Positions 1-64,000 of a DNA stretch of 64,000 nt are shown piece after piece. Below the pieces are notes generated by a model that was not told where the DNA came from, searched no databases, and saw only the letters and a program-made list of their open reading frames with translations. Source of the DNA: Acidobacteriota bacterium (lineage in GTDB: Bacteria > Acidobacteriota > Terriglobia > Acidiferrales > UBA7541); contig PMUS01000058.1 in assembly GCA_003166795.1 (NCBI GenBank), positions 14,498-78,497 on the forward strand. The letters are read 5' to 3'. Position numbers and translations under genes: made by a program. Numbering within the stretch: position 1 is the first letter of the stretch; every line of letters starts with the position of its first letter.

Positions 1-510
1 GACGAGATCGGCCGCGGCACGGCGACCTTCGACGGGCTCTCGCTGGCGTGGGCCGTGGTGGAATCGCTGCACGGGGGCGCGCAGCCCAGAACACTATTCG
101 CGACGCACTACCACGAGCTGACCGATCTCGAGCAACTGCTGCCCGGCGTGAAAAACGTACACGTGTCGGTCGAAGAGTCCGGGAGCGAGATCGTGTTTCT
201 GAGGCGCGTCGAACCCGGGAGCGCGGACAAAAGTTACGGCATCGAGGTAGCGCGCCTGGCCGGCCTGCCCAACGATGTGATCGTGCGCGCGCGGGAAATA
301 CTGCGCCGACACGAACGCAGCGAGCAGAAATTAACGCGGGAACTTTCGCCAGGCGGGGCGCCCGGCGCTGCGCCGCCCGAGCCGGAGCAGGTGAGCTTTA
401 CGGCCATTGATGAACCGGTCCTCAGAGCATTGCGCGGCGCGGATTTGAATCAGTTGACGCCTCTGGAAGCGCTGAATCTACTGGCTGCGCTCCAGAAACA
501 ATTGCAGTGA
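1..510 (+). CDS. mutS: DNA mismatch repair protein MutS, C-terminal part (5' end outside window)
   Basis: The reading frame is open from base 1 and ends at TGA 508-510, giving about 169 residues. It begins inside the ATPase domain with [18 protein letters not shown], which is the Walker B region of MutS. The [12 protein letters not shown] signature follows, then a helical segment ([13 protein letters not shown]) and the usual variable tail ending in [13 protein letters not shown]. MutS recognises mismatches and small loops and uses ATP to recruit MutL. The truncation comes from the window edge and is not a mutation. anmK follows after 10 bases in the same direction, so the two may be co-transcribed. 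Confidence 0.97.
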
Positions 511-520
511 GGCGCGCGAT

Positions 521-1723
521 ATGACGGCCCGCGCCATGAGGGTCCTGGGGATGATGTCCGGCACGTCCGCTGACGGAATTGACGCCGCCCTCGTCCGGGT
601 GTCCGGGGCGCCACCGAATCTTGCGGCCCAAATGGAAGCGCACTTTCACGTTCCCTTCCCGCCCTACGTCCGCGCGCGAATCCTGCGACTCGCGAATGGA
701 GCGGAGTCCACCACAGCGGAAATCAGCGAACTGAATTTCCTGCTGGGTGAGGAGCTCGCGCGCGCGGCCATCGCGGCTTGCAAGAAATGGCGGGTTCCCC
801 TAAAGGATGTGTCGCTCATCGGCTCGCACGGGCAAACCGTCTTTCACCAGGGCACGACGGGCAGGTCGCAGGGCAAGGTGCGAATGGCATCCACGTTGCA
901 GCTCGGCGATATCAGTCTGATTGCCGAGCGGACGGGAATTACGACCATCGGAGATTTTCGCCCTGCGGACATGGCGGCGGGAGGACAGGGAGCGCCGCTG
1001 ATTCCATTTGCCGACTATCTGCTGTACGGAGATGCGGCGCGCGGCCGCGTGGCGCTGAATATCGGTGGGATCGCCAACGTGACCGTCATTCCCGCCGGCG
1101 CGAGGCCGGAAGACGTGTTCGCGTTCGACACCGGGCCCGGCAATATGATCGTGGATGCGCTAGTCGAGCGGACAACGCACGGCCGGGCCGAGTACGACCG
1201 GGACGCACGCATGGCCTTGAGCGGGCGGACGATTCCTGAACTGCTCGTACGGCTGATGCACGAGCCCTACCTTCGTAAGAAACCGCCGAAATCAGCGGGG
1301 CGCGAGCAGTTCGGGCAGGATTATGCACAGGGACTCATCAGATGGGGCAAGCTGCACCACGCCGGCCCCGCGGACCTGGTGCGCACAACGACGATCTTTA
1401 CTTCCCTCTCCATCGCCGATGCGTTCCGCAGATTCATTCTGCCGCGCACGCATGTGGAGGAACTGATCGTCGCGGGAGGCGGCGCGCACAATCCCTTGAT
1501 GATGGCCCAGCTGGCGGCTTCGCTGCCAGGCATCGAGGTTATTCCCGCGAGCAAATTCGGCGTGCCACCGGAAGCGAAAGAGGCATTCGGGTTCGCGCTG
1601 CTGGCCTATGAGACCTACCATGGCCGGCCCGGCAATCTTCCGTCCGCAACGGGTGCGAAACATGCGGCGGTCCTTGGCAAGATCGCGCCCGCCGGAAAAT
1701 ACCAGCTGCGGGGGAATCATTGA
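521..1723 (+). CDS. anmK: Anhydro-N-acetylmuramic acid kinase
   Basis: This 400-residue protein is close to the usual AnmK length of about 370. AnmK cleaves and phosphorylates 1,6-anhydro-MurNAc to MurNAc-6-phosphate during cytoplasmic peptidoglycan recycling. Visible family motifs are the N-terminal phosphate-binding MMSGTSADGIDAAL, GSHGQTVFH, and the sugar kinase/ASKHA motif FDTGPGNMIVDA, with a glycine-rich VAGGGAHNPLM near the C-terminus. The ATG at 521 has a GAGG about 8 bases upstream. A second in-frame ATG at 536 lies directly before the first motif and is an alternative start. Confidence 0.95.
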   Translation: MTARAMRVLGMMSGTSADGIDAALVRVSGAPPNLAAQMEAHFHVPFPPYVRARILRLANGAESTTAEISELNFLLGEELARAAIAACKKWRVPLKDVSLIGSHGQTVFHQGTTGRSQGKVRMASTLQLGDISLIAERTGITTIGDFRPADMAAGGQGAPLIPFADYLLYGDAARGRVALNIGGIANVTVIPAGARPEDVFAFDTGPGNMIVDALVERTTHGRAEYDRDARMALSGRTIPELLVRLMHEPYLRKKPPKSAGREQFGQDYAQGLIRWGKLHHAGPADLVRTTTIFTSLSIADAFRRFILPRTHVEELIVAGGGAHNPLMMAQLAASLPGIEVIPASKFGVPPEAKEAFGFALLAYETYHGRPGNLPSATGAKHAAVLGKIAPAGKYQLRGNH

Positions 1724-1778
1724 TCTTCACAGCAACAAATGTGTCGCACCTACGGCGCTCGGAATGGAGGATGGGCTT

Positions 1779-1798
1779 CCCAATCCATGCGGATTGGG
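1779..1798. repeat. Perfect 8-bp hairpin in the anmK/binding-protein spacer
   Basis: CCCAATCC at 1779-1786 and GGATTGGG at 1791-1798 form a perfect stem around an ATGC loop. It lies in the spacer between anmK and the lipoprotein gene, beside two imperfect copies of a GGCGCTCGGAA-containing segment (1754-1764 and 1820-1830). No T-run follows, so it is not a standard intrinsic terminator. A related core, AATCC...GCATGCGGATT, recurs at 7776-7794, which suggests a small dispersed palindromic element. Confidence 0.5.
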
Positions 1799-1953
1799 CT
1801 AACGTCTGCCGCGCCTGTGGCGCTCGGAACGCTGCGCTTCGGCCACAGAAGGGATCGACAACTCCATATTTTTCCGCGAACTGGAAAGTCTCGACTCATA
1901 AGGATTCCCGGGCTTTTAGGCGGACAGTAGAGCGGTCCGATCACTGGCGACGG

Positions 1954-3474
1954 ATGGCGCTTGCGTGGGCGGTTTTGGTGGTCGCGTGTCTTTCCGGATG
2001 CGGGCGAGGGCGCGAGGCGAACGACGCTTCTACAGTCAATTTTCTGATGGAGGCCATGCCCATCAGCCTTGATCCACGAATCGGCACGGACGCGTATTCC
2101 GAACATCTCCACGCCCTGATATTCGACAGCCTGGTCGGCCGCGACGAACAGATGAACATTATTCCCGACCTTGCGGAAACATGGGAAACGCCGGACCCGC
2201 TGACGTACGTGTTTCATCTGCGGCGAGGGGTGAAATTCCACGATGGACGTGCGCTGACTTCGGCCGATGTGAAGTTTACGTTCGAGTCGGTTCTTTCCGG
2301 CGCGGTGAGGTCGCCAAAGCGCGGAAGTTTTCCGATGGTGAAGGACATCGAGACGCCGGACGCCTACACGGTTGTTTTTCACTTGAGCGAGCCGTTCTCT
2401 TCGTTTTTGTGGAACTTGACGCGGCCAGGGATCGGAATCGTGCCGGCCGGCGCGGGCAAGGAAGAAGCTCGTAATCCAATCGGCACGGGGCCATTTCGCG
2501 TGGTGAGCGTGGAGCAGGATGAGGAGATCGTTCTCGAGCGAAATCCGGAATATTTCGGCCGCGCACCGAAACTGGAACGAGTGCGATTCCGAATCGTGCC
2601 CGAGGCGATTGTCCGCGCTTTGGAGCTGCGCAAAGGCAGCGCGGATATCGCGGGCGTGGGCTCGCTGACGCCGGACATGGTTTTGGCGCTGACCAAACAA
2701 CCGCACATCCTGGCGGAAGAGCAGCCGGGGACGCAATTTGCCTACATCGCGTTCAATTTCGACGATCCGATTCTGGCGCACCGCGAAGTGCGGCAGGCGC
2801 TGGCGTACGCCACGGACCGCGCCACGTTGATTCGCTATCTTCTGCGCGGTCAGGCGCGCCCGGCGTCGAGCCTGCTTCCTCCCAACCATTGGGCGTTCGA
2901 GCCCAACGTAAAGCAGTACGCATACGATCCGGGACAGGCGGAAAAGCTGCTGGACGCGGCCGGCTACACGCGCGGAGCGGATGGCGTGCGCATTCATCTC
3001 ACGTTGAAAACTTCGACCGAGGAATCAACCAGAGTGCTCGGCGAGGCCCTTGCCGACGAGTGGAAGAAAGTCGGAGTGGATTTGCAATTGAAACCACTCG
3101 AGAACGCGACATTTCAAGCGGACATCGGACGCGGAAGTTTTCAGCTCTACACGCTGCGGTGGGTGGGAGCGAACAACGACCCGGATATTTTTCGCTACGT
3201 GTTCAGCTCGAAGCGGATGCCGCCGGATGGCGCGAACCGCGGGCATTATCACAATCCCACGCTCGATGCCCTGATTGACCAGCAGCGCGTGGAAATGGAT
3301 CGCGAGAAACGGAAGGCGATTCTTTCGCAGATTCAAAAGATCGTCGCCGAAGACGAGCCGTACATCAACCTATGGTACGTGGACAACGTCTGCGTGCACC
3401 GCGACCGAATCACGGGGATCGAGCTTTCGCCGGATGGAGGCTACGAATTCATGGACACGGCCGAATTGAAGTAA
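1954..3474 (+). CDS. Peptide/solute ABC transporter substrate-binding lipoprotein (SBP family 5)
   Basis: From ATG 1954 this is a 506-residue protein with an N-terminal hydrophobic segment and a lipobox (CLSGC, acylated Cys16), so it is probably a membrane-anchored periplasmic lipoprotein. The family 5 oligopeptide/dipeptide-binding fold is seen in LDPRIGTDAYSEHL, LAETWETPDPLTYVFHLR, GVKFHDGRALTSADVKFTFE and ALAYATDRATLIRYLLRG. The frame stays open back to 1720, but that stretch is repeat-like intergenic sequence with no lipoprotein features, so the internal ATG is preferred. It has a weakly charged n-region, so the exact start is uncertain. No permease or ATPase genes are adjacent, so the substrate cannot be inferred. 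Confidence 0.88.
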   Translation: MALAWAVLVVACLSGCGRGREANDASTVNFLMEAMPISLDPRIGTDAYSEHLHALIFDSLVGRDEQMNIIPDLAETWETPDPLTYVFHLRRGVKFHDGRALTSADVKFTFESVLSGAVRSPKRGSFPMVKDIETPDAYTVVFHLSEPFSSFLWNLTRPGIGIVPAGAGKEEARNPIGTGPFRVVSVEQDEEIVLERNPEYFGRAPKLERVRFRIVPEAIVRALELRKGSADIAGVGSLTPDMVLALTKQPHILAEEQPGTQFAYIAFNFDDPILAHREVRQALAYATDRATLIRYLLRGQARPASSLLPPNHWAFEPNVKQYAYDPGQAEKLLDAAGYTRGADGVRIHLTLKTSTEESTRVLGEALADEWKKVGVDLQLKPLENATFQADIGRGSFQLYTLRWVGANNDPDIFRYVFSSKRMPPDGANRGHYHNPTLDALIDQQRVEMDREKRKAILSQIQKIVAEDEPYINLWYVDNVCVHRDRITGIELSPDGGYEFMDTAELK

Positions 3475-3571
3475 GCGAAAAGGATGTCCGCGGGTTACAA
3501 CCGGCAGCGCGACCAGATTCATCAAAGCAAGCTGGGACTAATTTTGCTCCCGGCTGAGTATCGGCCGCCGA

Positions 3572-4207
3572 TTACGAGAAAACCTGGTGGATTTCCTCGT
3601 CGGGGATAGCGCCCTGGCGGGCGATGGACCAATCGTCGCCGTCAATCCGAACAATAGTGGACGCAAGAGTGCCGCCCGTGTCACCCGCGTCGAGGATGAG
3701 CGGCAGGCGGTCGCCGAGCTGCTCGACGATCTGGCTGGGATTCGTGCAGGAAGGATGGCTCGAGAGATTCGCGCTCGTGCCCGTCACAGGCCCTTCGGCT
3801 GCTTGAATCAGCGCACTGGCAATTCGCGAATCGGCCCAGCGCAGCGCCACGCGGCCCGTATTACCGGTCACTTTGAGCGGAAGGCGGTGTGTCGCCTCGA
3901 CAACGAGCGTCAGCGCGCCCGGCCAGAATTTGTGCGCCAGGGTCAGAAAAGCATCGGGCACGTCGCGCGCAAGGGTGACCGCCTGCTCGACGGAATTGAC
4001 AAGGATCGGCAGCGCCCGCGTTTCAGGGCGACCCTTCAGCAGAAACACTCGCTCGACGGCATAGAGATTGAACGGATCGGCGCACAGTCCGTAGAACGTG
4101 TCGGTCGGAATGGCGATCACGCGTCCGCGCCGGATGAAACTCGCGGCGTAGTCAATGACGTGCGACTCGGGCGCTTCGGATGAGATTTTGAGGATTTCGG
4201 ATGACAA
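3572..4207 (-). CDS. tsaC: L-threonylcarbamoyladenylate synthase (Sua5/YrdC/YwlC family)
   Basis: This 211-residue protein has the single YrdC-type domain and lacks the extra Sua5 C-terminal domain. The family makes threonylcarbamoyl-AMP from Thr, bicarbonate and ATP for the t6A37 modification of ANN-decoding tRNAs. Family motifs are IAIPTDTFYGLCADPFN, the KGRPE loop, FWPGALTLVVEA, and TGTSANLSSHPSCTNP. The predicted start codon is TTG at 4207. No ATG or GTG lies between it and the conserved core, and no clear Shine-Dalgarno sequence is present, so the start is the weakest part of this call. Confidence 0.93.
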   Translation of the reverse strand: MSSEILKISSEAPESHVIDYAASFIRRGRVIAIPTDTFYGLCADPFNLYAVERVFLLKGRPETRALPILVNSVEQAVTLARDVPDAFLTLAHKFWPGALTLVVEATHRLPLKVTGNTGRVALRWADSRIASALIQAAEGPVTGTSANLSSHPSCTNPSQIVEQLGDRLPLILDAGDTGGTLASTIVRIDGDDWSIARQGAIPDEEIHQVFS

Positions 4208-4330
4208 TGTTCGCTATCGGCGCGCAGCGCCGTGACCCGAATGGAAATTAGCATAGCCGCCACAGAGGATGCAAGGCGCGCGAACGCAAGATGTTACGCG
4301 CGAGGCAATCAAACGCGCGGGATGGCGCGT

Positions 4331-4360
4331 TTGCCAGCGCTGTTCCAACTAGTTTAGCCT
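4331..4360 (+). promoter_or_regulatory. Putative sigma70 promoter of the SpoU methyltransferase gene
   Basis: TTGCCA at 4331-4336, an 18-base spacer and TAGCCT at 4355-4360 resemble a vegetative promoter. The -10 ends 10 bases before the ATG at 4371 and no Shine-Dalgarno is visible, so the transcript may be leaderless. Just upstream lies a perfect 8-bp hairpin (AAACGCGC 4311-4318, GCGCGTTT 4325-4332) in the divergent spacer with the tsaC-like gene. It overlaps the -35 region and could be an operator. Confidence 0.4.
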
Positions 4361-4370
4361 AGAGGCGCCA

Positions 4371-5219
4371 ATGGCGGATGTGATCACGAGTCGCGACAAC
4401 AAATGGCTGAAGCAGTTTCGCGCCGCGCTACGCGGGACCGGCCCGCGCGATGGCGACCTCATCGGCGTGGAGGGTCCGAAATTGATCGAGGAGGCGCTGC
4501 GCTCGGGACTGGAAGCGGAAGCGCTGCTGGTAAGCGAGGGCGGAGAGCGCGAGGCCGGGCGAATCCTGGACGCGGCCGGCGACAGCGAAGCGGGAATTCC
4601 GCGGTCGCGCGTGCTGCGAACGACGAACAAACTTTTCGAAGGCGTAGCCGGTACGGACACCCCGCAAGGGGTCGCAGCCCTTTTTCGCCAGCGCGAATGG
4701 GGATTTGACGATATCCTGCGCGGCCCGGGCGAAATGCGCGAGAGTTCTCCACTCGTAATCGTGCTGGCAGCGGTGCAGGATCCAGGGAACGTCGGCACGA
4801 TTCTGCGCTCAGCGGAGGCCTTTGGAGCGACCGGCGCCGTGGCCACGCGAGGCACGGCCGATCCATGGTCGCCAAAGGCGCTGCGAGCGTCGGCCGGCTC
4901 GGCGCTGCGGCTGCCGGTGCTGCGCGGCATGGCGATTCCAGTGCTGCTCGCCCAATTGAAGATGGCCAAGGTAAGAATTTACGCCGCGACTTCCGCGCCC
5001 GGAGACCGCGCCGCGAAGGCCGACCTGCGCGAACCGGCAGCGATCTTCGTCGGCAACGAGAGCAGCGGCGTTCCGCCCGAAGTCGAGCGTGCCGCCGACG
5101 CAAAAATCTCGATTCCCATGGCCGCGGCGGTGGAATCGCTGAATGCGGGAGTGGCGGCGTCGCTCGTTCTTTACGAGGCGGCGAGGCAACGGAAGTCAGT
5201 TATAGGGGACACGGCATAG
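4371..5219 (+). CDS. RNA 2'-O-methyltransferase, SpoU/TrmH family
   Basis: The 282-residue protein has an N-terminal substrate-binding segment (VITSRDNKWLKQFRAAL, then the IGVEGPKLIEEALRSG strand-helix) followed by the SPOUT catalytic domain. Its three signature motifs are QDPGNVGTILRSAEAFGA, FVGNESSGVPPEV and ISIPMAAAVESLNAGVAASL. These form the trefoil-knot SAM site and dimer interface used to methylate ribose 2'-OH in rRNA or tRNA. The target cannot be told from sequence. rarA starts 3 bases after the stop codon, so the two are probably an operon. Confidence 0.93.
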   Translation: MADVITSRDNKWLKQFRAALRGTGPRDGDLIGVEGPKLIEEALRSGLEAEALLVSEGGEREAGRILDAAGDSEAGIPRSRVLRTTNKLFEGVAGTDTPQGVAALFRQREWGFDDILRGPGEMRESSPLVIVLAAVQDPGNVGTILRSAEAFGATGAVATRGTADPWSPKALRASAGSALRLPVLRGMAIPVLLAQLKMAKVRIYAATSAPGDRAAKADLREPAAIFVGNESSGVPPEVERAADAKISIPMAAAVESLNAGVAASLVLYEAARQRKSVIGDTA

Positions 5220-5222
5220 ACG

Positions 5223-6575
5223 ATGAGTCTGTTTCGCGCGATCGAGCCGGAAGAAGCGCCGCAAGCGGGACGCCCGCTGGCCGATCGGATGCGTCCGCAA
5301 ACGCTCGATGAATTCATCGGGCAGGAAGAGCTGCTCGGTGCCGGAAAGCCGCTGCGCACGCAGATCGAGCGCGACGAGCTCGGCTCGATGCTGCTCTGGG
5401 GCCCTCCGGGATGCGGGAAGACGACACTGGCGCGAATCATCGCGCGGCGCACGCGCAGTGAGTTCATTCCCTTCAGCGCCGTGCTCGCCGGAATCAAGGA
5501 AATCAAGGAAGTGATGGCCCAGGCCGAAGGCGCGCGCCGCTACGGCCGGCGGACGATCGTGTTCGTGGACGAGATGCACCGGTTCAATCGCGCGCAGCAG
5601 GACGCTTTCCTGCCGCACGTCGAGGCCGGCAATATTCTGCTGATCGGCGCGACCACGGAGAATCCGTCGTTCGAGGTGATTGCGCCGCTGCTTTCGCGGA
5701 TGAAGGTGTATGTGCTCCGCGCGCTCACCGAAAAGCAGGTCGTCGAGTTGCTTCGGCGCGCAATCGAAGACACGGAGCGCGGCCTCGGTTCGCAACAGGC
5801 CGAGGCAAGCGACAGAATCCTGGAGCGAATCGCCGTCCTCGCGAATGGAGACGCGCGCGCGGCATACAACACGCTCGAAGCGCTCGTCCTCGGGACCGAA
5901 GCGGGCGCAGATGGACGCCGAGTGTTGTCCGAGGCGCGGCTGGAGGACGTGCTGCAGAAAAAGCTGCTGCCGTACGACAAATCCGGCGAAGAGCATTTCA
6001 ACCTCATCTCCGCACTGCACAAATCGGTGCGGAATTCGGACCCGGATGCGGCGCTCTACTGGCTGGCGCGGATGCTCGAATCCGGAGAGGACCCGCTCTA
6101 CCTCGCGCGTCGGATGGTGCGCATGGCGAGCGAGGATATCGGCTTGGCCGAGCCGGGCGCGCTGGCGGTGACGATCGCGGCCAAAGAAGCGTTTGACTTT
6201 ATCGGTCCGCCGGAGGGCTATCTGGCGCTCGCTCAGGCTGCCGTCTATCTCTCGCTCGCCCCAAAATCGAACGCGCTCTACACCGGATACGGGACAGTCC
6301 ACAAAGATTTACAAAATACAATCGCGGAACCCGTTCCGCTGCATCTAAGGAATGCGGTCACGGGACTGATGGGCAACCTCGGATATGGAAAAGACTATCA
6401 GTACGCGCACGACGCGGAGGAAAAGGTGACGGACATGACGTGCCTGCCGGAAAGCCTGGCGGGCCGCACGTACTACAAGCCCACCGATCAGGGTTTTGAG
6501 GCGCGCATCCGACAGAGAATGGAAGAAATTCGCCGGATCAAGGCGAAGGGGCGAGGGACGAGGGGCGAGGGGTGA
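5223..6575 (+). CDS. rarA: Replication-associated recombination protein A (RarA/MgsA AAA+ ATPase)
   Basis: This 450-residue AAA+ ATPase of the RarA/MgsA/WRNIP1 family acts at stalled replication forks. It has LADRMRPQTLDEFIGQEEL, Walker A GPPGCGKTT (about residues 59-67), Walker B TIVFVDEMHRFN (about 111-122), sensor 1 (LIGATTENPSFEV) and the C-terminal tetramerisation region (DPDAALYWLARMLESGEDPLYLARR is split across the family's MgsA domain). The C-terminus ends in a basic, glycine-rich tail encoded by an almost pure purine run that overlaps the start of the next gene. Confidence 0.96.
   Translation: MSLFRAIEPEEAPQAGRPLADRMRPQTLDEFIGQEELLGAGKPLRTQIERDELGSMLLWGPPGCGKTTLARIIARRTRSEFIPFSAVLAGIKEIKEVMAQAEGARRYGRRTIVFVDEMHRFNRAQQDAFLPHVEAGNILLIGATTENPSFEVIAPLLSRMKVYVLRALTEKQVVELLRRAIEDTERGLGSQQAEASDRILERIAVLANGDARAAYNTLEALVLGTEAGADGRRVLSEARLEDVLQKKLLPYDKSGEEHFNLISALHKSVRNSDPDAALYWLARMLESGEDPLYLARRMVRMASEDIGLAEPGALAVTIAAKEAFDFIGPPEGYLALAQAAVYLSLAPKSNALYTGYGTVHKDLQNTIAEPVPLHLRNAVTGLMGNLGYGKDYQYAHDAEEKVTDMTCLPESLAGRTYYKPTDQGFEARIRQRMEEIRRIKAKGRGTRGEG
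6548..6572 (+). other. G-quadruplex motif across the rarA stop / next start codon
   Basis: Four G-runs of 4, 3, 4 and 4 bases (6548-6551, 6555-6557, 6562-6565, 6569-6572) are separated by loops of 3, 4 and 3 bases. This satisfies the standard intramolecular G4 pattern on the coding strand. It is immediately followed by the overlapping stop (TGA 6573-6575) and GTG start (6572-6574). Folding in the mRNA could affect termination-reinitiation between the two genes. The motif is seen directly; its effect is inference. Confidence 0.55.
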
Positions 6576-7741
6576 GCGACAACCTGCCAGATTTCAGACC
6601 GGTTCGAACGAGTTCGGGCGTTGCTGCAATACTCACGATGCTGGCGCTGGGCGCGATCTTCTTGACAGGTCCGGCGCCGCTGCTCGCGCAGGACACTCCG
6701 AAGTTCATTATTGACGAGGATTGCCAGGCGTTCGACATCGCGCCGGACAATTCCATCGTATACGCCGTGTCGCACATAAAAGGCGTGAAGCGATTAGTGA
6801 TCGAGCACGACGACATATGGGTCGCGTCAGGTCCCGGCAAGGCGCGAAAGATCGTCGAAGCCGAAAAATTCATGCCGATTCCGCCTCCCCAGGGATTCCG
6901 GGTCGATTCGCTCGCGTGGTCGCCGGACAGCCAGCACATCGCGATGAATATAACGCTGCAACTGGCGCCTCCCGGCTGGGACGCGAAGAACAACAAGAAG
7001 AAGGGCGACCTGGACGATTCCGAGAACGAGCCGCCACTTGCGGGAATCGGCGGCGGCAGGGCGCTCGCACTGCTCGATGCCGACGGCCACGAGATTAAAG
7101 TCGCCGGCTCGAAGACCCGATTCATCGAAGGCGCATTGAACGGCACTTGGCTGGCGGACGGCGCGTCCGTCGTTTATTTGACTGGAGGACCGCCCTACAC
7201 GATCACGCGCGTGCGGCCATCCGACGGGCAGACGACCCAGCTCTTCGGCGGGCACACCTTCAACATGGTAATTTGGGACGCCAAGAGAAACCGTGCGTTT
7301 GCCGTGGGAGACAATCTAAGCCTCCACGGACATCTGACGCTCGTGCAGCTCGACCTGCTGCGCGAGACCGTCACCGAGGTCTCGGAGATTGACAACTACC
7401 AGAGCAGCCTCAGCCTGTCGCCTTCGGGCACCAAGATTGGTTATTTCGAGGATGGGGACACGATTGACGTGATTGACCTTTTGCATCCGACTGACAAGCC
7501 GGTTCGCGTGCGCGCCGGATTTGGGCGCTTTGGCTGGAGCCGCGATGAGAAGCATGTTCTGCTCAAGCGCGGAGCGGATGACCGGTCCAATATTCTCATG
7601 TGGGTCGGGCTGTATGACGGGACGTTCGCTTCGATACTGCACGATCTGCAGTTTCACGATTTTCAAATTGCGCCCGACGGGCAAACCATTGCGGTGACCA
7701 TTCCCGGAAAGCGCGTGCTGAAAGTGTATGCGTTGCAATGA
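6572..7741 (+). CDS. Exported WD40/TolB-like beta-propeller protein
   Basis: This 389-residue protein starts at a GTG that overlaps the rarA stop codon. The N-terminus carries a signal-peptide-like hydrophobic stretch (about residues 17-38) ending near PLLAQ. The mature part has repeated blade-type motifs: FDIAPDNSIVYAVSH, SLAWSPDSQHIAMNI, LSLSPSGTKIGYF, FGWSRDEKHVLLKR and FQIAPDGQTIAVTIP. These are typical of PD40/TolB C-terminal-like propellers. A charged low-complexity loop (KNNKKKGDLDDSENE) interrupts it. No enzyme active site is visible. The function is unknown; a periplasmic protein-interaction scaffold is plausible. Confidence 0.75.
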   Translation: MSDNLPDFRPVRTSSGVAAILTMLALGAIFLTGPAPLLAQDTPKFIIDEDCQAFDIAPDNSIVYAVSHIKGVKRLVIEHDDIWVASGPGKARKIVEAEKFMPIPPPQGFRVDSLAWSPDSQHIAMNITLQLAPPGWDAKNNKKKGDLDDSENEPPLAGIGGGRALALLDADGHEIKVAGSKTRFIEGALNGTWLADGASVVYLTGGPPYTITRVRPSDGQTTQLFGGHTFNMVIWDAKRNRAFAVGDNLSLHGHLTLVQLDLLRETVTEVSEIDNYQSSLSLSPSGTKIGYFEDGDTIDVIDLLHPTDKPVRVRAGFGRFGWSRDEKHVLLKRGADDRSNILMWVGLYDGTFASILHDLQFHDFQIAPDGQTIAVTIPGKRVLKVYALQ

Positions 7742-7774
7742 GAAACGCGGATCAGCGATCCAGCCCACGGCTTT

Positions 7775-7795
7775 GAATCCACCGCATGCGGATTC
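7775..7795. terminator. Hairpin between convergent genes
   Basis: GAATCC (7775-7780) and GGATTC (7790-7795) can pair, with an inner CCGCATGCGG palindrome offering an alternative fold. It fills the short space between the plus-strand propeller gene and the stop codon of the minus-strand CoA-binding gene, where a bidirectional terminator would be expected. No T-run is present, so terminator function is uncertain. Confidence 0.35.
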
Positions 7796-8263
7796 TCAGT
7801 GCAGGCGGAAACGCTTGATGTGTTCTTTCAGGATGCAGGAATTCATGATCACGAACAGCCCGGCGCTCCGGGCGCGTTCCGCAGCTTGTGGATGGACGAC
7901 GCCTTCCTGCATCCACACCCCGCGCGCGCCAATCCGAATCGCGGATTCAACGATCTCGGGAACGAACTCCGAGCGGCGAAAAATATCCACGATGTCCACG
8001 TGCTCGGGGATGTCCTCCAGTCGGGCGTAAGACTTTTCACCCAACACTTCGGTCTCATTGGGATTCACCGGGATCACGCGGTATCCGGCGGATTGGAGAT
8101 ACTCGGCCACTCCGTAGCTCGGGCGGTGCCCGCGGCTGGAAAGGCCGACAACGGCGATGGTCCGGCTGCTCTTGAGAATTTCGCTGGCAGGGTCGCCGGC
8201 GGTAGGCGCCGGCGGACGACTCGAGCCGGGATCGGAGTTTTCGGAAGGCTTGCTCATTCGCAT
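7796..8263 (-). CDS. CoA-binding domain protein (YccU/CoA_binding_2 family)
   Basis: This 155-residue protein has a Rossmann-like CoA-binding fold: IAVVGLSSRGHRPSYGVAEY, VIPVNPNETEVLGEKSYARL, DIVDIFRRSEFVPEIVESAI and GVWMQEGVVHPQAAERARSA. These match the small stand-alone family resembling the CoA-binding subdomain of succinyl-CoA synthetase alpha. The biochemical role of the family is poorly defined. The first 25 residues are Pro/Ser-rich and probably disordered. A second ATG two codons in (8257) has a better-placed GAGAGG ribosome-binding site. Confidence 0.9.
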   Translation of the reverse strand: MRMSKPSENSDPGSSRPPAPTAGDPASEILKSSRTIAVVGLSSRGHRPSYGVAEYLQSAGYRVIPVNPNETEVLGEKSYARLEDIPEHVDIVDIFRRSEFVPEIVESAIRIGARGVWMQEGVVHPQAAERARSAGLFVIMNSCILKEHIKRFRLH

Positions 8264-8487
8264 CCTCTCATCAGTGCGTTTCGATTTTGCACGCTAAATG
8301 ACCGCGTGCCCGCCAATTTGCAGCCGCGGGGTTTTCGCGCGCGAATGGGCACAACCCCCGCTAGCGCCCAGACAACTACTGAGCGCACCGCAGCGGCGCG
8401 TTTCCCCTGAATCGTCCCTATGAAGCGACTGGGAAATCCCCCCGAGACGGATGCATCATACCGGATTTCGGCCAAAAGGAAAGTACG

Positions 8488-9258
8488 CTAGCTCGACCTC
8501 TTGCGAGGGAACCGGCGAGGTTTGCTGACGGGGCGCTTGCGCGCGGCCGGCTTGCGGACCGTGGCAATCTCATCCAATCTACGTTTGAGCGCGATCAGCT
8601 CCGCCGGCGATAGCGCGCGACGGTGGCCGGCAGCCAATGAATCGAGTTCCAGATTGGCGATCCGCGTGCGCTTTATTTTCTCCACGGGGTGGCCTGTCTG
8701 AAACAGTTTGTTCCGTAGCAGGTCGCGGCGGGCTTCCGATAGGGTCACTTCGTACCACGGCGCATCCTTGCCGCGAATCCGCGTGATGCGCGCGCCGCTG
8801 AGCCGGGCGAGCGATTCGATTTCAGCGAAGGTCAGCAGAGACTTGAGCTTCAGCTGATACGTTTGCGGCAGGTTGTGCGACTGCAAGATGCGATTGGCCA
8901 GGTCGCCGTCGTTCGTCAAAAATACCAATCCCGACGAATGATACTCAAGCCGCCCCACCGGATATACGCGCTCGGGAATTCCATACAGCAGGTCGCGCAG
9001 GGAAGGCCGGCCTTCGGGATCGCTCAGCGTCGAAACGAACTCGGTCGGCTTGTGCAGCAGCAAATAGACGCGCTCCGCTTCCGGCTTCAGCAGCTTCCCG
9101 GCAACTTTAATGTGATCGCGCGTCTGGTCGGCCTTGGTCCCGAGTTCCGTAACCACGTGGCCGTTCACGGTAATCAGGCCCGAGGAGATCATTTCCTCGG
9201 CCCGGCGGCGCGAGGTGATTCCGGCGCGCGCGATGATTTTTTGCAGGCGTTCTTCCAT
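8488..9258 (-). CDS. rluB: 23S rRNA pseudouridine synthase, RluB/RsuA family
   Basis: From ATG 9258 the protein has 256 residues, with an S4 RNA-binding domain (LQKIIARAGITSRRRAEEMI, about 1-60) and an RsuA-type catalytic domain. The catalytic Asp region is GRLEYHSSGLVFLTNDGDLA, in which the first part reads VGRLEYHSSGL where most relatives have GRLDxxTEGL. The usual nucleophilic Asp position is therefore Glu in this protein, which is unusual and may affect activity. The C-terminal tail is Lys/Arg-rich (KPAARKRPVSKPRRFPRKR). In many bacteria rluB follows scpA-scpB; here it lies downstream of scpB but separated by a VWFA-related gene. Confidence 0.88.
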   Translation of the reverse strand: MEERLQKIIARAGITSRRRAEEMISSGLITVNGHVVTELGTKADQTRDHIKVAGKLLKPEAERVYLLLHKPTEFVSTLSDPEGRPSLRDLLYGIPERVYPVGRLEYHSSGLVFLTNDGDLANRILQSHNLPQTYQLKLKSLLTFAEIESLARLSGARITRIRGKDAPWYEVTLSEARRDLLRNKLFQTGHPVEKIKRTRIANLELDSLAAGHRRALSPAELIALKRRLDEIATVRKPAARKRPVSKPRRFPRKRSS

Positions 9259-9322
9259 GAGGTTGGCGGCGTCCCTGCCGCAAGGCATACAGCTTAACGG
9301 AAACGGCGCGGATGGCGAAGGA

Positions 9323-11557
9323 CTACGGGTGCTGGCAGTGGCACAATTTCCAGAGGTAATCGAAAAACGCACGGCCGCTCGAATCCACCGGCACGTCGCC
9401 CGAATAGGCGGGCGCGCTTCCGCCCAGGTCAATCACCGCACGAGTGCCGGCCGGTTTGTTCAGCGTGAGCACGAGATTCGGCGTGGCGACGGAACTAATA
9501 TTATTCGAGATCAAGGATCCCGCCTCGCAGTGATAGCGTGCGCTAAAAAGATTCTGGAAAAGAGCAGGAGCCCCTTGGGCGACGGTCAGGTCGCCGTGGT
9601 ACGAGACACTGTCGCCGGTCCAATCGAGCATGCTCGAAGCGCCGGACGGAATGCGGAATTCAATATGAGTGGGCGGCGGAGCTGCAGGTGGAGGGGCGGG
9701 TTTGGGCGCCGGCGCCGCAGGCGGCCGGGCTGCCGCCGAAAAACTTCCTGCCGGTGATGCGGGCGCGGCGGCAACCGGGTCGCTGCCAAACGCGTGCGGA
9801 TGCGCGGGCACGTCCACCGAACCGGTCGCCCCGGACGGCACGTCCAGCACCGCGAAACGCAGCCGGCGATCATCCGGCTTCGCTTCGTAATCGAAAATAC
9901 TGCGAATCCCCGCGGCCTGCAAACCTCGATACGCCGCGTCGGACACTGGCCCCGAAAGGTCGCGGGGAAAGAACTGAAACGACGCGCCCTTCGGATCGTA
10001 TTCGCAGATGGCCATTTGAAGGCTGAGTTGACGATTTACGCCGCCCGGACCGAAGCTCAGCGAGTTAGGTGAAATCGTGAGGAGGTATCGAGCGCCACCC
10101 GCGTCAGTTGGGCTTTGTTTCGGCGTCAGGCTCTCGACGTTCATGGAAATGGAGGTGGAGGGCAATGGATCCATGCAAGCCTGCTGCAGAAGTTTTACGG
10201 GAGCCTGCTTGGCTTCCGCGTCCGGCTCCGTGGCGAAATAACCGCTGCGGTAGCGCAGCTTGATTCCGTGCTGGGTGCTCTTGACCGTGAGCTTATGAAA
10301 TCTGCCGTCCCATTTGACGTTCTCGGGATAGTAGCCAAGTTCGTAGTAGGTCGAACTATCGTCCAGCGCGCCCTGGACGCAGCCGGAAAGATCGTTGGTA
10401 TTCACGCAGGTTTTTCCGCCGGTTTCGTCGGCAAATTGTTGCATGGTGGCCTGCGCATCAAAGCGGGCGCTGTTGTCGCGACTGAGTGCCCCCCCCAGGC
10501 TGGCCCCCGGGTTGTTGCGATTGATATGCGGGTCCTGCCCGGCCGAGTATAGTTGGTTCACTTCAAGCCCGCGCGCGTCCACGGGATAGACCGCGATGCG
10601 CGCGTCGGTCAGCGCGTCGGAGGCCTTGCGAATTTTGTCCGCGTAGGTAGCAATCCCGGCGAACGAATCGCTGCCAAAATCCGCTGACGGCGCGATCCAG
10701 TCCGGAAACGATTCCGAAAACCAGAGCAGATTTTTCCGGCCCGGGTAGCCGCCCAGGAATTTTGCGATGGATACCATCGCATCCGTCGTCTCGTCCACGC
10801 GAAGAGCCATCTCGGCCTCGAATTCAGTTTTTTCGAAGTCCTCGAGCGCCAGCGTGGCCGGCGTCTCGGTGTCGTTGTTTTGATCCAATGCAACGTTCGA
10901 CGCGCTATTCGGATCATCTTGGGGGCTTTGCTCGATGTCGGGTGTTCGCAGCGTATGGTCCACGGCGGCGCGCAGCAGCGATGGATCGGTGGTGAAGCTC
11001 TGCACCACGTGCAGCGTGCGACCCAACACGAACACGGCGATGGGCGTCGAGGGCGGCAAGGTCTTCAGCAGCGCGAGCATATGCTGGTGAACGACCGACT
11101 GGTTCTGGATATTTGTGTTGAGCGCGTCCATCAGCATGACAGTTGGCGGCACGCGCATGCGCTCCGGCAGAAGGTTGGAATAGAGGTATGGGGTGCCGGG
11201 CGCCGACGCCATCAGAACGCTGGGAGCGCCCTGTGCCGGCGGCGCGGAGGCATCTATGAACTGAAATTTGACGATTTTCTGCTGGCCGGCGTGCTCCTCA
11301 GTAATTTGAAAGTCCTCAGCCTTGAGGCCGCGCGCGGCGTTGCCGTGCGAGTCGGTGGCGACCACGTCCACGGTAATCAAGCGCGTGTTGGTTTTGATGG
11401 GGCCGCCCGGTGATGGAACAGGTGCGGGCGTTTGCTGCGCCGCAGGCGCGCTCTGCTGCTGAGCTGCGGGAGGATTCTGCTGCGGCCCCGCGGGGGCCTG
11501 CGCGGAGGCGGCCACTGCGAGGAGCGCGAGGGCCGCCAAAATCTTAGCAGTGCGCAT
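9323..11557 (-). CDS. VWFA-related secreted protein (acidobacterial type)
   Basis: ATG 11557 gives 744 residues with a signal peptide (MRTAKILAALALLAVAASAQ). A Pro/Gln-rich spacer is followed by a domain opening with ITVDVVATDSHGNAARGLKA, the typical entry of the acidobacterial VWFA-related family. Further family landmarks are VMLMDALNTNIQNQ, PGRKNLLWFSESFPDW and RIAVYPVDARGLEVNQLY. The C-terminal third contains a Pro/Ala-rich linker and a beta-rich segment. Such proteins are exported and bind partners through a metal-dependent von Willebrand A fold; the ligand is unknown. The gene starts 10 bases after scpB and may be translated with it. Confidence 0.87.
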   Translation of the reverse strand: MRTAKILAALALLAVAASAQAPAGPQQNPPAAQQQSAPAAQQTPAPVPSPGGPIKTNTRLITVDVVATDSHGNAARGLKAEDFQITEEHAGQQKIVKFQFIDASAPPAQGAPSVLMASAPGTPYLYSNLLPERMRVPPTVMLMDALNTNIQNQSVVHQHMLALLKTLPPSTPIAVFVLGRTLHVVQSFTTDPSLLRAAVDHTLRTPDIEQSPQDDPNSASNVALDQNNDTETPATLALEDFEKTEFEAEMALRVDETTDAMVSIAKFLGGYPGRKNLLWFSESFPDWIAPSADFGSDSFAGIATYADKIRKASDALTDARIAVYPVDARGLEVNQLYSAGQDPHINRNNPGASLGGALSRDNSARFDAQATMQQFADETGGKTCVNTNDLSGCVQGALDDSSTYYELGYYPENVKWDGRFHKLTVKSTQHGIKLRYRSGYFATEPDAEAKQAPVKLLQQACMDPLPSTSISMNVESLTPKQSPTDAGGARYLLTISPNSLSFGPGGVNRQLSLQMAICEYDPKGASFQFFPRDLSGPVSDAAYRGLQAAGIRSIFDYEAKPDDRRLRFAVLDVPSGATGSVDVPAHPHAFGSDPVAAAPASPAGSFSAAARPPAAPAPKPAPPPAAPPPTHIEFRIPSGASSMLDWTGDSVSYHGDLTVAQGAPALFQNLFSARYHCEAGSLISNNISSVATPNLVLTLNKPAGTRAVIDLGGSAPAYSGDVPVDSSGRAFFDYLWKLCHCQHP

Positions 11558-11567
11558 CAAATGCTCG

Positions 11568-12290
11568 TTACGAGCGCTCAGACGTGCCGGCAGCCGCAGT
11601 GCGCGCCTGCTCGGAGCTTTCCGGCGCATCATCCGCGAGTTCGGCGAGATCGTTCGTTTCGCCGGACTCCCTGATTTGCGCGGCTTCCACCGAATCTTGT
11701 GACGCAGCGGCGCCCCCTTCGGGTTCAACGGGCGCGATTCCCGCGTCGGAGCCGAGCGCGGCCTGAGCGAGCTGCTCGAATTCCTTCAGGCTCGGTAGCT
11801 CGTCCAGATCGGAGAGGCCAAAGCGCATCATAAATTGCTTCGACGTGCGATAGAGGATCGGCCGGCCGATCACTTCCTTACGCCCCGCCGTGGTGATGAG
11901 CCGCTTTTCGAGCAGCGTCTTGATCACGCCGCCGACATGCACGCCGCGAATCTCGTTGATCTCGGGCACGGTGACCGGCTGCTTGTAGGCGATTACCGCG
12001 AGCGTTTCGAGCGCCGGCATGGTCAGGCGCAGCGGAGGCTGCAAACTCTTTATGAATTTGCGCACCACGTCGTGATGCTGCGGCTTGGTATAGAATTTCC
12101 AGCCACCCGCAACCTTGCGAACTTCGATGCCGCGCTCGTCGGTCTGGTAGGAAGCGACCAGCAGATCGAGCGCCGCGCGCGCCACCGACTTCTCCACGCC
12201 CAGAGCGTTTGCAATCTGATCGAGCGTGGCGGGTTCGTCCGCGGCGTAGATGATGGATTCCAGTCCAGCCTTGATATCTTCGGGGTTCAT
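11568..12290 (-). CDS. scpB: Segregation and condensation protein B
   Basis: The 240-residue ScpB has two winged-helix domains: LESIIYAADEPATLDQIANA through GGWKFYTKP, then RLTMPALETLAVIAYKQPVT, EINEIRGVHVGGVIKTLLEK and VIGRPILYRTSKQFMMRFGL. ScpB dimers bind ScpA and SMC to form the bacterial condensin that compacts and segregates chromosomes. After about residue 180 an acidic Ala/Glu-rich tail extends the protein beyond the conserved core. The gene lies 145 bases downstream of scpA, with a palindromic repeat in the gap. Confidence 0.96.
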   Translation of the reverse strand: MNPEDIKAGLESIIYAADEPATLDQIANALGVEKSVARAALDLLVASYQTDERGIEVRKVAGGWKFYTKPQHHDVVRKFIKSLQPPLRLTMPALETLAVIAYKQPVTVPEINEIRGVHVGGVIKTLLEKRLITTAGRKEVIGRPILYRTSKQFMMRFGLSDLDELPSLKEFEQLAQAALGSDAGIAPVEPEGGAAASQDSVEAAQIRESGETNDLAELADDAPESSEQARTAAAGTSERS

Positions 12291-12344
12291 CGTTGCGTTA
12301 CCTCAGGGTCAAAAGCAGCGGCTGTCGTGCGCGAAATCAAGAGC

Positions 12345-12421
12345 AGATCCCTCCCTGCGCCGCGCGCCTTCGCTTCGCGAAGGAAAAACAAATGCCGCGC
12401 GCGGCTCCGCTCGAAATGACA
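12345..12421. repeat. Dispersed palindromic repeat between scpA and scpB
   Basis: Read on the minus strand this is a GTCATTTCGAGCGGAGCC...GCGAAGCGAAGG...GGGATCT-type element. It contains a perfect 7-bp hairpin (CCTTCGC 12367-12373, GCGAAGG 12377-12383) nested in GC-rich arms (GCCGCGCGC / GCGCGCGGC). Related elements lie at 15408-15533, 48731-48785 and 63775-63838. All sit between genes, which fits a REP/MITE-like family. Confidence 0.55.
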
Positions 12422-12435
12422 ACGTAAAGAAAAAG

Positions 12436-13221
12436 TCACAGGTACTGCTCCTCGATTTGGGACATTGCGTCGGGTCCCGCAAAAACCGCGTCGAACATTT
12501 TGTGCTTCCGTAAGCCGATGTCTGCAAAAAGCTCCGATTGCACCAGAATTACCGCCTGCATGCGCACCATTTCCAGCACCGCCAGCAGCGCGACGATCAT
12601 GGCGTTGCGGGTCGTACAGGCCTCGAAGAATTCGATCAGCGAGACAGGGTCATCGGTCGTGGTCAGCCGCTGGCGCAGCAAGTCCATCATCTGCGCGATG
12701 GTTACAGTTTCGTGGTGCAGCTCGAACTTCGTGACGGTCTTGCGCCGCTCGAGTACCTGATGGAACGTCTGGATCAGATCCACCAGCGAGACCACCATCT
12801 CGCCCTCGATCGCGTCGCCCGTATAGAGCGCACGATCCGGGCGCGACCACACGTGCGCCTCGATCTGCTGCTTCTCGTACAAAAGCTGCGCGGCGTTCTT
12901 GAACTTCTCGTGCTCGAGCAGCCTGTGCACCAGCTCGTCGCGCGGGTCCAGCTCCTCCGGTCCCGCCAGCGGGTCGGCCGGCAGCAGCATTTTCGACTTG
13001 ATGTGAATCAGCGTCGCCGCCATGTAGATGAAGTCGGCCGACACGTCTATATCCAGCGTTTCGAGCTGGTGGAGATAATCCAGATACTGCTCGGTGACCT
13101 TGGCGATGGGAATATTGTGAATGTCCATCTCCTGCTTGCGGATCAAATCGAGCAGGAGATCGAGCGGGCCCTCGAAGGCCGGCACGTTGATGCGATACGG
13201 CGATGGCGACGCGGATGCCAA
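12436..13221 (-). CDS. scpA: Segregation and condensation protein A
   Basis: ScpA is the kleisin subunit of SMC-ScpAB. Conserved features are INVPAFEGPLDLLLDLIRKQ near the N-terminus, MDIHNIPIAKVTEQYLDYL, FIYMAATLIHIKSKMLLP, and a C-terminal winged helix (TRNAMIVALLAVLEMVRMQA). I favour the TTG at 13221: it follows the trpS stop by one base, has GGGGG 8 bases upstream, and gives the short N-terminus usual for ScpA (261 residues). An ATG at 13272 would add 17 residues and overlap trpS by 50 bases. The gene is probably translationally coupled to trpS. Confidence 0.92.
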   Translation of the reverse strand: MASASPSPYRINVPAFEGPLDLLLDLIRKQEMDIHNIPIAKVTEQYLDYLHQLETLDIDVSADFIYMAATLIHIKSKMLLPADPLAGPEELDPRDELVHRLLEHEKFKNAAQLLYEKQQIEAHVWSRPDRALYTGDAIEGEMVVSLVDLIQTFHQVLERRKTVTKFELHHETVTIAQMMDLLRQRLTTTDDPVSLIEFFEACTTRNAMIVALLAVLEMVRMQAVILVQSELFADIGLRKHKMFDAVFAGPDAMSQIEEQYL

Positions 13222-13222
13222 T

Positions 13223-14434
13223 TCAGTTTCCCCCGGCGGATTTGCGTGCCTGGTCCCACTGGAATATCGCATTCCGCACGCGCTTCATGGTGCGGCGCGC
13301 GGTCGCGTGGGCCTTCTTTCCGCCGGCGTCGAGGATATCCCAAACGCGCTGCGGATGCGCCTCGAATTCCTTGCGGCGTGCCTGAACAGGCTCGATCCAG
13401 GTGACCAGATTTTCGGCCATCAGCTTCTTGCAATCCACGCAGCCGATCGCCGCCGTGCGGCACTCGCTGTCGATTCGCGCGACCATTTCTTTCGGAGAGA
13501 ATAACTTGTGCCAGGAGAACACGGGGCAGATTTCAGGGCGCCCCGGATCGGTGCGTTTCACGCGTTGCGGGTCGGTGAGCATATTGCGGACTTTCGCGCG
13601 CACGTCGTCCGGCGAGTCGCTCAGCCAGATCGCGTTGCCGTAGGACTTTGCCATCCGGCGGCCGTCGAGGCCGGGCAGCCGCGGCGTTTCAGTAAGCAAG
13701 GGTTGTGGCTCGACCAGGTTCTCCTGTATGTGGATTCCGGCATTCGCAAAAACAGACTGGCGGTAGTCAATCGGCGATCGATGAAGCGAACTGAGCATCC
13801 TTCCCCACTCATCGGGTATGTGGGCGAGAGAAGGGTCGTTCTTTAGTTCCAGCGTTTGCCGCAACACCGCCATTTGTTTTTCGTTGGGCTGCTTCTTGAC
13901 CTCGAAGAACGCGGTGTTAAACCGCCGCACCACTTCTCGCGCCAGTTCGACGTGAGGAACCTGGTCCTCGCCGACAGGCACGAGCAGGTCCTGCCTCGAT
14001 TCTCCGTACATGACAATGTCAGCGGTCTGAAGGAGTGGATACCCGAGGAAGCCATACGTCCCGAGGTCGCGCTCTTTCAAATTCTCGATTTGCTCTTTGT
14101 AGGTGGGTACGCGCTCGAGCCACGAAAGCGGAGTGATCATGGAGAGCAGCAGTTGCAGCTCCGCATGCTCCAGCACGCTCGATTGAATAAACAGAGTTGA
14201 TTTCGCGGGATCGAGTCCCACCGAGAGCCAGTCAATCGCCACTTGAAGGGTATTTTCAGCGACGGAGGACGTATCTTCGTAATGCGTGGTGAGCGCATGC
14301 CAGTCGGCGACGAAGAAGAAGCACTCGTATTCTTCCTGGAGCTTGAGCCAGTTCTGGAGAGCGCCGAAATAGTGGCCGAGGTGGAGACGCCCGGTGGGCC
14401 GCATGCCGCTCAAGACTCGTTTGCGCTTCGCCAC
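13223..14434 (-). CDS. trpS: Tryptophanyl-tRNA synthetase
   Basis: This class I aminoacyl-tRNA synthetase charges tRNA-Trp. From GTG 14434 it has 403 residues. The HIGH motif is PTGRLHLGHYFGAL (HLGH at residues 18-21) and the KMSKS-like loop is RRMAKSYGN. Trp-pocket features include ERVPTYKEQIENLKERD and GYPLLQTADIVMYGESRQDL. A TTG at 14482 would add 16 residues that are not conserved; neither start has a good Shine-Dalgarno sequence. The protein is longer than typical bacterial TrpRS (about 330-340), mostly through the C-terminal helical part. Confidence 0.95.
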   Translation of the reverse strand: MAKRKRVLSGMRPTGRLHLGHYFGALQNWLKLQEEYECFFFVADWHALTTHYEDTSSVAENTLQVAIDWLSVGLDPAKSTLFIQSSVLEHAELQLLLSMITPLSWLERVPTYKEQIENLKERDLGTYGFLGYPLLQTADIVMYGESRQDLLVPVGEDQVPHVELAREVVRRFNTAFFEVKKQPNEKQMAVLRQTLELKNDPSLAHIPDEWGRMLSSLHRSPIDYRQSVFANAGIHIQENLVEPQPLLTETPRLPGLDGRRMAKSYGNAIWLSDSPDDVRAKVRNMLTDPQRVKRTDPGRPEICPVFSWHKLFSPKEMVARIDSECRTAAIGCVDCKKLMAENLVTWIEPVQARRKEFEAHPQRVWDILDAGGKKAHATARRTMKRVRNAIFQWDQARKSAGGN

Positions 14435-14537
14435 TCTAAGGAGAATCCCCCGCCTGGAAAATGGAGATTTGAGATGAGACAACCGATGCTAGCACAATTC
14501 GCGGCGCGCTCCGCGAGCGCCACGCTCTCACCGCCAG

Positions 14538-15341
14538 CTATTTCCCCTTGATCGAAACCAACTCCACGTCAAAGATGAGCGTCTGGTTCGGACCAATCGC
14601 TCCGCCCGCGCCCCGCGGACCGTACGCGAGATCCGGAGGAACGAAGAGCTGCCACTTCGATCCTACGGGCATCAGCTGCAGCGCTTCGGTCCACCCCTTG
14701 ATCACACCGCCCACGGGAAACGACGCGGGCTGGCCGCGCTTGTAGGAGCTGTCAAACTCCGTTCCGTTGATAAACGTGCCCCGGTAGTTGCACACGACCG
14801 TGTCGCTGGGGGTCGGTTTCGCTCCAGTGCCCACCGTTACAATCTTGTACTGCAAGCCGCTAGGCAGCGTGACCACGCCGTCCTTCGTTTTATTCGCCGC
14901 CAAGAACTCTTCGCCTTCCTTCATATTGGCCTCCCCGGCCTTCGCCATATCCGCGTCCTGCTGTTTCTGCACTTCGGCCTGCAGTTGCTTGAGCGCCGTA
15001 TCTACCTCCGCATCGGTCAGGAGCGGCTCGCTGCCGGAAAGAGCGTCCTTTATTCCGCGCGCCACGCTAGGCGGATCAAGCTCGACCGGCTGCTTCTTCA
15101 GGCCACGTCCGATATTGAGCCCAACGGCGTAGCTGTCTTTTTGTTTATCCGTAGTCAAAGCGGCTGTAGCCGGAGCCGCTGCTTTCGCGGCGGGCGCCTG
15201 CGCGGACTTCGCTGCTGGTGGTGGCACGGCCTTCGCCGCGGGTGTGGTGTTCGCAGCGGGAGTTTGTTGTGCCTGCGCGTTGCCCGAAAGGATCAGTCCA
15301 ACTGACAGTGCGGTTACCGCCATGATGAGATGTTTTCGCAT
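14538..15341 (-). CDS. FKBP-type peptidyl-prolyl isomerase, FkpA/Mip-like, exported
   Basis: From ATG 15341 the protein has 267 residues. It starts with a signal peptide (MRKHLIMAVTALSVGLILSG..AQA) and an Ala/Pro-rich spacer. The FkpA/Mip N-terminal dimerisation region follows (DKQKDSYAVGLNIGRGLKKQ, GIKDALSGSEPLLTDAEVDT), then a C-terminal FKBP domain (YKIVTVGTGAKPTPSDTVVC, GTEFDSSYKRGQPASFPV, LFVPPDLAYGPRGAG, LIFDVELVSI). It should catalyse prolyl isomerisation and act as a periplasmic chaperone. The upstream gap holds a large palindromic repeat. Confidence 0.93.
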   Translation of the reverse strand: MRKHLIMAVTALSVGLILSGNAQAQQTPAANTTPAAKAVPPPAAKSAQAPAAKAAAPATAALTTDKQKDSYAVGLNIGRGLKKQPVELDPPSVARGIKDALSGSEPLLTDAEVDTALKQLQAEVQKQQDADMAKAGEANMKEGEEFLAANKTKDGVVTLPSGLQYKIVTVGTGAKPTPSDTVVCNYRGTFINGTEFDSSYKRGQPASFPVGGVIKGWTEALQLMPVGSKWQLFVPPDLAYGPRGAGGAIGPNQTLIFDVELVSIKGK

Positions 15342-15407
15342 GGAGGTATTGTTGCATTGCTTCCCAAGTTCCGCAAACGCGCGTTTGCTTGTGCCGCTAC
15401 TCTGGAC

Positions 15408-15533
15408 GTCACCCCGGGGCTGTCGTGCCGGGGGCGATTTGCTCCCGAGGGATCTCTCTTCGATTTCGATGCGTGGCGGGAGCCTCACACGAAGAGAGAT
15501 TCCCCGGCCGTACTGCGGCCTCGGTATGACGGG
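15408..15533. repeat. Large palindromic intergenic repeat
   Basis: The element runs from GTCACCCCGGGG to GGTATGAC, so its ends are a short GTCA/TGAC inverted pair. Inside, ATCTCTCTTCG (15452-15462) and CGAAGAGAGAT (15490-15500) form a perfect 11-bp inverted repeat. It occupies the space between the divergently spaced FKBP gene start and the end of the LytTR regulator gene. It resembles the element between scpA and scpB in layout and terminal bases. Confidence 0.5.
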
Positions 15534-15552
15534 CTCTTCGCGCGCCCATGCC

Positions 15553-16338
15553 CTACAGCTTCAGGAGTTCGCGCAGCCGCTTGGTCTGCGCGCGGGAGAC
15601 GGGAATTTCGCTGGCCCTTTTGTCGTTCATCTTCAACATGTAACTCGACTTGAACCACGGCACCACTTCCTTGATGTGGTTGATGTTGATCAGATACGAC
15701 CGGTGCGGGCGCCAGAAAACGCCGGGGTCGAGCATTTCCATCAACTCGTCCACGGTGCGGTAGTTCGACACGCCCTCGGTGTCGCGCGAGAAAATCGTGA
15801 TCGCGCCATCCTGAATCGAGGCGTAAATCATGTCTTCGGCGTCAATCAGGATCATGCGCGACTGCGATTTCACCAATAGTTTCACGGGACGCGCCGCGCT
15901 CCGATTCGGCCCTTCCGCTCCGAGCTGGCTGACCAGAGTTTCCAGCCGTTGCACCGGCGAAGTGTGCGCCTCGACCATTTTTTTCGCGCGCTCGATGGCT
16001 TTCGCCACTCGTGTCTTGTCGAACGGCTTGAGGAGATAATCCACCGCGCTCACTTCGAATGCCTGAACGGCGTAGTGGTCGTAGGCCGTGGCAAAAACGA
16101 TTTGCGGCATGCGCAGCTTGCGTTCGACGAGCTTCTTGATCACGCCGAAACCGTCCAGGCCCGGCATCTGCACGTCGAGGAACACAAGATCGGGATCGTG
16201 TTCCTTGATCAACGCGACCGCTTCCAGGCCGTTCTTACCCAAGGCGACGACGTTTATCTCGGGGAAGCTTTTAAGGAGGTAGAGAAGCTCTTCGCGCGCT
16301 GGGCGTTCGTCGTCCACGATGACTGTATTAATTGCCAT
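15553..16338 (-). CDS. Response regulator with LytTR DNA-binding domain
   Basis: From ATG 16338 the protein has 261 residues: an N-terminal receiver (INTVIVDDERPAREELLYLL; phospho-acceptor Asp55 in LVFLDVQMPGLDG; Lys in LLKPFDKTRV) and a C-terminal LytTR domain (SRMILIDAEDMIYASIQDGA, GVFWRPHRSYLININHIKEV, IPVSRAQTKRLRELL). It should be a phosphorylation-controlled transcription factor of the AlgR/LytR class. No histidine kinase gene is adjacent, so its partner is elsewhere. Confidence 0.93.
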   Translation of the reverse strand: MAINTVIVDDERPAREELLYLLKSFPEINVVALGKNGLEAVALIKEHDPDLVFLDVQMPGLDGFGVIKKLVERKLRMPQIVFATAYDHYAVQAFEVSAVDYLLKPFDKTRVAKAIERAKKMVEAHTSPVQRLETLVSQLGAEGPNRSAARPVKLLVKSQSRMILIDAEDMIYASIQDGAITIFSRDTEGVSNYRTVDELMEMLDPGVFWRPHRSYLININHIKEVVPWFKSSYMLKMNDKRASEIPVSRAQTKRLRELLKL

Positions 16339-16373
16339 GGAATCGCCTGCGGGGAGTATAGCAAAAGCAGATG

Positions 16374-16407
16374 GAGCCACGGATAAACACAGATCGACAC
16401 GGATTAA
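16374..16407. repeat. Dispersed ACGGATAAACACAGAT-type intergenic repeat
   Basis: The segment GAGCCACGGATAAACACAG and its continuation to ACACGGATTAA matches the inverted form of the CTCTGTG/CCGTGTT repeat seen at 21281, 23409, 58219 and 63891. It lies between the LytTR regulator and the Nudix gene. Confidence 0.45.
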
Positions 16408-16516
16408 CCGTAATAGAAAAGTCCAAACACTTCCCCCGGCCGCGGGGAGAAAGATAGGGTCAAGCAAGCCGGAGTGTGCGGTAGAATTGCGCGAGCGGCG
16501 GCGTGAAGGAGCAAGC

Positions 16517-17074
16517 GTGAAGAAGCGAAAGCGAGGGGAGGCGAGGCGGGCAAGAGTCCTCAGCAGCAAGGTGCTATTTCATGGCCGAGTATTTACGCTG
16601 AAGCGAGATCGCGTGGCCGAGCCGAGTGGAATAATCACGACACGCGAAGTCATCGCGCATCCGGGCTCGGTGGTCGTGCTGCCAGTTCTTTCCGATGGAC
16701 GAATTGTGCTGATCCGACAGTATCGCCATGCCGCCGGGCAATATCTTTGGGAGCTGGTGGCCGGCCACAAGGAGCCGAACGAAACGGCGGCCACGGGCGC
16801 GCACCGCGAGCTGCTCGAGGAAACCGGCTACACCGCGCGGCGCATTCGAAAACTGCTCGAGATATTCCCTTCCCCGGGATTGCTCGGCGAGCGCATGGAC
16901 ATCTTCCTGGCGGAGGGATTGACGAAGGGAAAAGCGCAGCCGGAAGAAGACGAAAAGATCACGCAGAAAATCGTGAGTCTGCGCGAAGCCGAGAAATGGA
17001 TTCGTTCCGGCAAGATCCGCGATTCCAAGTCGGTCGCGGGGATTTTATTCTACGCTCGATTCGTGGCCCGCTGA
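16517..17074 (+). CDS. Nudix hydrolase, ADP-ribose pyrophosphatase-like
   Basis: GTG 16517, with AGGAG 7 bases upstream, gives 185 residues. The Nudix box is complete and spaced correctly: G-H-K-E-P-N-E, seven residues, then RELLEETGY. The upstream strand VLPVLSDGRIVLIRQYRHA and the downstream PSPGLLGERMDIFLA are typical of ADP-ribose pyrophosphatases, which clear ADP-ribose and related nucleoside diphosphate sugars. An open frame extends back to 16319, but that part is intergenic repeat. polX follows 36 bases downstream. Confidence 0.9.
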   Translation: MKKRKRGEARRARVLSSKVLFHGRVFTLKRDRVAEPSGIITTREVIAHPGSVVVLPVLSDGRIVLIRQYRHAAGQYLWELVAGHKEPNETAATGAHRELLEETGYTARRIRKLLEIFPSPGLLGERMDIFLAEGLTKGKAQPEEDEKITQKIVSLREAEKWIRSGKIRDSKSVAGILFYARFVAR

Positions 17075-17110
17075 GGTTATCGTTGAAATTCGAGTTTTGG
17101 AGACGCTGCG

Positions 17111-18898
17111 ATGGAAAATAAGGACGTCGCGAAGATTCTGCGCGAAACCGCGCAACTGCTCGAAATTGACGGCGCGATCATCGGCCGCTATCGCAGCTAC
17201 GAAAAAGTAGCCGAGCTGCTCTACAGCATTCCCGAGCGCATTGATGAACTCGCCAAGGATCCGAAAAAACTGAAGGAGCTGCCCGGCGTCGGCGACAGCA
17301 TGGCCGAGCATATCCGCGAAATTCTCGACACAGGCGATTACAGCCTGCGCAAAAAGCTGCGCAAGAAATACCCGCCCACTCTGCTGGACCTGCTCGAATT
17401 GCAATCGCTCGGGCCGAAGAAAGTCGCTTTCCTGTGGAGCCATTTCAAGGTCGCTACGGTAGAGGGCGTGGAGAAGCTAGCCAAGGAAGGCAAGCTGCGC
17501 GATTTGCCAGGATTCGGCGAAAAGAGCGAGCAGAATATCCTCAAGGCCGCCGGGCAGTTCAAAAATCTTTCCGGATCAGGGCGCGTCCGTATCAATGTTG
17601 CGGACGAAGAAGCGCAAAAGCTGGTCGCGTATATCTCTAAGGCGGGCGAGGCTGTTGAGTCCGTCACGCCCGCCGGTTCCCTGCGCCGCGGCCGCGAGAC
17701 CATCGGCGATCTCGATTTGCTGGTAACCATGCGCCCGGGCCACGACAAACAGAAGGACGTGGACGCCGTCGCGGCGCACATCCTGAAGTACCCCGGAATT
17801 GACCAGGAGCTGGCGCACGGCGAAAACAAGGTGAGCTTCAACCTCGGCAGCGGACTGCAGGTGGACGTTCGGCTGCTCGAGAAGAAAAGCTTCGGTGCGG
17901 CGCTGCTCTATTTCACGGGCTCGAAGGCGCATAACGTCGCGCTGCGCGGTCGCGCCAACGAAATGGGCTGGACGCTCAACGAATACGCGCTCACGACGCT
18001 AAAGGGCGGAAAGGTAGTCGCTAGCAAAACCGAGGAAGAGATCTATGCGAAGTTGAAGCTGGCCTATATCGAACCCGAGTTGCGGGAAATGACCGGCGAA
18101 ATCGAGGCCGCCGAGCAGGGCAAGCTGCCGAAGCTCGTGACGCTCGACGACATTCGCGGCGACCTGCAAATGCACACGACCGCGTCGGACGGAAAGAATT
18201 CAATCGAGGAGATGGGCCAGGCGGCGAAGGAGCTGGGATATGACTACATCGCGCTGACCGATCATTCGCAGGCCGTAACTGTCGCGAATGGCCTCGACGA
18301 AAAGCGCACCCTCGAGCAGATCAAGAAAATCCACGCCGCGAAGGTGCCCGGCATCACCCTGGTCGCCGGCAGCGAGGTGGATATCAAGAAAGACGGCACG
18401 CTGGATCTCGAAGACTACGTGCTAGCGGAACTGGACGTAGTTGTCGCGTCCATACACTCCTACATGAACATGGAGCGCGCGGAAATGACGGCGCGGTATC
18501 TGGCTGCGATTGAAAACCCTTACACCCAGATCATCGCGCATCCCACGGGAAGGCTTGTTCTCCGGCGGGAGGCGTTTGAATACGACATGGAGGCGGTTCT
18601 CGATGCGTGCGCGAAACACGGCGTTGTGATGGAGTGCAACGCGTATCCGGATCGGCTGGACTTGCGCGACGTTCACCTGCGTATGGCCAAACAGCGCGGC
18701 GTGAAAATCGTGATTTCAACGGACTCGCACACAACTCGAAACCTTCTATTTATGAAGTACGGAGTTGAAACGGCGCGCCGGGGCTGGATCGAGAAGAAAG
18801 ACGTGATCAATACGCTGCCGCTGAAAGAGTTTCTCGCCGCGCTCAGGCCCAAGCCGCCCGCCGCAAAATCCAAGGCAGCCAGACAGAAGTCCGCGTAG
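17111..18898 (+). CDS. polX: DNA polymerase/3'-5' exonuclease PolX
   Basis: This 595-residue protein has the full bacterial PolX layout. An N-terminal helix-hairpin-helix 8-kDa-like domain (LKELPGVGDSMAEHIREIL; LPGFGEKSEQNILKA) is followed by the family X nucleotidyltransferase palm (TPAGSLRRGRETIGDLDLLV, with the GS...DLD metal-binding motif, about residues 185-205). The C-terminal PHP exonuclease domain (from about 345) shows DLQMHTTASDG, IALTDHSQAV, ECNAYPDRLDL and STDSH. It fills short gaps in base-excision repair. All metal ligands visible are intact. Confidence 0.96.
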   Translation: MENKDVAKILRETAQLLEIDGAIIGRYRSYEKVAELLYSIPERIDELAKDPKKLKELPGVGDSMAEHIREILDTGDYSLRKKLRKKYPPTLLDLLELQSLGPKKVAFLWSHFKVATVEGVEKLAKEGKLRDLPGFGEKSEQNILKAAGQFKNLSGSGRVRINVADEEAQKLVAYISKAGEAVESVTPAGSLRRGRETIGDLDLLVTMRPGHDKQKDVDAVAAHILKYPGIDQELAHGENKVSFNLGSGLQVDVRLLEKKSFGAALLYFTGSKAHNVALRGRANEMGWTLNEYALTTLKGGKVVASKTEEEIYAKLKLAYIEPELREMTGEIEAAEQGKLPKLVTLDDIRGDLQMHTTASDGKNSIEEMGQAAKELGYDYIALTDHSQAVTVANGLDEKRTLEQIKKIHAAKVPGITLVAGSEVDIKKDGTLDLEDYVLAELDVVVASIHSYMNMERAEMTARYLAAIENPYTQIIAHPTGRLVLRREAFEYDMEAVLDACAKHGVVMECNAYPDRLDLRDVHLRMAKQRGVKIVISTDSHTTRNLLFMKYGVETARRGWIEKKDVINTLPLKEFLAALRPKPPAAKSKAARQKSA

Positions 18899-18917
18899 CG
18901 CTCGATTCACGCCGAAG

Positions 18918-19466
18918 TTACACCGAATACGAAACGGTGCCATCGTCCACGGTGCCGGCGGCCTTGGCCTTCGTCGTCACCGACGGAGATTTCGCGCCAC
19001 GGCGCATGGCTACGATTCCCGTGCGCACCACTTCGAGCAGGCCAAACGGATGCAGCAACTCGAGCAGCCGGTCGACCTTTTCCTCGCCGCCAGTCATCTC
19101 GACCGTGATCGAGTCCGAAGCGATATCGAGCACCCGCGCCTTAAATACGGTGGCCAACTCAAGCACCTGCGAGCGCGTCTCGCGGGACGCGGCGACCTTC
19201 ACCAGCGCCAAATCGCGCAGGAGCGCCGGATGGTGCGTCACGTCGTCCACCAGCAGCACATTCACCAGCTTGTACACGTTAGCGACGATGCGGCGAGCCT
19301 GATCCTCGTCCGCGTCGGTGACAATCGTCATGCGCGAAACCTCGGGTTTTTCGGTTCGGCCAACGGTGAGTGAATCAATATTGAACGCGCGGCGGCGAAA
19401 CAGCGACACCACGCGCGATAGCACGCCGGGTTTGTTTTCCACGTAAACGACAATCGTATGGAGCAT
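18918..19466 (-). CDS. ilvN: Acetolactate synthase regulatory (small) subunit
   Basis: The 182-residue protein has an N-terminal ACT domain (HTIVVYVENKPGVLSRVVSL, FNIDSLTVGRTE) and a C-terminal domain (SQVLELATVFKARVLDIASD through LLHPFGLLEVVRTGIVAMRR). It binds the catalytic subunit and confers valine feedback inhibition. It lies 7 bases downstream of ilvB on the same strand. The last 25 residues are a Lys/Ala/Thr-rich tail outside the conserved region. Confidence 0.96.
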   Translation of the reverse strand: MLHTIVVYVENKPGVLSRVVSLFRRRAFNIDSLTVGRTEKPEVSRMTIVTDADEDQARRIVANVYKLVNVLLVDDVTHHPALLRDLALVKVAASRETRSQVLELATVFKARVLDIASDSITVEMTGGEEKVDRLLELLHPFGLLEVVRTGIVAMRRGAKSPSVTTKAKAAGTVDDGTVSYSV

Positions 19467-19473
19467 GGCTGTC

Positions 19474-21252
19474 CTATTCGTCCTCGGCCGTTTCGATCAG
19501 CGGATTCGGCCGGCGAATCATTTCGTTGAGCGCCGCGCCCGCCGCGACCATCGGGTAAACCGTGTCTTCCTGCTCGACCTTGAAATCAATCAGCACAGGA
19601 CCTTCGTGCGCGTGCGCCGCGCGCACCGCAGGGACAACGTCGCCCCGTTTCTGGACGAGGACGCTCCGAATGCCATACGCCTGCCCGAGCTTCACAAAAT
19701 CCGGATTCAGCAGCGGCGTCGCTTCGTAGTTCCGGTCGTAGAAAAATTCCTGCCACTGGCGGACCATTCCGAGATAGCCGTTGTTGATGATGGCGATGTT
19801 CACTTTCAGATTTTCCTGCACGATCGTGGCAAGCTCAGCCATGGTCATCTGGAATCCGCCGTCGCCGACCACTACCCAGACGTCCGCATCCGGACGCGCC
19901 ACTTTTGCTCCGATGGCCGCCGGCAAAGCGAAGCCCATCGTCCCCAGGCCGCCCGACGTGATCAGCGAACGCGAGCGCTCGTGCTTGTAATACTGCGCTT
20001 CCCACATCTGGTGCTGGCCCACGTCGGTGACGATGATCGCGTCCCGGTCGCGAGTCTCGTGCCACAGGTCATTGATCACATGCGCGGCGTAAAGATGGCC
20101 GTTGTCCGGAAGATTCTGGATGTCACGAACAGCGGTATCGCCCTTGAGGCCGCGAATGTATTCGATCCAGTCCGAGTGGTTTCCCGGCTCGACGCGCGGC
20201 AGCAGTTCGAGCAGGATTTTCCGCAGATCGCCGACAAGCGCGACGTCCACTTTCACATTCTTGTTGATCTCTGCCGGGTCAATATCAATGTGAATCTTCT
20301 TCGCGTTGGGCGCGTACGTTTTCAGGTTGCCGGTCACGCGGTCATCGAAGCGCATTCCAAAAGCCAGCAGCAGGTCGGCTTCCTGAATTGTCTTGTTGAC
20401 CCACGCCTCGCCGTGCATACCCATCATGCCAAGATTCAGGAAGTGAGAAGCGGGCAGCGTGCCAAGGCCCAGCAGCGTGAGCGCCACGGGAATGCAGGCG
20501 CGCTCGGCGAAGGCTTTCACTTCATGTTCCGCTCCGGAGACGAGGATCCCGTGACCCGCCAGGATCAACGGCCGCTTCGCGTGCCGGATGAGTTCCAGTG
20601 CCTTTTCGTATTCTTCCTTGGCAGGTGAAAGATCGGGCCGGTAACCGCGCATCTTTGGCGCCGCGCCTTCCCAATCCAATTCGCACGTGCTCTGCTGGGC
20701 GTCCTTGGTGATGTCAATCAGCACAGGTCCCGGGCGCCCGGATTTCGCGACGTACATGGCTTCGCGGACGGCGTGCGCGATTTCGTCCGCGCGCGTCACA
20801 AGGTAGTTGTGCTTGGTGATCGGCAACGTGACGCCGGTAATGTCGGTTTCCTGAAACGCGTCGGAGCCGAGTAGCTTGCTGCCCACCTGCCCGGTGATGC
20901 AGACGATTGGCGACGAATCCATCATGGCCGTGGCGATGCCGGTGACCATGTTCGTCGCGCCCGGCCCGGAGGTCGCAACCGCTACGCCGACTTCGCCCGT
21001 CGCTCGCGCGTAGCCGTCCGCCATGTGCGTCGCGCCTTGTTCATGGCGCACCAGAATGTGGCGAATCGAGCTGTGACGCAGCGCGTCGTATGCCGGCAGG
21101 ATGGCCCCGCCGGGGTATCCAAATACGGTCTTCACGCCTTCGCGCTCCAGACACTCCCACAGAATTCTTGCGCCAGTCATTGTCGTTGGCTTTTCACCGG
21201 CGTTGGCACCGGCCTTGCTGTCAGCCTTTTCAGTCGCTTTACTGCTGCCCAT
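19474..21252 (-). CDS. ilvB: Acetolactate synthase catalytic (large) subunit
   Basis: This 592-residue ThDP enzyme makes 2-acetolactate or 2-aceto-2-hydroxybutyrate, the first common step of valine, leucine and isoleucine synthesis. Motifs include VFGYPGGAILPAYDAL, HEQGATHMADGYARATG (with the catalytic Glu), a central FAD-binding-type domain, and the ThDP/Mg site VVGDGGFQMTMAELATI...IINNGYLGMVRQWQ. The ATG at 21252 has GGGGAG 7 bases upstream. An ATG 24 codons in (21180) would remove a non-conserved Lys/Ala-rich leader. Expression is probably set by the attenuator at 21331-21494. Confidence 0.97.
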   Translation of the reverse strand: MGSSKATEKADSKAGANAGEKPTTMTGARILWECLEREGVKTVFGYPGGAILPAYDALRHSSIRHILVRHEQGATHMADGYARATGEVGVAVATSGPGATNMVTGIATAMMDSSPIVCITGQVGSKLLGSDAFQETDITGVTLPITKHNYLVTRADEIAHAVREAMYVAKSGRPGPVLIDITKDAQQSTCELDWEGAAPKMRGYRPDLSPAKEEYEKALELIRHAKRPLILAGHGILVSGAEHEVKAFAERACIPVALTLLGLGTLPASHFLNLGMMGMHGEAWVNKTIQEADLLLAFGMRFDDRVTGNLKTYAPNAKKIHIDIDPAEINKNVKVDVALVGDLRKILLELLPRVEPGNHSDWIEYIRGLKGDTAVRDIQNLPDNGHLYAAHVINDLWHETRDRDAIIVTDVGQHQMWEAQYYKHERSRSLITSGGLGTMGFALPAAIGAKVARPDADVWVVVGDGGFQMTMAELATIVQENLKVNIAIINNGYLGMVRQWQEFFYDRNYEATPLLNPDFVKLGQAYGIRSVLVQKRGDVVPAVRAAHAHEGPVLIDFKVEQEDTVYPMVAAGAALNEMIRRPNPLIETAEDE

Positions 21253-21280
21253 CGTAGTCTCCCCTCAGTAATTCTTGCGC

Positions 21281-21310
21281 TTTCTCTGTTTCTCTGCGGT
21301 GAAGGTTAAG
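21281..21310. repeat. Dispersed CTCTGTTTCTCTGCGGTGAA intergenic repeat in the ilvB leader
   Basis: The plus-strand text TTTCTCTGTTTCTCTGCGGT followed by GAAGGTTAAG is a copy of the CTCTGTG-type intergenic repeat. In the ilvB mRNA it forms the stretch between the attenuator terminator and the ilvB ribosome-binding site. Confidence 0.4.
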
Positions 21311-21330
21311 TTTTTCCCAAATTGTCGCCA

Positions 21331-21375
21331 GAAAAAACAAAACCCACCTTGCCAGCGTCTCTGGCGGGTGGGTTT
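21331..21375 (-). terminator. Attenuator terminator of ilvBN
   Basis: On the minus strand AAACCCACC (21375-21367) pairs with GGTGGGTTT (21348-21340). An inner GCCAG/GCTGG-type stem (21365-21361 with 21355-21351) sits above it, and the hairpin is followed by TGTTTTTTC. This is a strong intrinsic terminator about 80 bases before the ilvB ATG. A 9-base segment of the leader (21431-21423, GCGTCTCTG) is perfectly complementary to 21363-21355 inside the terminator stem and would act as antiterminator. Confidence 0.85.
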
Positions 21376-21404
21376 CGTGAGCTTTTGTTTCCTTGTTACT
21401 CAGC

Positions 21405-21494
21405 TCAGTGATGCCCTCCTGGCAGAGACGCGCACACGAGTCTTACTACTACAATTTCGAGAGGAAGCACGCCGAGTTTTCCGTCTCTCTTCAT
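21405..21494 (-). CDS. ilvBN leader peptide (29 residues, branched-chain-residue-rich)
   Basis: ATG 21494 to TGA 21407-21405 encodes 29 residues whose centre reads LGVLPLEIVVVRLV. It contains 12 Leu, Val or Ile residues, including three consecutive GTA codons (21452-21444). It lies 30 bases before an intrinsic terminator and upstream of ilvB, the classic arrangement of a ribosome-mediated attenuator. A ribosome stalled on the Val codons would leave the antiterminator segment (21431-21423) free. One reaching the stop codon would cover it. An in-frame TGA lies six codons before the ATG and there is no clear Shine-Dalgarno sequence; GTG 21470 is an alternative start. Confidence 0.8.
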   Translation of the reverse strand: MKRDGKLGVLPLEIVVVRLVCASLPGGHH

Positions 21495-21548
21495 GTGTTT
21501 GCGCCCAATTCACTGAGCATCCTGAATTGCAGGACGTTGGACGCAGTA

Positions 21549-21578
21549 ACGTTACCCCTCGGCAGCTTCCTGTGTCAA
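21549..21578 (-). promoter_or_regulatory. Putative promoter of the ilvBN leader
   Basis: On the minus strand TTGACA (21578-21573) is a perfect -35, followed after 18 bases by TAACGT (21554-21549). Transcription would begin near 21541, about 47 bases before the leader-peptide ATG at 21494. The position fits the attenuator model. Confidence 0.6.
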
Positions 21579-21713
21579 GAAAGTCTTCGTGTGGTGATTC
21601 TGGATTCAAACCGCGGCGCGGGCCCGGCCGGGCGCTTAGTGTCCTTCTGGAACTCGATAGTACCCCGGTCCTATTGGCGCCCACATGGCCGATATGTAAC
21701 GTGGAGGTAGGAC

Positions 21714-22085
21714 ATGAGCACCTCCCGGAGAACCGATATGGCTGCAGGAACGTGGCCGCAATTCAAGACCACCGTCGAGCCAGCGCCCAAGGCCCCGGAG
21801 GACGCTCGCACCAGGAAGCGCCTCAAAGTATCCCTCCCAGTGCACGTGCGGCCGTTTGACGCTCGATTCACGGAGATTGAGGACGTGGGGCAGGTAGTGG
21901 ATTTCACCCGCGACGGCCTCTATTTCAAGACATCCATGCCCCATTATTTTGTCGGGATGCGGTTGATCGTGACTTTCCCTTTCGGCGAAAAGATCTCGGC
22001 CCATCGGAAATACCTCGCTTCCGTCGTCCGCCTGGAACAGCTCGAAAACGATGCCCGGGGTATCGCGGTTCGCTTTCTCCTGTAA
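21714..22085 (+). CDS. PilZ domain protein (first of three)
   Basis: This 123-residue protein contains one PilZ domain: the arginine motif in DARTRKRLKVSLPVHVRP, then QVVDFTRDGLYFKTSMPHYF in place of the canonical D/NxSxxG loop, and a beta-barrel ending GIAVRFLL. PilZ domains bind cyclic di-GMP or act as protein-interaction adaptors. Here the loop reads DFTRDG, with Thr for the usual Ser, so binding is possible but not certain. The ATG has GGAGG five bases upstream. The protein has no other domain. Confidence 0.85.
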   Translation: MSTSRRTDMAAGTWPQFKTTVEPAPKAPEDARTRKRLKVSLPVHVRPFDARFTEIEDVGQVVDFTRDGLYFKTSMPHYFVGMRLIVTFPFGEKISAHRKYLASVVRLEQLENDARGIAVRFLL

Positions 22086-22238
22086 ACATCCCATGATTGG
22101 CTTTTGGGCAAGGTCCGGGGCAATTGGGCTTGTCACTCCTTCTCAGGTACGGCGACAATGAATCGTAACCGGATGTTGGGACCGCCCATCGCGGCGCCCG
22201 GAAATCGACGCTAAGACGGGAAGGCAGGAACCACAATC

Positions 22239-22766
22239 ATGTATGACCACGGACAAAAGACGCCATCCAAGGGCAAGAACGCCGGTACAGGCGAAGCCGA
22301 GCGCCGCAGCAACGACCGGCATATAGTCACAGCTTCGGCGGAAGTGGTGGAGCTAGGCTCGGGAGCCAAATTCTCGACTCGCACGACCGATCTTGGGCCC
22401 GGCGGATGCTTTGTGGATACAATGGTTCCCTTTCCAGTTGGCGCGAATGTCCGGGTAAGCGTTCACAAGGGCAAGACGCAGTTCGAAACCGGCGGAGTTG
22501 TGGTTTATTCTCAAGCCGGTTTGGGGATGGGAATTGCGTTCGAAACCCTGGAGCCAGAGCAGCGCGCGGCGCTCGATAACTGGCTGACCGAACTAACCGG
22601 AGAACGGCAAGCGCATAGCCACGAGTCAGGGTACGCGTCGAGCAGGCCTGCCGAGCAGCGCGGGGCGGACCACACATCACTGGTTCGTCTGGTAAGACTG
22701 ATGATCGGTAAAGGCATCCTCACAGAAGCAGAGGGCGCGTCAGTTCTGATCGACCCTGTACTATAA
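22239..22766 (+). CDS. PilZ domain protein (second of three)
   Basis: The 175-residue protein has a PilZ domain at about residues 20-115: ERRSNDRHIVTASAEV supplies the N-terminal arginine motif, TRTTDLGPGGCFVDT the D-x-x-x-G-G loop, and GLGMGIAFETLEPEQRAAL the last strand and helix. It is followed by a Ser/His-rich linker and a short conserved-looking helical end (LVRLVRLMIGKGILTEAEGA). This extra C-terminal helix distinguishes it from its two neighbours and may be an interaction surface. AAGGCAGGAA precedes the start. Confidence 0.85.
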   Translation: MYDHGQKTPSKGKNAGTGEAERRSNDRHIVTASAEVVELGSGAKFSTRTTDLGPGGCFVDTMVPFPVGANVRVSVHKGKTQFETGGVVVYSQAGLGMGIAFETLEPEQRAALDNWLTELTGERQAHSHESGYASSRPAEQRGADHTSLVRLVRLMIGKGILTEAEGASVLIDPVL

Positions 22767-22976
22767 CTTGCGGCCATTCAGCGAGTTATAGGACTGGCTA
22801 GTGCTAGGACCACATAATTCTGTCAGGCATGCAGATACTTCCCACACTAGGAATTATTTCCTCGGTTTATTTCATTTTGGCTTTGACTAGAAATTGCTAA
22901 GCCGTTTCCAATCAATGAAATCTGCACGTCGACCCATGGCAGAGTTCTTGCATCTAACGGATTGCGAGGGGGACCC
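22767..22976. other. AT-richer spacer between PilZ genes
   Basis: I see no gene here. The stretch around 22805-22925 (AATTATTTCC, TTTATTTCATTTTGG, ATTGCTAAG) is clearly lower in GC than its surroundings, as expected of a promoter region for the third PilZ gene. No confident -35/-10 pair could be assigned. Confidence 0.4.
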
Positions 22977-23321
22977 ATGGGAGAACGCAGGAAAGCAAGA
23001 CGGTACGAGGTTTACCTTCCCCTACAGGTTTGCACGTCGCGCCACCGCCCTGCCGAATTCCATACCGCTCAGCTTCGCGACATTTCGCGCTCGGGAATTT
23101 ATTTTCACTCCGGCGTTGCGCTAGAGCCCGGAACCAGCATCGAGCTGACGTTTGCGCTTCCCACAGAGAGAAGCCCCGGAGCGTCCGTGCTGGTCCGCGC
23201 GAGCGCCAGGGCTTTGCGCGTTTCCGAACTCAAGGGCGAACTTACTCCCATTTTCGGCGTGGCGGCTACGATTGATCGCATTGATTTTGTCCGCCCCGTC
23301 GTCGCGCACGCTGCCGCCTGA
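22977..23321 (+). CDS. PilZ domain protein (third of three)
   Basis: ATG 22977, preceded by GAGGGGGA, gives 114 residues that are almost entirely one PilZ domain. MGERRKARRYEVYLPLQVC carries the arginine motif and LRDISRSGIYFHSGVALEPG the canonical D-x-S-x-x-G motif. GVAATIDRIDF forms the final strand. With both motifs intact this is the best c-di-GMP-binding candidate of the three. An upstream in-frame ATG at 22962 would add five residues. Confidence 0.88.
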   Translation: MGERRKARRYEVYLPLQVCTSRHRPAEFHTAQLRDISRSGIYFHSGVALEPGTSIELTFALPTERSPGASVLVRASARALRVSELKGELTPIFGVAATIDRIDFVRPVVAHAAA

Positions 23322-23408
23322 GGCGGCCGGTCCCAACTTCGTGCGGGTTGTCTGGTCAATCTGCTGAGTTTTTCTCGCCGTTCGCTGTGCCACATTGATC
23401 TAGTTGCT

Positions 23409-23439
23409 TTCTCCGTGTTCTCTGCGCCTTCTTTGTGTG
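23409..23439. repeat. Dispersed TTCTCCGTGTTCTCTGCG intergenic repeat
   Basis: TTCTCCGTGTTCTCTGCG followed by CCTTCTTTGTGTG is a direct counterpart of 58219-58255 and 63891-63920, and lies between the third PilZ gene and the next hypothetical gene. Confidence 0.5.
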
Positions 23440-23525
23440 CCCTATGGTAAGTCTTGGGATTTCCCCCGGGGTCTCCGCAGTCCGAAAACCGCTACAATAG
23501 GCCGCGCTGTTCGGTACCTGCCACT

Positions 23526-23864
23526 ATGCCCGAAGATCATCCCTTCGAGACTCTCGCGACGCTCGAGCGCCAGATCTTGAGAGCGCTCTGTATCGGCGTC
23601 AGCGACGCCACTGATTGGGACAAAATCATTAGCCAATTGACGGACTACCGCTGGCGGGAGCCGGACCACGAAGTGGTGTACGAAGCGCTCCGAGCGGTCA
23701 AAAGCCGCGACCCAAAGACGCGTCGGGATGAGCTTCCGGCGCAGGCTACGCGAATGGGATTTCCCGACTTGGACTGGAGACTTTACTTCGAGCGCGGGAA
23801 GGAGCCCCAGCCGGAGCTCCAGGATTTAATCCGCAGCTTGAAAGCAGCGACGCTTGACAGGTAA
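23526..23864 (+). CDS. Hypothetical protein, possibly DnaB N-terminal-like
   Basis: From ATG 23526 the product is a 112-residue cytoplasmic protein with no signal or membrane segment. The pattern LERQILRALCIG..., IISQLTDYRWREPDHEVVYEAL recalls the helical N-terminal domain of replicative DnaB helicases, which also has an E-x-x-x-L start and a hydrophobic H-x-x-I/V-Y-x-A helix. This is a resemblance of spacing only; no helicase domain follows. A TACAAT box at 23493-23498 could be its -10. Function unknown. Confidence 0.6.
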   Translation: MPEDHPFETLATLERQILRALCIGVSDATDWDKIISQLTDYRWREPDHEVVYEALRAVKSRDPKTRRDELPAQATRMGFPDLDWRLYFERGKEPQPELQDLIRSLKAATLDR

Positions 23865-23890
23865 CGATCGCGCGGCGAGACAGGCCGGCG

Positions 23891-24793
23891 TCAGTTCTTG
23901 GCTGCGAGTTCGAAATCAATGAACCGATCGAGGGTCTCGACATCGCCGCCCACGAGTGGACGCCCGTTGACGTAAACCGTGGGCGTGCTGTTGACGTCCA
24001 GCGCCACGCCGTCGGCGCGATTGGCGTCCACGGCCTTCTCCGCGTCGGGCGAAGAGAGGCAGGCCTTGAATGTGTCCGCGTTGAGGCCCGCCTGCGTGGC
24101 AAATTCCACAAGCTTGTCCCACACGTTTTCGCTGGAAAGCACGTCCTGGTTTTCGAAGATGGCATCGTGAACCTTCCAGAAAGCCGCCGGGGATTGCTCG
24201 AAAGCGCAGCGCCCGCCCAGCGCGGCCGTCTGAGCCCAGGGATGAATGGTGGTCAGCGGAAAATCCTTGTAGACGATGCGTATCTGCGGATAGCGCGCCT
24301 CGACGGCTTTCAGTTCTTCGTATAACTCGCGGCAATGCGGGCATTGGAAATCACTGAACTCCACGAGCGTGACGCGAGCGTCGGCCGGACCCTTCGAGGG
24401 ATTCCCCTCAAGGTGGGCCTTCTCGCGATTAGACGCAAAAGGGTCGGCGGACATGTCGTACATTTCGCCCCGCAGAAGCGTCTTGCCGTCCTTGCTCACA
24501 AAGACTTCGCCAGTTTGAACTTGCTCGCCCAGCGTCACTTGGATGGGAACCAAATAGAAATCCGGCGACGCGGCCGGTCCGAGCGGGCCCAGCGTGACTT
24601 TAATATCGGCGCCCCATCCGAAGAAGTGGCGAACGAACGCCTCGGCGGATTTGAGCAGCCGGGCCTGCTCGGGAGAAACGACCGCTTGCGCGGGCGCTGG
24701 TGCGGTAGGCGGCGCCGTCGGCGCCTGACCAGCGCAAGGAATCGCCGCAACCGATAACGCAACTGCGCTGAGAATGGCAGACCTTACCGACAT
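23891..24793 (-). CDS. Exported DsbA-family thiol oxidoreductase
   Basis: From ATG 24793 there are 300 residues: a signal peptide (MSVRSAILSAVALSVAAIP), a Pro/Ala-rich linker, and an extra N-terminal domain of about 90 residues (LLKSAEAFVRHFFGWG..., GEVFVSKDGKTLLRGEMYDM). A DsbA/DsbG-like thioredoxin domain follows, with the active site FQCPHCREL (Cys151, Cys154) and cis-Pro loop NSTPTVYVNGRPL. The CPHC pair is the classical DsbA redox site, so oxidation of periplasmic thiols is likely. The N-terminal domain resembles the DsbC/G dimerisation module only in position. Confidence 0.88.
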   Translation of the reverse strand: MSVRSAILSAVALSVAAIPCAGQAPTAPPTAPAPAQAVVSPEQARLLKSAEAFVRHFFGWGADIKVTLGPLGPAASPDFYLVPIQVTLGEQVQTGEVFVSKDGKTLLRGEMYDMSADPFASNREKAHLEGNPSKGPADARVTLVEFSDFQCPHCRELYEELKAVEARYPQIRIVYKDFPLTTIHPWAQTAALGGRCAFEQSPAAFWKVHDAIFENQDVLSSENVWDKLVEFATQAGLNADTFKACLSSPDAEKAVDANRADGVALDVNSTPTVYVNGRPLVGGDVETLDRFIDFELAAKN

Positions 24794-24940
24794 CGAATGA
24801 GACCTCCAGCAAGTATCAAGGACAAAACAGCATAAAGAAAAACAGGGAGAAGAGCAAAAAGGAAAAGAATTCGGCAAGGGTGTTTTTCGCCAACGGTCAA
24901 ATTAGCGGCGAACCTTCGCAGGAGCGTGCAGGAGTTGTAG

Positions 24941-24959
24941 CGCCAGCGTCTCGCTGGCG
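24941..24959. repeat. Perfect 8-bp hairpin, CGCCAGCG-TCT-CGCTGGCG
   Basis: CGCCAGCG (24941-24948) and CGCTGGCG (24952-24959) pair around TCT. It lies in the 150-base gap between the dehydrogenase gene and the DsbA-like gene. Its core CCAGCGTCTC recurs inside the ilvB attenuator (21352-21361), so the two may derive from one element type. Confidence 0.5.
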
Positions 24960-25027
24960 GTTTTGACTCGGTCCATACAAGGAAAAGGAGCCGGCGGGAC
25001 GAAGAATGTCCTGGTTTCGCGCGGAGT

Positions 25028-26104
25028 CTAAGCGGAGGCCACTCGATCGGCAAGCCAGTCGCCGACCTGGCGCGTGCCCAGCGAGCCGCCGAGATCGGTG
25101 GTCGTCTTCTCTTCGCTGATCGCGGCGCGGACGGCATCTTCGATGGCTTGAGCTTCGGCTGTCCAGCCGATATAGCCGCACATCATTCCCGCCGCCAGTG
25201 CCGCTCCCATCGGATTCGCGATATTTTTCCCGGCGATGTCCGGTGCCGAGCCGTGGACCGGCTCGAACAGCGACACCTGTCCCGGATGAATGTTTCCCGA
25301 AGGCGCGAGTCCCAGGCCGCCAATCAGCCCTGCGCCCACGTCGCTCGCGATGTCGCCGAACAGATTGCATGTGACGATCACCTGAAACTGCGACGGATCG
25401 CGGACCATCTGCATCAGCAGATTGTCTATATACATGTGGCTCCATTCGATATCGGCGAACTCGCGCCGAATTTCCGCGAACACGCGTTTCCAGAGATCGT
25501 GTCCGTAGGTGAGCGCGTTCGATTTGTCGCTCATGCACACGCGCCGATAGCCGCGGCGGCGGGCGAACTCGAATGCGTAGCGTACGATGCGCTCGACGCC
25601 TTTTCGCGTGTTGATGTCCTCCTGCGTGGCAATTTCGTCGGCGGTTCCCTTCTTGAAGAACCCGCCCATCCCGGCATAAAGCCCCTCGGTGTTTTCGCGA
25701 ATCACGCAAAAATTGATGTCTTTCTCCGAACGGGACTTCAGCGGCGTGAGCCGTTGGTCGAAAAGCACGCACGGGCGCTCGTTGACGTACAGATCGAGCT
25801 TAAAGCGCAAGCCGAGCAGGATGTCGGCGGCGTGCTGATTTCCGGGAACACGCGGATCGCCCATTGCGCCCAGAATAATGGCGTCAAAATCGCGCCGAAA
25901 CATTTCAGGGGCATCGGATGGGAGGGTCATCCCATCGCGCAAGTAGCGGTCCGCGCCCCAATCGAATTCGGTGAGCGCGATCCTCCGACCACCCTTCGCC
26001 GCGGCGGCCTTCAAAATCTTCACTGCCTCGGGAATAACCTCTTTGCCGACGCCGTCGCCCGGGATGATGGCGATGCGTTTCGCGGAACGAGCGCTTTCGT
26101 GCAT
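25028..26104 (-). CDS. Isocitrate/isopropylmalate dehydrogenase family protein
   Basis: ATG 26104 gives 358 residues of the beta-decarboxylating dehydrogenase family: KRIAIIPGDGVGKEVIPEAV at the start, the NERPC substrate-arm region, FCVIRENTEGLYAGMGG, the Lys/Asp catalytic helix VCMSDKSNAL, the metal-binding stretch TCNLFGDIASDVGAGLIGGL, and the NAD-binding EPVHGSAPDIAGKNIANPMG. The last motif favours NAD over NADP. Family members oxidise 3-isopropylmalate, isocitrate, tartrate or homoisocitrate; VIREN-EG-YAG is closest to the tartrate/IPM dehydrogenase side. leuB function is possible, but no leuCD genes are near. Confidence 0.85.
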   Translation of the reverse strand: MHESARSAKRIAIIPGDGVGKEVIPEAVKILKAAAAKGGRRIALTEFDWGADRYLRDGMTLPSDAPEMFRRDFDAIILGAMGDPRVPGNQHAADILLGLRFKLDLYVNERPCVLFDQRLTPLKSRSEKDINFCVIRENTEGLYAGMGGFFKKGTADEIATQEDINTRKGVERIVRYAFEFARRRGYRRVCMSDKSNALTYGHDLWKRVFAEIRREFADIEWSHMYIDNLLMQMVRDPSQFQVIVTCNLFGDIASDVGAGLIGGLGLAPSGNIHPGQVSLFEPVHGSAPDIAGKNIANPMGAALAAGMMCGYIGWTAEAQAIEDAVRAAISEEKTTTDLGGSLGTRQVGDWLADRVASA

Positions 26105-26214
26105 GACCGTCGCGCAACGTAGCACGCGAGTTGTGACGTGTCAACGCAGTGACCGCGTGGGCGTTCGCTACTTTAGTTAGTCCGGCGAAGGACTTCGGCG
26201 CGAAGATCAAAATT

Positions 26215-26589
26215 CTAGCGGTTGCTGCGAAGATTCTTGAGCGAGGTCAGCAAATGGCCTGTGAATCCCGAGGATTTTGAGACAACTTCCCTGATGCCCG
26301 CAGCCTGGGCCTCTTTTACAAGTTGCTCGGAGCAATGCATGGTGAACATCACCATGGTGGTGTTGGGGGCGACGATACTAATCTGCCGCGCAGCCTCGAT
26401 CCCGTTCATCACGGGCATCTGCAGGTCCAGGACGACCACGTCCGGGTTGAGCTCTTTCACCCTTTCGACGGCAACCGCGCCGTTCTCCGCTTCGCCGCAT
26501 ACCTTCCAATCCGGGCTCTGTTCGATGCAGTGACGCAGCGACTGGCGAATGGCCGAATTGTCGTCGACAACTAGAATTGTGTATGGCAC
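26215..26589 (-). CDS. Single-domain response regulator (receiver only)
   Basis: GTG 26589 gives 124 residues that are entirely a CheY-like receiver: YTILVVDDNSAIRQSLRHCI with the acidic pair, phospho-acceptor Asp55 in VVVLDLQMPVMNGIEAARQI, and Lys in EVVSKSSGFTGHLLTSL. The sequence is NarL-type, but no HTH output domain follows the receiver. An upstream open frame adds 14 Arg-rich residues that are unlike a receiver. It may act through protein contacts or be a phosphate sink. It is adjacent to, but divergent from, the first kinase gene. Confidence 0.88.
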   Translation of the reverse strand: MPYTILVVDDNSAIRQSLRHCIEQSPDWKVCGEAENGAVAVERVKELNPDVVVLDLQMPVMNGIEAARQISIVAPNTTMVMFTMHCSEQLVKEAQAAGIREVVSKSSGFTGHLLTSLKNLRSNR

Positions 26590-26759
26590 GCGACCACCAT
26601 ATGTCCTTCTACGAACGGCTGGCCGGGCCAAATGCCACAGGTCAACGGACGGCGACGAGAAAAGCAGGTACCAGCGTAGCCATGGCGGCTAGGAAGCACA
26701 ATACCGCGAACGCCGTACGCAGCCTGTACGGTCGAAAAGACCTATCCGGCTGGATGCAA

Positions 26760-26788
26760 TTGCCTGCATTGGGACGCTGGCGTAAGAT
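26760..26788 (+). promoter_or_regulatory. Promoter of the first kinase gene, probably leaderless
   Basis: TTGCCT (26760-26765), exactly 17 bases, TAAGAT (26783-26788), then 9 bases to the ATG at 26798. There is no Shine-Dalgarno sequence between them. The same -10 hexamer with the same 9-base distance occurs before the kinase gene at 38823. Confidence 0.6.
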
Positions 26789-26797
26789 GCACCGCAA

Positions 26798-29650
26798 ATG
26801 ACTGATTCTTCCACGATCGTCGGCCGCACAATCACGCATTACCGCGTGCTGGGGAAACTCGGTGGCGGCGGGATGGGCGTGGTCTACGAAGCGGAAGATC
26901 TGAGCCTCGGCCGCCACGCCGCGCTGAAGTTCGTTCCCGACGACGTGGCGAAGGACCTGCAAGCGCTGGAGCGCCTTCGACGCGAAGCGCGCGCTGCTTC
27001 CGCGCTGAACCATCCGAACATCTGCACGATCTACGAAATCGCCGAAGATGGCGGGCGACCCTTCATCGCGATGGAGTTCCTGGAGGGGCAGACGCTCAAG
27101 CAAATGATCGAGGGCAAGCCGCTTCCCATCGAGCAGGTCCTCACGTTGGGAGCGGAAATTGCGGACGCGCTGGAAGCGGCGCACGAAAAAGGCATCGTCC
27201 ACCGCGACATTAAGCCTGCGAATATTTTTGTGACGAAGCGGGGACTCGCGAAGATTCTCGACTTCGGTTTGGCGAAGCTCGCCGCTGTCGCCGAAATTGT
27301 TGGCGGATCCGCGATGCCAACAGCAATGGCGGAAGAGTTGCTGACCAGCCCGGGCAGCGCACTCGGCACGATCTCGTATATGTCCCCCGAGCAGGCGCGC
27401 GGGGAAGAGTTGGATGCGCGTACGGATTTGTTCTCGTTCGGTGCGGTGCTCTATGAAATGGCGACGGGCCACATGGCATTCCCAGCCAACACTGCTGCTG
27501 TCTTTCATGACGCGCTTTTGAATCGCGCGCCGATTCCGCTATCCAAGCTGAATCCTATCCTTCCCGCGGAGCTGGGAGGAATCGTCAACAAGGCGCTGGA
27601 GAAAGAACGAACGCTGCGCTATCAGAACGCAGCCGACATCCGGGCCGACTTGCAGCGGCTGAGGCGCGATTCAGATTCGGCGCGGTTGACAGCCACGACC
27701 GGGGCGAGAGCAACAGCCAATCCCGCCGTTCATTTGACGATCATGATTTCCGCCGCTGCGGCGGTTATGGCGATTGTCGCGGGCAGCTACCTGTATTTCC
27801 ACCGCGCGCCGAAGCTGACGGGTGAGGACACTCTGGTGCTGGCTGACTTCACTAATTCCACCGGCGACCCCGTATTTGACGACACCTTGAAGCAGGCTAT
27901 CTCCGTGCAACTGGCGCAATCTCCGTTCCTCAACATTCTCTCGAGCGCAAGAACTCGCGCCACGCTAAGGCTGATGGCAAAGCCGCCGGGAACCAAGTTG
28001 TCACCGGACGTGGCGAGCGATCTGTGCCAGCGCGCGGGCGGCAAGGCATACATTTCAGGCTCGATTGCAAGCCTGGGCAGCCAGTATGTGATCGGCCTGG
28101 ATGCCACCAATTGCAAGACAGGCGATCCTCTCGTGCAGGAACAGGTGACGGCGGAAAATAAGGAACATGTCCTGAAGGCTCTGGACAAAGCGGCGACCAA
28201 GCTGCGGGAGAAGCTTGGCGAATCGCTCAGCACGGTAGAGAAGTTCGACGACCCACTGGATCAAGCGACCACACCTTCTCTCGAAGCCTTGAAGGCCCTT
28301 TCCGAGGGAGTTCGAACTCTGCAGGAGAAAGGCAGCGCGGCAGCAATTCCCTTCTTCAATCGCGCCATTGAGCTCGACCCCAATTTTGCCGCCGCATACG
28401 AAGCCCTGGGAATTTCGTACGCGAATCTCAGGGAGCCCGGCCTGGCCGATGAGAACTTGCGGAAGTCTTATGATTTGCGTGACAAGGTAAGCGAGCGAGA
28501 GAAATTCCGCATCTCCGCTGCCTACTACCTGCTTGTCACCGGCGAACTCGAGAAAGCCGTCGAGACTTATGAAACGTGGACCCAGACCTATCCCCACAAC
28601 AGCGAACCTTTCGGCAATCTGGGGGTCGATTACACCTATTTGGGACAATACGATAAAGCGATTGCCGCGAGCCTGGAAGACCTTCGCTTAAACCCAGGCA
28701 GCGCCGCTGCCTACACCAACCTCGTGGGAATATATCCCGCCGTCAATCGTCTCGAAGATGCGAAAGCGAACTATCAGCAGGCCATAGCGCACAACGTTGA
28801 CAACCCGTTCCTGCACGGAAATCGCTACGGAGTGGCCTTCCTCGAGAACGATACGGCTGAGATGCAGCGGCAGGTCGCCGCGGTCAATGGCAAACCCGGC
28901 GAGGACGTGCTCCTCTCATTCGCGTCAGACACCGAAGCGTTCCACGGGCGCCTTTCGAGCGCGCGTACGCTCTCCCAACGCGCTATTGATTCGGCGCAAG
29001 GCAGCGACTCGAAAGAAACAGCGGCGGCCTGGCGGATGAATGCCGCCCTGCGCGAAGCCGAATTTAACAACGTATCGCGCTCCCGGCAGGAAATCGCGCC
29101 GGCGCTGGCCGAAGCTCCCACTCGAGATGTAAGCGTGCTCGCGGCTCTGGCATTATCGCGGATCGGAGATATCGCCCGGGCGGAGCGGATGGCTCGCGAT
29201 TTGGCTGGTCGTTTTCCCCTCAATACGGCGATCAATCGTTATTGGTTGCCGGCAATCTACGCTTCAATTGAAATTAGGCGCGACAATCCGGCGAAAGCGC
29301 TCGACGATCTCCAGGCCACCTCAAACTACGAACTCGGCACACCGCTTCCCCAGTTCGAGGTCGGCGGGTCTCTCTATCCCGTGTACATTCGCGGCGAAGT
29401 GTACCTGTTGCTGCGTCGGGGCAAGGAAGCGGCAGCGGAATTCCAAAAATTTCTGGACCATCGCGGCGTCGCCCTGAACGGCCCGCTGGGTGCCCTGGCA
29501 CGGCTTCAGCTCGGCCGCGCCTACGCGTTGCAGGGCGACACTGTGCGTTCCCGAGCCGCCTATCAGGATTTTCTCGGACTGTGGAAGGACGCCGACGCCG
29601 ACATCCCTGTTCTCATCGCTGCGAAGTCCGAGTACGCGAGACTGAAGTAG
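26798..29650 (+). CDS. Membrane Ser/Thr protein kinase with TolB-like and TPR extracytoplasmic part
   Basis: This 950-residue protein starts with a complete Hanks-type kinase domain (about 15-290): P-loop [10 protein letters not shown], Lys44, catalytic HRDIKPAN (Asp137), DFG 155-157 and the SPEQARG loop. A single transmembrane helix (about 311-334) follows. The outer part begins with [20 protein letters not shown], a TolB/CsgG-like segment, then many TPR-like repeats (for example [20 protein letters not shown]). All catalytic residues are present. It should sense or bind something outside and phosphorylate cytoplasmic targets. Unlike PknB it has no PASTA repeats. Confidence 0.93.
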
Positions 29651-29753
29651 CTCCTTCATTCGCTGCCATAGCGACGCGAGAAACTTTTCCGCCTCTTCGC
29701 GCTTGAAACGACGTCGCGATAGCCGGCCGGCGTTTCCGCGCTGCATTGACAGA

Positions 29754-29759
29754 TATAAT
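29754..29759 (+). promoter_or_regulatory. Consensus -10 box upstream of the second kinase gene
   Basis: A perfect TATAAT lies at 29754-29759 in the 180-base gap after the first kinase gene. The matching -35 (GTTTCC near 29732) is weak. Transcription from it would give a leader of about 65 bases, unlike the other three kinase genes. Confidence 0.4.
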
Positions 29760-29830
29760 AGAATGGGTGACAGTATGCGTCGCCGATCGCTTGGTATTTC
29801 CGGTTCCAGTTTCCGTGAGGCCCCTCTTCG

Positions 29831-32041
29831 ATGATCGGTCAGAACGTCTCGCACTACAAAATTATTGAGAAGCTTGGCGGTGGCGGCATGGGCGTGGTCT
29901 ACAAAGCCGAAGATACGCGCCTCGGCCGTAATGTCGCGCTGAAGTTTCTGCCTGACAATATGTCGGCGGACCGCGCGTCGCTGGAGCGGTTTCAACGCGA
30001 GGCGCGCGCCGCCTCCGCGTTGAATCATCCGAACATTTGCACGATCTACGACATCGGAGAGCACGAAGGACTCCCATTCATTTGCATGGAATTGCTCGAG
30101 GGCGTCACGCTGAAGCATCGGATTGATAGCCGGCCGATGGAAATCGACGAGCTACTCGAGCTGGGCATTCAGATCGCAGATGCTCTTGAGGTGGCCCATC
30201 TCAAACGGATCGTCCATCGAGACATCAAGCCCGCGAACATCTTCATCACGCATTCGGGACGCGCCAAGATCCTCGATTTTGGCCTGGCGAAACTGGCGCC
30301 TCAACTGCGTCGAGTCGGCGAGGCCGTTGGGGTTTCTGCAGCGGTGACGGTGGCGACTGCGCCGGACCATCTCACCAGCCCCGGCTCCGCGATTGGCACG
30401 ATCGCCTACATGTCACCGGAACAGGCGCGCGGAGAAGAGCTTGACCATCGAACCGATCTTTTTTCCTTCGGAGCGGTGCTGTATGAAATGGCGACGGGCC
30501 GCCAAACATTTTCCGGGAACACCTCCGCGGTAATTTTCGAAGCGATCCTGAATCGCGCTCCCACTCCGCCCGCGCGGATTAATCCACGCCTTCCCGTCGA
30601 GCTTTCTTCCATCATCACCAGAGCGCTGGAAAAGAATCCCGCGGGGCGCTACCAGACCGCCGCGAGCCTCCTGGGCGATTTGCAGAGGCTGAAGCGTGAA
30701 CTGGATTCGGGGCGGGCCTCGGCGGCAGTGACGGCAGTCGCGCCGGAAGCGGTGGAAAAATCCGTCGCCGTGATGTACTTCGAGAACCTGAGCAGCGACA
30801 AGGACGACGAATACTTCCGCGATGGCATGACCGAGGACATCATCACGGAGCTTTCGAAGATCCGCGAACTGCGAGCATTTCCTCGGGCAGCCGTTCTGGC
30901 TTTGCGCGACAAGGTCGTCACGGGACCTGAGGTAGGCCGCGAGCTGAACGCGCTCTACGTGCTTACCGGCAGCCTGCGCCGCTCCGGGAACCGCTTGCGC
31001 ATCACAGGCCAATTGATCGAGACCCGCACCGGCCATTCGGTCTGGGCGGAACGCTACGATCGGCAGATGGAGGACGTTTTCGCGATTCAGGACGAGATCG
31101 CCCAGGCCATTGCACGCGCTCTCAAGGTAATCCTCACCGATAAGGAAAAACAGGAAATCAAGAAGGCCCAGACCGCGGACGTGCAAGCCTACGATTATTA
31201 CCTGCGCGGGCGGCAGTTCTTTCACCAGTTGCGCCGCAAGGGATTTGAGTACGCCCGGCAGATGTTCGCCCGCGCCATCGTGATCGATCCCGGGTACGCG
31301 CGCGCATATGCGGGCGTCGCGGACTGTTCTTCATTCCTCTACATGTACTGGGACACCACCGACGACAACCTTCGCGAGGCGGACCGCGCCAGCCGCAAGG
31401 CTGTCGAGCTCGACCCGGAATCGGGCGAAGCCCGCGCGTCGCGTGGCCTCGCCGTCTCCTTGAACAAAAATTTCAAGGAGGCCGAGCGGGAGTTTGAAAC
31501 CGCGATCCGCCTGGACCCGAAGCTGTTCGAAGCACACTATTTCTATGCACGCGCCGCTTTTCAGCAGGGGGACATGGAAAAGGCAGGCCGCTTATTCGAG
31601 CAGGCTTGTATCGTCAAGCCACAGGACTATCAGGCGCCCGCGCTGCTGGGCACCGTGTATCGGGGGCTGGGTCGCATCGCCGAAGCGTCAGAGGCTTCGC
31701 ATCGCGCGTTGCAGATGGCGGAGAAGCATCTGGAGCTTCACCCCGATGACGCACGAGCGCTGTATCTCGGCGCGGGTAACCTGGCCGACATCGGCGAGCG
31801 CGACCGCGCGCTGGATTGGGTGCAGCGCGCCCTGGCGATTGATTCAGACGAACCTTCGATCCTCTACAACTCCGCCTGCGTCTTCGCGGCGCTCGGAAGC
31901 ATCGAGGAGGCCCTGGACTGCCTGGAAAAGGCGATGGCGCCTTCGAAGGGACACTGGTATCGCCAGTGGGCAGCGAAGGATGCCGATCTCGACCCAGTGC
32001 GCAACCAACCGCGCTTCCAAGCGCTTATGAAGGAGAGCTGA
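29831..32041 (+). CDS. Soluble Ser/Thr protein kinase fused to TolB-like and TPR domains
   Basis: The 736-residue protein has a full kinase domain: [16 protein letters not shown], Lys38, [10 protein letters not shown] (Asp131), DFG 149-151 and [12 protein letters not shown]. It is followed directly, with no membrane helix, by a TolB-like segment from about residue 309 ([60 protein letters not shown]). This module is common next to adenylate cyclase or kinase domains. About six TPR-like repeats fill residues 440-736. It is close in sequence and layout to the kinase at 38823 (paralogues). It starts without an obvious Shine-Dalgarno. Confidence 0.93.
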   Translation: MIGQNVSHYKIIEKLGGGGMGVVYKAEDTRLGRNVALKFLPDNMSADRASLERFQREARAASALNHPNICTIYDIGEHEGLPFICMELLEGVTLKHRIDSRPMEIDELLELGIQIADALEVAHLKRIVHRDIKPANIFITHSGRAKILDFGLAKLAPQLRRVGEAVGVSAAVTVATAPDHLTSPGSAIGTIAYMSPEQARGEELDHRTDLFSFGAVLYEMATGRQTFSGNTSAVIFEAILNRAPTPPARINPRLPVELSSIITRALEKNPAGRYQTAASLLGDLQRLKRELDSGRASAAVTAVAPEAVEKSVAVMYFENLSSDKDDEYFRDGMTEDIITELSKIRELRAFPRAAVLALRDKVVTGPEVGRELNALYVLTGSLRRSGNRLRITGQLIETRTGHSVWAERYDRQMEDVFAIQDEIAQAIARALKVILTDKEKQEIKKAQTADVQAYDYYLRGRQFFHQLRRKGFEYARQMFARAIVIDPGYARAYAGVADCSSFLYMYWDTTDDNLREADRASRKAVELDPESGEARASRGLAVSLNKNFKEAEREFETAIRLDPKLFEAHYFYARAAFQQGDMEKAGRLFEQACIVKPQDYQAPALLGTVYRGLGRIAEASEASHRALQMAEKHLELHPDDARALYLGAGNLADIGERDRALDWVQRALAIDSDEPSILYNSACVFAALGSIEEALDCLEKAMAPSKGHWYRQWAAKDADLDPVRNQPRFQALMKES

Positions 32042-32117
32042 ATCCTGAGTTCGACTTGAATGTATAGCAGGGTTACCCCGCAAATACCGGCTAGTACTCC
32101 ACCTCTCCGCTAACCGA

Positions 32118-32155
32118 GTTAATCGTCTAAACGGATTAACTTCTAAGGGTATAAT
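32118..32155 (+). promoter_or_regulatory. Operator-like palindrome and -10 box of the third kinase gene
   Basis: GTTAATC (32118-32124) and GATTAAC (32134-32140) form a perfect 7-bp inverted repeat around 9 bases. Ten bases further lies TATAAT (32150-32155), a consensus -10, ending 10 bases before the ATG at 32166. The palindrome covers the -35 position, where no good hexamer exists, as expected for a site bound by an activator or repressor. The transcript would be leaderless. Confidence 0.5.
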
Positions 32156-32165
32156 CCAGCCCCAA

Positions 32166-33863
32166 ATGGCGCTCACCTCCGGCACTCGCCTAGGGCCCTA
32201 CGAAATCCTAGCTCCGCTCGGTGCGGGCGGGATGGGCGAGGTTTACCGCGCGCGGGATTCCAAACTCGGACGTAACGTCGCGCTGAAAGTCCTGCCACCT
32301 GCGTTCGCGCGCGATGCCGAACGCATGGCGCGATTCGAGCGTGAAGCCAAGGTACTCGCGTCGCTCAATCATCCCAACATCGCTTCCATCTACGGCCTTG
32401 AAGATTCCGGCGCCACTCACGCGCTCGTCATGGAGTTGGTCGAGGGCCTGACGCTTGCCGACCGTCTGAAGTCCGGCCCGATTCCGATTGATGACGCGCT
32501 GCTGATCGCAAGGCAGATCTGCGAAGCGCTCGAGTACGCGCACGAGCGCGGGGTCGTACATCGCGACCTGAAACCCGCAAACGTGAAGCTGACGAACGAC
32601 GACGATGTAAAAGTCCTCGACTTCGGACTGGCGAAAGCAACCGAAGGCGACGCAGCTTCCTCCGACATCGCCACTTCGCCGACGCTCGGCCTGATGGCGA
32701 CCCAGGCGGGCGTCCTGCTGGGAACGCCGGCCTACATGGCGCCGGAGCAAGCGAGGGGCAAGGCCGTGGATCGTCGAGCGGACATATGGGCTTTCGGCTG
32801 CTTCTTGTACGAGATGCTGACGGGGAAAATGACGTTTCGGGGCGAGACAGTGACGGACACGCTGGCCGCGGTGATTCACGCGGAACCAGATTGGTTGGCG
32901 CTGCCAACGGCGACACCGATGCCGGTTCGCGTTCTGTTGCAACGCTGCTTGCAGAAGGATCCGAAGCAGAGGCTGCGCGACATTGGCGACGCGCGCATCA
33001 CGCTCGACGAAGTCCTTGATGGCGCGCCGGAGCCATCGTCCGTACTCGGCGAAAAGCCGATCTCTTCGGCCGGGATGATGCCCTCCAGCATCTCTATTCC
33101 GGAGAAGCCGTCTCGCGGCGTCATGAATCGCGCTGCGCTATGGATTGCTATTGTGGCAGTTGTGCTTCTTTCGCTGGGCGGAGGCTACTGGGCCAATACC
33201 GTCAGTGAGAGGAACAAAGCCGAACATGCTCCCGCGATCACTGCCGCGGCCCCGCCAACATCGCCGGCGCCCGCGGCCGCGAAACCGGGCGTCCCGATGC
33301 CCGCCGCTCAACAGCCTCCAAAGATTGTGCACGCAACCCCGTCGGCCGGCGCGCCGGTGGCCATGAAAGCCGCACCATCCCGGCAAACTGCCGCCCCACA
33401 TGCGGCCGCACAGCGGAGCGTCGTCGCTAACGCGGCGCCATCTCCTGTAAGCACAGGCGCGGCCGCAGCACCCCGTGCCCCCAGTCCCGATGTTGCCGCA
33501 GCGCCGTCTGCCGCCGGCCTCGCCGCGTACGATGGGACATATTCCGGGCGAGTTTGTTACGGCAAGACTCCGAACGAGCCGGAGCGATGTCACCGCGAAG
33601 AAGGCGCGGTCACTGCCGGCAAAATCACCGGCCAGTGGGTAGTGGCCCACGAGGAAGGCATCACGATGTTCCTGGCAGGTGATGTTGACACTTCGGGGGA
33701 CGTCAAGATCGAGATGCACAGCCAAAAGGCCGACGGCTCCCCGGTGGCAACCATCGAGCTCACAGGGACGCTGCGCGACGGGCTGATCGACGCCAGCGGC
33801 CACTTCCTTAGGGGGCGCATGGCAACACTTAGCTGGCACAAGAATGCCGGTGCGGCTAATTGA
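32166..33863 (+). CDS. Membrane Ser/Thr protein kinase with a Cys-containing C-terminal domain
   Basis: The 565-residue protein has a kinase domain (LGAGGMGEVYRARD, Lys41, HRDLKPANVK with Asp134, DFG 152-154, YMAPEQARG) and one transmembrane helix (about 324-342). A disordered Pro/Ala-rich stretch of about 100 residues follows, then a compact beta-rich domain from about 455 beginning YDGTYSGRVCYG, with two cysteines (464, 475) that could form a disulfide outside the membrane. This output differs from the TPR tails of the other kinases. I do not recognise the C-terminal domain as a named ligand-binding family; a periplasmic sensor role is inference. Confidence 0.9.
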   Translation: MALTSGTRLGPYEILAPLGAGGMGEVYRARDSKLGRNVALKVLPPAFARDAERMARFEREAKVLASLNHPNIASIYGLEDSGATHALVMELVEGLTLADRLKSGPIPIDDALLIARQICEALEYAHERGVVHRDLKPANVKLTNDDDVKVLDFGLAKATEGDAASSDIATSPTLGLMATQAGVLLGTPAYMAPEQARGKAVDRRADIWAFGCFLYEMLTGKMTFRGETVTDTLAAVIHAEPDWLALPTATPMPVRVLLQRCLQKDPKQRLRDIGDARITLDEVLDGAPEPSSVLGEKPISSAGMMPSSISIPEKPSRGVMNRAALWIAIVAVVLLSLGGGYWANTVSERNKAEHAPAITAAAPPTSPAPAAAKPGVPMPAAQQPPKIVHATPSAGAPVAMKAAPSRQTAAPHAAAQRSVVANAAPSPVSTGAAAAPRAPSPDVAAAPSAAGLAAYDGTYSGRVCYGKTPNEPERCHREEGAVTAGKITGQWVVAHEEGITMFLAGDVDTSGDVKIEMHSQKADGSPVATIELTGTLRDGLIDASGHFLRGRMATLSWHKNAGAAN

Positions 33864-33980
33864 ACGCTGATGGCACGGTTGGTTTTCCGGGGTTGCGAAT
33901 TATTTACGGATGGACAACTTGCACATGTGCGTAGAACATGCTCGACATGGTCTTAGAAGAGGATCGAGGCTCAATAGGCG

Positions 33981-34193
33981 ATGAGAGAAAGATTTGTATA
34001 TGCGGCTTTGGTGCTGGTGGTTTGTGGAGCGATTTACCTGGTGACGCAGGGCATGAACCTGATAAACCAACCCAGTGATTTGAAGGTGGCGGGTGGCATA
34101 GGGCTGATCATACTGGTGATCGTGCTGTTTCCAGCGGCTTTGAGATGGATCTGGCACCACAAGACGACGCCACACGGCCAGCCGAATCGATAG
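33981..34193 (+). CDS. Small two-helix membrane protein
   Basis: This 70-residue protein consists of two hydrophobic segments (YAALVLVVCGAIYLVTQGM and GGIGLIILVIVLFPAALRWI) joined by a short polar loop, with a basic C-terminus. It is not a recognised family. Its stop codon is 10 bases before the SPFH lipoprotein gene, so the two are probably co-expressed. A perfect GCACATGTGC palindrome at 33921-33930, upstream of the gene, could be an operator. Confidence 0.6.
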   Translation: MRERFVYAALVLVVCGAIYLVTQGMNLINQPSDLKVAGGIGLIILVIVLFPAALRWIWHHKTTPHGQPNR

Positions 34194-34203
34194 GAGAGAA
34201 GAG

Positions 34204-35103
34204 ATGACGCGTAAGTATGGAATACTGGCGATTCCTTTGATCCTGGTGCTGTTTTTCGTAGGGTGCGCGACACGCATCGGGCCGGGCCGTGTGGGAATTA
34301 AAGTGGACCTCGCAGGATCGCAACGTGGCGTCGAGGACCTGCCGATTCGCACGGGCTGGGTTTTCTACAATTTCCTTTCATCCACAATCGTGGAATATCC
34401 GACGTCGGTACAAACGGCAAAATGGACCAGAGATCCGAATGAGGGGTCGAGTAACAACGAAGAAATGTCGTTCAACACGAAGGACGGCCTGACGGTGTAC
34501 GGCGACCTTTCCGTTTCCTACCATCTAGATGCAAGCAAGGTTCCGGCGTTCTACGTGAAATTTCGAAACGACGACATTACGCAGTTCACCCACGGGTTCC
34601 TGCGAAACGTAGCGCGCGACGCCATCAACCGGACCGGATCGCAATATACGGTGCAGGAAATCATGGGCGAAAAGAAATCCGAGCTGGAGCAGAATTCGCG
34701 GCTGGATTTGCAGAAACAGGTGGCTGACATCGGCGTAGTGATTGACCAATTCGGTTTCATCGGTTCGCCGCGGCCACCTCAATCGGTGATTGACGCGATC
34801 AACGCCAAGGTGCAGGCGCAGCAAATCGCGGTACAGAAGCAGAATGAGCTGGTGCAGTCAGAAGCGGATGCTGCGAAGTTGGTGGCCGCGGCAGAAGGAC
34901 AGGCGAAAGCGCAAATTGCGGTCGCCAATGGCGAAGCGGAATCGAACCGGGTGCGCGCAGCGTCCATCAGCCAAAATATTATTGAATGGCAGAAACTGAC
35001 CGTTACGGATCGCTGGATTGCGAAGTGGAACGGGCAGGTGCCGCAGGTGCAGACAGGCACGAATGGTCCGGGGATGCTGCTCGATATCAGACCGGATCGG
35101 TAA
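34204..35103 (+). CDS. SPFH/prohibitin-like lipoprotein
   Basis: The 299-residue protein begins with a membrane-export segment ending in a lipobox-like FVGC (Cys21). An SPFH (band 7) domain follows: RVGIKVDLAG, MSFNTKDGLTVYGDLSVSYH, ITQFTHGFLRNVARDAI and LQKQVADIGVVIDQFGFIG. A coiled-coil flotillin-type region comes next (INAKVQAQQIAVQKQNELVQ, AAAEGQAKAQIAVANGEAES). SPFH proteins form membrane microdomains or cages that modulate proteases. The start has AGGAGAGAAG just upstream. The small membrane protein before it is a likely partner. Confidence 0.88.
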   Translation: MTRKYGILAIPLILVLFFVGCATRIGPGRVGIKVDLAGSQRGVEDLPIRTGWVFYNFLSSTIVEYPTSVQTAKWTRDPNEGSSNNEEMSFNTKDGLTVYGDLSVSYHLDASKVPAFYVKFRNDDITQFTHGFLRNVARDAINRTGSQYTVQEIMGEKKSELEQNSRLDLQKQVADIGVVIDQFGFIGSPRPPQSVIDAINAKVQAQQIAVQKQNELVQSEADAAKLVAAAEGQAKAQIAVANGEAESNRVRAASISQNIIEWQKLTVTDRWIAKWNGQVPQVQTGTNGPGMLLDIRPDR

Positions 35104-35151
35104 AACCAAGCGTAGAATGCGCGGCGATGGAGCCTTTGCAAGCTTCGCGTT

Positions 35152-37290
35152 TTAGTGTTCGGACCCCTGCAAACCGAGGTACTTCATCATCGGGCCAACG
35201 CTCGGGTCCTTGCCTCGCCACGCTGCATACATCTGCGCCAAATCCTCCGTGTTGCCGCGCGAAAGCACCATCTGCCGGAAACGGTCGCCATTGGCACGCG
35301 TCAGGCCGCCGTGATCTTCAAACCACTGGTAGGCATCGTCATCGAGCATCTCCGACCATAGATAAGCGTAGTAACCGGCAGAGTAGCCGCTTGCCCAGAT
35401 GTGGTTGAAATAGCTCGAGCGGTAGCGGGGCGGCACGGCGCTGAGCAGGAGATGCGTCTTCTCAAGCGCGTGTTTCTCGAATGCATCTGGCTGCTGCAAC
35501 GCAGCGCTGGCAGGAAGGGTGTGCCACTGCATATCGAGTTCCGCGGCCGCGACTAATTCCGTCACCTTGTATCCTTCGTTAAATTTTGCGGCGTCCCTGA
35601 TCTTGGCTGCCAGATCAGCCGGTATGGGCGCTCCCGTCTTGTAGTGCCTGGCGTAATGGTTGAAGACAGCGGGATAGAGGGCCCAGTGTTCATTGAATTG
35701 TGAAGGAAACTCCACGAAGTCTCGCGCAGTAGCTGTGCCTGACAAGCCCGGGTATCGCGCGTTCGCGAACATGCCGTTCAGCGCGTGGCCAAACTCGTGG
35801 AACATGGTCGTCACGTCGTCAAAGCTGATGAGCGCCGGCTCGCCCGGCGGGGGTTTCGGCAGATTCGCGACGTTGTAGACCACCGGCTGCGTGCCCAGAA
35901 GCGTTGATTGACGCACGAAACTGCTCATCCATGCGCCGCCCTGCTTGTTGTCGCGCTTGAAGTAGTCGCAGTAGAAGAGCGCCAATGGCTTGCCATCCGC
36001 ATCCGTGACTTCAAAGACGCGGACGTCGGGTTGGTAAACGGGGATGTCCTTTTGTTCCTTAAAGGTGATCCCATACAGCTGGTTGGCCGCGTAGAAGACT
36101 CCGTTTTCGAGCACATTGTTCAGCTCGAAGTACGGCTTGACCTCTGCCTCGTTCACATCGTACTTCGCCTTGCGCACTTGTTCCGAATAGAAGTCCCAGT
36201 CCCAGGGCTGGAGCGTGAAGCCGCCTTTTTGCGCGTCGATAACATCCTGGATGTCCCTGGCCTCGCTCGCCGCCTTGGCGGTCGCGCTGGGCACCAGCGC
36301 ATCCATGAATTTCATCGCGGCTTCCGGAGTTTTCGCCATCTGGTCTCTCAGCTTCCACGCGGCGTGGTTGGGATAGCCGAGGAGCTCTGCCCGCTGTGCG
36401 CGAAGCTGCGCCAGGCGCGAGATGACGTCAAGCGTATCGTTGGCATCGCCGCGCTCGGTACGGTTCCAGGATTTCTCGAAGACGGCCTCGCGTGTCGCCC
36501 AGACGCTGAGCGAGGCAAGCTCTGGCTGCTGCGTCGTGTTCTGCAGCGGGAGCACGTACCCGGATTGTTTGCGGCCCTGCGCCGCCTGTGCGGCCGCGGC
36601 GATCTGCGAATCGCTCAATCCGGCAAGCGCACTTTTGTCCGTGGTGGCGTAGGCCCCGTCCTTCGTCGCGGCTAGAAGCTTCGTGGAAAAATCATTCGAG
36701 AGCGTCGAGATTTCCGAGTTCAGTTTCTTTAACTGGATTTTGTCCGTTTCCGAGAGGTTTGCGCCGGATTGCAGGAAATAGTCGTAGGTAACCTCGAGAA
36801 GTCTCCGCGACTCAGGATCGAGTTTGATCGAATCGCGTTGTTTGTAGACGGCAGCCACCCGCGCAAAAAGCTTGGAGTTCAGGTAGATGGCATCGTAGTG
36901 CGCCGCCAGTCTTGGCGCCTCTTCCGACCGAACTTTCTGCAGGACGGGATTGGTATTGGCCTCGCTCGCAGCGCCGAACGCGGCCTGCGCTCGATCGAGG
37001 AGCCGCCCGGTCTTCTCCATGGCCACGAGCGTATTCTCCAAGGTCGGCGCCGCTGAATTGTCCGCTATCGCCTCGATCTCGGAAATTTGCTCGACCATAC
37101 CCGCTTCGATGGCCGGCTGATAATCCTCATCCTTGATCTTGTCGAAGGGAGGCGCACGGAACGGCAGTGTGCTGGGCGCATAAAACGGGTTCGACGGACC
37201 AAAGCTCGAATCGGTGTCCGCGACAGGCGTGAAAAAATTACCCAGTGCGATGGCACCAGACACGATCACAGTAGCCATCTGTTTCCACAT
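35152..37290 (-). CDS. M3 family oligopeptidase (Dcp-like), exported
   Basis: From ATG 37290 (GGGGA five bases upstream) this is a 712-residue zinc metallopeptidase of family M3. The zinc site is MFHEFGHALNG (His498, Glu499, His502), with the downstream glutamate in DFVEFPSQFNEHW. The conserved end YRSSYFNHIWASGYSAGYYAYLW is typical of peptidyl-dipeptidase Dcp and oligopeptidase A. The N-terminus has a signal-like hydrophobic helix (MATVIVSGAIALGNFFT), so it is probably periplasmic and degrades short peptides. ATG 37314 is an upstream alternative without a ribosome-binding site. Confidence 0.94.
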   Translation of the reverse strand: MWKQMATVIVSGAIALGNFFTPVADTDSSFGPSNPFYAPSTLPFRAPPFDKIKDEDYQPAIEAGMVEQISEIEAIADNSAAPTLENTLVAMEKTGRLLDRAQAAFGAASEANTNPVLQKVRSEEAPRLAAHYDAIYLNSKLFARVAAVYKQRDSIKLDPESRRLLEVTYDYFLQSGANLSETDKIQLKKLNSEISTLSNDFSTKLLAATKDGAYATTDKSALAGLSDSQIAAAAQAAQGRKQSGYVLPLQNTTQQPELASLSVWATREAVFEKSWNRTERGDANDTLDVISRLAQLRAQRAELLGYPNHAAWKLRDQMAKTPEAAMKFMDALVPSATAKAASEARDIQDVIDAQKGGFTLQPWDWDFYSEQVRKAKYDVNEAEVKPYFELNNVLENGVFYAANQLYGITFKEQKDIPVYQPDVRVFEVTDADGKPLALFYCDYFKRDNKQGGAWMSSFVRQSTLLGTQPVVYNVANLPKPPPGEPALISFDDVTTMFHEFGHALNGMFANARYPGLSGTATARDFVEFPSQFNEHWALYPAVFNHYARHYKTGAPIPADLAAKIRDAAKFNEGYKVTELVAAAELDMQWHTLPASAALQQPDAFEKHALEKTHLLLSAVPPRYRSSYFNHIWASGYSAGYYAYLWSEMLDDDAYQWFEDHGGLTRANGDRFRQMVLSRGNTEDLAQMYAAWRGKDPSVGPMMKYLGLQGSEH

Positions 37291-37515
37291 AAATTTCCCC
37301 GTACGCCATGGCATGGGGTGGGTCCGAACTGTAAGCCCACGCGCCCCGATTGTAAGAGGATTCCCGCGGCTGCCAAGAGAATTCGCGTCGCCGGTACGGG
37401 GGTACTAAACGAAGGCCGGCGCTAGTACCAATCGAACGCAACCATCCGCCTATCGTACCGAAAGTGGCGGAACGCTAGTCTGTCAATGCACACCTGTAAT
37501 TGACGTGGACCCGCG

Positions 37516-38502
37516 ATGGGCATTCCGGCCGCCGGCAAGAAAATGCACATTCCCCCGACAAAAAAAACCCCGATCTTTTCCATTATATTGCCGACGCGCG
37601 ACAGAGCGGCGATGTTGCGGAGAGCGGTGTCAAGCGTGTGCCGTCAGTCGTTCCCGGACTTCGAGCTCATCATCGTTGACGACGGATCGGCGGAATGCCA
37701 CGCGGCGGATCTCCCCAGCGACCCTCGCATTCGGATCATCAGAAACTCGGTCAGCCTGGGTGCCGCCCAGGCGAGAAACATTGGCATTGAAGCGGCACAG
37801 GGGACTTACATCTCCTTTCTCGACGACGATGACGAATACAAGAGTTCATTCCTTTCCCGCACCTACGCCAGTTTGAAAGACACTCCCGAGGAAATTGGAA
37901 TCAGCTGGTGCGGTGCGAAATTCATCCACTACCCGAGGCAGGTTGGCGAAGCGCCCTGCGTGCGCGTAAGCAGGTTCGGGCCGCATAAGAACAGGCACGC
38001 ACTCCTTGTAGATTTTCTCTCCGTCGGAACGGGCCACGGCGTGACGATAAAAGAGGCCTGTCTCGCGAAAGTTGGTCCTTTCAACGCGGCGCTAAAAGTC
38101 GCCTCGGACACCGACATGTTTTTCCGAATTCTGGGCGAAGGCTTCTTGCCGCTAGCCGTGCCGGGTGTGCATATCGTGCGTCACGATCATCGTGGGCCTC
38201 GGCTGACAGGCGCCGATCTTTACCAGGAGAGGATCCGTATATGGGAGGAGTGGCTCCTGATACAACATTCGGATTTCCTGGATCAACATCCCGTCATAAG
38301 AAAAAATCTTCTCGGCTACGTAAACTCTCTAAAGCAGAGCCTGGCCGATGTTGGGAGTTCCAGGCAGGCCACCCATACGAGTGCCGCTCGCCACGACTCG
38401 CTGCTTTCGCGATTCCCTACGGTTCGAGGCTGGCTCGCGCTAGCTGATCTTCCGCGCAGAATTCTAAGGCAATTACAAATTGATCGATTGGGGGCTAAAT
38501 GA
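37516..38502 (+). CDS. Glycosyltransferase family 2
   Basis: This 328-residue GT-A enzyme has the family 2 N-terminal nucleotide-sugar-binding pattern: FSIILPTRDRAAMLRRAVSS, ELIIVDDGSAECH, LGAAQARNIGIEAAQGTYIS and the DxD-containing FLDDDDEYK. The acceptor half includes KVGPFNAALKVASDTDMFFR. No membrane segments are seen, so it is a soluble or peripheral inverting transferase for a cell-surface glycan. The substrate is unknown. No other glycan genes are adjacent. Its stop codon overlaps the start of a 54-residue gene by 2 bases. Confidence 0.9.
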   Translation: MGIPAAGKKMHIPPTKKTPIFSIILPTRDRAAMLRRAVSSVCRQSFPDFELIIVDDGSAECHAADLPSDPRIRIIRNSVSLGAAQARNIGIEAAQGTYISFLDDDDEYKSSFLSRTYASLKDTPEEIGISWCGAKFIHYPRQVGEAPCVRVSRFGPHKNRHALLVDFLSVGTGHGVTIKEACLAKVGPFNAALKVASDTDMFFRILGEGFLPLAVPGVHIVRHDHRGPRLTGADLYQERIRIWEEWLLIQHSDFLDQHPVIRKNLLGYVNSLKQSLADVGSSRQATHTSAARHDSLLSRFPTVRGWLALADLPRRILRQLQIDRLGAK

Positions 38503-38663
38503 AACAAGCAAATCCGGTGTCAGACGACATGTTCGAGAAAGCCCGCGAGGCGTTCTTCGGAACCGCAAAGACATTACCGAAAGACGACCGCAGCAACCGC
38601 ATTGACTCCGCGCTCGAACACGTCGAAGTCATTGCGCAGACCGAGAAAGTTCTCACAGCATAG
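38499..38663 (+). CDS. 54-residue protein coupled to the glycosyltransferase
   Basis: ATG 38499-38501 overlaps the glycosyltransferase TGA (38500-38502) in an ATGA arrangement, which strongly suggests translational coupling. The product is a charged, soluble helical peptide (MFEKAREAFFGTAKTLPKDD is its middle part) ending at TAG 38661-38663. Codon use is like its neighbours, and the frame contains no rare-looking stretches. I recognise no family. It may be an accessory subunit of the transferase. Confidence 0.6.
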   Translation: MKQANPVSDDMFEKAREAFFGTAKTLPKDDRSNRIDSALEHVEVIAQTEKVLTA

Positions 38664-38784
38664 CGTCCGGCTACCACCCGATTAGGCGAATAACCGGGGA
38701 TTCGAAGCGTCACTCCGCCTCTCCTCTAAGCGCGTCTATTGGGCGCCGTAAAGCCGACGTTTGCTCGGACGACTCTTCGCGTCG

Positions 38785-38813
38785 TTGACTCACCTCCCGC
38801 GACAAACTAAGAT
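38785..38813 (+). promoter_or_regulatory. Promoter of the fourth kinase gene, probably leaderless
   Basis: TTGACT (38785-38790), a 17-base spacer, TAAGAT (38808-38813), then 9 bases to the ATG at 38823. This is a near-consensus sigma70 promoter whose start point would fall within a few bases of the start codon. Confidence 0.65.
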
Positions 38814-38822
38814 GTCGGCCTC

Positions 38823-41072
38823 ATGCCCGACACCGCTTCCCTGACAGGACAGACGTTTTCGCATTACCGAATCCTCAAACAACTCGGCGCCGGCGGAATG
38901 GGCGTGGTGTACGAAGCCCAGGATTCCCAGCTCGGCCGCCGCGTGGCCCTGAAATTTCTCCCGCCAGAAATGGCGCAGGATAGCCAGCTGATCGAGCGCT
39001 TTCAGCGCGAAGCGCGCGCCGCTTCGTCCCTGAATCATCCCAACATCTGCACCATCCATGCGATCGAACAGTTTGAACGCAGGCACTTCATCGTCATGGA
39101 GCTGCTGGAGGGGGAGACGCTGGCGCAGAAGATGACCCGGCAGCCGATGGAAATAGACAAGCTGCTGCCGCTATCCATCGAAATCGCCGATGCCCTGGAA
39201 TCGGCTCACGCCAAGGGAATCGTGCACCGCGACATCAAGCCCGCAAACCTCTTCCTCACCGAGCGCGGGCAGATGAAGATTCTCGACTTCGGCCTGGCCA
39301 AGATAAACCAGGGCGAAATCGCTCAGGGACTCACGGTCGGACAGGCGGAGACCATGGCGCCCGAGCTTACTTCGCCGGGCGCGGCCATCGGCACGGTGTC
39401 CTACATGTCGCCCGAGCAGGCCCGTGGCCAGTTTGTGGACGCTCGGACAGATCTCTTTTCCACGGGAACCGTGCTGTACCAAATGGCGACTGGGACGCTG
39501 CCCTTTCAGGGAGACACCTCGGCGGTCGTATTCGACGCGATCCTGAACCGCGAACCCAAGCCAGCTGCGGAGCTGAATCCCTTGCTCCCTCCCGATTTTG
39601 TGCGCATCCTCGACAAGGCCCTCGAAAAGGACCGCAACCTGCGTTGCCAGACGGCCACTGAGCTGAAAACCGATCTCAGCCGGCTGAAGCGCGATCTCGA
39701 AACGGGCAAAAAACGCGCGAAGGAGAAAATCGACTCAGATCCCGCAGTCCAGAAGCAGACTGGAAAATCCGTGGCCGTTCTCTATTTCGAAAATTTGAGC
39801 GGCGCCAAGGAAGACGAATACCTGCGCGACGGTATCACCGAGGACGTCATCACCGAGCTTTCCAAGATTCGCGGACTAAACACTTTTTCGCGCCCCACAG
39901 TTCTGGCCTTCCGAGATAAACCGGTGACTCCGGCGCAGATCGGCCAGCAGCTCGGCGCCGCTTATGTGCTCACCGGCACCTTGCGCCGCGCCGGCGCGCG
40001 TCTGCGCATCAGCGTCCAACTCGTGGACACGCACACGGATTTTCCGCTCTGGTCGGAGCGCTTCGACCGCGAGATGAAGGACGTTTTCGAAATACAGGAC
40101 GAGATGGCCCGCAAGATTGCCGAGGCCCTGCGCGTGACGCTTTCCCCGCAGGAACTGGAGGCTTTGGCCGTCAAGCCCACGGAAAACCTGCAGGCCTACG
40201 ACCTCTACCTGCGCGGCAAACGATACGCGCGGCGGCAGACCCGTCAGGACCTCGAATTCGCCTTGCAGATGTTCGAAAACGCTGTGGCCATGGACGCCAG
40301 CTTCGCCCTGGCGTACGCGGCCTGCGCCAATGCCTGCGCCATGTTCTACTGCAACTACAGCCGCGATCAGGTTTGGGTGGAACGCGCGCGGGAGGCCTCC
40401 GGCAAGGCCGTGGCTCTTCGCTGGGACTTGCCCGAAGTGCAGGTCAGCCAAGCATGGGTCCTTTACGCGGCCGAACTCCACGACGAAGCCGTGCGCATGG
40501 TCAAAAAAGCCATCGAGCGCAAGCGCGACTGCGAGGGCGCCTATTACTTGCTGTGCCGCGCCCTCTTTGCCGCTGGACGCTACCAGGAGATTGTGGACGT
40601 GGCGGAGGCCGCCATCGAAGCGAGCGGTGAGGACTACAACGTTTATGTGCCCATCGGGAACTCTCTCGGCGCCATGGGCAAAGGAGAAGCCAGGCGAAAC
40701 ATGACCCAGCGAAGGATGGCAGCGCTCGAGAACCATCTGAAGCAGGTGCCCGAGGATGCGCGAGCCCGCATCCTGCTGGCAGGCGACTACGCCGATTTGG
40801 CACGGTCGGACGACGCCGTGCGCGAACTCAACCTGGCCGTTACCCTGCGCGCCAATGAAGCCTCGATTCTATACAACGCTGCTTGCGTGTACTGCGGCCT
40901 GAAAAGAAATCGGGAGGCCGTGGACGCCCTGAACAAAGCTTGGGAAGCGGGATTCCGGGACGCCGTGTGGGCCCGCCGCGATCCGGACCTCGCTCCGCTT
41001 CATAGCGATCCGGATTTTAACCGGCTATACCCAGAGAGCCCTGCGTCACTGCCCGCATCCAACTCGCACTAG
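38823..41072 (+). CDS. Soluble Ser/Thr protein kinase fused to TolB-like and TPR domains (paralogue)
   Basis: The 749-residue protein has [14 protein letters not shown], Lys44, [10 protein letters not shown] (Asp137), DFG 155-157 and [13 protein letters not shown] TolB-like module follows from about residue 313 ([60 protein letters not shown]), then TPR-like repeats to the end. No transmembrane helix is visible. It shares domain order and long stretches of sequence with the kinase at 29831. The C-terminal half diverges more than the kinase half, suggesting different partners. Confidence 0.93.
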
Positions 41073-41307
41073 ATCGACGAGCGCGATCGTAACGCTCTAG
41101 TTCGAATGCCTGACCCATCCACTTCCGCCGCGCGCGCAACGTCATAGACGAGCCATCAGGAAAACTGGTATATACTCTCGCCGGGCCGGGCGCTTCCCGG
41201 GGGAAACTCTGGTCCACTGGGTGGGTTCCAACAGGTTCTCTTGCGGCGGCAGCTTCGTCGCGAACGATTGAAATCCGTATTCGAACACTATTCTGAGGAG
41301 GCAGCAG

Positions 41308-41892
41308 ATGAAGAAGTTTCTCGTATTAGCAGGACTCGCGGCGGCGCTGGCGGTACCGTCGCTCGCGGCGACCAGCACCTGGAATATCGACCCGTACCAC
41401 GCGAACGCGCAGTTTATTGTGCGGCACCTGGGAATTTCCAACATCCAGGGTGAGTTCACCAAGGTTACCGGAACGGTCGTAATTGACGACTCGGACATCA
41501 CCAAATCCACCGTCAACGCTTCGATTGACGTTGCCTCGATTGACACGCGCGTTTCGCGGCGCGATGACGATCTGAAGAGCGATGGCTTCTTCGATGCGAC
41601 CAAGTTCCCAACGATGACTTTCGTGTCCACCAAGATCGTGAAGTCGGGCGACGGCATGTTGAAGATGACCGGCAACCTGACCATCAAGGGCGTCACAAAG
41701 GAAGTCACATTTGACGTCACCGGCCCGACTGCTCCCGTCAGCGCGATGGGCAGCACGCGCCGCGGCGTTTCCGCGACGGGAAAGATCAACCGCCAGGACT
41801 TTGGCGTGAGCAAGGATCCCGGCATGGTTGGCGACGACATCACCATCATGCTGGACCTCGAAATGACGCCGCCACCGGCGCCGAAACCGTAA
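41308..41892 (+). CDS. YceI family periplasmic lipocalin-like protein
   Basis: The 194-residue protein has a signal peptide (MKKFLVLAGLAAALAVPSLA) and the YceI fold: TSTWNIDPYHANAQFIVRHL, IQGEFTKVTGTVVIDDSDIT, TRVSRRDDDLKSDGFFDATK, FPTMTFVSTKI, and KGVTKEVTFDVTG. YceI proteins form a hydrophobic barrel that binds isoprenoid-like lipids. The start has a strong GAGGAGG 8 bases upstream. A -10-like TATACT at 41171-41176 would give a leader of about 130 bases containing a CCGGG/CCCGG hairpin. The gene ends in a clear terminator. Confidence 0.93.
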   Translation: MKKFLVLAGLAAALAVPSLAATSTWNIDPYHANAQFIVRHLGISNIQGEFTKVTGTVVIDDSDITKSTVNASIDVASIDTRVSRRDDDLKSDGFFDATKFPTMTFVSTKIVKSGDGMLKMTGNLTIKGVTKEVTFDVTGPTAPVSAMGSTRRGVSATGKINRQDFGVSKDPGMVGDDITIMLDLEMTPPPAPKP

Positions 41893-41921
41893 TCGGATTT
41901 CACCACCATCGAGCATTTAGG

Positions 41922-41954
41922 AAGGCGGCGTCGATTCCGGCGCCGCCTTTTTTT
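41922..41954 (+). terminator. Intrinsic terminator after the YceI gene
   Basis: AAGGCGGCG (41922-41930) pairs perfectly with CGCCGCCTT (41941-41949) around a 10-base loop, followed by a run of T (41948-41954). This is the best-formed plus-strand intrinsic terminator in the window and ends a single-gene transcript. Confidence 0.9.
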
Positions 41955-42140
41955 CTCGAATCGCGGATTTCAAAAAGATTATGCCCTTCGTGCGCGGACG
42001 CTTGCCCGATCGCCAAGGGCCGGGCGACGGAAGTTGCGAGTGGCTGTCCACCAGCGAAGCTTATGGACAATTCATAGCCAGCTGCCTACTATTGACCCGT
42101 CGTTCCAATAAATCGACGAAACGAAAGGAACACGCGGGAA

Positions 42141-42395
42141 ATGACGACGGCAAAGAGAATGAACAAGAGCAAGAAACTTGCTCCAGCAAAGAAACTGAAC
42201 GCCGTAACGACTTTGACGACGCTGCCGTCGCTCGTCACCGGCCCTGGTCCGTCGTCAGGGAGTGTGGCATCGTCCCCGACTCCGGCCCCGTTCCACATCC
42301 GACCATCGGTGGATCAGGCTACTCCGCAACTATACGACGAGGTCCTGGGTACAAGCTCGCCGTCGTCCGCAACCGCCTCGGATTCCGAAACGTAG
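42141..42395 (+). CDS. Possible small protein with repeated KKL N-terminus
   Basis: This 84-residue frame fits exactly in the otherwise empty stretch between the YceI terminator and the 3' end of the EamA gene. Its N-terminus is Lys-rich with a repeated motif (KSKKLAPAKKLNAVTTLT), and the rest is Ser/Thr/Pro-rich and low in structure. The layout of a basic, patterned leader plus a variable tail is reminiscent of precursor peptides, but there are no Cys residues and no maturation genes nearby. AAGGAA lies 14 bases upstream, which is too far for a good ribosome site. It could be non-coding. Confidence 0.35.
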   Translation: MTTAKRMNKSKKLAPAKKLNAVTTLTTLPSLVTGPGPSSGSVASSPTPAPFHIRPSVDQATPQLYDEVLGTSSPSSATASDSET

Positions 42396-42419
42396 AACTC
42401 GTCGCCGATTTTGACGGTT

Positions 42420-43361
42420 CTATCCTCTCCGCTGGCGTTCCCGCGCAGAGGCGTGCTCGGCGAGGTAGACACCCAAGAGCACAAGCCCGCCGCTCGCCAG
42501 CAAACGCCCCGTCGGATGTTCGCCAAGCAACGGGATCGAGAGCAGCACCACAACGACCGGTTGCAAATAGTTTACGACCACGACGCGCGACGCCTCCATG
42601 TGGCCCAGCAGCCAATAGAAAATTAGGTAGCCTCCAACGGAGCTGAACGCGACCATGTAAAACAATCCCGCCCAGGCGGACCAACCGACGCTTTTCCAAT
42701 CGAGTCGCATTCCGTGCCGGATCGCAAGCGGGAGCCAAAGCAAAGCGGCCGCTGTCGCGTTGAATGTGGTCATCGAAAGCGCGTCGTACAATCCCGCCAC
42801 TCGCTTGCCCAGAACGGTGTAGATGGAAAACCCCAGCGTGCCGGCGAGCGTGATCAGATCACCCAGAAGCAAAGGCGAGTGCAGGGGAGATCCCTGATCG
42901 GTCTCGAGCAACAGCACTCCGCAAAAGGAAATTATCATTCCGAGGCTTTTCCCCATCGCCAGCTCTTCGAGCTTCAGCGCGCTGGCAAGCAAAAGTATCA
43001 GGATCGGTCCCAGCGCGATGATCAGGACAGAGTGTTGGGACGTCGTGAGCGAGAGTCCCAGAACGAAGCAGCCCTGATTCACGGCGAAGCCGAAGAATCC
43101 GAGATACACAAACGCCCACACGTCGCCTGCCCGCAGCGGCGTGCGGCCGCGCTGGCTGAAATAGATCGCCAGAAGCAGCGCGGCGGAAAGCTGGAATCGG
43201 AATGACGCGAGTGTCAGCGCGTCAAGGTGCGTGAGCGTGAGCTTGCCGACGACGTAATTCACCGACCAGACCAGGAGCACGGCCCCGAGCGCCACGGCCA
43301 GCACAAATGAACTCGGGCGATTTGCGGAGGCGGTGTTCGATGGGGCGGGGGCTAATGGCAA
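42420..43361 (-). CDS. EamA/DMT family transporter
   Basis: The 313-residue protein has ten predicted hydrophobic segments in two EamA halves, for example VLAVALGAVLLVWSVNYVVG, HSVLIIALGPILILLLASAL and VVVVNYLQPVVVVLLSIPLL with the conserved glutamate of LGEHPTG. Members of the drug/metabolite transporter superfamily export or import small metabolites such as amino acids. It is the last gene of a four-gene operon and starts 3 bases after the MenC-like gene, so a substrate linked to that enzyme is likely. Confidence 0.92.
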   Translation of the reverse strand: MPLAPAPSNTASANRPSSFVLAVALGAVLLVWSVNYVVGKLTLTHLDALTLASFRFQLSAALLLAIYFSQRGRTPLRAGDVWAFVYLGFFGFAVNQGCFVLGLSLTTSQHSVLIIALGPILILLLASALKLEELAMGKSLGMIISFCGVLLLETDQGSPLHSPLLLGDLITLAGTLGFSIYTVLGKRVAGLYDALSMTTFNATAAALLWLPLAIRHGMRLDWKSVGWSAWAGLFYMVAFSSVGGYLIFYWLLGHMEASRVVVVNYLQPVVVVLLSIPLLGEHPTGRLLASGGLVLLGVYLAEHASARERQRRG

Positions 43362-43364
43362 GTG

Positions 43365-44471
43365 CTAGTCGAGAACCTCGCGGCGCTTCGTCAGCGATTC
43401 GATCCGGTCAAGGCGCGGCTCGTATCCGATTCCGGGGAGGGTCGGCACGCGAATCGTTCCCTGGCGCGTCACTTCCACTTCCGGCTGGATGATATCTTCT
43501 GCCCAGTAGCGGCGGCTGGCCGAGACGTCGCCGGGCAGCGAGAAATTCGCGAGCGACGACATCGCGATATTGTGCGCGCGGCCAATACCCGATTCGAGCA
43601 TCCCGCCGCACCACACGGGAATCGAATTAGCCTGGCACAGATCGTGAATGCGGCGCGCCGAAGTGTGCCCGCCGACGCGGCCCAGTTTGATGTTGATGAT
43701 CTGGCAAGCGCGGGTTTCAATCGCGGCGCGCGCGTGCTCCACGCCGTGAATACATTCATCGAGGCAGATGGGCGTCTGAAGCTGGCGCTGGAGTTGCGCG
43801 TGCGAGAATATGTCGTCCCAGCCGAGCGGCTGCTCGATCATGACCAGATAGTAGGCGTCGAGAGCCTTCAGCAGTGGCGCGTCTTCCAGGCGATATGCGG
43901 AGTTCGCGTCCACCTGCAGCCGGACGCGGGGAAACTTTTCGCGAAGCGCGCGCACGGGCTCGACGTCGTGCCCCGGCTTGATTTTGATCTTGATGCGCTG
44001 ATAACCGGCCGCGAGTGCCTCGTCCACTTTCGCGACCAGTCCCGCCATCGTCGGCTGGATTCCGATGGAGACTCCGCACGGAATCTCATCGCGCGCGCCA
44101 CCCAGAAGTTTTGCGAGCGGCAGATTTTTCTGTTTCGCTTCGGCGTCCCAGAAAGCAGTTTCGATCGCGGCTTTGGCCATGTTGTGCCCGCGAACGGGCG
44201 CGAGCAGGTCCCACACCTCCGACGCCGAGGCGATTTCCCTTCCCTTCAGCAACGGCCATAGGTAATCGTGCAGAATCAGCCACGCGGTTTCGACAGTCTC
44301 GTAGGAGTAGAACGGATTCTCACCTGCCGTGGACTCACCCCATGCGGCGACGCCGTCAATATCCGCCTCGACGAGCAGGATGCGACGCAGGTCGGAGGTG
44401 CCGAAGCTGGTCTGAAAGGGCGAGAGAAGCCGCAGATGAATTTCGCGGAGCGTGATTTTCCTGAGTCGCAT
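43365..44471 (-). CDS. o-Succinylbenzoate synthase / N-succinylamino acid racemase-like enolase-superfamily enzyme
   Basis: This 368-residue enolase-superfamily enzyme is of the MenC2/NSAR subgroup (note GVSIGIQP). The capping domain precedes a barrel with the KxK motif (Lys161, Lys163), metal ligands Asp188 (LQVDANSAY), Glu213 (IEQPLG) and Asp238 (CLDECI), and the opposite base Lys262 (INIKLGRVGG). All catalytic residues are intact. This subgroup does o-succinylbenzoate synthesis, N-succinylamino acid racemisation, or both. With a GNAT gene directly upstream and no menaquinone genes around, the racemase role in D-to-L amino acid conversion is favoured. Confidence 0.9.
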   Translation of the reverse strand: MRLRKITLREIHLRLLSPFQTSFGTSDLRRILLVEADIDGVAAWGESTAGENPFYSYETVETAWLILHDYLWPLLKGREIASASEVWDLLAPVRGHNMAKAAIETAFWDAEAKQKNLPLAKLLGGARDEIPCGVSIGIQPTMAGLVAKVDEALAAGYQRIKIKIKPGHDVEPVRALREKFPRVRLQVDANSAYRLEDAPLLKALDAYYLVMIEQPLGWDDIFSHAQLQRQLQTPICLDECIHGVEHARAAIETRACQIINIKLGRVGGHTSARRIHDLCQANSIPVWCGGMLESGIGRAHNIAMSSLANFSLPGDVSASRRYWAEDIIQPEVEVTRQGTIRVPTLPGIGYEPRLDRIESLTKRREVLD

Positions 44472-44480
44472 TCTTGCCTT

Positions 44481-45263
44481 TCAGTCGCCGGTCAGTTCCG
44501 GAAGCCGCAGTCCATCAATCTCTGCGATCGGCTCGAGGAGATAGTCTGTCCCGCCGTCGCGCGATTCCAGGCCAGTCACTGCATAACCCTTCGCGAACCA
44601 TTTCTGAAACCGCTCGCGGGCCTCGACCTGTACCCGGGCAGCGGCCGCGCGATCGTTCTCCCTGATTTCGACGAGATTTGTCGGAATCGGCACGCGCTCC
44701 GGCGAGCCTTTCGTCGGCCGCACGTCATCCGCAAGAATGGACTTCACTCGCTCCGATCCCAGCCACCATTCCGCAACCAGCCGGTCGGTTGGCAGGCCAC
44801 CGTGCAGCGGGCTTTCGGTGACGCCGTAACAATCCGGAATATAACGCCGGGCCACAGCACCGAGGCGAACGAAATTGAAGTGCGCGTTCTTCAGGTCGAG
44901 TGGATCGAATGTCCATTCGATGAGTTCGACGCCGCGCTTGAGGGCGTCCTTGCGCTGAAACAGTTTCAGCCGACGGCCAACACCGCGATCGCGGAATTCG
45001 GGCAACACCGCGGTCATGTGCGAATGCAGAAACGGTTTGCCGGCCCGCATGGCCGCAAGCGCTAGAGTGAATCCCGCTATTTTGCGCTCGTGGAACGCTC
45101 CCACAACCTGCCCGCCTGTATGGTGCGCGACCACGAAAACCGCCGAGGGCACGGCGATCTCTTCGCCCCAGACGGCATGTTCGAGGCGAACGCACTCTTC
45201 ATATTCCGCGAGCGTCGAGCAGTGGCGGACGTCAATTTCGCGCGTGGCGGTCGCTTCCATCAT
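44481..45263 (-). CDS. GNAT superfamily acyltransferase, candidate N-succinyltransferase
   Basis: The 260-residue protein shows a GNAT core: IAGFTLALAAM, SHMTAVLPEFRDRGVGRRLK (the acyl-CoA pyrophosphate-binding Q/RxxGxG/A loop is RDRGVG), and WTFDPLDLKNAHFNFVRLGA. A C-terminal extension follows. Proteins of this type are repeatedly encoded beside N-succinylamino acid racemases, where a GNAT enzyme succinylates D-amino acids. It is 3 bases downstream of mazG and 9 bases upstream of the MenC-like gene. The substrate assignment is from context, not from active-site residues. Confidence 0.85.
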   Translation of the reverse strand: MMEATATREIDVRHCSTLAEYEECVRLEHAVWGEEIAVPSAVFVVAHHTGGQVVGAFHERKIAGFTLALAAMRAGKPFLHSHMTAVLPEFRDRGVGRRLKLFQRKDALKRGVELIEWTFDPLDLKNAHFNFVRLGAVARRYIPDCYGVTESPLHGGLPTDRLVAEWWLGSERVKSILADDVRPTKGSPERVPIPTNLVEIRENDRAAAARVQVEARERFQKWFAKGYAVTGLESRDGGTDYLLEPIAEIDGLRLPELTGD

Positions 45264-45266
45264 TCG

Positions 45267-46193
45267 CTACTTGCCGGCTTTCGCGTCGTTCCACAGCTCT
45301 TCCATGCGTTCGCGCGGCAGATCGGCGAGGCGCCGGCCTTCCCGTGCCGCTGCGGACTCCATCCACTGGAATCGTTGCTTGAATTTGCGATTTGCGCCCC
45401 TCAGGGCAATCTCCGGGTCCACTCCCAGGAATCGCGCGATGTTCACTCCGACAAATAGCAGATCGCCGACTTCCTCTTCGAGGTGCAGCGTTGGCGTCTT
45501 CGTTCTAGCGGCATTAGCCAACCTCAGAGTTGCTTCGATTTCGCGCTTCTCCTCGTCGAGTTTGTCGAAGATCCCGCCAAGGTCCTTCCAATCGAAGCCC
45601 ACGTGCGACGCCCGGCGCGTCAACTGATACGCCTCCAATACCGCCGGAAGCGAACGCGACACGCCGCCGACGATGGAGTCTGCGGCAGCGCCATTCGTGG
45701 AATCCTTGCCCTCGGCGGCGCGCTCCTCCGCCTTGATCTGCTCCCAGCTCTTCAGCACCGCCGCGGAGGTCCCAGCTTTCGCGGCGCCAAAGACATGCGG
45801 GTGTCGGCGGACCATCTTCGTGTGGACGGATTCAATCACGTCCGACATCGTGAAATTGCCAGATTCTTCCGCGAGAATCGAGTGAAACACCACCTGCAGC
45901 AGCAAATCGCCCAGCTCGCCGGAAAACTTGCGCGGGTCGCCGGACTCCATCGCGTCTAGCACCTCGTAGGTCTCTTCGATCAGGAATTTGCGAAGCGATT
46001 CGTGGCTCTGTTCGCGATCCCACGGGCAGCCGTTCGGCCCTCGAAGCCGCGCCTGCAACGCCACGAGCTTTTCAAACCATTTCCCGGCGGCGCGATCGCG
46101 CGCAGAAATCGCAATTCGCGCCCGGTTCGGCGCACCACCGCGACGCAGCGACTTCCGCTGTTTCCGCTTCGATGATTTCTTCCGTTGGCCCAT
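45267..46193 (-). CDS. mazG: Nucleoside triphosphate pyrophosphohydrolase MazG
   Basis: The 308-residue protein has tandem MazG domains. The first contains CPWDREQSHESLRKFLIEET, YEVLDAMESGD and GDLLLQVVFHS with the EExxE/ExxD metal-binding helices. The second contains LDEEKREIEATLRLA and LEEEVGDLLFVGVNIARFL. MazG hydrolyses (d)NTPs to monophosphates and cleans the nucleotide pool. A Lys/Arg-rich N-terminal extension of about 35 residues (for example KKSSKRKQRKSLRR) precedes the first domain and is not typical of MazG. It is the first gene of the operon. Confidence 0.94.
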   Translation of the reverse strand: MGQRKKSSKRKQRKSLRRGGAPNRARIAISARDRAAGKWFEKLVALQARLRGPNGCPWDREQSHESLRKFLIEETYEVLDAMESGDPRKFSGELGDLLLQVVFHSILAEESGNFTMSDVIESVHTKMVRRHPHVFGAAKAGTSAAVLKSWEQIKAEERAAEGKDSTNGAAADSIVGGVSRSLPAVLEAYQLTRRASHVGFDWKDLGGIFDKLDEEKREIEATLRLANAARTKTPTLHLEEEVGDLLFVGVNIARFLGVDPEIALRGANRKFKQRFQWMESAAAREGRRLADLPRERMEELWNDAKAGK

Positions 46194-46414
46194 TACAAAG
46201 GTTGCGCGCTCTCTGACCTATGACAACGCCTTTCGACACGCCAATTTACAGTGACGGTTCGCGCCTAACAAGGAAAGAGTGCAGCAGTGAAAAAGACGCT
46301 CGCCGAGGGAGCCAGATTCATTGACGCAGGCCGCCGCGCCGTCAGATACTTGCGCCCCCGGGGGCGGACCAGGTAGCAGCCGCTTAATCGCACGTTCGGT
46401 CAAGGAGCGCTGCC

Positions 46415-48046
46415 ATGACTCATCGCGTGGCATTCATATCTTGTCTGGTGCTGATCGGAACGGCGCTCGCACCCGCGCCTGCCGCAGCGCAGAAATCCTG
46501 CGAGAGCTTAACTACTCTCACGCTCGCGAACACGACGATCACGTCGGCGACCTCCGTCGGGGCCGGTGCATTCAAGCCGCCTGCCGGCCCAGGGCAGCCA
46601 GCGCCCACCGAACCTCTGCCGGCGTTCTGCCGGGTGGCCGCTACCGCGAAACCGACCAGCGATTCCGAGATCAAGTTTGAGCTGTGGCTGCCGATCTCCG
46701 GCTGGAACGGCAAGTACGAACAGGTTGGCAACGGCGGGTTCGCCGGGACGATTCCGCTGTCCGCGATGGCGAGCCCTCTTCTGCGCGGCTACGCAACCGC
46801 CGGCACCGATGATGGCCACGCTGCCGCGACAGATGGTTTGTGGGCGCTCGGGCACCCTGAGAAGCTAATTGATTTCGGCTACCGCGCCGTCCACGAGACC
46901 TCCGTGCAAGCCAAAGCCATCACGCAGGCGTTCTACGGCAAGGATCTCGCGCGCTCATACTTCGTAGGGTGCTCCGACGGCGGCCGCGAAGCGCTGATGG
47001 AAGCGCAGCGTTTCCCCGATGATTTTGTCGGCATCGTCGCCGGGGCTCCAGCGAACAACTGGACTCACCTGCTGATCGGTGCCATCTGGACCGAGCAGGC
47101 GCTGCTCAATGAACCCGCAAGCTACCTTCCGCCAAGCAAATTGCCGGTGCTTCAAAACGCCGTGGTCGCTGCATGCGACGCCCTCGACGGCGTGAAGGAC
47201 GGCGTGATCGGAGATCCAAGGCGCTGCCACTTCGATCCGGCGGTCGTTCAGTGCAAAGGCGCGGACGCGCCCGATTGCCTTACGGAGCCCCAGGTCGCAG
47301 CAGTCCGCAAGATTTACGGCGGACCCAGGAACCCCCGAACGGGCGCGCAAATTTTTCCGGGTTATTCGCCCGGGACTGAAGCGGTGCCCGCGAATTGGCG
47401 TGTTTGGATCTCAGGCAACGGGCCGGGACAGCCGACGCTGCAGGCATTCTTCGGAAACACGTTTTACGCCTACATGGTTTTCGAGAATCCCAAGTGGGAT
47501 TTTCACAGCTTTAACTTCGATAGCGACGTGCAAACAGCCGACGACAAGACCGCGGGAATTCTCAACTCGACCGATCCGGACCTTGCAAAGTTCAAAGCGC
47601 GCGGCGGGAAATTGATTCAATATCATGGCTGGGGCGATGCCGCGATTCCGCCACAGAACAGCATCAATTATTTCGAGAGCGTGCAGTCCGTGATGGGCAA
47701 GACGGCTCGCGAGCGCGACTTGGGAGCCACGCAGGATTTCTACCGTCTTTTCATGGTGCCGGGAATGTCCCACTGCGCCGGTGGCGTCGGCGCGACCGCG
47801 TTCGGTAATGTGCCGTCGGCCCAACGCGACCCCGGCCACGACGTGGTCAGCGCGCTCGATCAATGGGTCGAGAAGGGCGTCGCCCCCAATCAAATCATCG
47901 CCACGGGATTCGTGGGCGGCGATCCGGCAAAGGGCGTCGAAATGACCCGCCCTCTCTGCCCCTTCCCCGAAGAGGCCGTCTACAAGGGATCAGGCGATAC
48001 AAATAGCGCCGCCAGCTTCACCTGCCAAAACCGGCACAAGCGGTAG
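46415..48046 (+). CDS. Tannase/feruloyl esterase family hydrolase, exported
   Basis: The 543-residue alpha/beta hydrolase has a signal peptide (cleavage near APAAAQ). The nucleophile motif is GCSDGGREAL with Cys186 and Ser187; a C-terminal MSHC carries the catalytic His next to Cys, giving the CS-D-HC arrangement of fungal and bacterial tannases, in which a disulfide joins the Ser and His neighbours. The calcium-loop region DGVKDGVIGDPRRCHFDP is also present. It should cleave ester bonds of gallates or feruloylated plant polysaccharides in the periplasm or outside. It is transcribed alone. Confidence 0.93.
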   Translation: MTHRVAFISCLVLIGTALAPAPAAAQKSCESLTTLTLANTTITSATSVGAGAFKPPAGPGQPAPTEPLPAFCRVAATAKPTSDSEIKFELWLPISGWNGKYEQVGNGGFAGTIPLSAMASPLLRGYATAGTDDGHAAATDGLWALGHPEKLIDFGYRAVHETSVQAKAITQAFYGKDLARSYFVGCSDGGREALMEAQRFPDDFVGIVAGAPANNWTHLLIGAIWTEQALLNEPASYLPPSKLPVLQNAVVAACDALDGVKDGVIGDPRRCHFDPAVVQCKGADAPDCLTEPQVAAVRKIYGGPRNPRTGAQIFPGYSPGTEAVPANWRVWISGNGPGQPTLQAFFGNTFYAYMVFENPKWDFHSFNFDSDVQTADDKTAGILNSTDPDLAKFKARGGKLIQYHGWGDAAIPPQNSINYFESVQSVMGKTARERDLGATQDFYRLFMVPGMSHCAGGVGATAFGNVPSAQRDPGHDVVSALDQWVEKGVAPNQIIATGFVGGDPAKGVEMTRPLCPFPEEAVYKGSGDTNSAASFTCQNRHKR

Positions 48047-48086
48047 CGCTTTCGCTGCGTCTCGGCAGCCGCCGCGGGAAACGCAC

Positions 48087-48122
48087 CCAGGTTTTGTAGG
48101 GGCGTAGCACTGCTACACCTGG
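48087..48122. repeat. Hairpin after the tannase-family gene
   Basis: CCAGGT (48087-48092) pairs with ACCTGG (48117-48122), with an inner GTAGC-ACT-GCTAC stem (48104-48116). The middle TAGGGGCGTAGCACTGC part looks like a small intergenic palindrome. There is no T-run, so it is a weak terminator candidate. Confidence 0.4.
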
Positions 48123-48223
48123 CAAACATGCTTGGCATTCCGGCCGCCTTGTCGCAATGGCACGCGGATGTTAAGCTTTTGTCTCACTGCCGAAAGCAGC
48201 AATCAGAATTGAGGACCTCGAGC

Positions 48224-48733
48224 GTGGCTGATCCCAAGCAAGAAGAAAGCTTCAAAGTCGTAGATCGGCGGCATTTCACCGAAACGGGCGATTTGCGCGA
48301 AGGCGCCGTCGAGCAGGAGCGCCGCGAAGAAGAGGCAGCTGCAATAGCCGCGAGCGTGCAGGCCGCGGCGAAAGCCAAGGCCGTGCCGGCTGCGGCAGTG
48401 CCAGACGTCGCTGCGCCGGCAGTCTTGGACGTTCCCGCCGAGACAATCGCGTCGTCGCGCAGCTTTCAGATGCTGGTGGATTTTCTAACCCGCAACGCCG
48501 CCGCGATGATGGGCGGCATGGCCGATCCGCAGACCGGCCAGGCATATGTTGATCTCGAAGGAGCACGCGAGGTAATTGACATGCTCGACGCGCTGCGCGA
48601 GAAAACGCGAGGCAACCTCGCCAAGGCTGACGACGACTTGCTCATGGAAGTTGTCGGCAGCCTGAAGCTCACATTCATGGAGATTTCGAAAGCCGCCGCC
48701 GAAGCAATGGCCAAGAAGAACGCTAAGAAGTGA
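48224..48733 (+). CDS. DUF1844 protein
   Basis: From GTG 48224 (GAGG 11 bases upstream) the product has 169 residues. The N-terminal half is Ala/Glu-rich and probably disordered; the C-terminal half is the DUF1844 domain (FQMLVDFLTRNAAAMMGGMA, VDLEGAREVIDMLDALREKT, NLAKADDDLLMEVVGSLKLT). The function of this small helical domain is unknown. An open frame runs upstream to 48128 but lacks conservation. The stop codon TGA is the first part of a repeat element (48731-48785). Confidence 0.82.
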   Translation: MADPKQEESFKVVDRRHFTETGDLREGAVEQERREEEAAAIAASVQAAAKAKAVPAAAVPDVAAPAVLDVPAETIASSRSFQMLVDFLTRNAAAMMGGMADPQTGQAYVDLEGAREVIDMLDALREKTRGNLAKADDDLLMEVVGSLKLTFMEISKAAAEAMAKKNAKK

Positions 48734-48785
48734 CGATCCGACAAGGATCGTCATCCTGAGGAGTCCGCCGCGGCGGACGACGAAT
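48731..48785. repeat. GACGATCC...GGATCGTCATCCTGAG repeat, copy 1
   Basis: GACGATCC (48732-48739) and GGATCGTC (48745-48752) form a perfect 8-bp hairpin that starts within the stop codon of the DUF1844 gene. ATCCTGAG and a perfect palindrome GTCCGCCGCGGCGGAC follow. A nearly identical element begins at the stop codon of ftsK (63775). It may terminate transcription. Confidence 0.7.
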
Positions 48786-48857
48786 GCCCCCTGCAGCAGC
48801 TCCCGTCCCCGGACCTGGATAGTTTCCGCCGCGAACGTGTAAAATCTTTCTGGGTTC

Positions 48858-49631
48858 ATGCCTTCACTCCAACTCACCGTGCTGGGATCGGGAACATCCA
48901 TGGGCGTGCCGACGCTCGGCTGCCACTGCGCTGTATGCGAATCGAAAGACCCGCACGACAAGCGGACGCGCCCCTCGGTCCTTCTCGCCTACGGCGGCCG
49001 CAATGTGGTGATTGATACGACCCCCGATTTCCGATTCCAGGCCATGCGCGCCGGGATTGACCGTCTGGACGCCGTTATTTACACGCACGGCCATGCCGAC
49101 CACGTGATGGGCCTCGACGACATTCGCCCCTTCAATATGAAACAGCGCGGCGCAATACCGATTTACGCCGCCGCGGATACGCTCGCGATCCTACGGCGCC
49201 AGTTCGCCTATATTTTCGCCGACGCGCAGCCCGGTTCGACTCTTCCGCTCATTGATCTGCACACGATTGAGGGACCATTCGATCTCTTGGGCGCGCATTT
49301 CGTGCCGATTCCGGCCATCCACGGCACGCAGGCCGTCCTCGGATTCCGTGTAGGGAAAATGGCCTATCTCACAGACTTCAGCCAGGTGCCGGAAAGCTCG
49401 ATGGCTCTGCTCGGCGGTCTCGACGATTTCATCCTCGACGCGCTGCGCTACGTGCCGCATCCCACGCATTCGAATGTCGAACAGTCGCTGGCCCTTGTCG
49501 AAAAGCTTAAGCCGAAACGCGCCTGGTTCACGCACATCTGCCACGATCTTGGCCACGCGGAAGCGAATGCGCGTCTGCCCGAGCACGTTCGCCTGGCGTA
49601 CGACGGGCTGCAATTTGAGGTCGCGATCTGA
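48858..49631 (+). CDS. MBL-fold hydrolase, PhnP-like phosphodiesterase
   Basis: The 257-residue metallo-beta-lactamase fold protein has the HxHxDH motif THGHADH (His77, His79, Asp81, His82), FRFQAMRAGI, an AIHGTQAVLGF loop and a late TDFSQVP. The N-terminal cluster GCHCAVC (Cys22, 24, 27) is the extra zinc site of PhnP and related lipoate-like phosphodiesterases. PhnP hydrolyses phosphoribosyl cyclic phosphate, but no C-P lyase genes are here, so the true substrate is unclear. The stop overlaps the ribF ATG (TGATG). An extended -10 (TGTAAAAT) sits 12 bases before the start. Confidence 0.9.
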   Translation: MPSLQLTVLGSGTSMGVPTLGCHCAVCESKDPHDKRTRPSVLLAYGGRNVVIDTTPDFRFQAMRAGIDRLDAVIYTHGHADHVMGLDDIRPFNMKQRGAIPIYAAADTLAILRRQFAYIFADAQPGSTLPLIDLHTIEGPFDLLGAHFVPIPAIHGTQAVLGFRVGKMAYLTDFSQVPESSMALLGGLDDFILDALRYVPHPTHSNVEQSLALVEKLKPKRAWFTHICHDLGHAEANARLPEHVRLAYDGLQFEVAI

Positions 49632-50581
49632 TGGCGCTAACCGTCGTACATTCGCCCGAAGAGTGGATCGCGCGGTTCGGCAACCCGCGCAGGCGCTCGG
49701 TCGTTACGATTGGCAATTTCGACGGCGTCCACCTTGGCCATCAACAAATTTTGCATACGGTCCTCGATCGAGCCCGCCGGACCGACGCGCTGGCCGCGGT
49801 GCTTACGTTTTATCCCCACCCCGCCAGGGTCCTGCGGCCGGCGGAAGCGCCTGCCCTTCTCGAAACCCTCGATCAGCGCCTCGCCGCGATTGGCGCCACC
49901 GGAATTGACGCCGCGCTGGTCACGCGCTTCGATGGGGACCTCGCGAATGTCGCTCCCGAGGATTTTGTCCGCCGTTATCTGCTGGACACGATGGGCGCGC
50001 AGACAATCCTGGTGGGCGGCAACTTCCGGTTCGGGCATCGCGGCGCCGGAGATATAAAATTGCTGGGCGAACTCGGCCAGCGCTCGGGCTTCGCGGTCGA
50101 AATTGTGCCGCCGGTCGTCGAGAACGGCGTGGTGGTATCGAGCACGGCGATCCGTACTGCGATTCGTGACGGCCATGTTGAAGATGCACGCCGGATGCTC
50201 GGACACCCCTATGCCCTTGAAGGCGAAATTCGAACCGGCACCGGCCAGGGACGAAAGCTCGTGGTGCCCACGTTGAATTTGGCGACCGATCAGGAAGTGC
50301 TTCCGAAAAATGGCGTGTATGCGACCGAAGTGGTCGTCGCGGGAAAAACCTACCGCGCAGCGACCAACGTTGGCATGCGGCCCACATTTGACGGCGCACG
50401 CATCACGATTGAGTCTTATCTATTCGACTTCAGCGAAAACCTGACCAGCGGCAAGCTCGAGGTTCGATTCTGGCAGCGGCTGCGCGACGAGCGCAAATTT
50501 TCCGGCCCCGCGGAACTGCGCGAACAAGTTCTAAAGGACATCGACCAAGCAAAGGAATATTTCCAGACGGCTGACGGTTAG
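49631..50581 (+). CDS. ribF: Bifunctional riboflavin kinase / FAD synthetase
   Basis: The 316-residue RibF has an N-terminal FMN adenylyltransferase domain (TIGNFDGVHLGHQQILHTVL with the HxGH-like loop, then LVGGNFRFGHRGAGD) and a C-terminal riboflavin kinase domain (GEIRTGTGQGRKLVVPTLNL, NGVYATEVVVAGKTYRAATN, GMRPTFDG). Together they turn riboflavin into FMN and FAD. The kinase domain PTxNL reads PTLNL. It is translationally coupled to the upstream hydrolase gene. Confidence 0.96.
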   Translation: MALTVVHSPEEWIARFGNPRRRSVVTIGNFDGVHLGHQQILHTVLDRARRTDALAAVLTFYPHPARVLRPAEAPALLETLDQRLAAIGATGIDAALVTRFDGDLANVAPEDFVRRYLLDTMGAQTILVGGNFRFGHRGAGDIKLLGELGQRSGFAVEIVPPVVENGVVVSSTAIRTAIRDGHVEDARRMLGHPYALEGEIRTGTGQGRKLVVPTLNLATDQEVLPKNGVYATEVVVAGKTYRAATNVGMRPTFDGARITIESYLFDFSENLTSGKLEVRFWQRLRDERKFSGPAELREQVLKDIDQAKEYFQTADG

Positions 50582-50667
50582 GGAAGCTAAGCCGGCAACG
50601 ACTGCTGAATCTTTATGCGGGGAAACTCAGGGCAGGCCCAACCAACCGCGCCACTAATCACCGATCA

Positions 50668-51168
50668 CTAATCACTACTCACTGCCTTCGCCTTACAATC
50701 ACCGCACACGCCGCCGATTTCCGTCCGCGCTATGCTGATCTCGATGTCGCAGTCTTTCGATATCTGTTTCTTGAGGTCCTCGTAAAGCTCGCTTTCGATT
50801 TCGCGGACTCTGCCGCAGCGAATGCAAGCAACGTGGATGTGGTCGCGCGGGCCGTGGCTCTCGTAGTAGTGGCGATGCCCCCGCAGATGCAGCAGGTCGA
50901 GCTCGTCAATCAGGCCAAAGCCTTTCAGCAGATCGAGGGTGCGATAGACCGTCACGCGCGTGATGTCCGCGTCAATTTTCTGAGCGCGATCCAGGATTTC
51001 TCCGGCGTCCATGTGGCGGGCGGCGGATTCCATCACCTGGAGCACCACCCGGCGCTGGCGCGTCAGGCGAATCCCTCGCGAACTAAGCTCGTGCTGCAGG
51101 CGGCCGGCGGGCTCGTGATCGTTGATGCGTTCGCCGGTCGAAACGCGATGTGAAGGAGTGGCTGACAT
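50668..51168 (-). CDS. Fur-family metalloregulator
   Basis: The 166-residue protein has the Fur winged-helix (RLTRQRRVVLQVMESAARHM, DADITRVTVYRTLDLLKGFG) and a C-terminal dimerisation domain with RDHIHVACIRCGRV and a distal CGDC. The two CxxC pairs are the structural zinc site. The class (Fur, PerR or Zur) cannot be decided, though the loss of the usual HHxH to RDHIH is notable. A perfect TATAAT (51187-51182) lies 13 bases before the ATG, so the mRNA may have almost no leader. Confidence 0.92.
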   Translation of the reverse strand: MSATPSHRVSTGERINDHEPAGRLQHELSSRGIRLTRQRRVVLQVMESAARHMDAGEILDRAQKIDADITRVTVYRTLDLLKGFGLIDELDLLHLRGHRHYYESHGPRDHIHVACIRCGRVREIESELYEDLKKQISKDCDIEISIARTEIGGVCGDCKAKAVSSD

Positions 51169-51251
51169 TGTCTCAGGCAGTATTATACCAAAAACGAGTT
51201 TCGAGTCGCGGGAAAGGAATGGAGGCGCGAGCAGGCACCGGCAATCGCGTC

Positions 51252-52574
51252 CTAGTGGTGAGTCTGGATAATCCTCATGATGTCGCTGTACATCACGAAG
51301 GCAAAGAGGCCCAGCAGAAACACGAGGCCGACCTGCACGAAGCGCTCTTTGAACGCGATGCTCAAATCGCGGCGCATCGCCCCTTCAATCGCCAGCATAA
51401 GCACATGGCCGCCGTCGAGGATGGGTATGGGCAGCAGATTCAGCAAGCCAAGATTCAGGCTGATCACAGCCGCCAGGAATAGCAAGTCCACCGGGCCGCG
51501 CTTTGCTGCTCTTCCGGATTCGCGAGCGATTCCGATCACGCCTTGCAGATCGCGCACGGAAACTTTTCCGCTGGCCAGGCCGCCGAGAACATTCCCAATT
51601 TGGCGCACTCCGTTTACTGTTGATTCCGCGCTATTCTTTGCGGAAGAGAAGAAGCTCTCGCGCTCGTAATAATCCTGCGTCCCGGGCAGCACTCCAACCT
51701 GCCAAACCATCTTGCCGTCGGGGTCCATGGTCCGCGCCGGCGTGACCGCGAGAGGCATATCCGAGCCGTCGCGCAACACGTCGAAGTGAATCTCCCGGCC
51801 GTCGGAATTGTGAACCGCGTCCACAAACTGCGGCCATGTGACAACAGGCTGGCCATCAATAGACGCTATGATATCGCCCGGCCGAAGCCCCGCTTTGTCC
51901 GCGGGCGTGCCGGGAAGCACTTCGTCCAGGACTGCCTTCATCGCAGGATAACCAAATAGATCGTCGGCAGAGGCCTGTAACGTAACTGGGAGGCCTAAGG
52001 TCTTTTCTGCGCCGCCGCGCTGCACGACCACCGAAAGCGAATCGCCGGGCTTCGCGTCTTCCGCTTGCGCGAAAACAGCTCTCCACGTCGGCGTGCTCAC
52101 TCCGTTCACTCGCACGATGCGGTCACCGCCCTGCACGCCGGTCGCTGGCGCATCATGCGCAACGGCGATGACCTCGGCGGGGTGACGGAAATAGTCAGGC
52201 GTCGGAATCCCGACAAGCCAGAAAACCCCCATGAAAACCACGAACGTCAGCAGGATGTTCATGATCGGTCCCGCAATGGCGATCAGGCAGCGTTGCCACC
52301 GGGGACGCGAAAGGAATTCGTAAGCGGCACCGGTGCGTTCTTCGACGGGGTTGTCGCCGGCCATGCGCACATAGCCGCCCAGCGGCAGCGCGCTAATGCG
52401 GTAATCCGTATCGCCGCGTTTCACTCCCCACAAGCGCGGGCCGAATCCGATGGAAAACACGTCCACCCGAACGCCGCACCATTTCGCGACGATGAAGTGT
52501 CCCCACTCGTGAAGCAATACCAGGACACCGAGAACGATGCCGCCTGCGACGAGCATTCTGAGTGTGTCGGTCAT
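51252..52574 (-). CDS. rseP: Site-2 intramembrane zinc protease RseP
   Basis: The 440-residue membrane protease has the zinc motif HEWGH (His22, Glu23, His26) in the first transmembrane helix. Two PDZ domains lie between the second and third helices (VIAVAHDAPATGVQGGDRIV; VLDEVLPGTPADKAGLRPGD), and the second motif is LNLLPIPILDGGHVL. RseP-type enzymes cut anti-sigma factors or signal peptide remnants within the membrane. It lies downstream of dxr, the common bacterial order, but with a 122-base gap. Confidence 0.96.
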   Translation of the reverse strand: MTDTLRMLVAGGIVLGVLVLLHEWGHFIVAKWCGVRVDVFSIGFGPRLWGVKRGDTDYRISALPLGGYVRMAGDNPVEERTGAAYEFLSRPRWQRCLIAIAGPIMNILLTFVVFMGVFWLVGIPTPDYFRHPAEVIAVAHDAPATGVQGGDRIVRVNGVSTPTWRAVFAQAEDAKPGDSLSVVVQRGGAEKTLGLPVTLQASADDLFGYPAMKAVLDEVLPGTPADKAGLRPGDIIASIDGQPVVTWPQFVDAVHNSDGREIHFDVLRDGSDMPLAVTPARTMDPDGKMVWQVGVLPGTQDYYERESFFSSAKNSAESTVNGVRQIGNVLGGLASGKVSVRDLQGVIGIARESGRAAKRGPVDLLFLAAVISLNLGLLNLLPIPILDGGHVLMLAIEGAMRRDLSIAFKERFVQVGLVFLLGLFAFVMYSDIMRIIQTHH

Positions 52575-52696
52575 ATATCCTCAGTACATTTTACAGGAAA
52601 GGCGGCGCCTTCCGATATGCGCCCTTTAACGTCGGCGCGCGTAAAGCCAAACAACGCGAATTCCCCGGGGCAACTGGCCCCTAAACTTGATCGGCC

Positions 52697-53872
52697 CTAC
52701 TGCTTGCGGCGGTCCACGGCCAGCCGCGCCAGCCGGCGCGCTTCGGCGTCTGCTGCCAGGACATCATCCACGCTGCGCATCGCGCCGCGCGGCATCTGCT
52801 CCAGCACACGCTCGATAACCGCTGCGATACCGGGGAACGACAGCCGGCGCTCCAGAAACGCCGCGACGGCGATTTCGTCCGCCGCGTTCAAAGCGCACGG
52901 CAACGGCCCACCCTGGCGCGCAGCTTCCTTGGCCAGCTCGAAGCATGGGAACTTCCGCGGCGGCACATCCTCGAAATCCAGCCGACGCAGCGCCGACCAA
53001 TCGAGCGCGCATCCGTTAGATGCAACTCGCTCCGGATAAGTTAGCGCGTATTGGATGGGCATGCGCATATCGGTAGGGCCCAGCTGTGCCAGAATCGAGC
53101 CATCCACGAACTCGACCATCGAATGAATGGTGGATTGCGGATGGATCACCACCTTGATTCTGTCGAGGTCCACTCCAAATAGCCATTTCGCCTCGATCAC
53201 CTCGAAACCCTTGTTCATCAGCGTCGCGGAATCAATCGTGATCCGCTGGCCCATCTTCCAATTCGGATGCGCCAGTGCCTGCTTCGGCGTCACTTTGGCC
53301 ATCTTCGAAATGGGAGTCTTGCGAAACGGCCCGCCGGACGCCGTCAGGATCAGCCGCCTTACCTCGCTGTTGCTCCCCGCTCGCAGGCACTGATGAATGG
53401 CGTTGTGCTCGCTGTCCACGGGCAGAAGCGCGACGCGGCGGCGCGCAACCGCCGCCATCACCACTTCCCCGGCGGCGACTAGAACTTCCTTATTCGCGAG
53501 CGCGATGTCCTTGCCCAGCTCGATGGCCTGGTACGTTGCGCGCAAACCGACCACACCGACGGCAGCCGACACCACTGTTCGCGCTTCGGGGTGTGTGGCA
53601 ACCAGCTCGATGCCTTCGGCGCCCGTATAGATTTCCGGCAGCGCTGCCGTCCTGCTGCGCGCCTTCAGCATCGCCCGCAGCTTCATCGCGTCGCTTTCGG
53701 TCGCGACGGACACGATCTTGGGCTTGTGTCGCACAATTTGCTCGGCGACCACCGGGACGTTCGATCCCGCAGCGAGTGAGACCACCTCAAACGCACCGGG
53801 CAGCGACTCAACGACGCTGAGACACTGCCGGCCGATCGAGCCGGTGGAACCGAGAATGGCAATTCGTTTCAT
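52697..53872 (-). CDS. dxr: 1-Deoxy-D-xylulose 5-phosphate reductoisomerase
   Basis: The 391-residue enzyme converts DXP to MEP with NADPH, the second step of non-mevalonate isoprenoid synthesis. Motifs are the NADPH-binding GSTGSIGRQCLSVVE, LANKEVLVAAGE, the metal-binding VDSEHNAIHQCL, TASGGPFRKTPI and NWKMGQRITIDSATLMNKG. The isoprenoid product links loosely to uppP at 58803. Genes usually upstream (cdsA, uppS) are absent, so the cluster is only partly conserved. Confidence 0.97.
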   Translation of the reverse strand: MKRIAILGSTGSIGRQCLSVVESLPGAFEVVSLAAGSNVPVVAEQIVRHKPKIVSVATESDAMKLRAMLKARSRTAALPEIYTGAEGIELVATHPEARTVVSAAVGVVGLRATYQAIELGKDIALANKEVLVAAGEVVMAAVARRRVALLPVDSEHNAIHQCLRAGSNSEVRRLILTASGGPFRKTPISKMAKVTPKQALAHPNWKMGQRITIDSATLMNKGFEVIEAKWLFGVDLDRIKVVIHPQSTIHSMVEFVDGSILAQLGPTDMRMPIQYALTYPERVASNGCALDWSALRRLDFEDVPPRKFPCFELAKEAARQGGPLPCALNAADEIAVAAFLERRLSFPGIAAVIERVLEQMPRGAMRSVDDVLAADAEARRLARLAVDRRKQ

Positions 53873-54371
53873 GGATGTTTTCTGCGCTCTCGATACTCTC
53901 GCGGAGCGCAGCCAATCTTACAGGCTTTCGAGGGATTTGCGAATGCGAGCCGGACTAAATCTGTTCGGTCGTCGCGCGTCCGGGTGGCGAGGCAGCGTGA
54001 AAAAATCAATCGTGGTCAGAGGACGCGTGTCTGGTTGCCGCGTCTATCGGGCGTGTGGAATCGCTGCGACTGCGACGTCACACGTGAATCTGATCCCTTT
54101 ATGTTTCTGGGGCGCGGCAGGAACCGGTGCCAGAAGTGAATCGGGCACCCGGCGGCGTTAGGCGCGTTGCCGGATGCCCGACGAAGATGGTGGATCGCCT
54201 TCGCTGGTTGCTGTTGTATAGGGCTAACTATTTGGCCGCGGCCGCATCTCGCAAACTGACCCACTCCGCGCATCCGTGCCATCTATCCTCCCGCCGCGCG
54301 GAAATGGTAGATTGTTGGCCGCAGCGCGAGCCCCGCGCCGAGATTCCAGCCACGAAGGAGAGATTCCGAAG
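53873..54371. other. 499-base spacer without a convincing gene
   Basis: Short open frames exist on both strands but have the wrong composition and no homology that I recognise. A TAGATT about 65 bases before the next start could be a -10 for the gene at 54372, and AAGGAGAG lies about 12 bases before its ATG. Otherwise I see no repeat or RNA structure. Confidence 0.5.
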
Positions 54372-54812
54372 ATGAAATCCTCGTACAGATTTGCGATAGC
54401 CGCATCCGTGTTAACGCTGTTCCTGGCGTTGAGTTTTGGCGCGCCGGCCGCTCTCGCCAGGTACGATTCCTACCACAGCGCACTCGGACAATTGCGCGCC
54501 GCCCGCGCCTACATGGCGCATCCCGATAGCGGCGAGCTTCACGACCAGGAAAAGAGCGCCATCGTAGAAATTGATGCGGCCATCGCGGAACTCAAGTCGG
54601 TCGCCGACGATGGCAAGGGCCCCGACGATCACCCGTCCATTGACTCGCACGCGCGCTGGATCGCCGGCTTAAACAAAGCCGTCGAACTACTCAACAAGGC
54701 TCACGATAACGTCCAGAAGGAGGATGACGGTTCAGGCGCGAAAGATCGGGCCATCCAGCACATCGCACAGGCGCGCAAATTCATCACCCAGGCGATCGCC
54801 CTCGAGCAGTAG
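54372..54812 (+). CDS. Small secreted helical protein, unknown function
   Basis: ATG 54372 gives 146 residues with a signal peptide (MKSSYRFAIAASVLTLFLAL..APAALA). The mature part is helical and repetitive: YHSALGQLRAARAYMAHPDS, SAIVEIDAAIAELKSVADDG, LNKAVELLNKAHDNVQKEDD and AIQHIAQARKFITQAIA. The spaced His and Asp residues recall small periplasmic four-helix metal-binding proteins. I do not recognise a named family. Confidence 0.7.
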   Translation: MKSSYRFAIAASVLTLFLALSFGAPAALARYDSYHSALGQLRAARAYMAHPDSGELHDQEKSAIVEIDAAIAELKSVADDGKGPDDHPSIDSHARWIAGLNKAVELLNKAHDNVQKEDDGSGAKDRAIQHIAQARKFITQAIALEQ

Positions 54813-55017
54813 AGTCCCGTTCGCGGATGTAACCGATTCCGCGGGACGAGAGTGGTTTAGATTGCCGGCGGCGCTGATGGACCACTCGCCCGGTAGTCCG
54901 GCTTGCCGGGACTTGGACCAGGCGCTGGACTTTGCGCTACGAGGTGTGTCCCTTTCTCCAAATTCACCATGTACGGGTTAGTGCTCGCTCGTACAAACAC
55001 ACAGGAGGAATGAACCC

Positions 55018-55407
55018 ATGAAGACGAACTACAAACTGGCGCTGGCAGTACTGGCGGGTGTCTCCCGGGGCGTAGCTGGCGTGGAAGCGATTCATGCGCA
55101 GCAAGTCAAGACGCCGCCAGCCTACATCATCGCGGACGTGGAGGTAACGGACCCAGCTACTTTTCAGAAATACGCGGACAAGGTCCCGGAAACGCTGGCG
55201 CCGTTCAATGCCCACTATCTCGTTCGAGGCGGCAAGATCCAAGCTCTCGAGGGCGAAATGCCAAAGCGCGTCGTGGTGATCGCTTTCGCCAGCGCTGAGA
55301 AGGCGCTCGGCTGGTACGATTCGCCTGCCTATGTGGCGATCAAGTCAATTAGGGACAGCTCAGCCAAGAGCCGCCTATTCATCGTCGAAGGCCTCACTCC
55401 ACAGTGA
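55018..55407 (+). CDS. DUF1330 protein, exported
   Basis: The 129-residue protein has an N-terminal hydrophobic segment with cleavage near AIHAQQ, then the DUF1330 ferredoxin-like fold (PPAYIIADVEVTDPATFQKY, HYLVRGGKIQALEGEMPKRV, ALGWYDSPAYVAIKSIRD). DUF1330 relates to dimeric alpha-beta barrel enzymes such as antibiotic-biosynthesis monooxygenases, but its reaction is unknown. AGGAGGAATG is immediately upstream, giving a strong ribosome site. Confidence 0.88.
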   Translation: MKTNYKLALAVLAGVSRGVAGVEAIHAQQVKTPPAYIIADVEVTDPATFQKYADKVPETLAPFNAHYLVRGGKIQALEGEMPKRVVVIAFASAEKALGWYDSPAYVAIKSIRDSSAKSRLFIVEGLTPQ

Positions 55408-55638
55408 TTGGACAGGACAATTTTTCAAACGCCCGGTTATCCGACTAATCGGGACTTCGCGGTCGTCCGACGATAAGTTCTAGATAGGCGAAGAATCGCG
55501 AACCAAAGGCGTGGTGTCAAAAGAATGGCCCGCGACCGATTATACAGATAGGTTATATTGGACGCTAAGCGGCTCTCTAAGCGGGGCGACCGGCTGTCCG
55601 CCTGTGTCGCAAGAGAATCCCGATTCACGGAGAAACGT

Positions 55639-56349
55639 ATGCGGCGAAAGATTCGCGGGGCCAGCGCATTAACAAGTTTTCTCCTGATGGTGGTCGGCGC
55701 GGCCTGGCAGTTAAATGCACAGGACGCCAAGACACCCTATCCGAGCATGGCCCCGCTTGACCAATACCTGATGGAGCACAATGCCGAGACAGCGTTGGCG
55801 AAGAGCGCTGCGCCGGAATCAGTCTCGCGGGATGCCGGGGTCATGGTCCTCGGACGGCATGGTTACGAAAACGTCGTCAAAGGGAAGAACGGTTTCGTGT
55901 GCATGGTAGAACGATCGTGGACCGCCGGAAGTGACGATCCCGACTTTTGGAATCCGAAGCTGCGAGGGGCGATCTGCTTCAACCCGGCCGCCGCGCGAAC
56001 CTACCTTCCAATCACCATCAAGAAGACCGAGTTGGTGTTGGCCGGGCGATCAAAAGCTCAGATGTTTGAGGGTATCAAGGTCGCTTTCGACAAGAAGGAA
56101 TTGCCGGCGCTGGAATCCGGCGCGATGTGCTACATGATGTCAAAGCAAGCGTACCTGAACGACCGTGCCGGGCATTGGCATCCCCACTTGATGTTTTTCG
56201 TTCCGCGAACCGAAGCTGCAACCTGGGGCGCGGATCTGCCAGGCTCGCCGATTTTGTCAAGTGACGACGCGCCGGACCATCTGACTGTTTTTATGATTCC
56301 GGTCGGCATGTGGTCTGACGGTACGGCAGCTCCCATGTACCATCAGTGA
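55639..56349 (+). CDS. Secreted protein of unknown function
   Basis: From ATG 55639 there are 236 residues, with a twin-Arg-like start (MRRKIRG) and a hydrophobic stretch ending at LNAQ. The mature part includes MVLGRHGYENVVKGKNGFVC, SWTAGSDDPDFWNPKLRGAI and YLNDRAGHWHPHLMFFVP; the HWHPH motif and paired Trp/His could bind a metal. I do not recognise a characterised family. A longer frame begins at 55558. A T-rich stretch upstream (TTATACAGATAGGTTATATT) could hold a promoter. Confidence 0.65.
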   Translation: MRRKIRGASALTSFLLMVVGAAWQLNAQDAKTPYPSMAPLDQYLMEHNAETALAKSAAPESVSRDAGVMVLGRHGYENVVKGKNGFVCMVERSWTAGSDDPDFWNPKLRGAICFNPAAARTYLPITIKKTELVLAGRSKAQMFEGIKVAFDKKELPALESGAMCYMMSKQAYLNDRAGHWHPHLMFFVPRTEAATWGADLPGSPILSSDDAPDHLTVFMIPVGMWSDGTAAPMYHQ

Positions 56350-56523
56350 CGGCAATCTCGGCGAATCCTGCCCACTAGTGTGCAAAGTCCCGATTGACGC
56401 GCTAATCGGAAAAATGACCGCCGACCACGGCTAGGCTCTGCGGAGTGACCCACCACCCGACTTCGGCGGTCCTGTTGGCGCTGTGATACGATAACGTCTG
56501 CTGTTCCAAGGAAAACGCCACTC

Positions 56524-58206
56524 TTGAGCGCATCTTCAGCTGCTTCTTCGTTGTGGGCAATTCCGCTGGGCGGGCTGGGCGAATTCGGCATGAACATGAT
56601 GGCCCTCCGCTGCGGCGACGACATCATTGTGATTGACGCGGGCCTGATGTTTCCCGAGCAGGAACTTCTCGGCGTGGACATCGTCATCCCGGACATCACC
56701 TACCTGAAACAAAACAAGCGCATGGTGCGCGCCATCATCCTCACGCACGCGCACGAAGATCACATCGGCGCGATTCCCTACATCCTCGGCGATCTCAATG
56801 TGCCGATTTATGGAACGCAATTCACGCTGGCGCTGGTGCGCAAGAAGCTCGAAGAGCACGCGCTGCTATCCACCGCGAAACTCAACGAAGTAGCTCCCGG
56901 CGAGATTACGACCATCGGTCCGTTTCAGATCGAATACCTGCACGTCACCCACAGCACGATTGACTGCGTCGCGCTCGCGATTCGCACGCCTGTGGGAATC
57001 ATCATCCACACCGGCGATTACAAAATGGATCCCACGCCGGTGGACGGCAAGCCATTCGACCTGCACGCCTTCGCGCGTTATGGCCAGGAAGGCGTGCTCG
57101 CGCTTTTCAGCGACAGCACCAACGTCGAGCGCGCGGGATTTACGCCCTCGGAGCGCGCAGTGGTAGTGCGCATGGAAGAGCTCTTCCGCGCCGCTCCCGA
57201 AAAAGTCGTCGTCTCGTGTTTCTCCAGCTCCGTCCATCGCATACAGCAAGTGATTGACGTCGCGCGCGGCGTGGGCCGCAAAGTCGGCTTCGTCGGCCGC
57301 AGCATGGTGGACAACGTCGAGATCGCGCACGGCCTCGGCAAGCTGCGCATTCCGGACGGCAGCATCGTGCGGCCGCAGGATATCCGCGGCTTCGATCCGA
57401 AAAAACTCGTCGTGCTCGCCAGCGGCACCCAGGCTGAGCCCATGTCGGCGCTGTCGCGCATCTCCGTGGATAATCACCGGCTCATGAGCATCGCCCAAAA
57501 CGACACCGTGATTCTTTCCGCGCGCATCATTCCCGGCAACGAAAAGGCGATCTTCCGCATGATTGACCACCTTTTCCGCCGCCGCGTGCTGGTCTATTAC
57601 GAAGGCGGGCGCAACGCGCCGATTCACGTATCCGGCCACGCCAGCCAGGAGGAAATGAAAATACTCCTCCAACTCGTTAAACCGAAATATTTCATTCCGA
57701 TGCACGGCGAGTACCGCCAGCTGTTCCAGCACGCCGCGCTCGCGGAGCAGGTCGGCGCTGTCTCCGGCCAGATTTTCCTGCTCGAGAGCGGGCATCCTGT
57801 CGAATTCACAGCCGACGGCCGCGCCTTCCAGCGCGAACCCGTGCCCGCCGGCCGCGTGATGGTGGATTCCGGCTCGCTCGAGGAAATCGCGGATGTTGTC
57901 GTGCGCGACCGCAAGCACTTGTCGGAAGACGGCGTGGTCGTGCCAATCATCGCGATTGATAAGCACACCGGCAAGGTCGAGATTCCGCCGGAAATCGTGA
58001 CGCGCGGATTCCTGCCCAGCGACGACGGCCAGCAAATTCTGGCCAAAGCCCGCGAAGTGGTCCTCAAAACGATCGAGGAATCCAGTCCCGAGGAAAAAAT
58101 GGACTGGAGCGTCATCAAGGAAAAAATCCGCATAGATCTGAAGCGCTACCTGAACAAGCAAACCTCGAAGCGCCCGCTGATTTTGCCGGTGATTCTGGAA
58201 GTTTAG
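56524..58206 (+). CDS. rnj: Ribonuclease J
   Basis: The 560-residue metallo-beta-lactamase/beta-CASP ribonuclease has IPLGGLGEFGMNMMALR, the zinc motif THAHEDH (His75, His77, Asp79, His80), HTGDYKMDPTPVDG, SDSTNVERAG and beta-CASP motifs VVSCFSSSVHRIQQVIDVAR and the late IHVSGHASQEEM. RNase J degrades and matures RNA by 5'-3' exonuclease and endonuclease action. The start codon appears to be TTG 56524; AAGGAAAA lies about 12 bases upstream. The usual C-terminal domain is complete. Confidence 0.96.
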   Translation: MSASSAASSLWAIPLGGLGEFGMNMMALRCGDDIIVIDAGLMFPEQELLGVDIVIPDITYLKQNKRMVRAIILTHAHEDHIGAIPYILGDLNVPIYGTQFTLALVRKKLEEHALLSTAKLNEVAPGEITTIGPFQIEYLHVTHSTIDCVALAIRTPVGIIIHTGDYKMDPTPVDGKPFDLHAFARYGQEGVLALFSDSTNVERAGFTPSERAVVVRMEELFRAAPEKVVVSCFSSSVHRIQQVIDVARGVGRKVGFVGRSMVDNVEIAHGLGKLRIPDGSIVRPQDIRGFDPKKLVVLASGTQAEPMSALSRISVDNHRLMSIAQNDTVILSARIIPGNEKAIFRMIDHLFRRRVLVYYEGGRNAPIHVSGHASQEEMKILLQLVKPKYFIPMHGEYRQLFQHAALAEQVGAVSGQIFLLESGHPVEFTADGRAFQREPVPAGRVMVDSGSLEEIADVVVRDRKHLSEDGVVVPIIAIDKHTGKVEIPPEIVTRGFLPSDDGQQILAKAREVVLKTIEESSPEEKMDWSVIKEKIRIDLKRYLNKQTSKRPLILPVILEV

Positions 58207-58218
58207 GTTTTCAGTTTT

Positions 58219-58255
58219 CCCTGTGTTCTCGTCTTTCTCCGTGTTCTCTGTGTTA
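58219..58255. repeat. Dispersed CTCCGTGTTCTCTGTGTTA intergenic repeat
   Basis: The stretch CCCTGTGTTCTCGTC followed by TTTCTCCGTGTTCTCTGTG directly after RNase J is two near-copies of one unit in tandem. The same unit recurs at 23409 and 63891. Confidence 0.55.
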
Positions 58256-58283
58256 ATGTTCCGGCTTTCAGGTTTAATCTCGA

Positions 58284-58736
58284 ATGCCGCCCATGAAGAT
58301 TATTCTCCGCACATACACGGCCGCCGATTTCGAGGCTCTCTACGAAATCGACCAGCAGTGCTTCGGCCCGGCGCTCGCCTATTCGCGGCCCGACCTGCGA
58401 ATCTATCTGAACCTGCCGGGAAGCGATTGCGTAATCGCGGAAGCCGCCGGCAAAATCGCCGGGTTTCTCGCAACCGCTCACGAAAACGCCATGGGCTCCA
58501 TCGTCACAATTGACGTGCTCGCGGCCTACCGCCGCCAGGGTGTCGCCACGACAATGCTGGAGGAATCCGAGCGCCGCCTCACGGCCTCAGGCGTCCGCGC
58601 CATCGAGCTTGAAACCGCGACCGACAACGCATCCGCGATCGCATTCTGGCAAAAGCACGGCTATCGCAAGAGCGGAGTGAAAAAGGAGTATTACCCGGAC
58701 GGCCGCGATGCCTACTCGATGAGCAAAATGATCTAG
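58284..58736 (+). CDS. GNAT family N-acetyltransferase, RimI-like
   Basis: The 150-residue protein is a single GNAT domain: ILRTYTAADFEALYEIDQQC, IAGFLATAHENAMGSIVTID, the acetyl-CoA loop YRRQGVATTMLEESERRL (RxxGxA), and LETATDNASAIAFWQKHGYR. These match the RimI subgroup, which acetylates protein N-termini or small molecules. It starts 77 bases after RNase J and may be read through from it; the intervening sequence is an intergenic repeat. Confidence 0.9.
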   Translation: MPPMKIILRTYTAADFEALYEIDQQCFGPALAYSRPDLRIYLNLPGSDCVIAEAAGKIAGFLATAHENAMGSIVTIDVLAAYRRQGVATTMLEESERRLTASGVRAIELETATDNASAIAFWQKHGYRKSGVKKEYYPDGRDAYSMSKMI

Positions 58737-58802
58737 ATGCGCTACGCTGGCACGTCTGGCAGGATCGCCGCTGGGAGTGTCCGGCTTGCTAGCTGATGCT
58801 GT

Positions 58803-59672
58803 TCAAAAACCCGCGTGGTGCAGAAACTCTACTACGACCGCGGCAACCAGGCAGTAGATACCGAATAAATACCAGCGTCCGCCCTCCAGCCACCGGCTGA
58901 GCCACTTCAGCGCCAACAGGCCCGCCACGAACGCGCAGACCGCTCCAAAAATTCCAGGAACCATCGCCGAGACCAGCGCGGCGCTTCCATCCACATGTTC
59001 GGCCTTGACCAATCGCAGCAGCTCCCGAGCAACTACCGGCGGCGTCAACACGACCGCCAGCGCGAAGCTGAACTCCTCGGCGCGCATCTTCGCCACGCCC
59101 GCCAGCATCCCCGTGGATATCGTTGCGCCGGAACGCGAAAACCCGCGAAACGGAAGGCATAAGCCCTGCACGAAACCGATCAAACCGGCTTGCTTCGCGT
59201 CTAGACCAATTCCCACCGCCGCGCTTCTGGACGATGCGCGCTTCTCGAAAGCGCCCGCGATCAGGATGAGAACGCCTCCCACGGCCAGCGCGGGAGCGAT
59301 CAGTTCCAGATGGCTGAATAGTTCCTCGACTTCCGCGCCTGGAGCGCCGTGAAACCAGAACTTCTCGATCAACTTATTCAACGTCTCTCCCACGATGCCT
59401 GTAATCGCCGTGGCGAGAATCAGGAGCAGCAGGAAATTCTTAAAAGTTGCGGCGCTCTGAAAGAACGCTTTTCGCCATTTCTGCCAGAAATACAGAATGA
59501 CCGAAAACATCGTGCCGGTGTGAAGCATCACCAGGAGAAGCGTCATCTCTGGCGAAGACGGATCCATCCCCATCAGTTTCTCCGCCACCACCACATGTGC
59601 GGAGCTTGATACCGGAAGCAGCTCTGCCAAGCCTTGCACGAATGCCAGAATCAGAACGCGCCAAATGGACAT
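58803..59672 (-). CDS. uppP: Undecaprenyl-diphosphate phosphatase (BacA type)
   Basis: The 289-residue integral membrane phosphatase recycles undecaprenyl diphosphate to the monophosphate carrier for cell wall synthesis. The two conserved motifs are intact: QGLAELLPVSSSAH near the N-terminus (E/Q-rich motif with PVSSSxH) and PFRGFSRSGATIS (the PGxSRSGxT motif, here FRGFSRSG). About eight hydrophobic helices are visible. In the second motif the usual Pro-Gly pair is Arg-Gly, a small departure. The gene stands alone. Confidence 0.95.
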   Translation of the reverse strand: MSIWRVLILAFVQGLAELLPVSSSAHVVVAEKLMGMDPSSPEMTLLLVMLHTGTMFSVILYFWQKWRKAFFQSAATFKNFLLLLILATAITGIVGETLNKLIEKFWFHGAPGAEVEELFSHLELIAPALAVGGVLILIAGAFEKRASSRSAAVGIGLDAKQAGLIGFVQGLCLPFRGFSRSGATISTGMLAGVAKMRAEEFSFALAVVLTPPVVARELLRLVKAEHVDGSAALVSAMVPGIFGAVCAFVAGLLALKWLSRWLEGGRWYLFGIYCLVAAVVVEFLHHAGF

Positions 59673-59914
59673 GCTTGCATCTTAAACACTCGGAGCACGT
59701 GCGGCAATTGGTTCGTGTCTCCAAAATCAACCCGCATCACCGGATGGCAACAAATATAAACGATGATCATTTAGTTTCCGAAGACCTGGGCGGCCTTTGG
59801 TTTCCCGCCGCGCCCTTCCCGTTAGAGAGTCCTCGGCGTAGAATCACCGCTCTAGTCGCAATTTTTTAAAGGCCCTCGCCGTATCTCCGGATAAGCACTC
59901 GCATGGGAGGGAAC

Positions 59915-60631
59915 ATGAGCTCGAATCGCAACCCAGGGCGCGTGGCCGGATTCTGGTACCTGCTCCTTTGCGTTATCGGCCCGCTGCGCCTCATCTATAT
60001 TCCCACCAAACTGTTCGTGACCGGGAACGCGGCCGCAACGGTCAACAACATCGCCGCTCATGAGTGGCTCTTCCGTTTCGGCATCGTCGGCGACCTGGCC
60101 TGCGGAGTGATTCTGATCTTCCTTGTGCTGGCGTTTTACCGGTTGTTCAAGGGAGTAGACCAGAATCTCGCTGTGCTGGTAGTGATCTTCGGCGGCGTGA
60201 TGCCGGCCATCATCAACTTCGTTGGCGTGGTGACTGATGCTAGTGCCCTCATGGTCATTCGCGGAGCCGATTTCTTATCCGTATTCGACAAGCCCCAGCG
60301 GGACGCGCTCGTACTCCTGTTCCTTCACCTGCGTGACCGTCAAAACACTGCCGCGGAGATCCTTTGGGGGGTATGGCTCCTCCCGTTAGCGGTGCTTGTG
60401 TACCGGTCGCGTTTCCTGCCGCGGTTCCTGGGCGTGTGGCTCGCCCTCGGCGGCGTCGCCTATATCATCCTGAGCCTTACGGGCGAACTGGTGCCGCAAT
60501 ACCAGCAAAAGGTGTTTGCCTATGCTCAGCCCGCCCTCTTCGGGGAGGTGGCGATCACGCTGTGGCTCGTCATCATGGGCGCCAGGCCGCCAGCGCTGGA
60601 CGCGAGGAGCCCATCGTTCCCGGCTGGTTAG
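59915..60631 (+). CDS. DUF4386 membrane protein
   Basis: ATG 59915, preceded by GGGAGGG, gives 238 residues. The protein has about six membrane segments: GFWYLLLCVIGPLRLIYIP, RFGIVGDLACGVILIFLVLA, LAVLVVIFGGVMPAIINFVG, ILWGVWLLPLAVLVYRSRFL, GVWLALGGVAYIILSLTG and GEVAITLWLVIMG. This pattern matches DUF4386, a family of unknown function. The start NPGRVAGFWYLL is characteristic. ATG 59903 would add four residues. Confidence 0.87.
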   Translation: MSSNRNPGRVAGFWYLLLCVIGPLRLIYIPTKLFVTGNAAATVNNIAAHEWLFRFGIVGDLACGVILIFLVLAFYRLFKGVDQNLAVLVVIFGGVMPAIINFVGVVTDASALMVIRGADFLSVFDKPQRDALVLLFLHLRDRQNTAAEILWGVWLLPLAVLVYRSRFLPRFLGVWLALGGVAYIILSLTGELVPQYQQKVFAYAQPALFGEVAITLWLVIMGARPPALDARSPSFPAG

Positions 60632-60933
60632 CCTTCAATATTGGCGTCTGCCGGCTCCTGCTTTAGGGGTCCCAGAAATGCCACCTATATCGCTAGCGGC
60701 AAAAAACGTCCGATGCAGAATATTTCCATTAGTACGAAAACGCTTAATGTCGAATGACCCTATCCCGTGCGGCACTGATTGATCCCACAACACAACCCAT
60801 TAGATATCAATCAGTTGCCCCTGAATGCGAAGCCCTGCTTACTGGTGCTGAACTTGCGTTGCTAGGAGCAATGAGTCACCTCGCCATTATCTGACGAGGT
60901 GCTGAGGGGCCATAATCCACTCGGGGGAGTCAC
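60632..60933. other. Spacer with a hairpin before the RiPP-like gene
   Basis: No gene is convincing here. The notable element is CACCTCG (60877-60883) pairing with CGAGGTG (60895-60901) around an 11-base loop. It ends 21 bases before the ribosome-binding site of the small peptide gene and lacks a T-run. It could terminate upstream transcription or structure the peptide gene's leader. Confidence 0.45.
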
Positions 60934-61047
60934 ATGAAAAAGTACGTTAAGCCGGCCCTGACAGGCCTTGGCCTGTTGCGGGATGTTACGAAATTCAGCG
61001 GTTGTGGCATCGAAACGCTTGGACGACGGGCAGAGTGCACCCTCTAA
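60934..61047 (+). CDS. Lasso-type RiPP precursor-like peptide (37 residues), orphan
   Basis: ATG 60934, four bases after GGGGGAG, encodes 37 residues ending at TAA 61045-61047. The first 22 residues begin MKKYVKPALTGLGLLRDVT, which fits the lasso-peptide leader signature Y-x-x-P-x-L-x-x-x-G followed by a conserved Thr. The C-terminal part is SGCGIETLGRRAECTL, with Cys24, Cys35 and Glu27. In lasso peptides the Thr at -2 precedes a core whose residue 1 is joined to an acidic residue at 7-9. That would place Phe21 first and Glu27 seventh, which is unusual. No precursor-binding protein, protease or cyclase gene is in the window. Confidence 0.7.
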   Translation: MKKYVKPALTGLGLLRDVTKFSGCGIETLGRRAECTL

Positions 61048-61062
61048 TTTCGTCTGCTTAGG

Positions 61063-61108
61063 CTCCAGAAGGCGGGGAAACCCGACTTAACCTCCCCGCC
61101 TTCTGGAG
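61063..61108. terminator. 16-bp perfect inverted repeat after the RiPP-like gene
   Basis: CTCCAGAAGGCGGGGA (61063-61078) and TCCCCGCCTTCTGGAG (61093-61108) are perfectly complementary around a 14-base loop, 15 bases after the peptide stop codon. This is the longest perfect inverted repeat that I found. No T-run follows, so it may protect the 3' end of the short mRNA or act in termination with a factor. Confidence 0.6.
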
Positions 61109-61443
61109 AATTATCACAAACTCGCACGCCCTCGTTTGATCTGCGTCTGAACGAAGGCTCAAGCGAGCTCGCCGTCTGCGAAGAACCAGCTCCTCGCACC
61201 GACTGTCCCGATACGGAAGCGGGGTGCGCTGCTGGAACACGCGCCTCTCGATATCGCTGTGCAGCCCCGAATCCCGTTTGCTATAGTCGTCGCCGTACTC
61301 GCGTTCCTCCGAATGGGTCCCGCGCGACAGCGCCCGCGCGACCCAGCCCTGAGGCGTCGCGGTTGCTGCGGTGTATTCTGCGCCGCAAGCCCGCGACGTC
61401 GCTCGTGACGCGGCCTTCCCCCCAATAGCCCGAGGAGAGTTTT
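61109..61443. other. Spacer before ftsK
   Basis: I see no gene. A minus-strand open frame across it has repeat-like, Arg-rich translation and no recognisable domain. The last 15 bases carry GAGGAGAG, the ribosome-binding site of ftsK. Confidence 0.5.
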
Positions 61444-63777
61444 GTGCGCGTTCTAACACCGACTGAAAACAAACGCTTCAACGAAATGATCGGCTTCGTA
61501 GGCCTGAGCCTGGCAGTCCTGCTGGCTCTGAGCCTGCTTTCGTATTCACCCCTGGACGCCTCGTTCAACGTCTCCGCGGCGCCTCCGGGTTCCGGCCCGG
61601 CGCGGAATTGGATTGGGCCCGTGGGGGCTCACACCGCCGATCTGTTTTTCCAGCTCGCGGGCTACGGCGCGTTTCTGTTTCCGATCGGAATGTTTCTGGT
61701 GGCCATGCGCTGGTTTCGCAGCCAGCTCTTGGTCGCGCCAACCGCGAAGCTGATCGGATGGGGTTTGCTGCTCCTCTCGCTTTCCGCGGAAATGACTCTC
61801 GTGCACATGCCGGATGTTCGCGGCGCGTTGCCGGCGGGAGGACTCCTCGGCAAGCTGCTCGCCCAGGGATTGCGCGCCGCTCTGAATCCGGTTGGCGCGA
61901 ACCTGGTTACGATCGCCACTCTGTTGACTGCCCTATTCCTGACCACCAGCTTTTCGTTCAACGCGGCCGCCAGATGGATGCAGAAACCGATGGCCAGCGA
62001 AGGCATGATCGGGCAGTGGATGGCACGCGTGACGGCCTGGCGAGAAGAGCGCGAATCGGTCCGCCTGCGCAAGCAGGTCGAGGACACCAGGATCGCGGGC
62101 CGGCGCCCCGTAGCCCAGCAGCGCGTTTCGACGAAGGAGATCGAGGAAGACGAAGAAGAAAAAGAGGAAGCGATTGATCACAAGGCCCCGCAAGGCGAAC
62201 GCGGACCGCACGTCATCCAGTTCCACGATCCGGTTCCGCCGCCCTCGACCAAGAAGAGCGCACCCGAGCCAAAAATCTCCCACTGGAAGACGAACTTCAA
62301 GCTGCCGCCGCTCAACCTGCTGCACACCGCCGAGCGCGGCGAAAAAATGGACGAAGCCGAGCTCAAGGAGTGCGCGCGCGCGATCGAGCAAAAATGCGCG
62401 GAGTTTGAAGTTGGCGGCCACATCACTCAGATCAATCCCGGGCCAGTGGTCACCACATTCGAGTTCAAGCCCGAGGCGGGGATCAAATACAGCCGCGTCA
62501 CCGGCTTGGGCGAGGACCTCTGCCTCGCGCTGCGCGCCGAATCACTTTTGATCGAGCGCATACCGGGAAAATCAACCGTCGGAATCGAAGTGCCCAACGT
62601 GCGGCGGGAAACCATTGCCCTGCGCGATGTGATCGAGTCGCCGGAATTTTCGCATTCCTCATCCAAGCTCTCGCTGCCGCTTGGAAAAGATTTGATTGGG
62701 CGCATCCGCGCGGCCGACCTGACGCAGATGCCTCACCTGCTGATCGCTGGCTCGACCGGCACCGGCAAGAGCGTCTTCATCAATTCCCTGTTGATGGGCA
62801 TGCTCTATAAATCCACGCCCGACGAATTGAAGCTGGTGCTGGTGGACCCGAAGCGCCTCGAACTGGGGCTTTATGCCGACATTCCGCACCTCTATACGCC
62901 GGTCGTCACCGACGCAAAAGTGGCGGCAAACGTCCTGCGAAACGCGACCCGCGAAATGGAGCGGCGATTAAAACTTCTCGCGCAACGCAGCGTGCGGAAT
63001 ATCGAGCAGTACAACCGCACGTTCGAGAAGGGGCAGTCGCTTTCGCTCTTTGAAAATGCCGAAGACGAGGAGCATCGCCCGCTGCCTTATCTCGTGATCG
63101 TGATTGACGAGTTGGCCGACCTGATGATGGTGGATACCAACGGCGTCGAGGAATCCATCACGCGACTGGCGCAGATGGCCCGCGCGGTTGGCATTCACCT
63201 GATCCTCGCGACGCAGCGGCCGTCGGTTGACGTCATCACCGGGCTGATCAAAGCCAATTTCCCCGCGCGCATTTCATTCCGCGTGGCCAGCAAAGTTGAC
63301 TCGCGAACCATTCTCGATACGAACGGTTCGGAGTCCCTGCTCGGCAAGGGCGACATGCTCTATTTGCCGGCAGGATCGTCGAGACTACACCGCATCCACG
63401 GCCCTTATGTCCATGAGAACGAAGTCGCGGCCGTCTGCGATTTCTGGCGCGATCAGGCCAAAGCCATTTACAACGAGGAGCTTCTCAGACCGCCCAAGGA
63501 TGAGAATGCAATGGGCGGCGGCATGGCCGATGGTGGAGACGGCGGAGAAGACGTTGACGACGATCTCTATCAAGACGCCGTACGCGTCTGCCTCGAAATG
63601 GGCCGCGCGTCCACATCAACGCTCCAGCGCCGCTTGCGGATCGGCTACGGCCGCGCCGCGCGCTTAATTGACCTCATGGAGAAGGACGGCATCGTCGGCC
63701 CCGCCGACGGCTCCAAGCCCCGCGAAGTCCTCAAGACGAAGGACTGGATGAAAGAATTCGACGACTCGATGAAGTGA
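61444..63777 (+). CDS. ftsK: DNA translocase FtsK
   Basis: GTG 61444 with GAGGAGAG 8 bases upstream gives 777 residues. Four N-terminal membrane helices (to about 180) anchor it at the septum. A short acidic linker (KEIEEDEEEKEEAID) leads to the motor: alpha domain HWKTNFKLPPLNLLHTAERG, Walker A AGSTGTGKSVFINSLL (about 436-451), Walker B LVIVIDELADLMM (about 550-562) and ATQRPSVDVITGLIKANFPA. The gamma winged-helix (ALDxLL-type VCLEMGRASTSTLQRRLRIG) recognises KOPS. It pumps chromosome DNA through the closing septum. Its linker is short compared with proteobacterial FtsK. Confidence 0.97.
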   Translation: MRVLTPTENKRFNEMIGFVGLSLAVLLALSLLSYSPLDASFNVSAAPPGSGPARNWIGPVGAHTADLFFQLAGYGAFLFPIGMFLVAMRWFRSQLLVAPTAKLIGWGLLLLSLSAEMTLVHMPDVRGALPAGGLLGKLLAQGLRAALNPVGANLVTIATLLTALFLTTSFSFNAAARWMQKPMASEGMIGQWMARVTAWREERESVRLRKQVEDTRIAGRRPVAQQRVSTKEIEEDEEEKEEAIDHKAPQGERGPHVIQFHDPVPPPSTKKSAPEPKISHWKTNFKLPPLNLLHTAERGEKMDEAELKECARAIEQKCAEFEVGGHITQINPGPVVTTFEFKPEAGIKYSRVTGLGEDLCLALRAESLLIERIPGKSTVGIEVPNVRRETIALRDVIESPEFSHSSSKLSLPLGKDLIGRIRAADLTQMPHLLIAGSTGTGKSVFINSLLMGMLYKSTPDELKLVLVDPKRLELGLYADIPHLYTPVVTDAKVAANVLRNATREMERRLKLLAQRSVRNIEQYNRTFEKGQSLSLFENAEDEEHRPLPYLVIVIDELADLMMVDTNGVEESITRLAQMARAVGIHLILATQRPSVDVITGLIKANFPARISFRVASKVDSRTILDTNGSESLLGKGDMLYLPAGSSRLHRIHGPYVHENEVAAVCDFWRDQAKAIYNEELLRPPKDENAMGGGMADGGDGGEDVDDDLYQDAVRVCLEMGRASTSTLQRRLRIGYGRAARLIDLMEKDGIVGPADGSKPREVLKTKDWMKEFDDSMK

Positions 63778-63838
63778 CGATCCCACAAGGATCGTCATCC
63801 TGAGTCCGGCGCGGCGAGCCCGACGAAGGCTCTCTCTC
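63775..63838. repeat. GACGATCC...GGATCGTCATCCTGAG repeat, copy 2
   Basis: GACGATCC (63776-63783) pairs with GGATCGTC (63789-63796); the element begins in the ftsK stop codon and matches copy 1 at 48731 in about 31 of the first 32 bases, the single difference lying in the loop. The downstream part (GTCCGGCGCGGCGAGC) is degenerate compared with copy 1. Confidence 0.7.
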
Positions 63839-63890
63839 GACGCGAGGTTCGGCTCGTTCAACTCGCGCTGGCCATTTTCTGCTTTCCCTT

Positions 63891-63920
63891 TTCCTCTGTG
63901 TCTCTGTGCCTCCGTGGCAG
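63891..63920. repeat. Dispersed CCTCTGTGTCTCTGTGCC intergenic repeat
   Basis: CCTCTGTGTCTCTGTGCC followed by TCCGTGGCAG lies between ftsK and the tRNA. It belongs to the same repeat group as 23409 and 58219. Confidence 0.5.
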
Positions 63921-63964
63921 ATTGCCTCAGACGCTTTTCCCTTTCCGTCGCGCCGCCTTTTCCG

Positions 63965-63970
63965 TAGAAT
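63965..63970 (+). promoter_or_regulatory. Putative -10 box for the tRNA
   Basis: TAGAAT at 63965-63970 is a good -10, 16 bases before the tRNA 5' end. The -35 (TTTCCG near 63942) is poor. Confidence 0.35.
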
Positions 63971-63986
63971 CTTTTGTTGTGCCGGT

Positions 63987-64000
63987 GCCGAGGTAGCTCA
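63987..64000 (+). tRNA. 5' end of a tRNA gene (truncated by the window edge)
   Basis: The last 14 bases are GCCGAGGTAGCTCA: a 7-base acceptor strand, the T8-A9 pair, and the GCTC-A start of the D arm, the standard tRNA opening. The anticodon is outside the window, so the amino acid cannot be told; GCCGAGG acceptors occur in tRNA-Phe among others. This rests on a short pattern only. Confidence 0.6.

Follow-up and report, generated by a model that had tools for sequence, protein, structure and literature searches.

The linear polyphosphorylated peptides (LPPs) of Bacillota are matured by an RRE, an HprK-like kinase, an NTP transferase, a SpI-like peptidase and an exporter, with no cyclase (Popov et al., 2026; PMC13381572). 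Their precursors carry the motif YxxPxVLxHQxIxFETxxS, are cleaved after T-1 and are phosphorylated on S3, and in 2026 they were described as confined to Bacillota (PMC13381572). In the Bsf system of Bradymonas sediminis, which makes a phosphorylated lasso peptide, an RRE, a B2 protease and an HprK-like kinase act on one precursor, BsfA, in which a serine near the start of the core (S3) is phosphorylated (PMC10368454). The gene compared here with these systems lies in a 64-kb stretch of DNA, referred to below as the window, on contig C71 of an Acidobacteriota genome (G000, a MAG of 3.92 Mb in 115 contigs, 92.9% complete with 1.75% contamination). An earlier note on the window had taken this gene for an orphan lasso-type RiPP precursor with a strong ribosome-binding site, a YxxPxLxxxG...T leader signature and a predicted ring between Phe1 and Glu7. 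The features of the region are as follows.

59903..60631, + strand: DUF4386 protein gene, upstream neighbour, outside the system
60877..60901, + strand: small 5' hairpin, CACCTCG...CGAGGTG, recognized by eye, with weak pairing support and no compensatory pair noted
60923..60929, + strand: Shine-Dalgarno sequence GGGGGAG, 4 nt before the ATG, read from the sequence
60934..61047, + strand: precursor gene, 37 codons, ATG start, product MKKYVKPALTGLGLLRDVTKFSGCGIETLGRRAECTL
60934..60993, + strand: leader (residues 1-20), containing T19 and the motif for RRE binding, Y4xxP7xL9 (alignments A2 and A8)
60994..61044, + strand: core FSGCGIETLGRRAECTL, with phosphorylation predicted at its second residue, S22
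61063..61108, + strand: 3' hairpin of 16 bp directly after the gene (fold and alignment)
61444..63777, + strand: ftsK, downstream neighbour, outside the system

The open reading frame and its ribosome-binding site are as the earlier note described them, and so are the leader signature, with Thr 15 residues past Tyr, and the core, with F21 first after T-K, E27 as core residue 7 and Cys at precursor residues 24 and 35. The division of the peptide into leader and core, MKKYVKPALTGLGLLRDVTK|FSGCGIETLGRRAECTL, presumes cleavage after K20 by a B2-type protease, Thr being penultimate, according to the rules for lasso B2 proteases. The assignment of S22 as the phosphorylation site is predicted from S3 of the LPPs (PMC13381572) and S3 of BsfA (PMC10368454). 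Whole-genome searches placed all matches to B2 (PF13471), RRE (PF05402) and Asn-synthase (PF00733) on contigs other than C71, in agreement with the earlier statement that the window holds no RRE, leader protease or cyclase gene. The peptide scores under the cut-offs of Pfam DUF5972 and of the NCBIfam lasso-leader models, reaching 15 bits against lasso_leader_L3, for which the cut-off is 19. Scans of the gene for a consensus promoter and terminator gave nothing beyond shuffled sequences, and a known RNA element was discarded, Rfam having returned only a chance-level match to a trypanosome snoRNA. Carriage of the gene by a phage was likewise set aside, as the precursor alignment, run once against viral contigs, yielded no relative.

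A search of the source genome with the leader revealed four further copies, on contigs C112, C36, C7 and C33 (peptides MKKYVKPSLTALGLLREVTKLSRCEIWCEVL, MKKYIKPSLTDLGLLRDVTKYSICLPIYSR, MKEYTKPSLKAHGLLREVTKYSGPTCDIRINEVVVCGKY and MKKYTKRGLTNLGLLREVTKLSHPCVPSDCKGAITRD), with E-values of 1.7e-7, 2.2e-7, 2.2e-4 and 5.5e-4. The five copies have a common leader and differing cores and stand on separate contigs, three of them short (7-15 kb), and a purine-rich Shine-Dalgarno sequence likewise precedes the other copies. Between C71 and C36 the leader codons differ at 15 nucleotides, which alter 3 amino acids where 9.2 changes would be expected (P=5e-5), and a synonymous excess was also found for C71 and C112 (P=0.001) and for C36 and C33 (P=5e-4); the most similar pair, C71 and C33, displayed no significant excess (P=0.21). 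Judged from these codon comparisons, not all of which are significant, the leader is under purifying selection. Since the frame has four paralogues in the genome and most leader changes are synonymous, it is, on sequence grounds, a genuine peptide precursor gene and no chance frame.

The earlier note had suggested that maturation enzymes might be encoded elsewhere. They are indeed present outside the window, in G000 and in every genome with strong leader matches; the search for PqqD/RRE and transglutaminase-like protease genes located two sets in G000, one without a cyclase on C112 and a lasso cluster on C65.

L003:7424-7519 (contig C112): precursor of the C112 cluster
After the C112 precursor gene: PqqD-family RRE (PqqD, 67.9 bits)
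8055-8522 (C112): lasso-type B2 protease (Transglut_core3, 54.3 bits; NCBIfam lasso_biosyn_B2 over cut-off)
8519-9523 (C112): HprK-like kinase (Hpr_kinase_C/HprK_rel_A similarity, below cut-off)
9495-10730 (C112): NTP_transf_5 nucleotidyltransferase (196 bits)
9524-13435 (L004, contig C65): canonical lasso cluster with RRE, B2, cyclase, precursor and HprK-like kinase

The C112 gene set recurs, in identical order, in three other Acidobacteriota MAGs, G008 (L030), G058 (L032/L037) and G235 (L038), one of which is a Candidatus Acidiferrales. An alignment search for the kinase found it in these four genomes only, among 399 of the class, and when 89 genomes of the bacterial family were searched with a ten-sequence leader model, strong matches were again confined to these four, so that cluster and leader family co-occur in four genomes, counted without correction for phylogeny. 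A leader match in a further genome, G082, was not accompanied by a precursor frame. The cluster kinase carries the full catalytic motif, H-x14-GxxGxGKS-x15-DD, with the residues and spacing of BsfK and other lasso kinases (PMC10368454). Cys73, His107 and Asp122 of the B2 protease, kept in the three members aligned, are inferred from its family to be the catalytic triad; the PDB holds no sequence match for either the kinase or the protease. No Asn-synthase match was obtained on C112, and no lasso cyclase was seen among the open reading frames around the clusters of G008, G058 and G235; all four genomes are MAGs, in which one could be missed. Around C112, frames resembling glycosyltransferases, acyltransferases and polymerases were read from the sequences, and the surroundings look like a polysaccharide locus. 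A locus of Candidatus Accumulibacter appositus (JEMX01000012.1, L040, 9371-11738) contains a PqqD-HprK fusion followed by an NTP_transf_5 gene; no B2 or cyclase was noticed in it.

Precursors stand apart from the cluster in G008 too, where one of three intact genes occupies a separate contig (L031, G008:C417); with those of G000, this documents precursor dispersal in two species. A search of a limited literature library gave no matching report of dispersed orphan RiPP precursors.

The 3' hairpin of the window gene folds at -33.7 kcal/mol (z -5.5), lacks a T run and is common to the C71, C112, C36 and C7 copies, i.e. four of the five in G000; in an alignment of these four sequences, 4 of its 16 pairs are altered on both sides and still paired. 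A genome-wide REP-like repeat was ruled out, as the pattern occurs elsewhere in G000 at or below the counts of the reversed control, for which reason the hairpin appears to be tied to precursor genes. On C112 it stands between the precursor and the enzyme genes, a position that would suit the production of more substrate than enzyme. A strong hairpin (z -5.0), unlike that of G000 in sequence, also follows the stop codon of the orphan precursor L031. The small 5' hairpin belongs to upstream sequence that recurs at the C33 copy, with 78% identity over 123 nt (leader included), and more weakly at C112, C36 and C7.

The window gene might alternatively be a decayed or unexpressed duplicate, copied beside ftsK and now without function. 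In 18 congeneric genomes no precursor frame was found ahead of ftsK (a few contigs offering only a short upstream stretch), which makes the window copy a lineage-specific placement and is compatible with such a duplicate. Decay does occur in these genes: directly before the RRE gene of G008 lies a degenerate precursor, RKTYRKPSITALGLLRSTSPVHEV (L030:7097-7144, G008:C270), which has no start codon, has lost VTK and suggests a remnant of precursor turnover. In the window copy, however, frame, Shine-Dalgarno sequence, start codon and hairpin are all intact, its leader shows the synonymous excess relative to C112 and C36, and the shared 3' hairpin has kept four double changes, so that a functionless duplicate is improbable.

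Conservation of the leader in relatives, on which the earlier note had made its proposal depend, is evident among the ten precursors: K2, Y4, G13, L15, R16, T19 and K20 are invariant (alignment A8) and the Tyr-to-Thr spacing is 15 in all. The cores after T-x are hypervariable in the same ten, with 3-19 residues, and the sole feature common to them is a [FYL]-Ser pair, with Ser at Thr+3 in seven and at Thr+5 in the three cores of G008. Two precursors of a sister genus (G058, L032:8738-8815; G235, L038:5252-5323) have an entire core of three residues, LSF and FSF, and would, by analogy, give a phosphotripeptide if cut after T-K.

These cores bear directly on the lasso proposal, according to which the RRE, B2 and Asn-synthase-like cyclase of C65 would act in trans to close a seven-residue ring between Phe1 and Glu7. 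The cluster on C65 is complete, although its cyclase gene includes unresolved bases, and could act on the window precursor; its PqqD and B2 proteins belong to the same families as those of C112. The window leader has the YxxPxL pattern with Thr near the cleavage site and resembles lasso_leader_L3, canonical lasso clusters (C65; G216, G230, G232, G278, G293) share a YxxPxLTxxGxxRExT-type leader with it, and an acidic residue is suitably placed in the window core (Glu7) and in those of C7 (Asp7) and C33 (Asp9). However, the leader is much nearer to its C112 counterpart (77% identity over 26 residues) than to that of the C65 precursor (KPYVAPVLTVHGTVRELTQ-ANQAGGKMDKGGHGFKIKTAF), and leaders carry GLLR[DE]VTK in the C112-type family versus GTVRELT[QH] in canonical lasso precursors. 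The G008 assembly (86% complete) carries its precursors with a single B2 match, the one inside the cluster. Half of the ten family cores have no Asp or Glu at positions 7-9 with any tail behind and are unable to form a lasso, while the six lasso precursors compared from this bacterial family lack [FYL]S and all combine Asp9 with a tail of 11-13 residues, which the family of the window gene does not. Canonical lasso clusters also possess the Asn-synthase-type cyclase that is missing from those of C112, G008, G058 and G235. The weak leader matches in G216, G230, G232, G278 and G293 were rejected as family members, being ordinary lasso precursors beside cyclase-type genes or fragments. On core composition and the missing cyclase, a lasso reading is rejected for the precursor family, and lasso formation by the window peptide through the C65 enzymes is unlikely. 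What stands of the original proposal is the assignment as a RiPP precursor whose leader is of the lasso type; its lasso identity is not upheld in the cyclase-less clusters of four genomes, and the family does not conserve the Glu7 ring geometry. The alternative offered at the time, a leader-like family with a different modification, fits the cyclase-less clusters and the cores best.

Cys occurs once or twice in each of the five G000 cores, which could point to a product centred on a disulfide or another Cys modification, made by the C112 set, with the Ser merely structural. The clusters of C112, G008, G058 and G235 revealed no Cys-modifying enzyme, and the cores LSF and FSF (G058/G235) and CVYSGQLPE (G008) indicate that Cys after Ser is no feature of the family, which argues against this explanation; we regard it as very unlikely.

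As in the LPPs, C112-type clusters combine a discrete RRE, an HprK-like kinase and an NTP transferase without a cyclase, in trans for the window copy; the precursors have a conserved N-terminus and a highly variable C-terminus; and the window peptide, counting Thr as -1, presents Y-16, P-13, T-1 and S+3, the YxxP...TxxS arrangement with Ser at Thr+3 being found in this copy and in 7/10 precursors overall. In LppB, Asp70 forms a hydrogen bond with the leader Tyr, and at the aligned position the RREs of all four clusters have an Asp; the clusters of C112 and G008 lie near polysaccharide-type genes. On the other hand, the window leader lacks the central VLxHQxIxFE part, the host belongs to Acidobacteriota and not to Bacillota, and the precursors are dispersed over the genome, with cores down to three residues. 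A B2 cysteine protease takes the place of the SpI-like LppS, no SipW-type peptidase (sigpep_I_arch) matching over the cut-off in G000, and no ABC exporter, MsbA-like or other, was seen among the open reading frames around the four C112-type clusters. With two defining LPP features, the SpI-like peptidase and the exporter, lacking in this way, the C112-type system is not counted as a member of the LPPs; both, together with Ser at Thr+5 in G008, also count against an LPP-like reading. As for Bsf, its cluster was described as one for a lasso peptide, with Ile at -2, whereas the C112-type family has Thr at -2, Ser at core position 2 and no cyclase.

Taken by analogy with these systems, the window gene probably encodes a precursor served in trans by the C112 set, from which removal of the leader by the B2 protease would yield an LPP-like linear phosphopeptide. 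From leader similarity and co-occurrence we infer that the service comes from C112 rather than C65. Five dispersed precursor genes would then feed one RiPP pathway, in which the C112 RRE would grip Y4xxP7xL9 of every copy, that of the window included, and present the precursor in trans to the HprK-like kinase. The kinase would phosphorylate, or perhaps polyphosphorylate, the invariant Ser just past the leader (S22 here), the B2 protease would subsequently cut after T19-K20 and the NTP_transf_5 nucleotidyltransferase may further decorate the phosphate. The predicted product of the window gene is a linear 17-mer phosphorylated on Ser2.

More tentatively, and with somewhat less than an even chance in our estimation, the family may constitute a new RiPP class of Acidobacteriota, in which dispersed, fast-diverging precursors are matured in trans by one set of enzymes without a cyclase (RRE, B2, kinase and nucleotidyltransferase) to give phospho- or nucleotidyl-modified linear peptides, tripeptides such as LSF and FSF included, and which would link lasso peptides and LPPs in evolution. 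The C112-type system is a candidate intermediate between the two, and places a cyclase-free set comparable to that of the LPPs, equipped with a lasso B2 protease, in a second phylum, Acidobacteriota. Searches of enzyme neighbourhoods would miss most of its precursors, four of five in this genome. With both the C112 set and a true lasso cluster in its genome, the organism offers a natural setting for testing how RREs tell two similar leaders apart within one cell.
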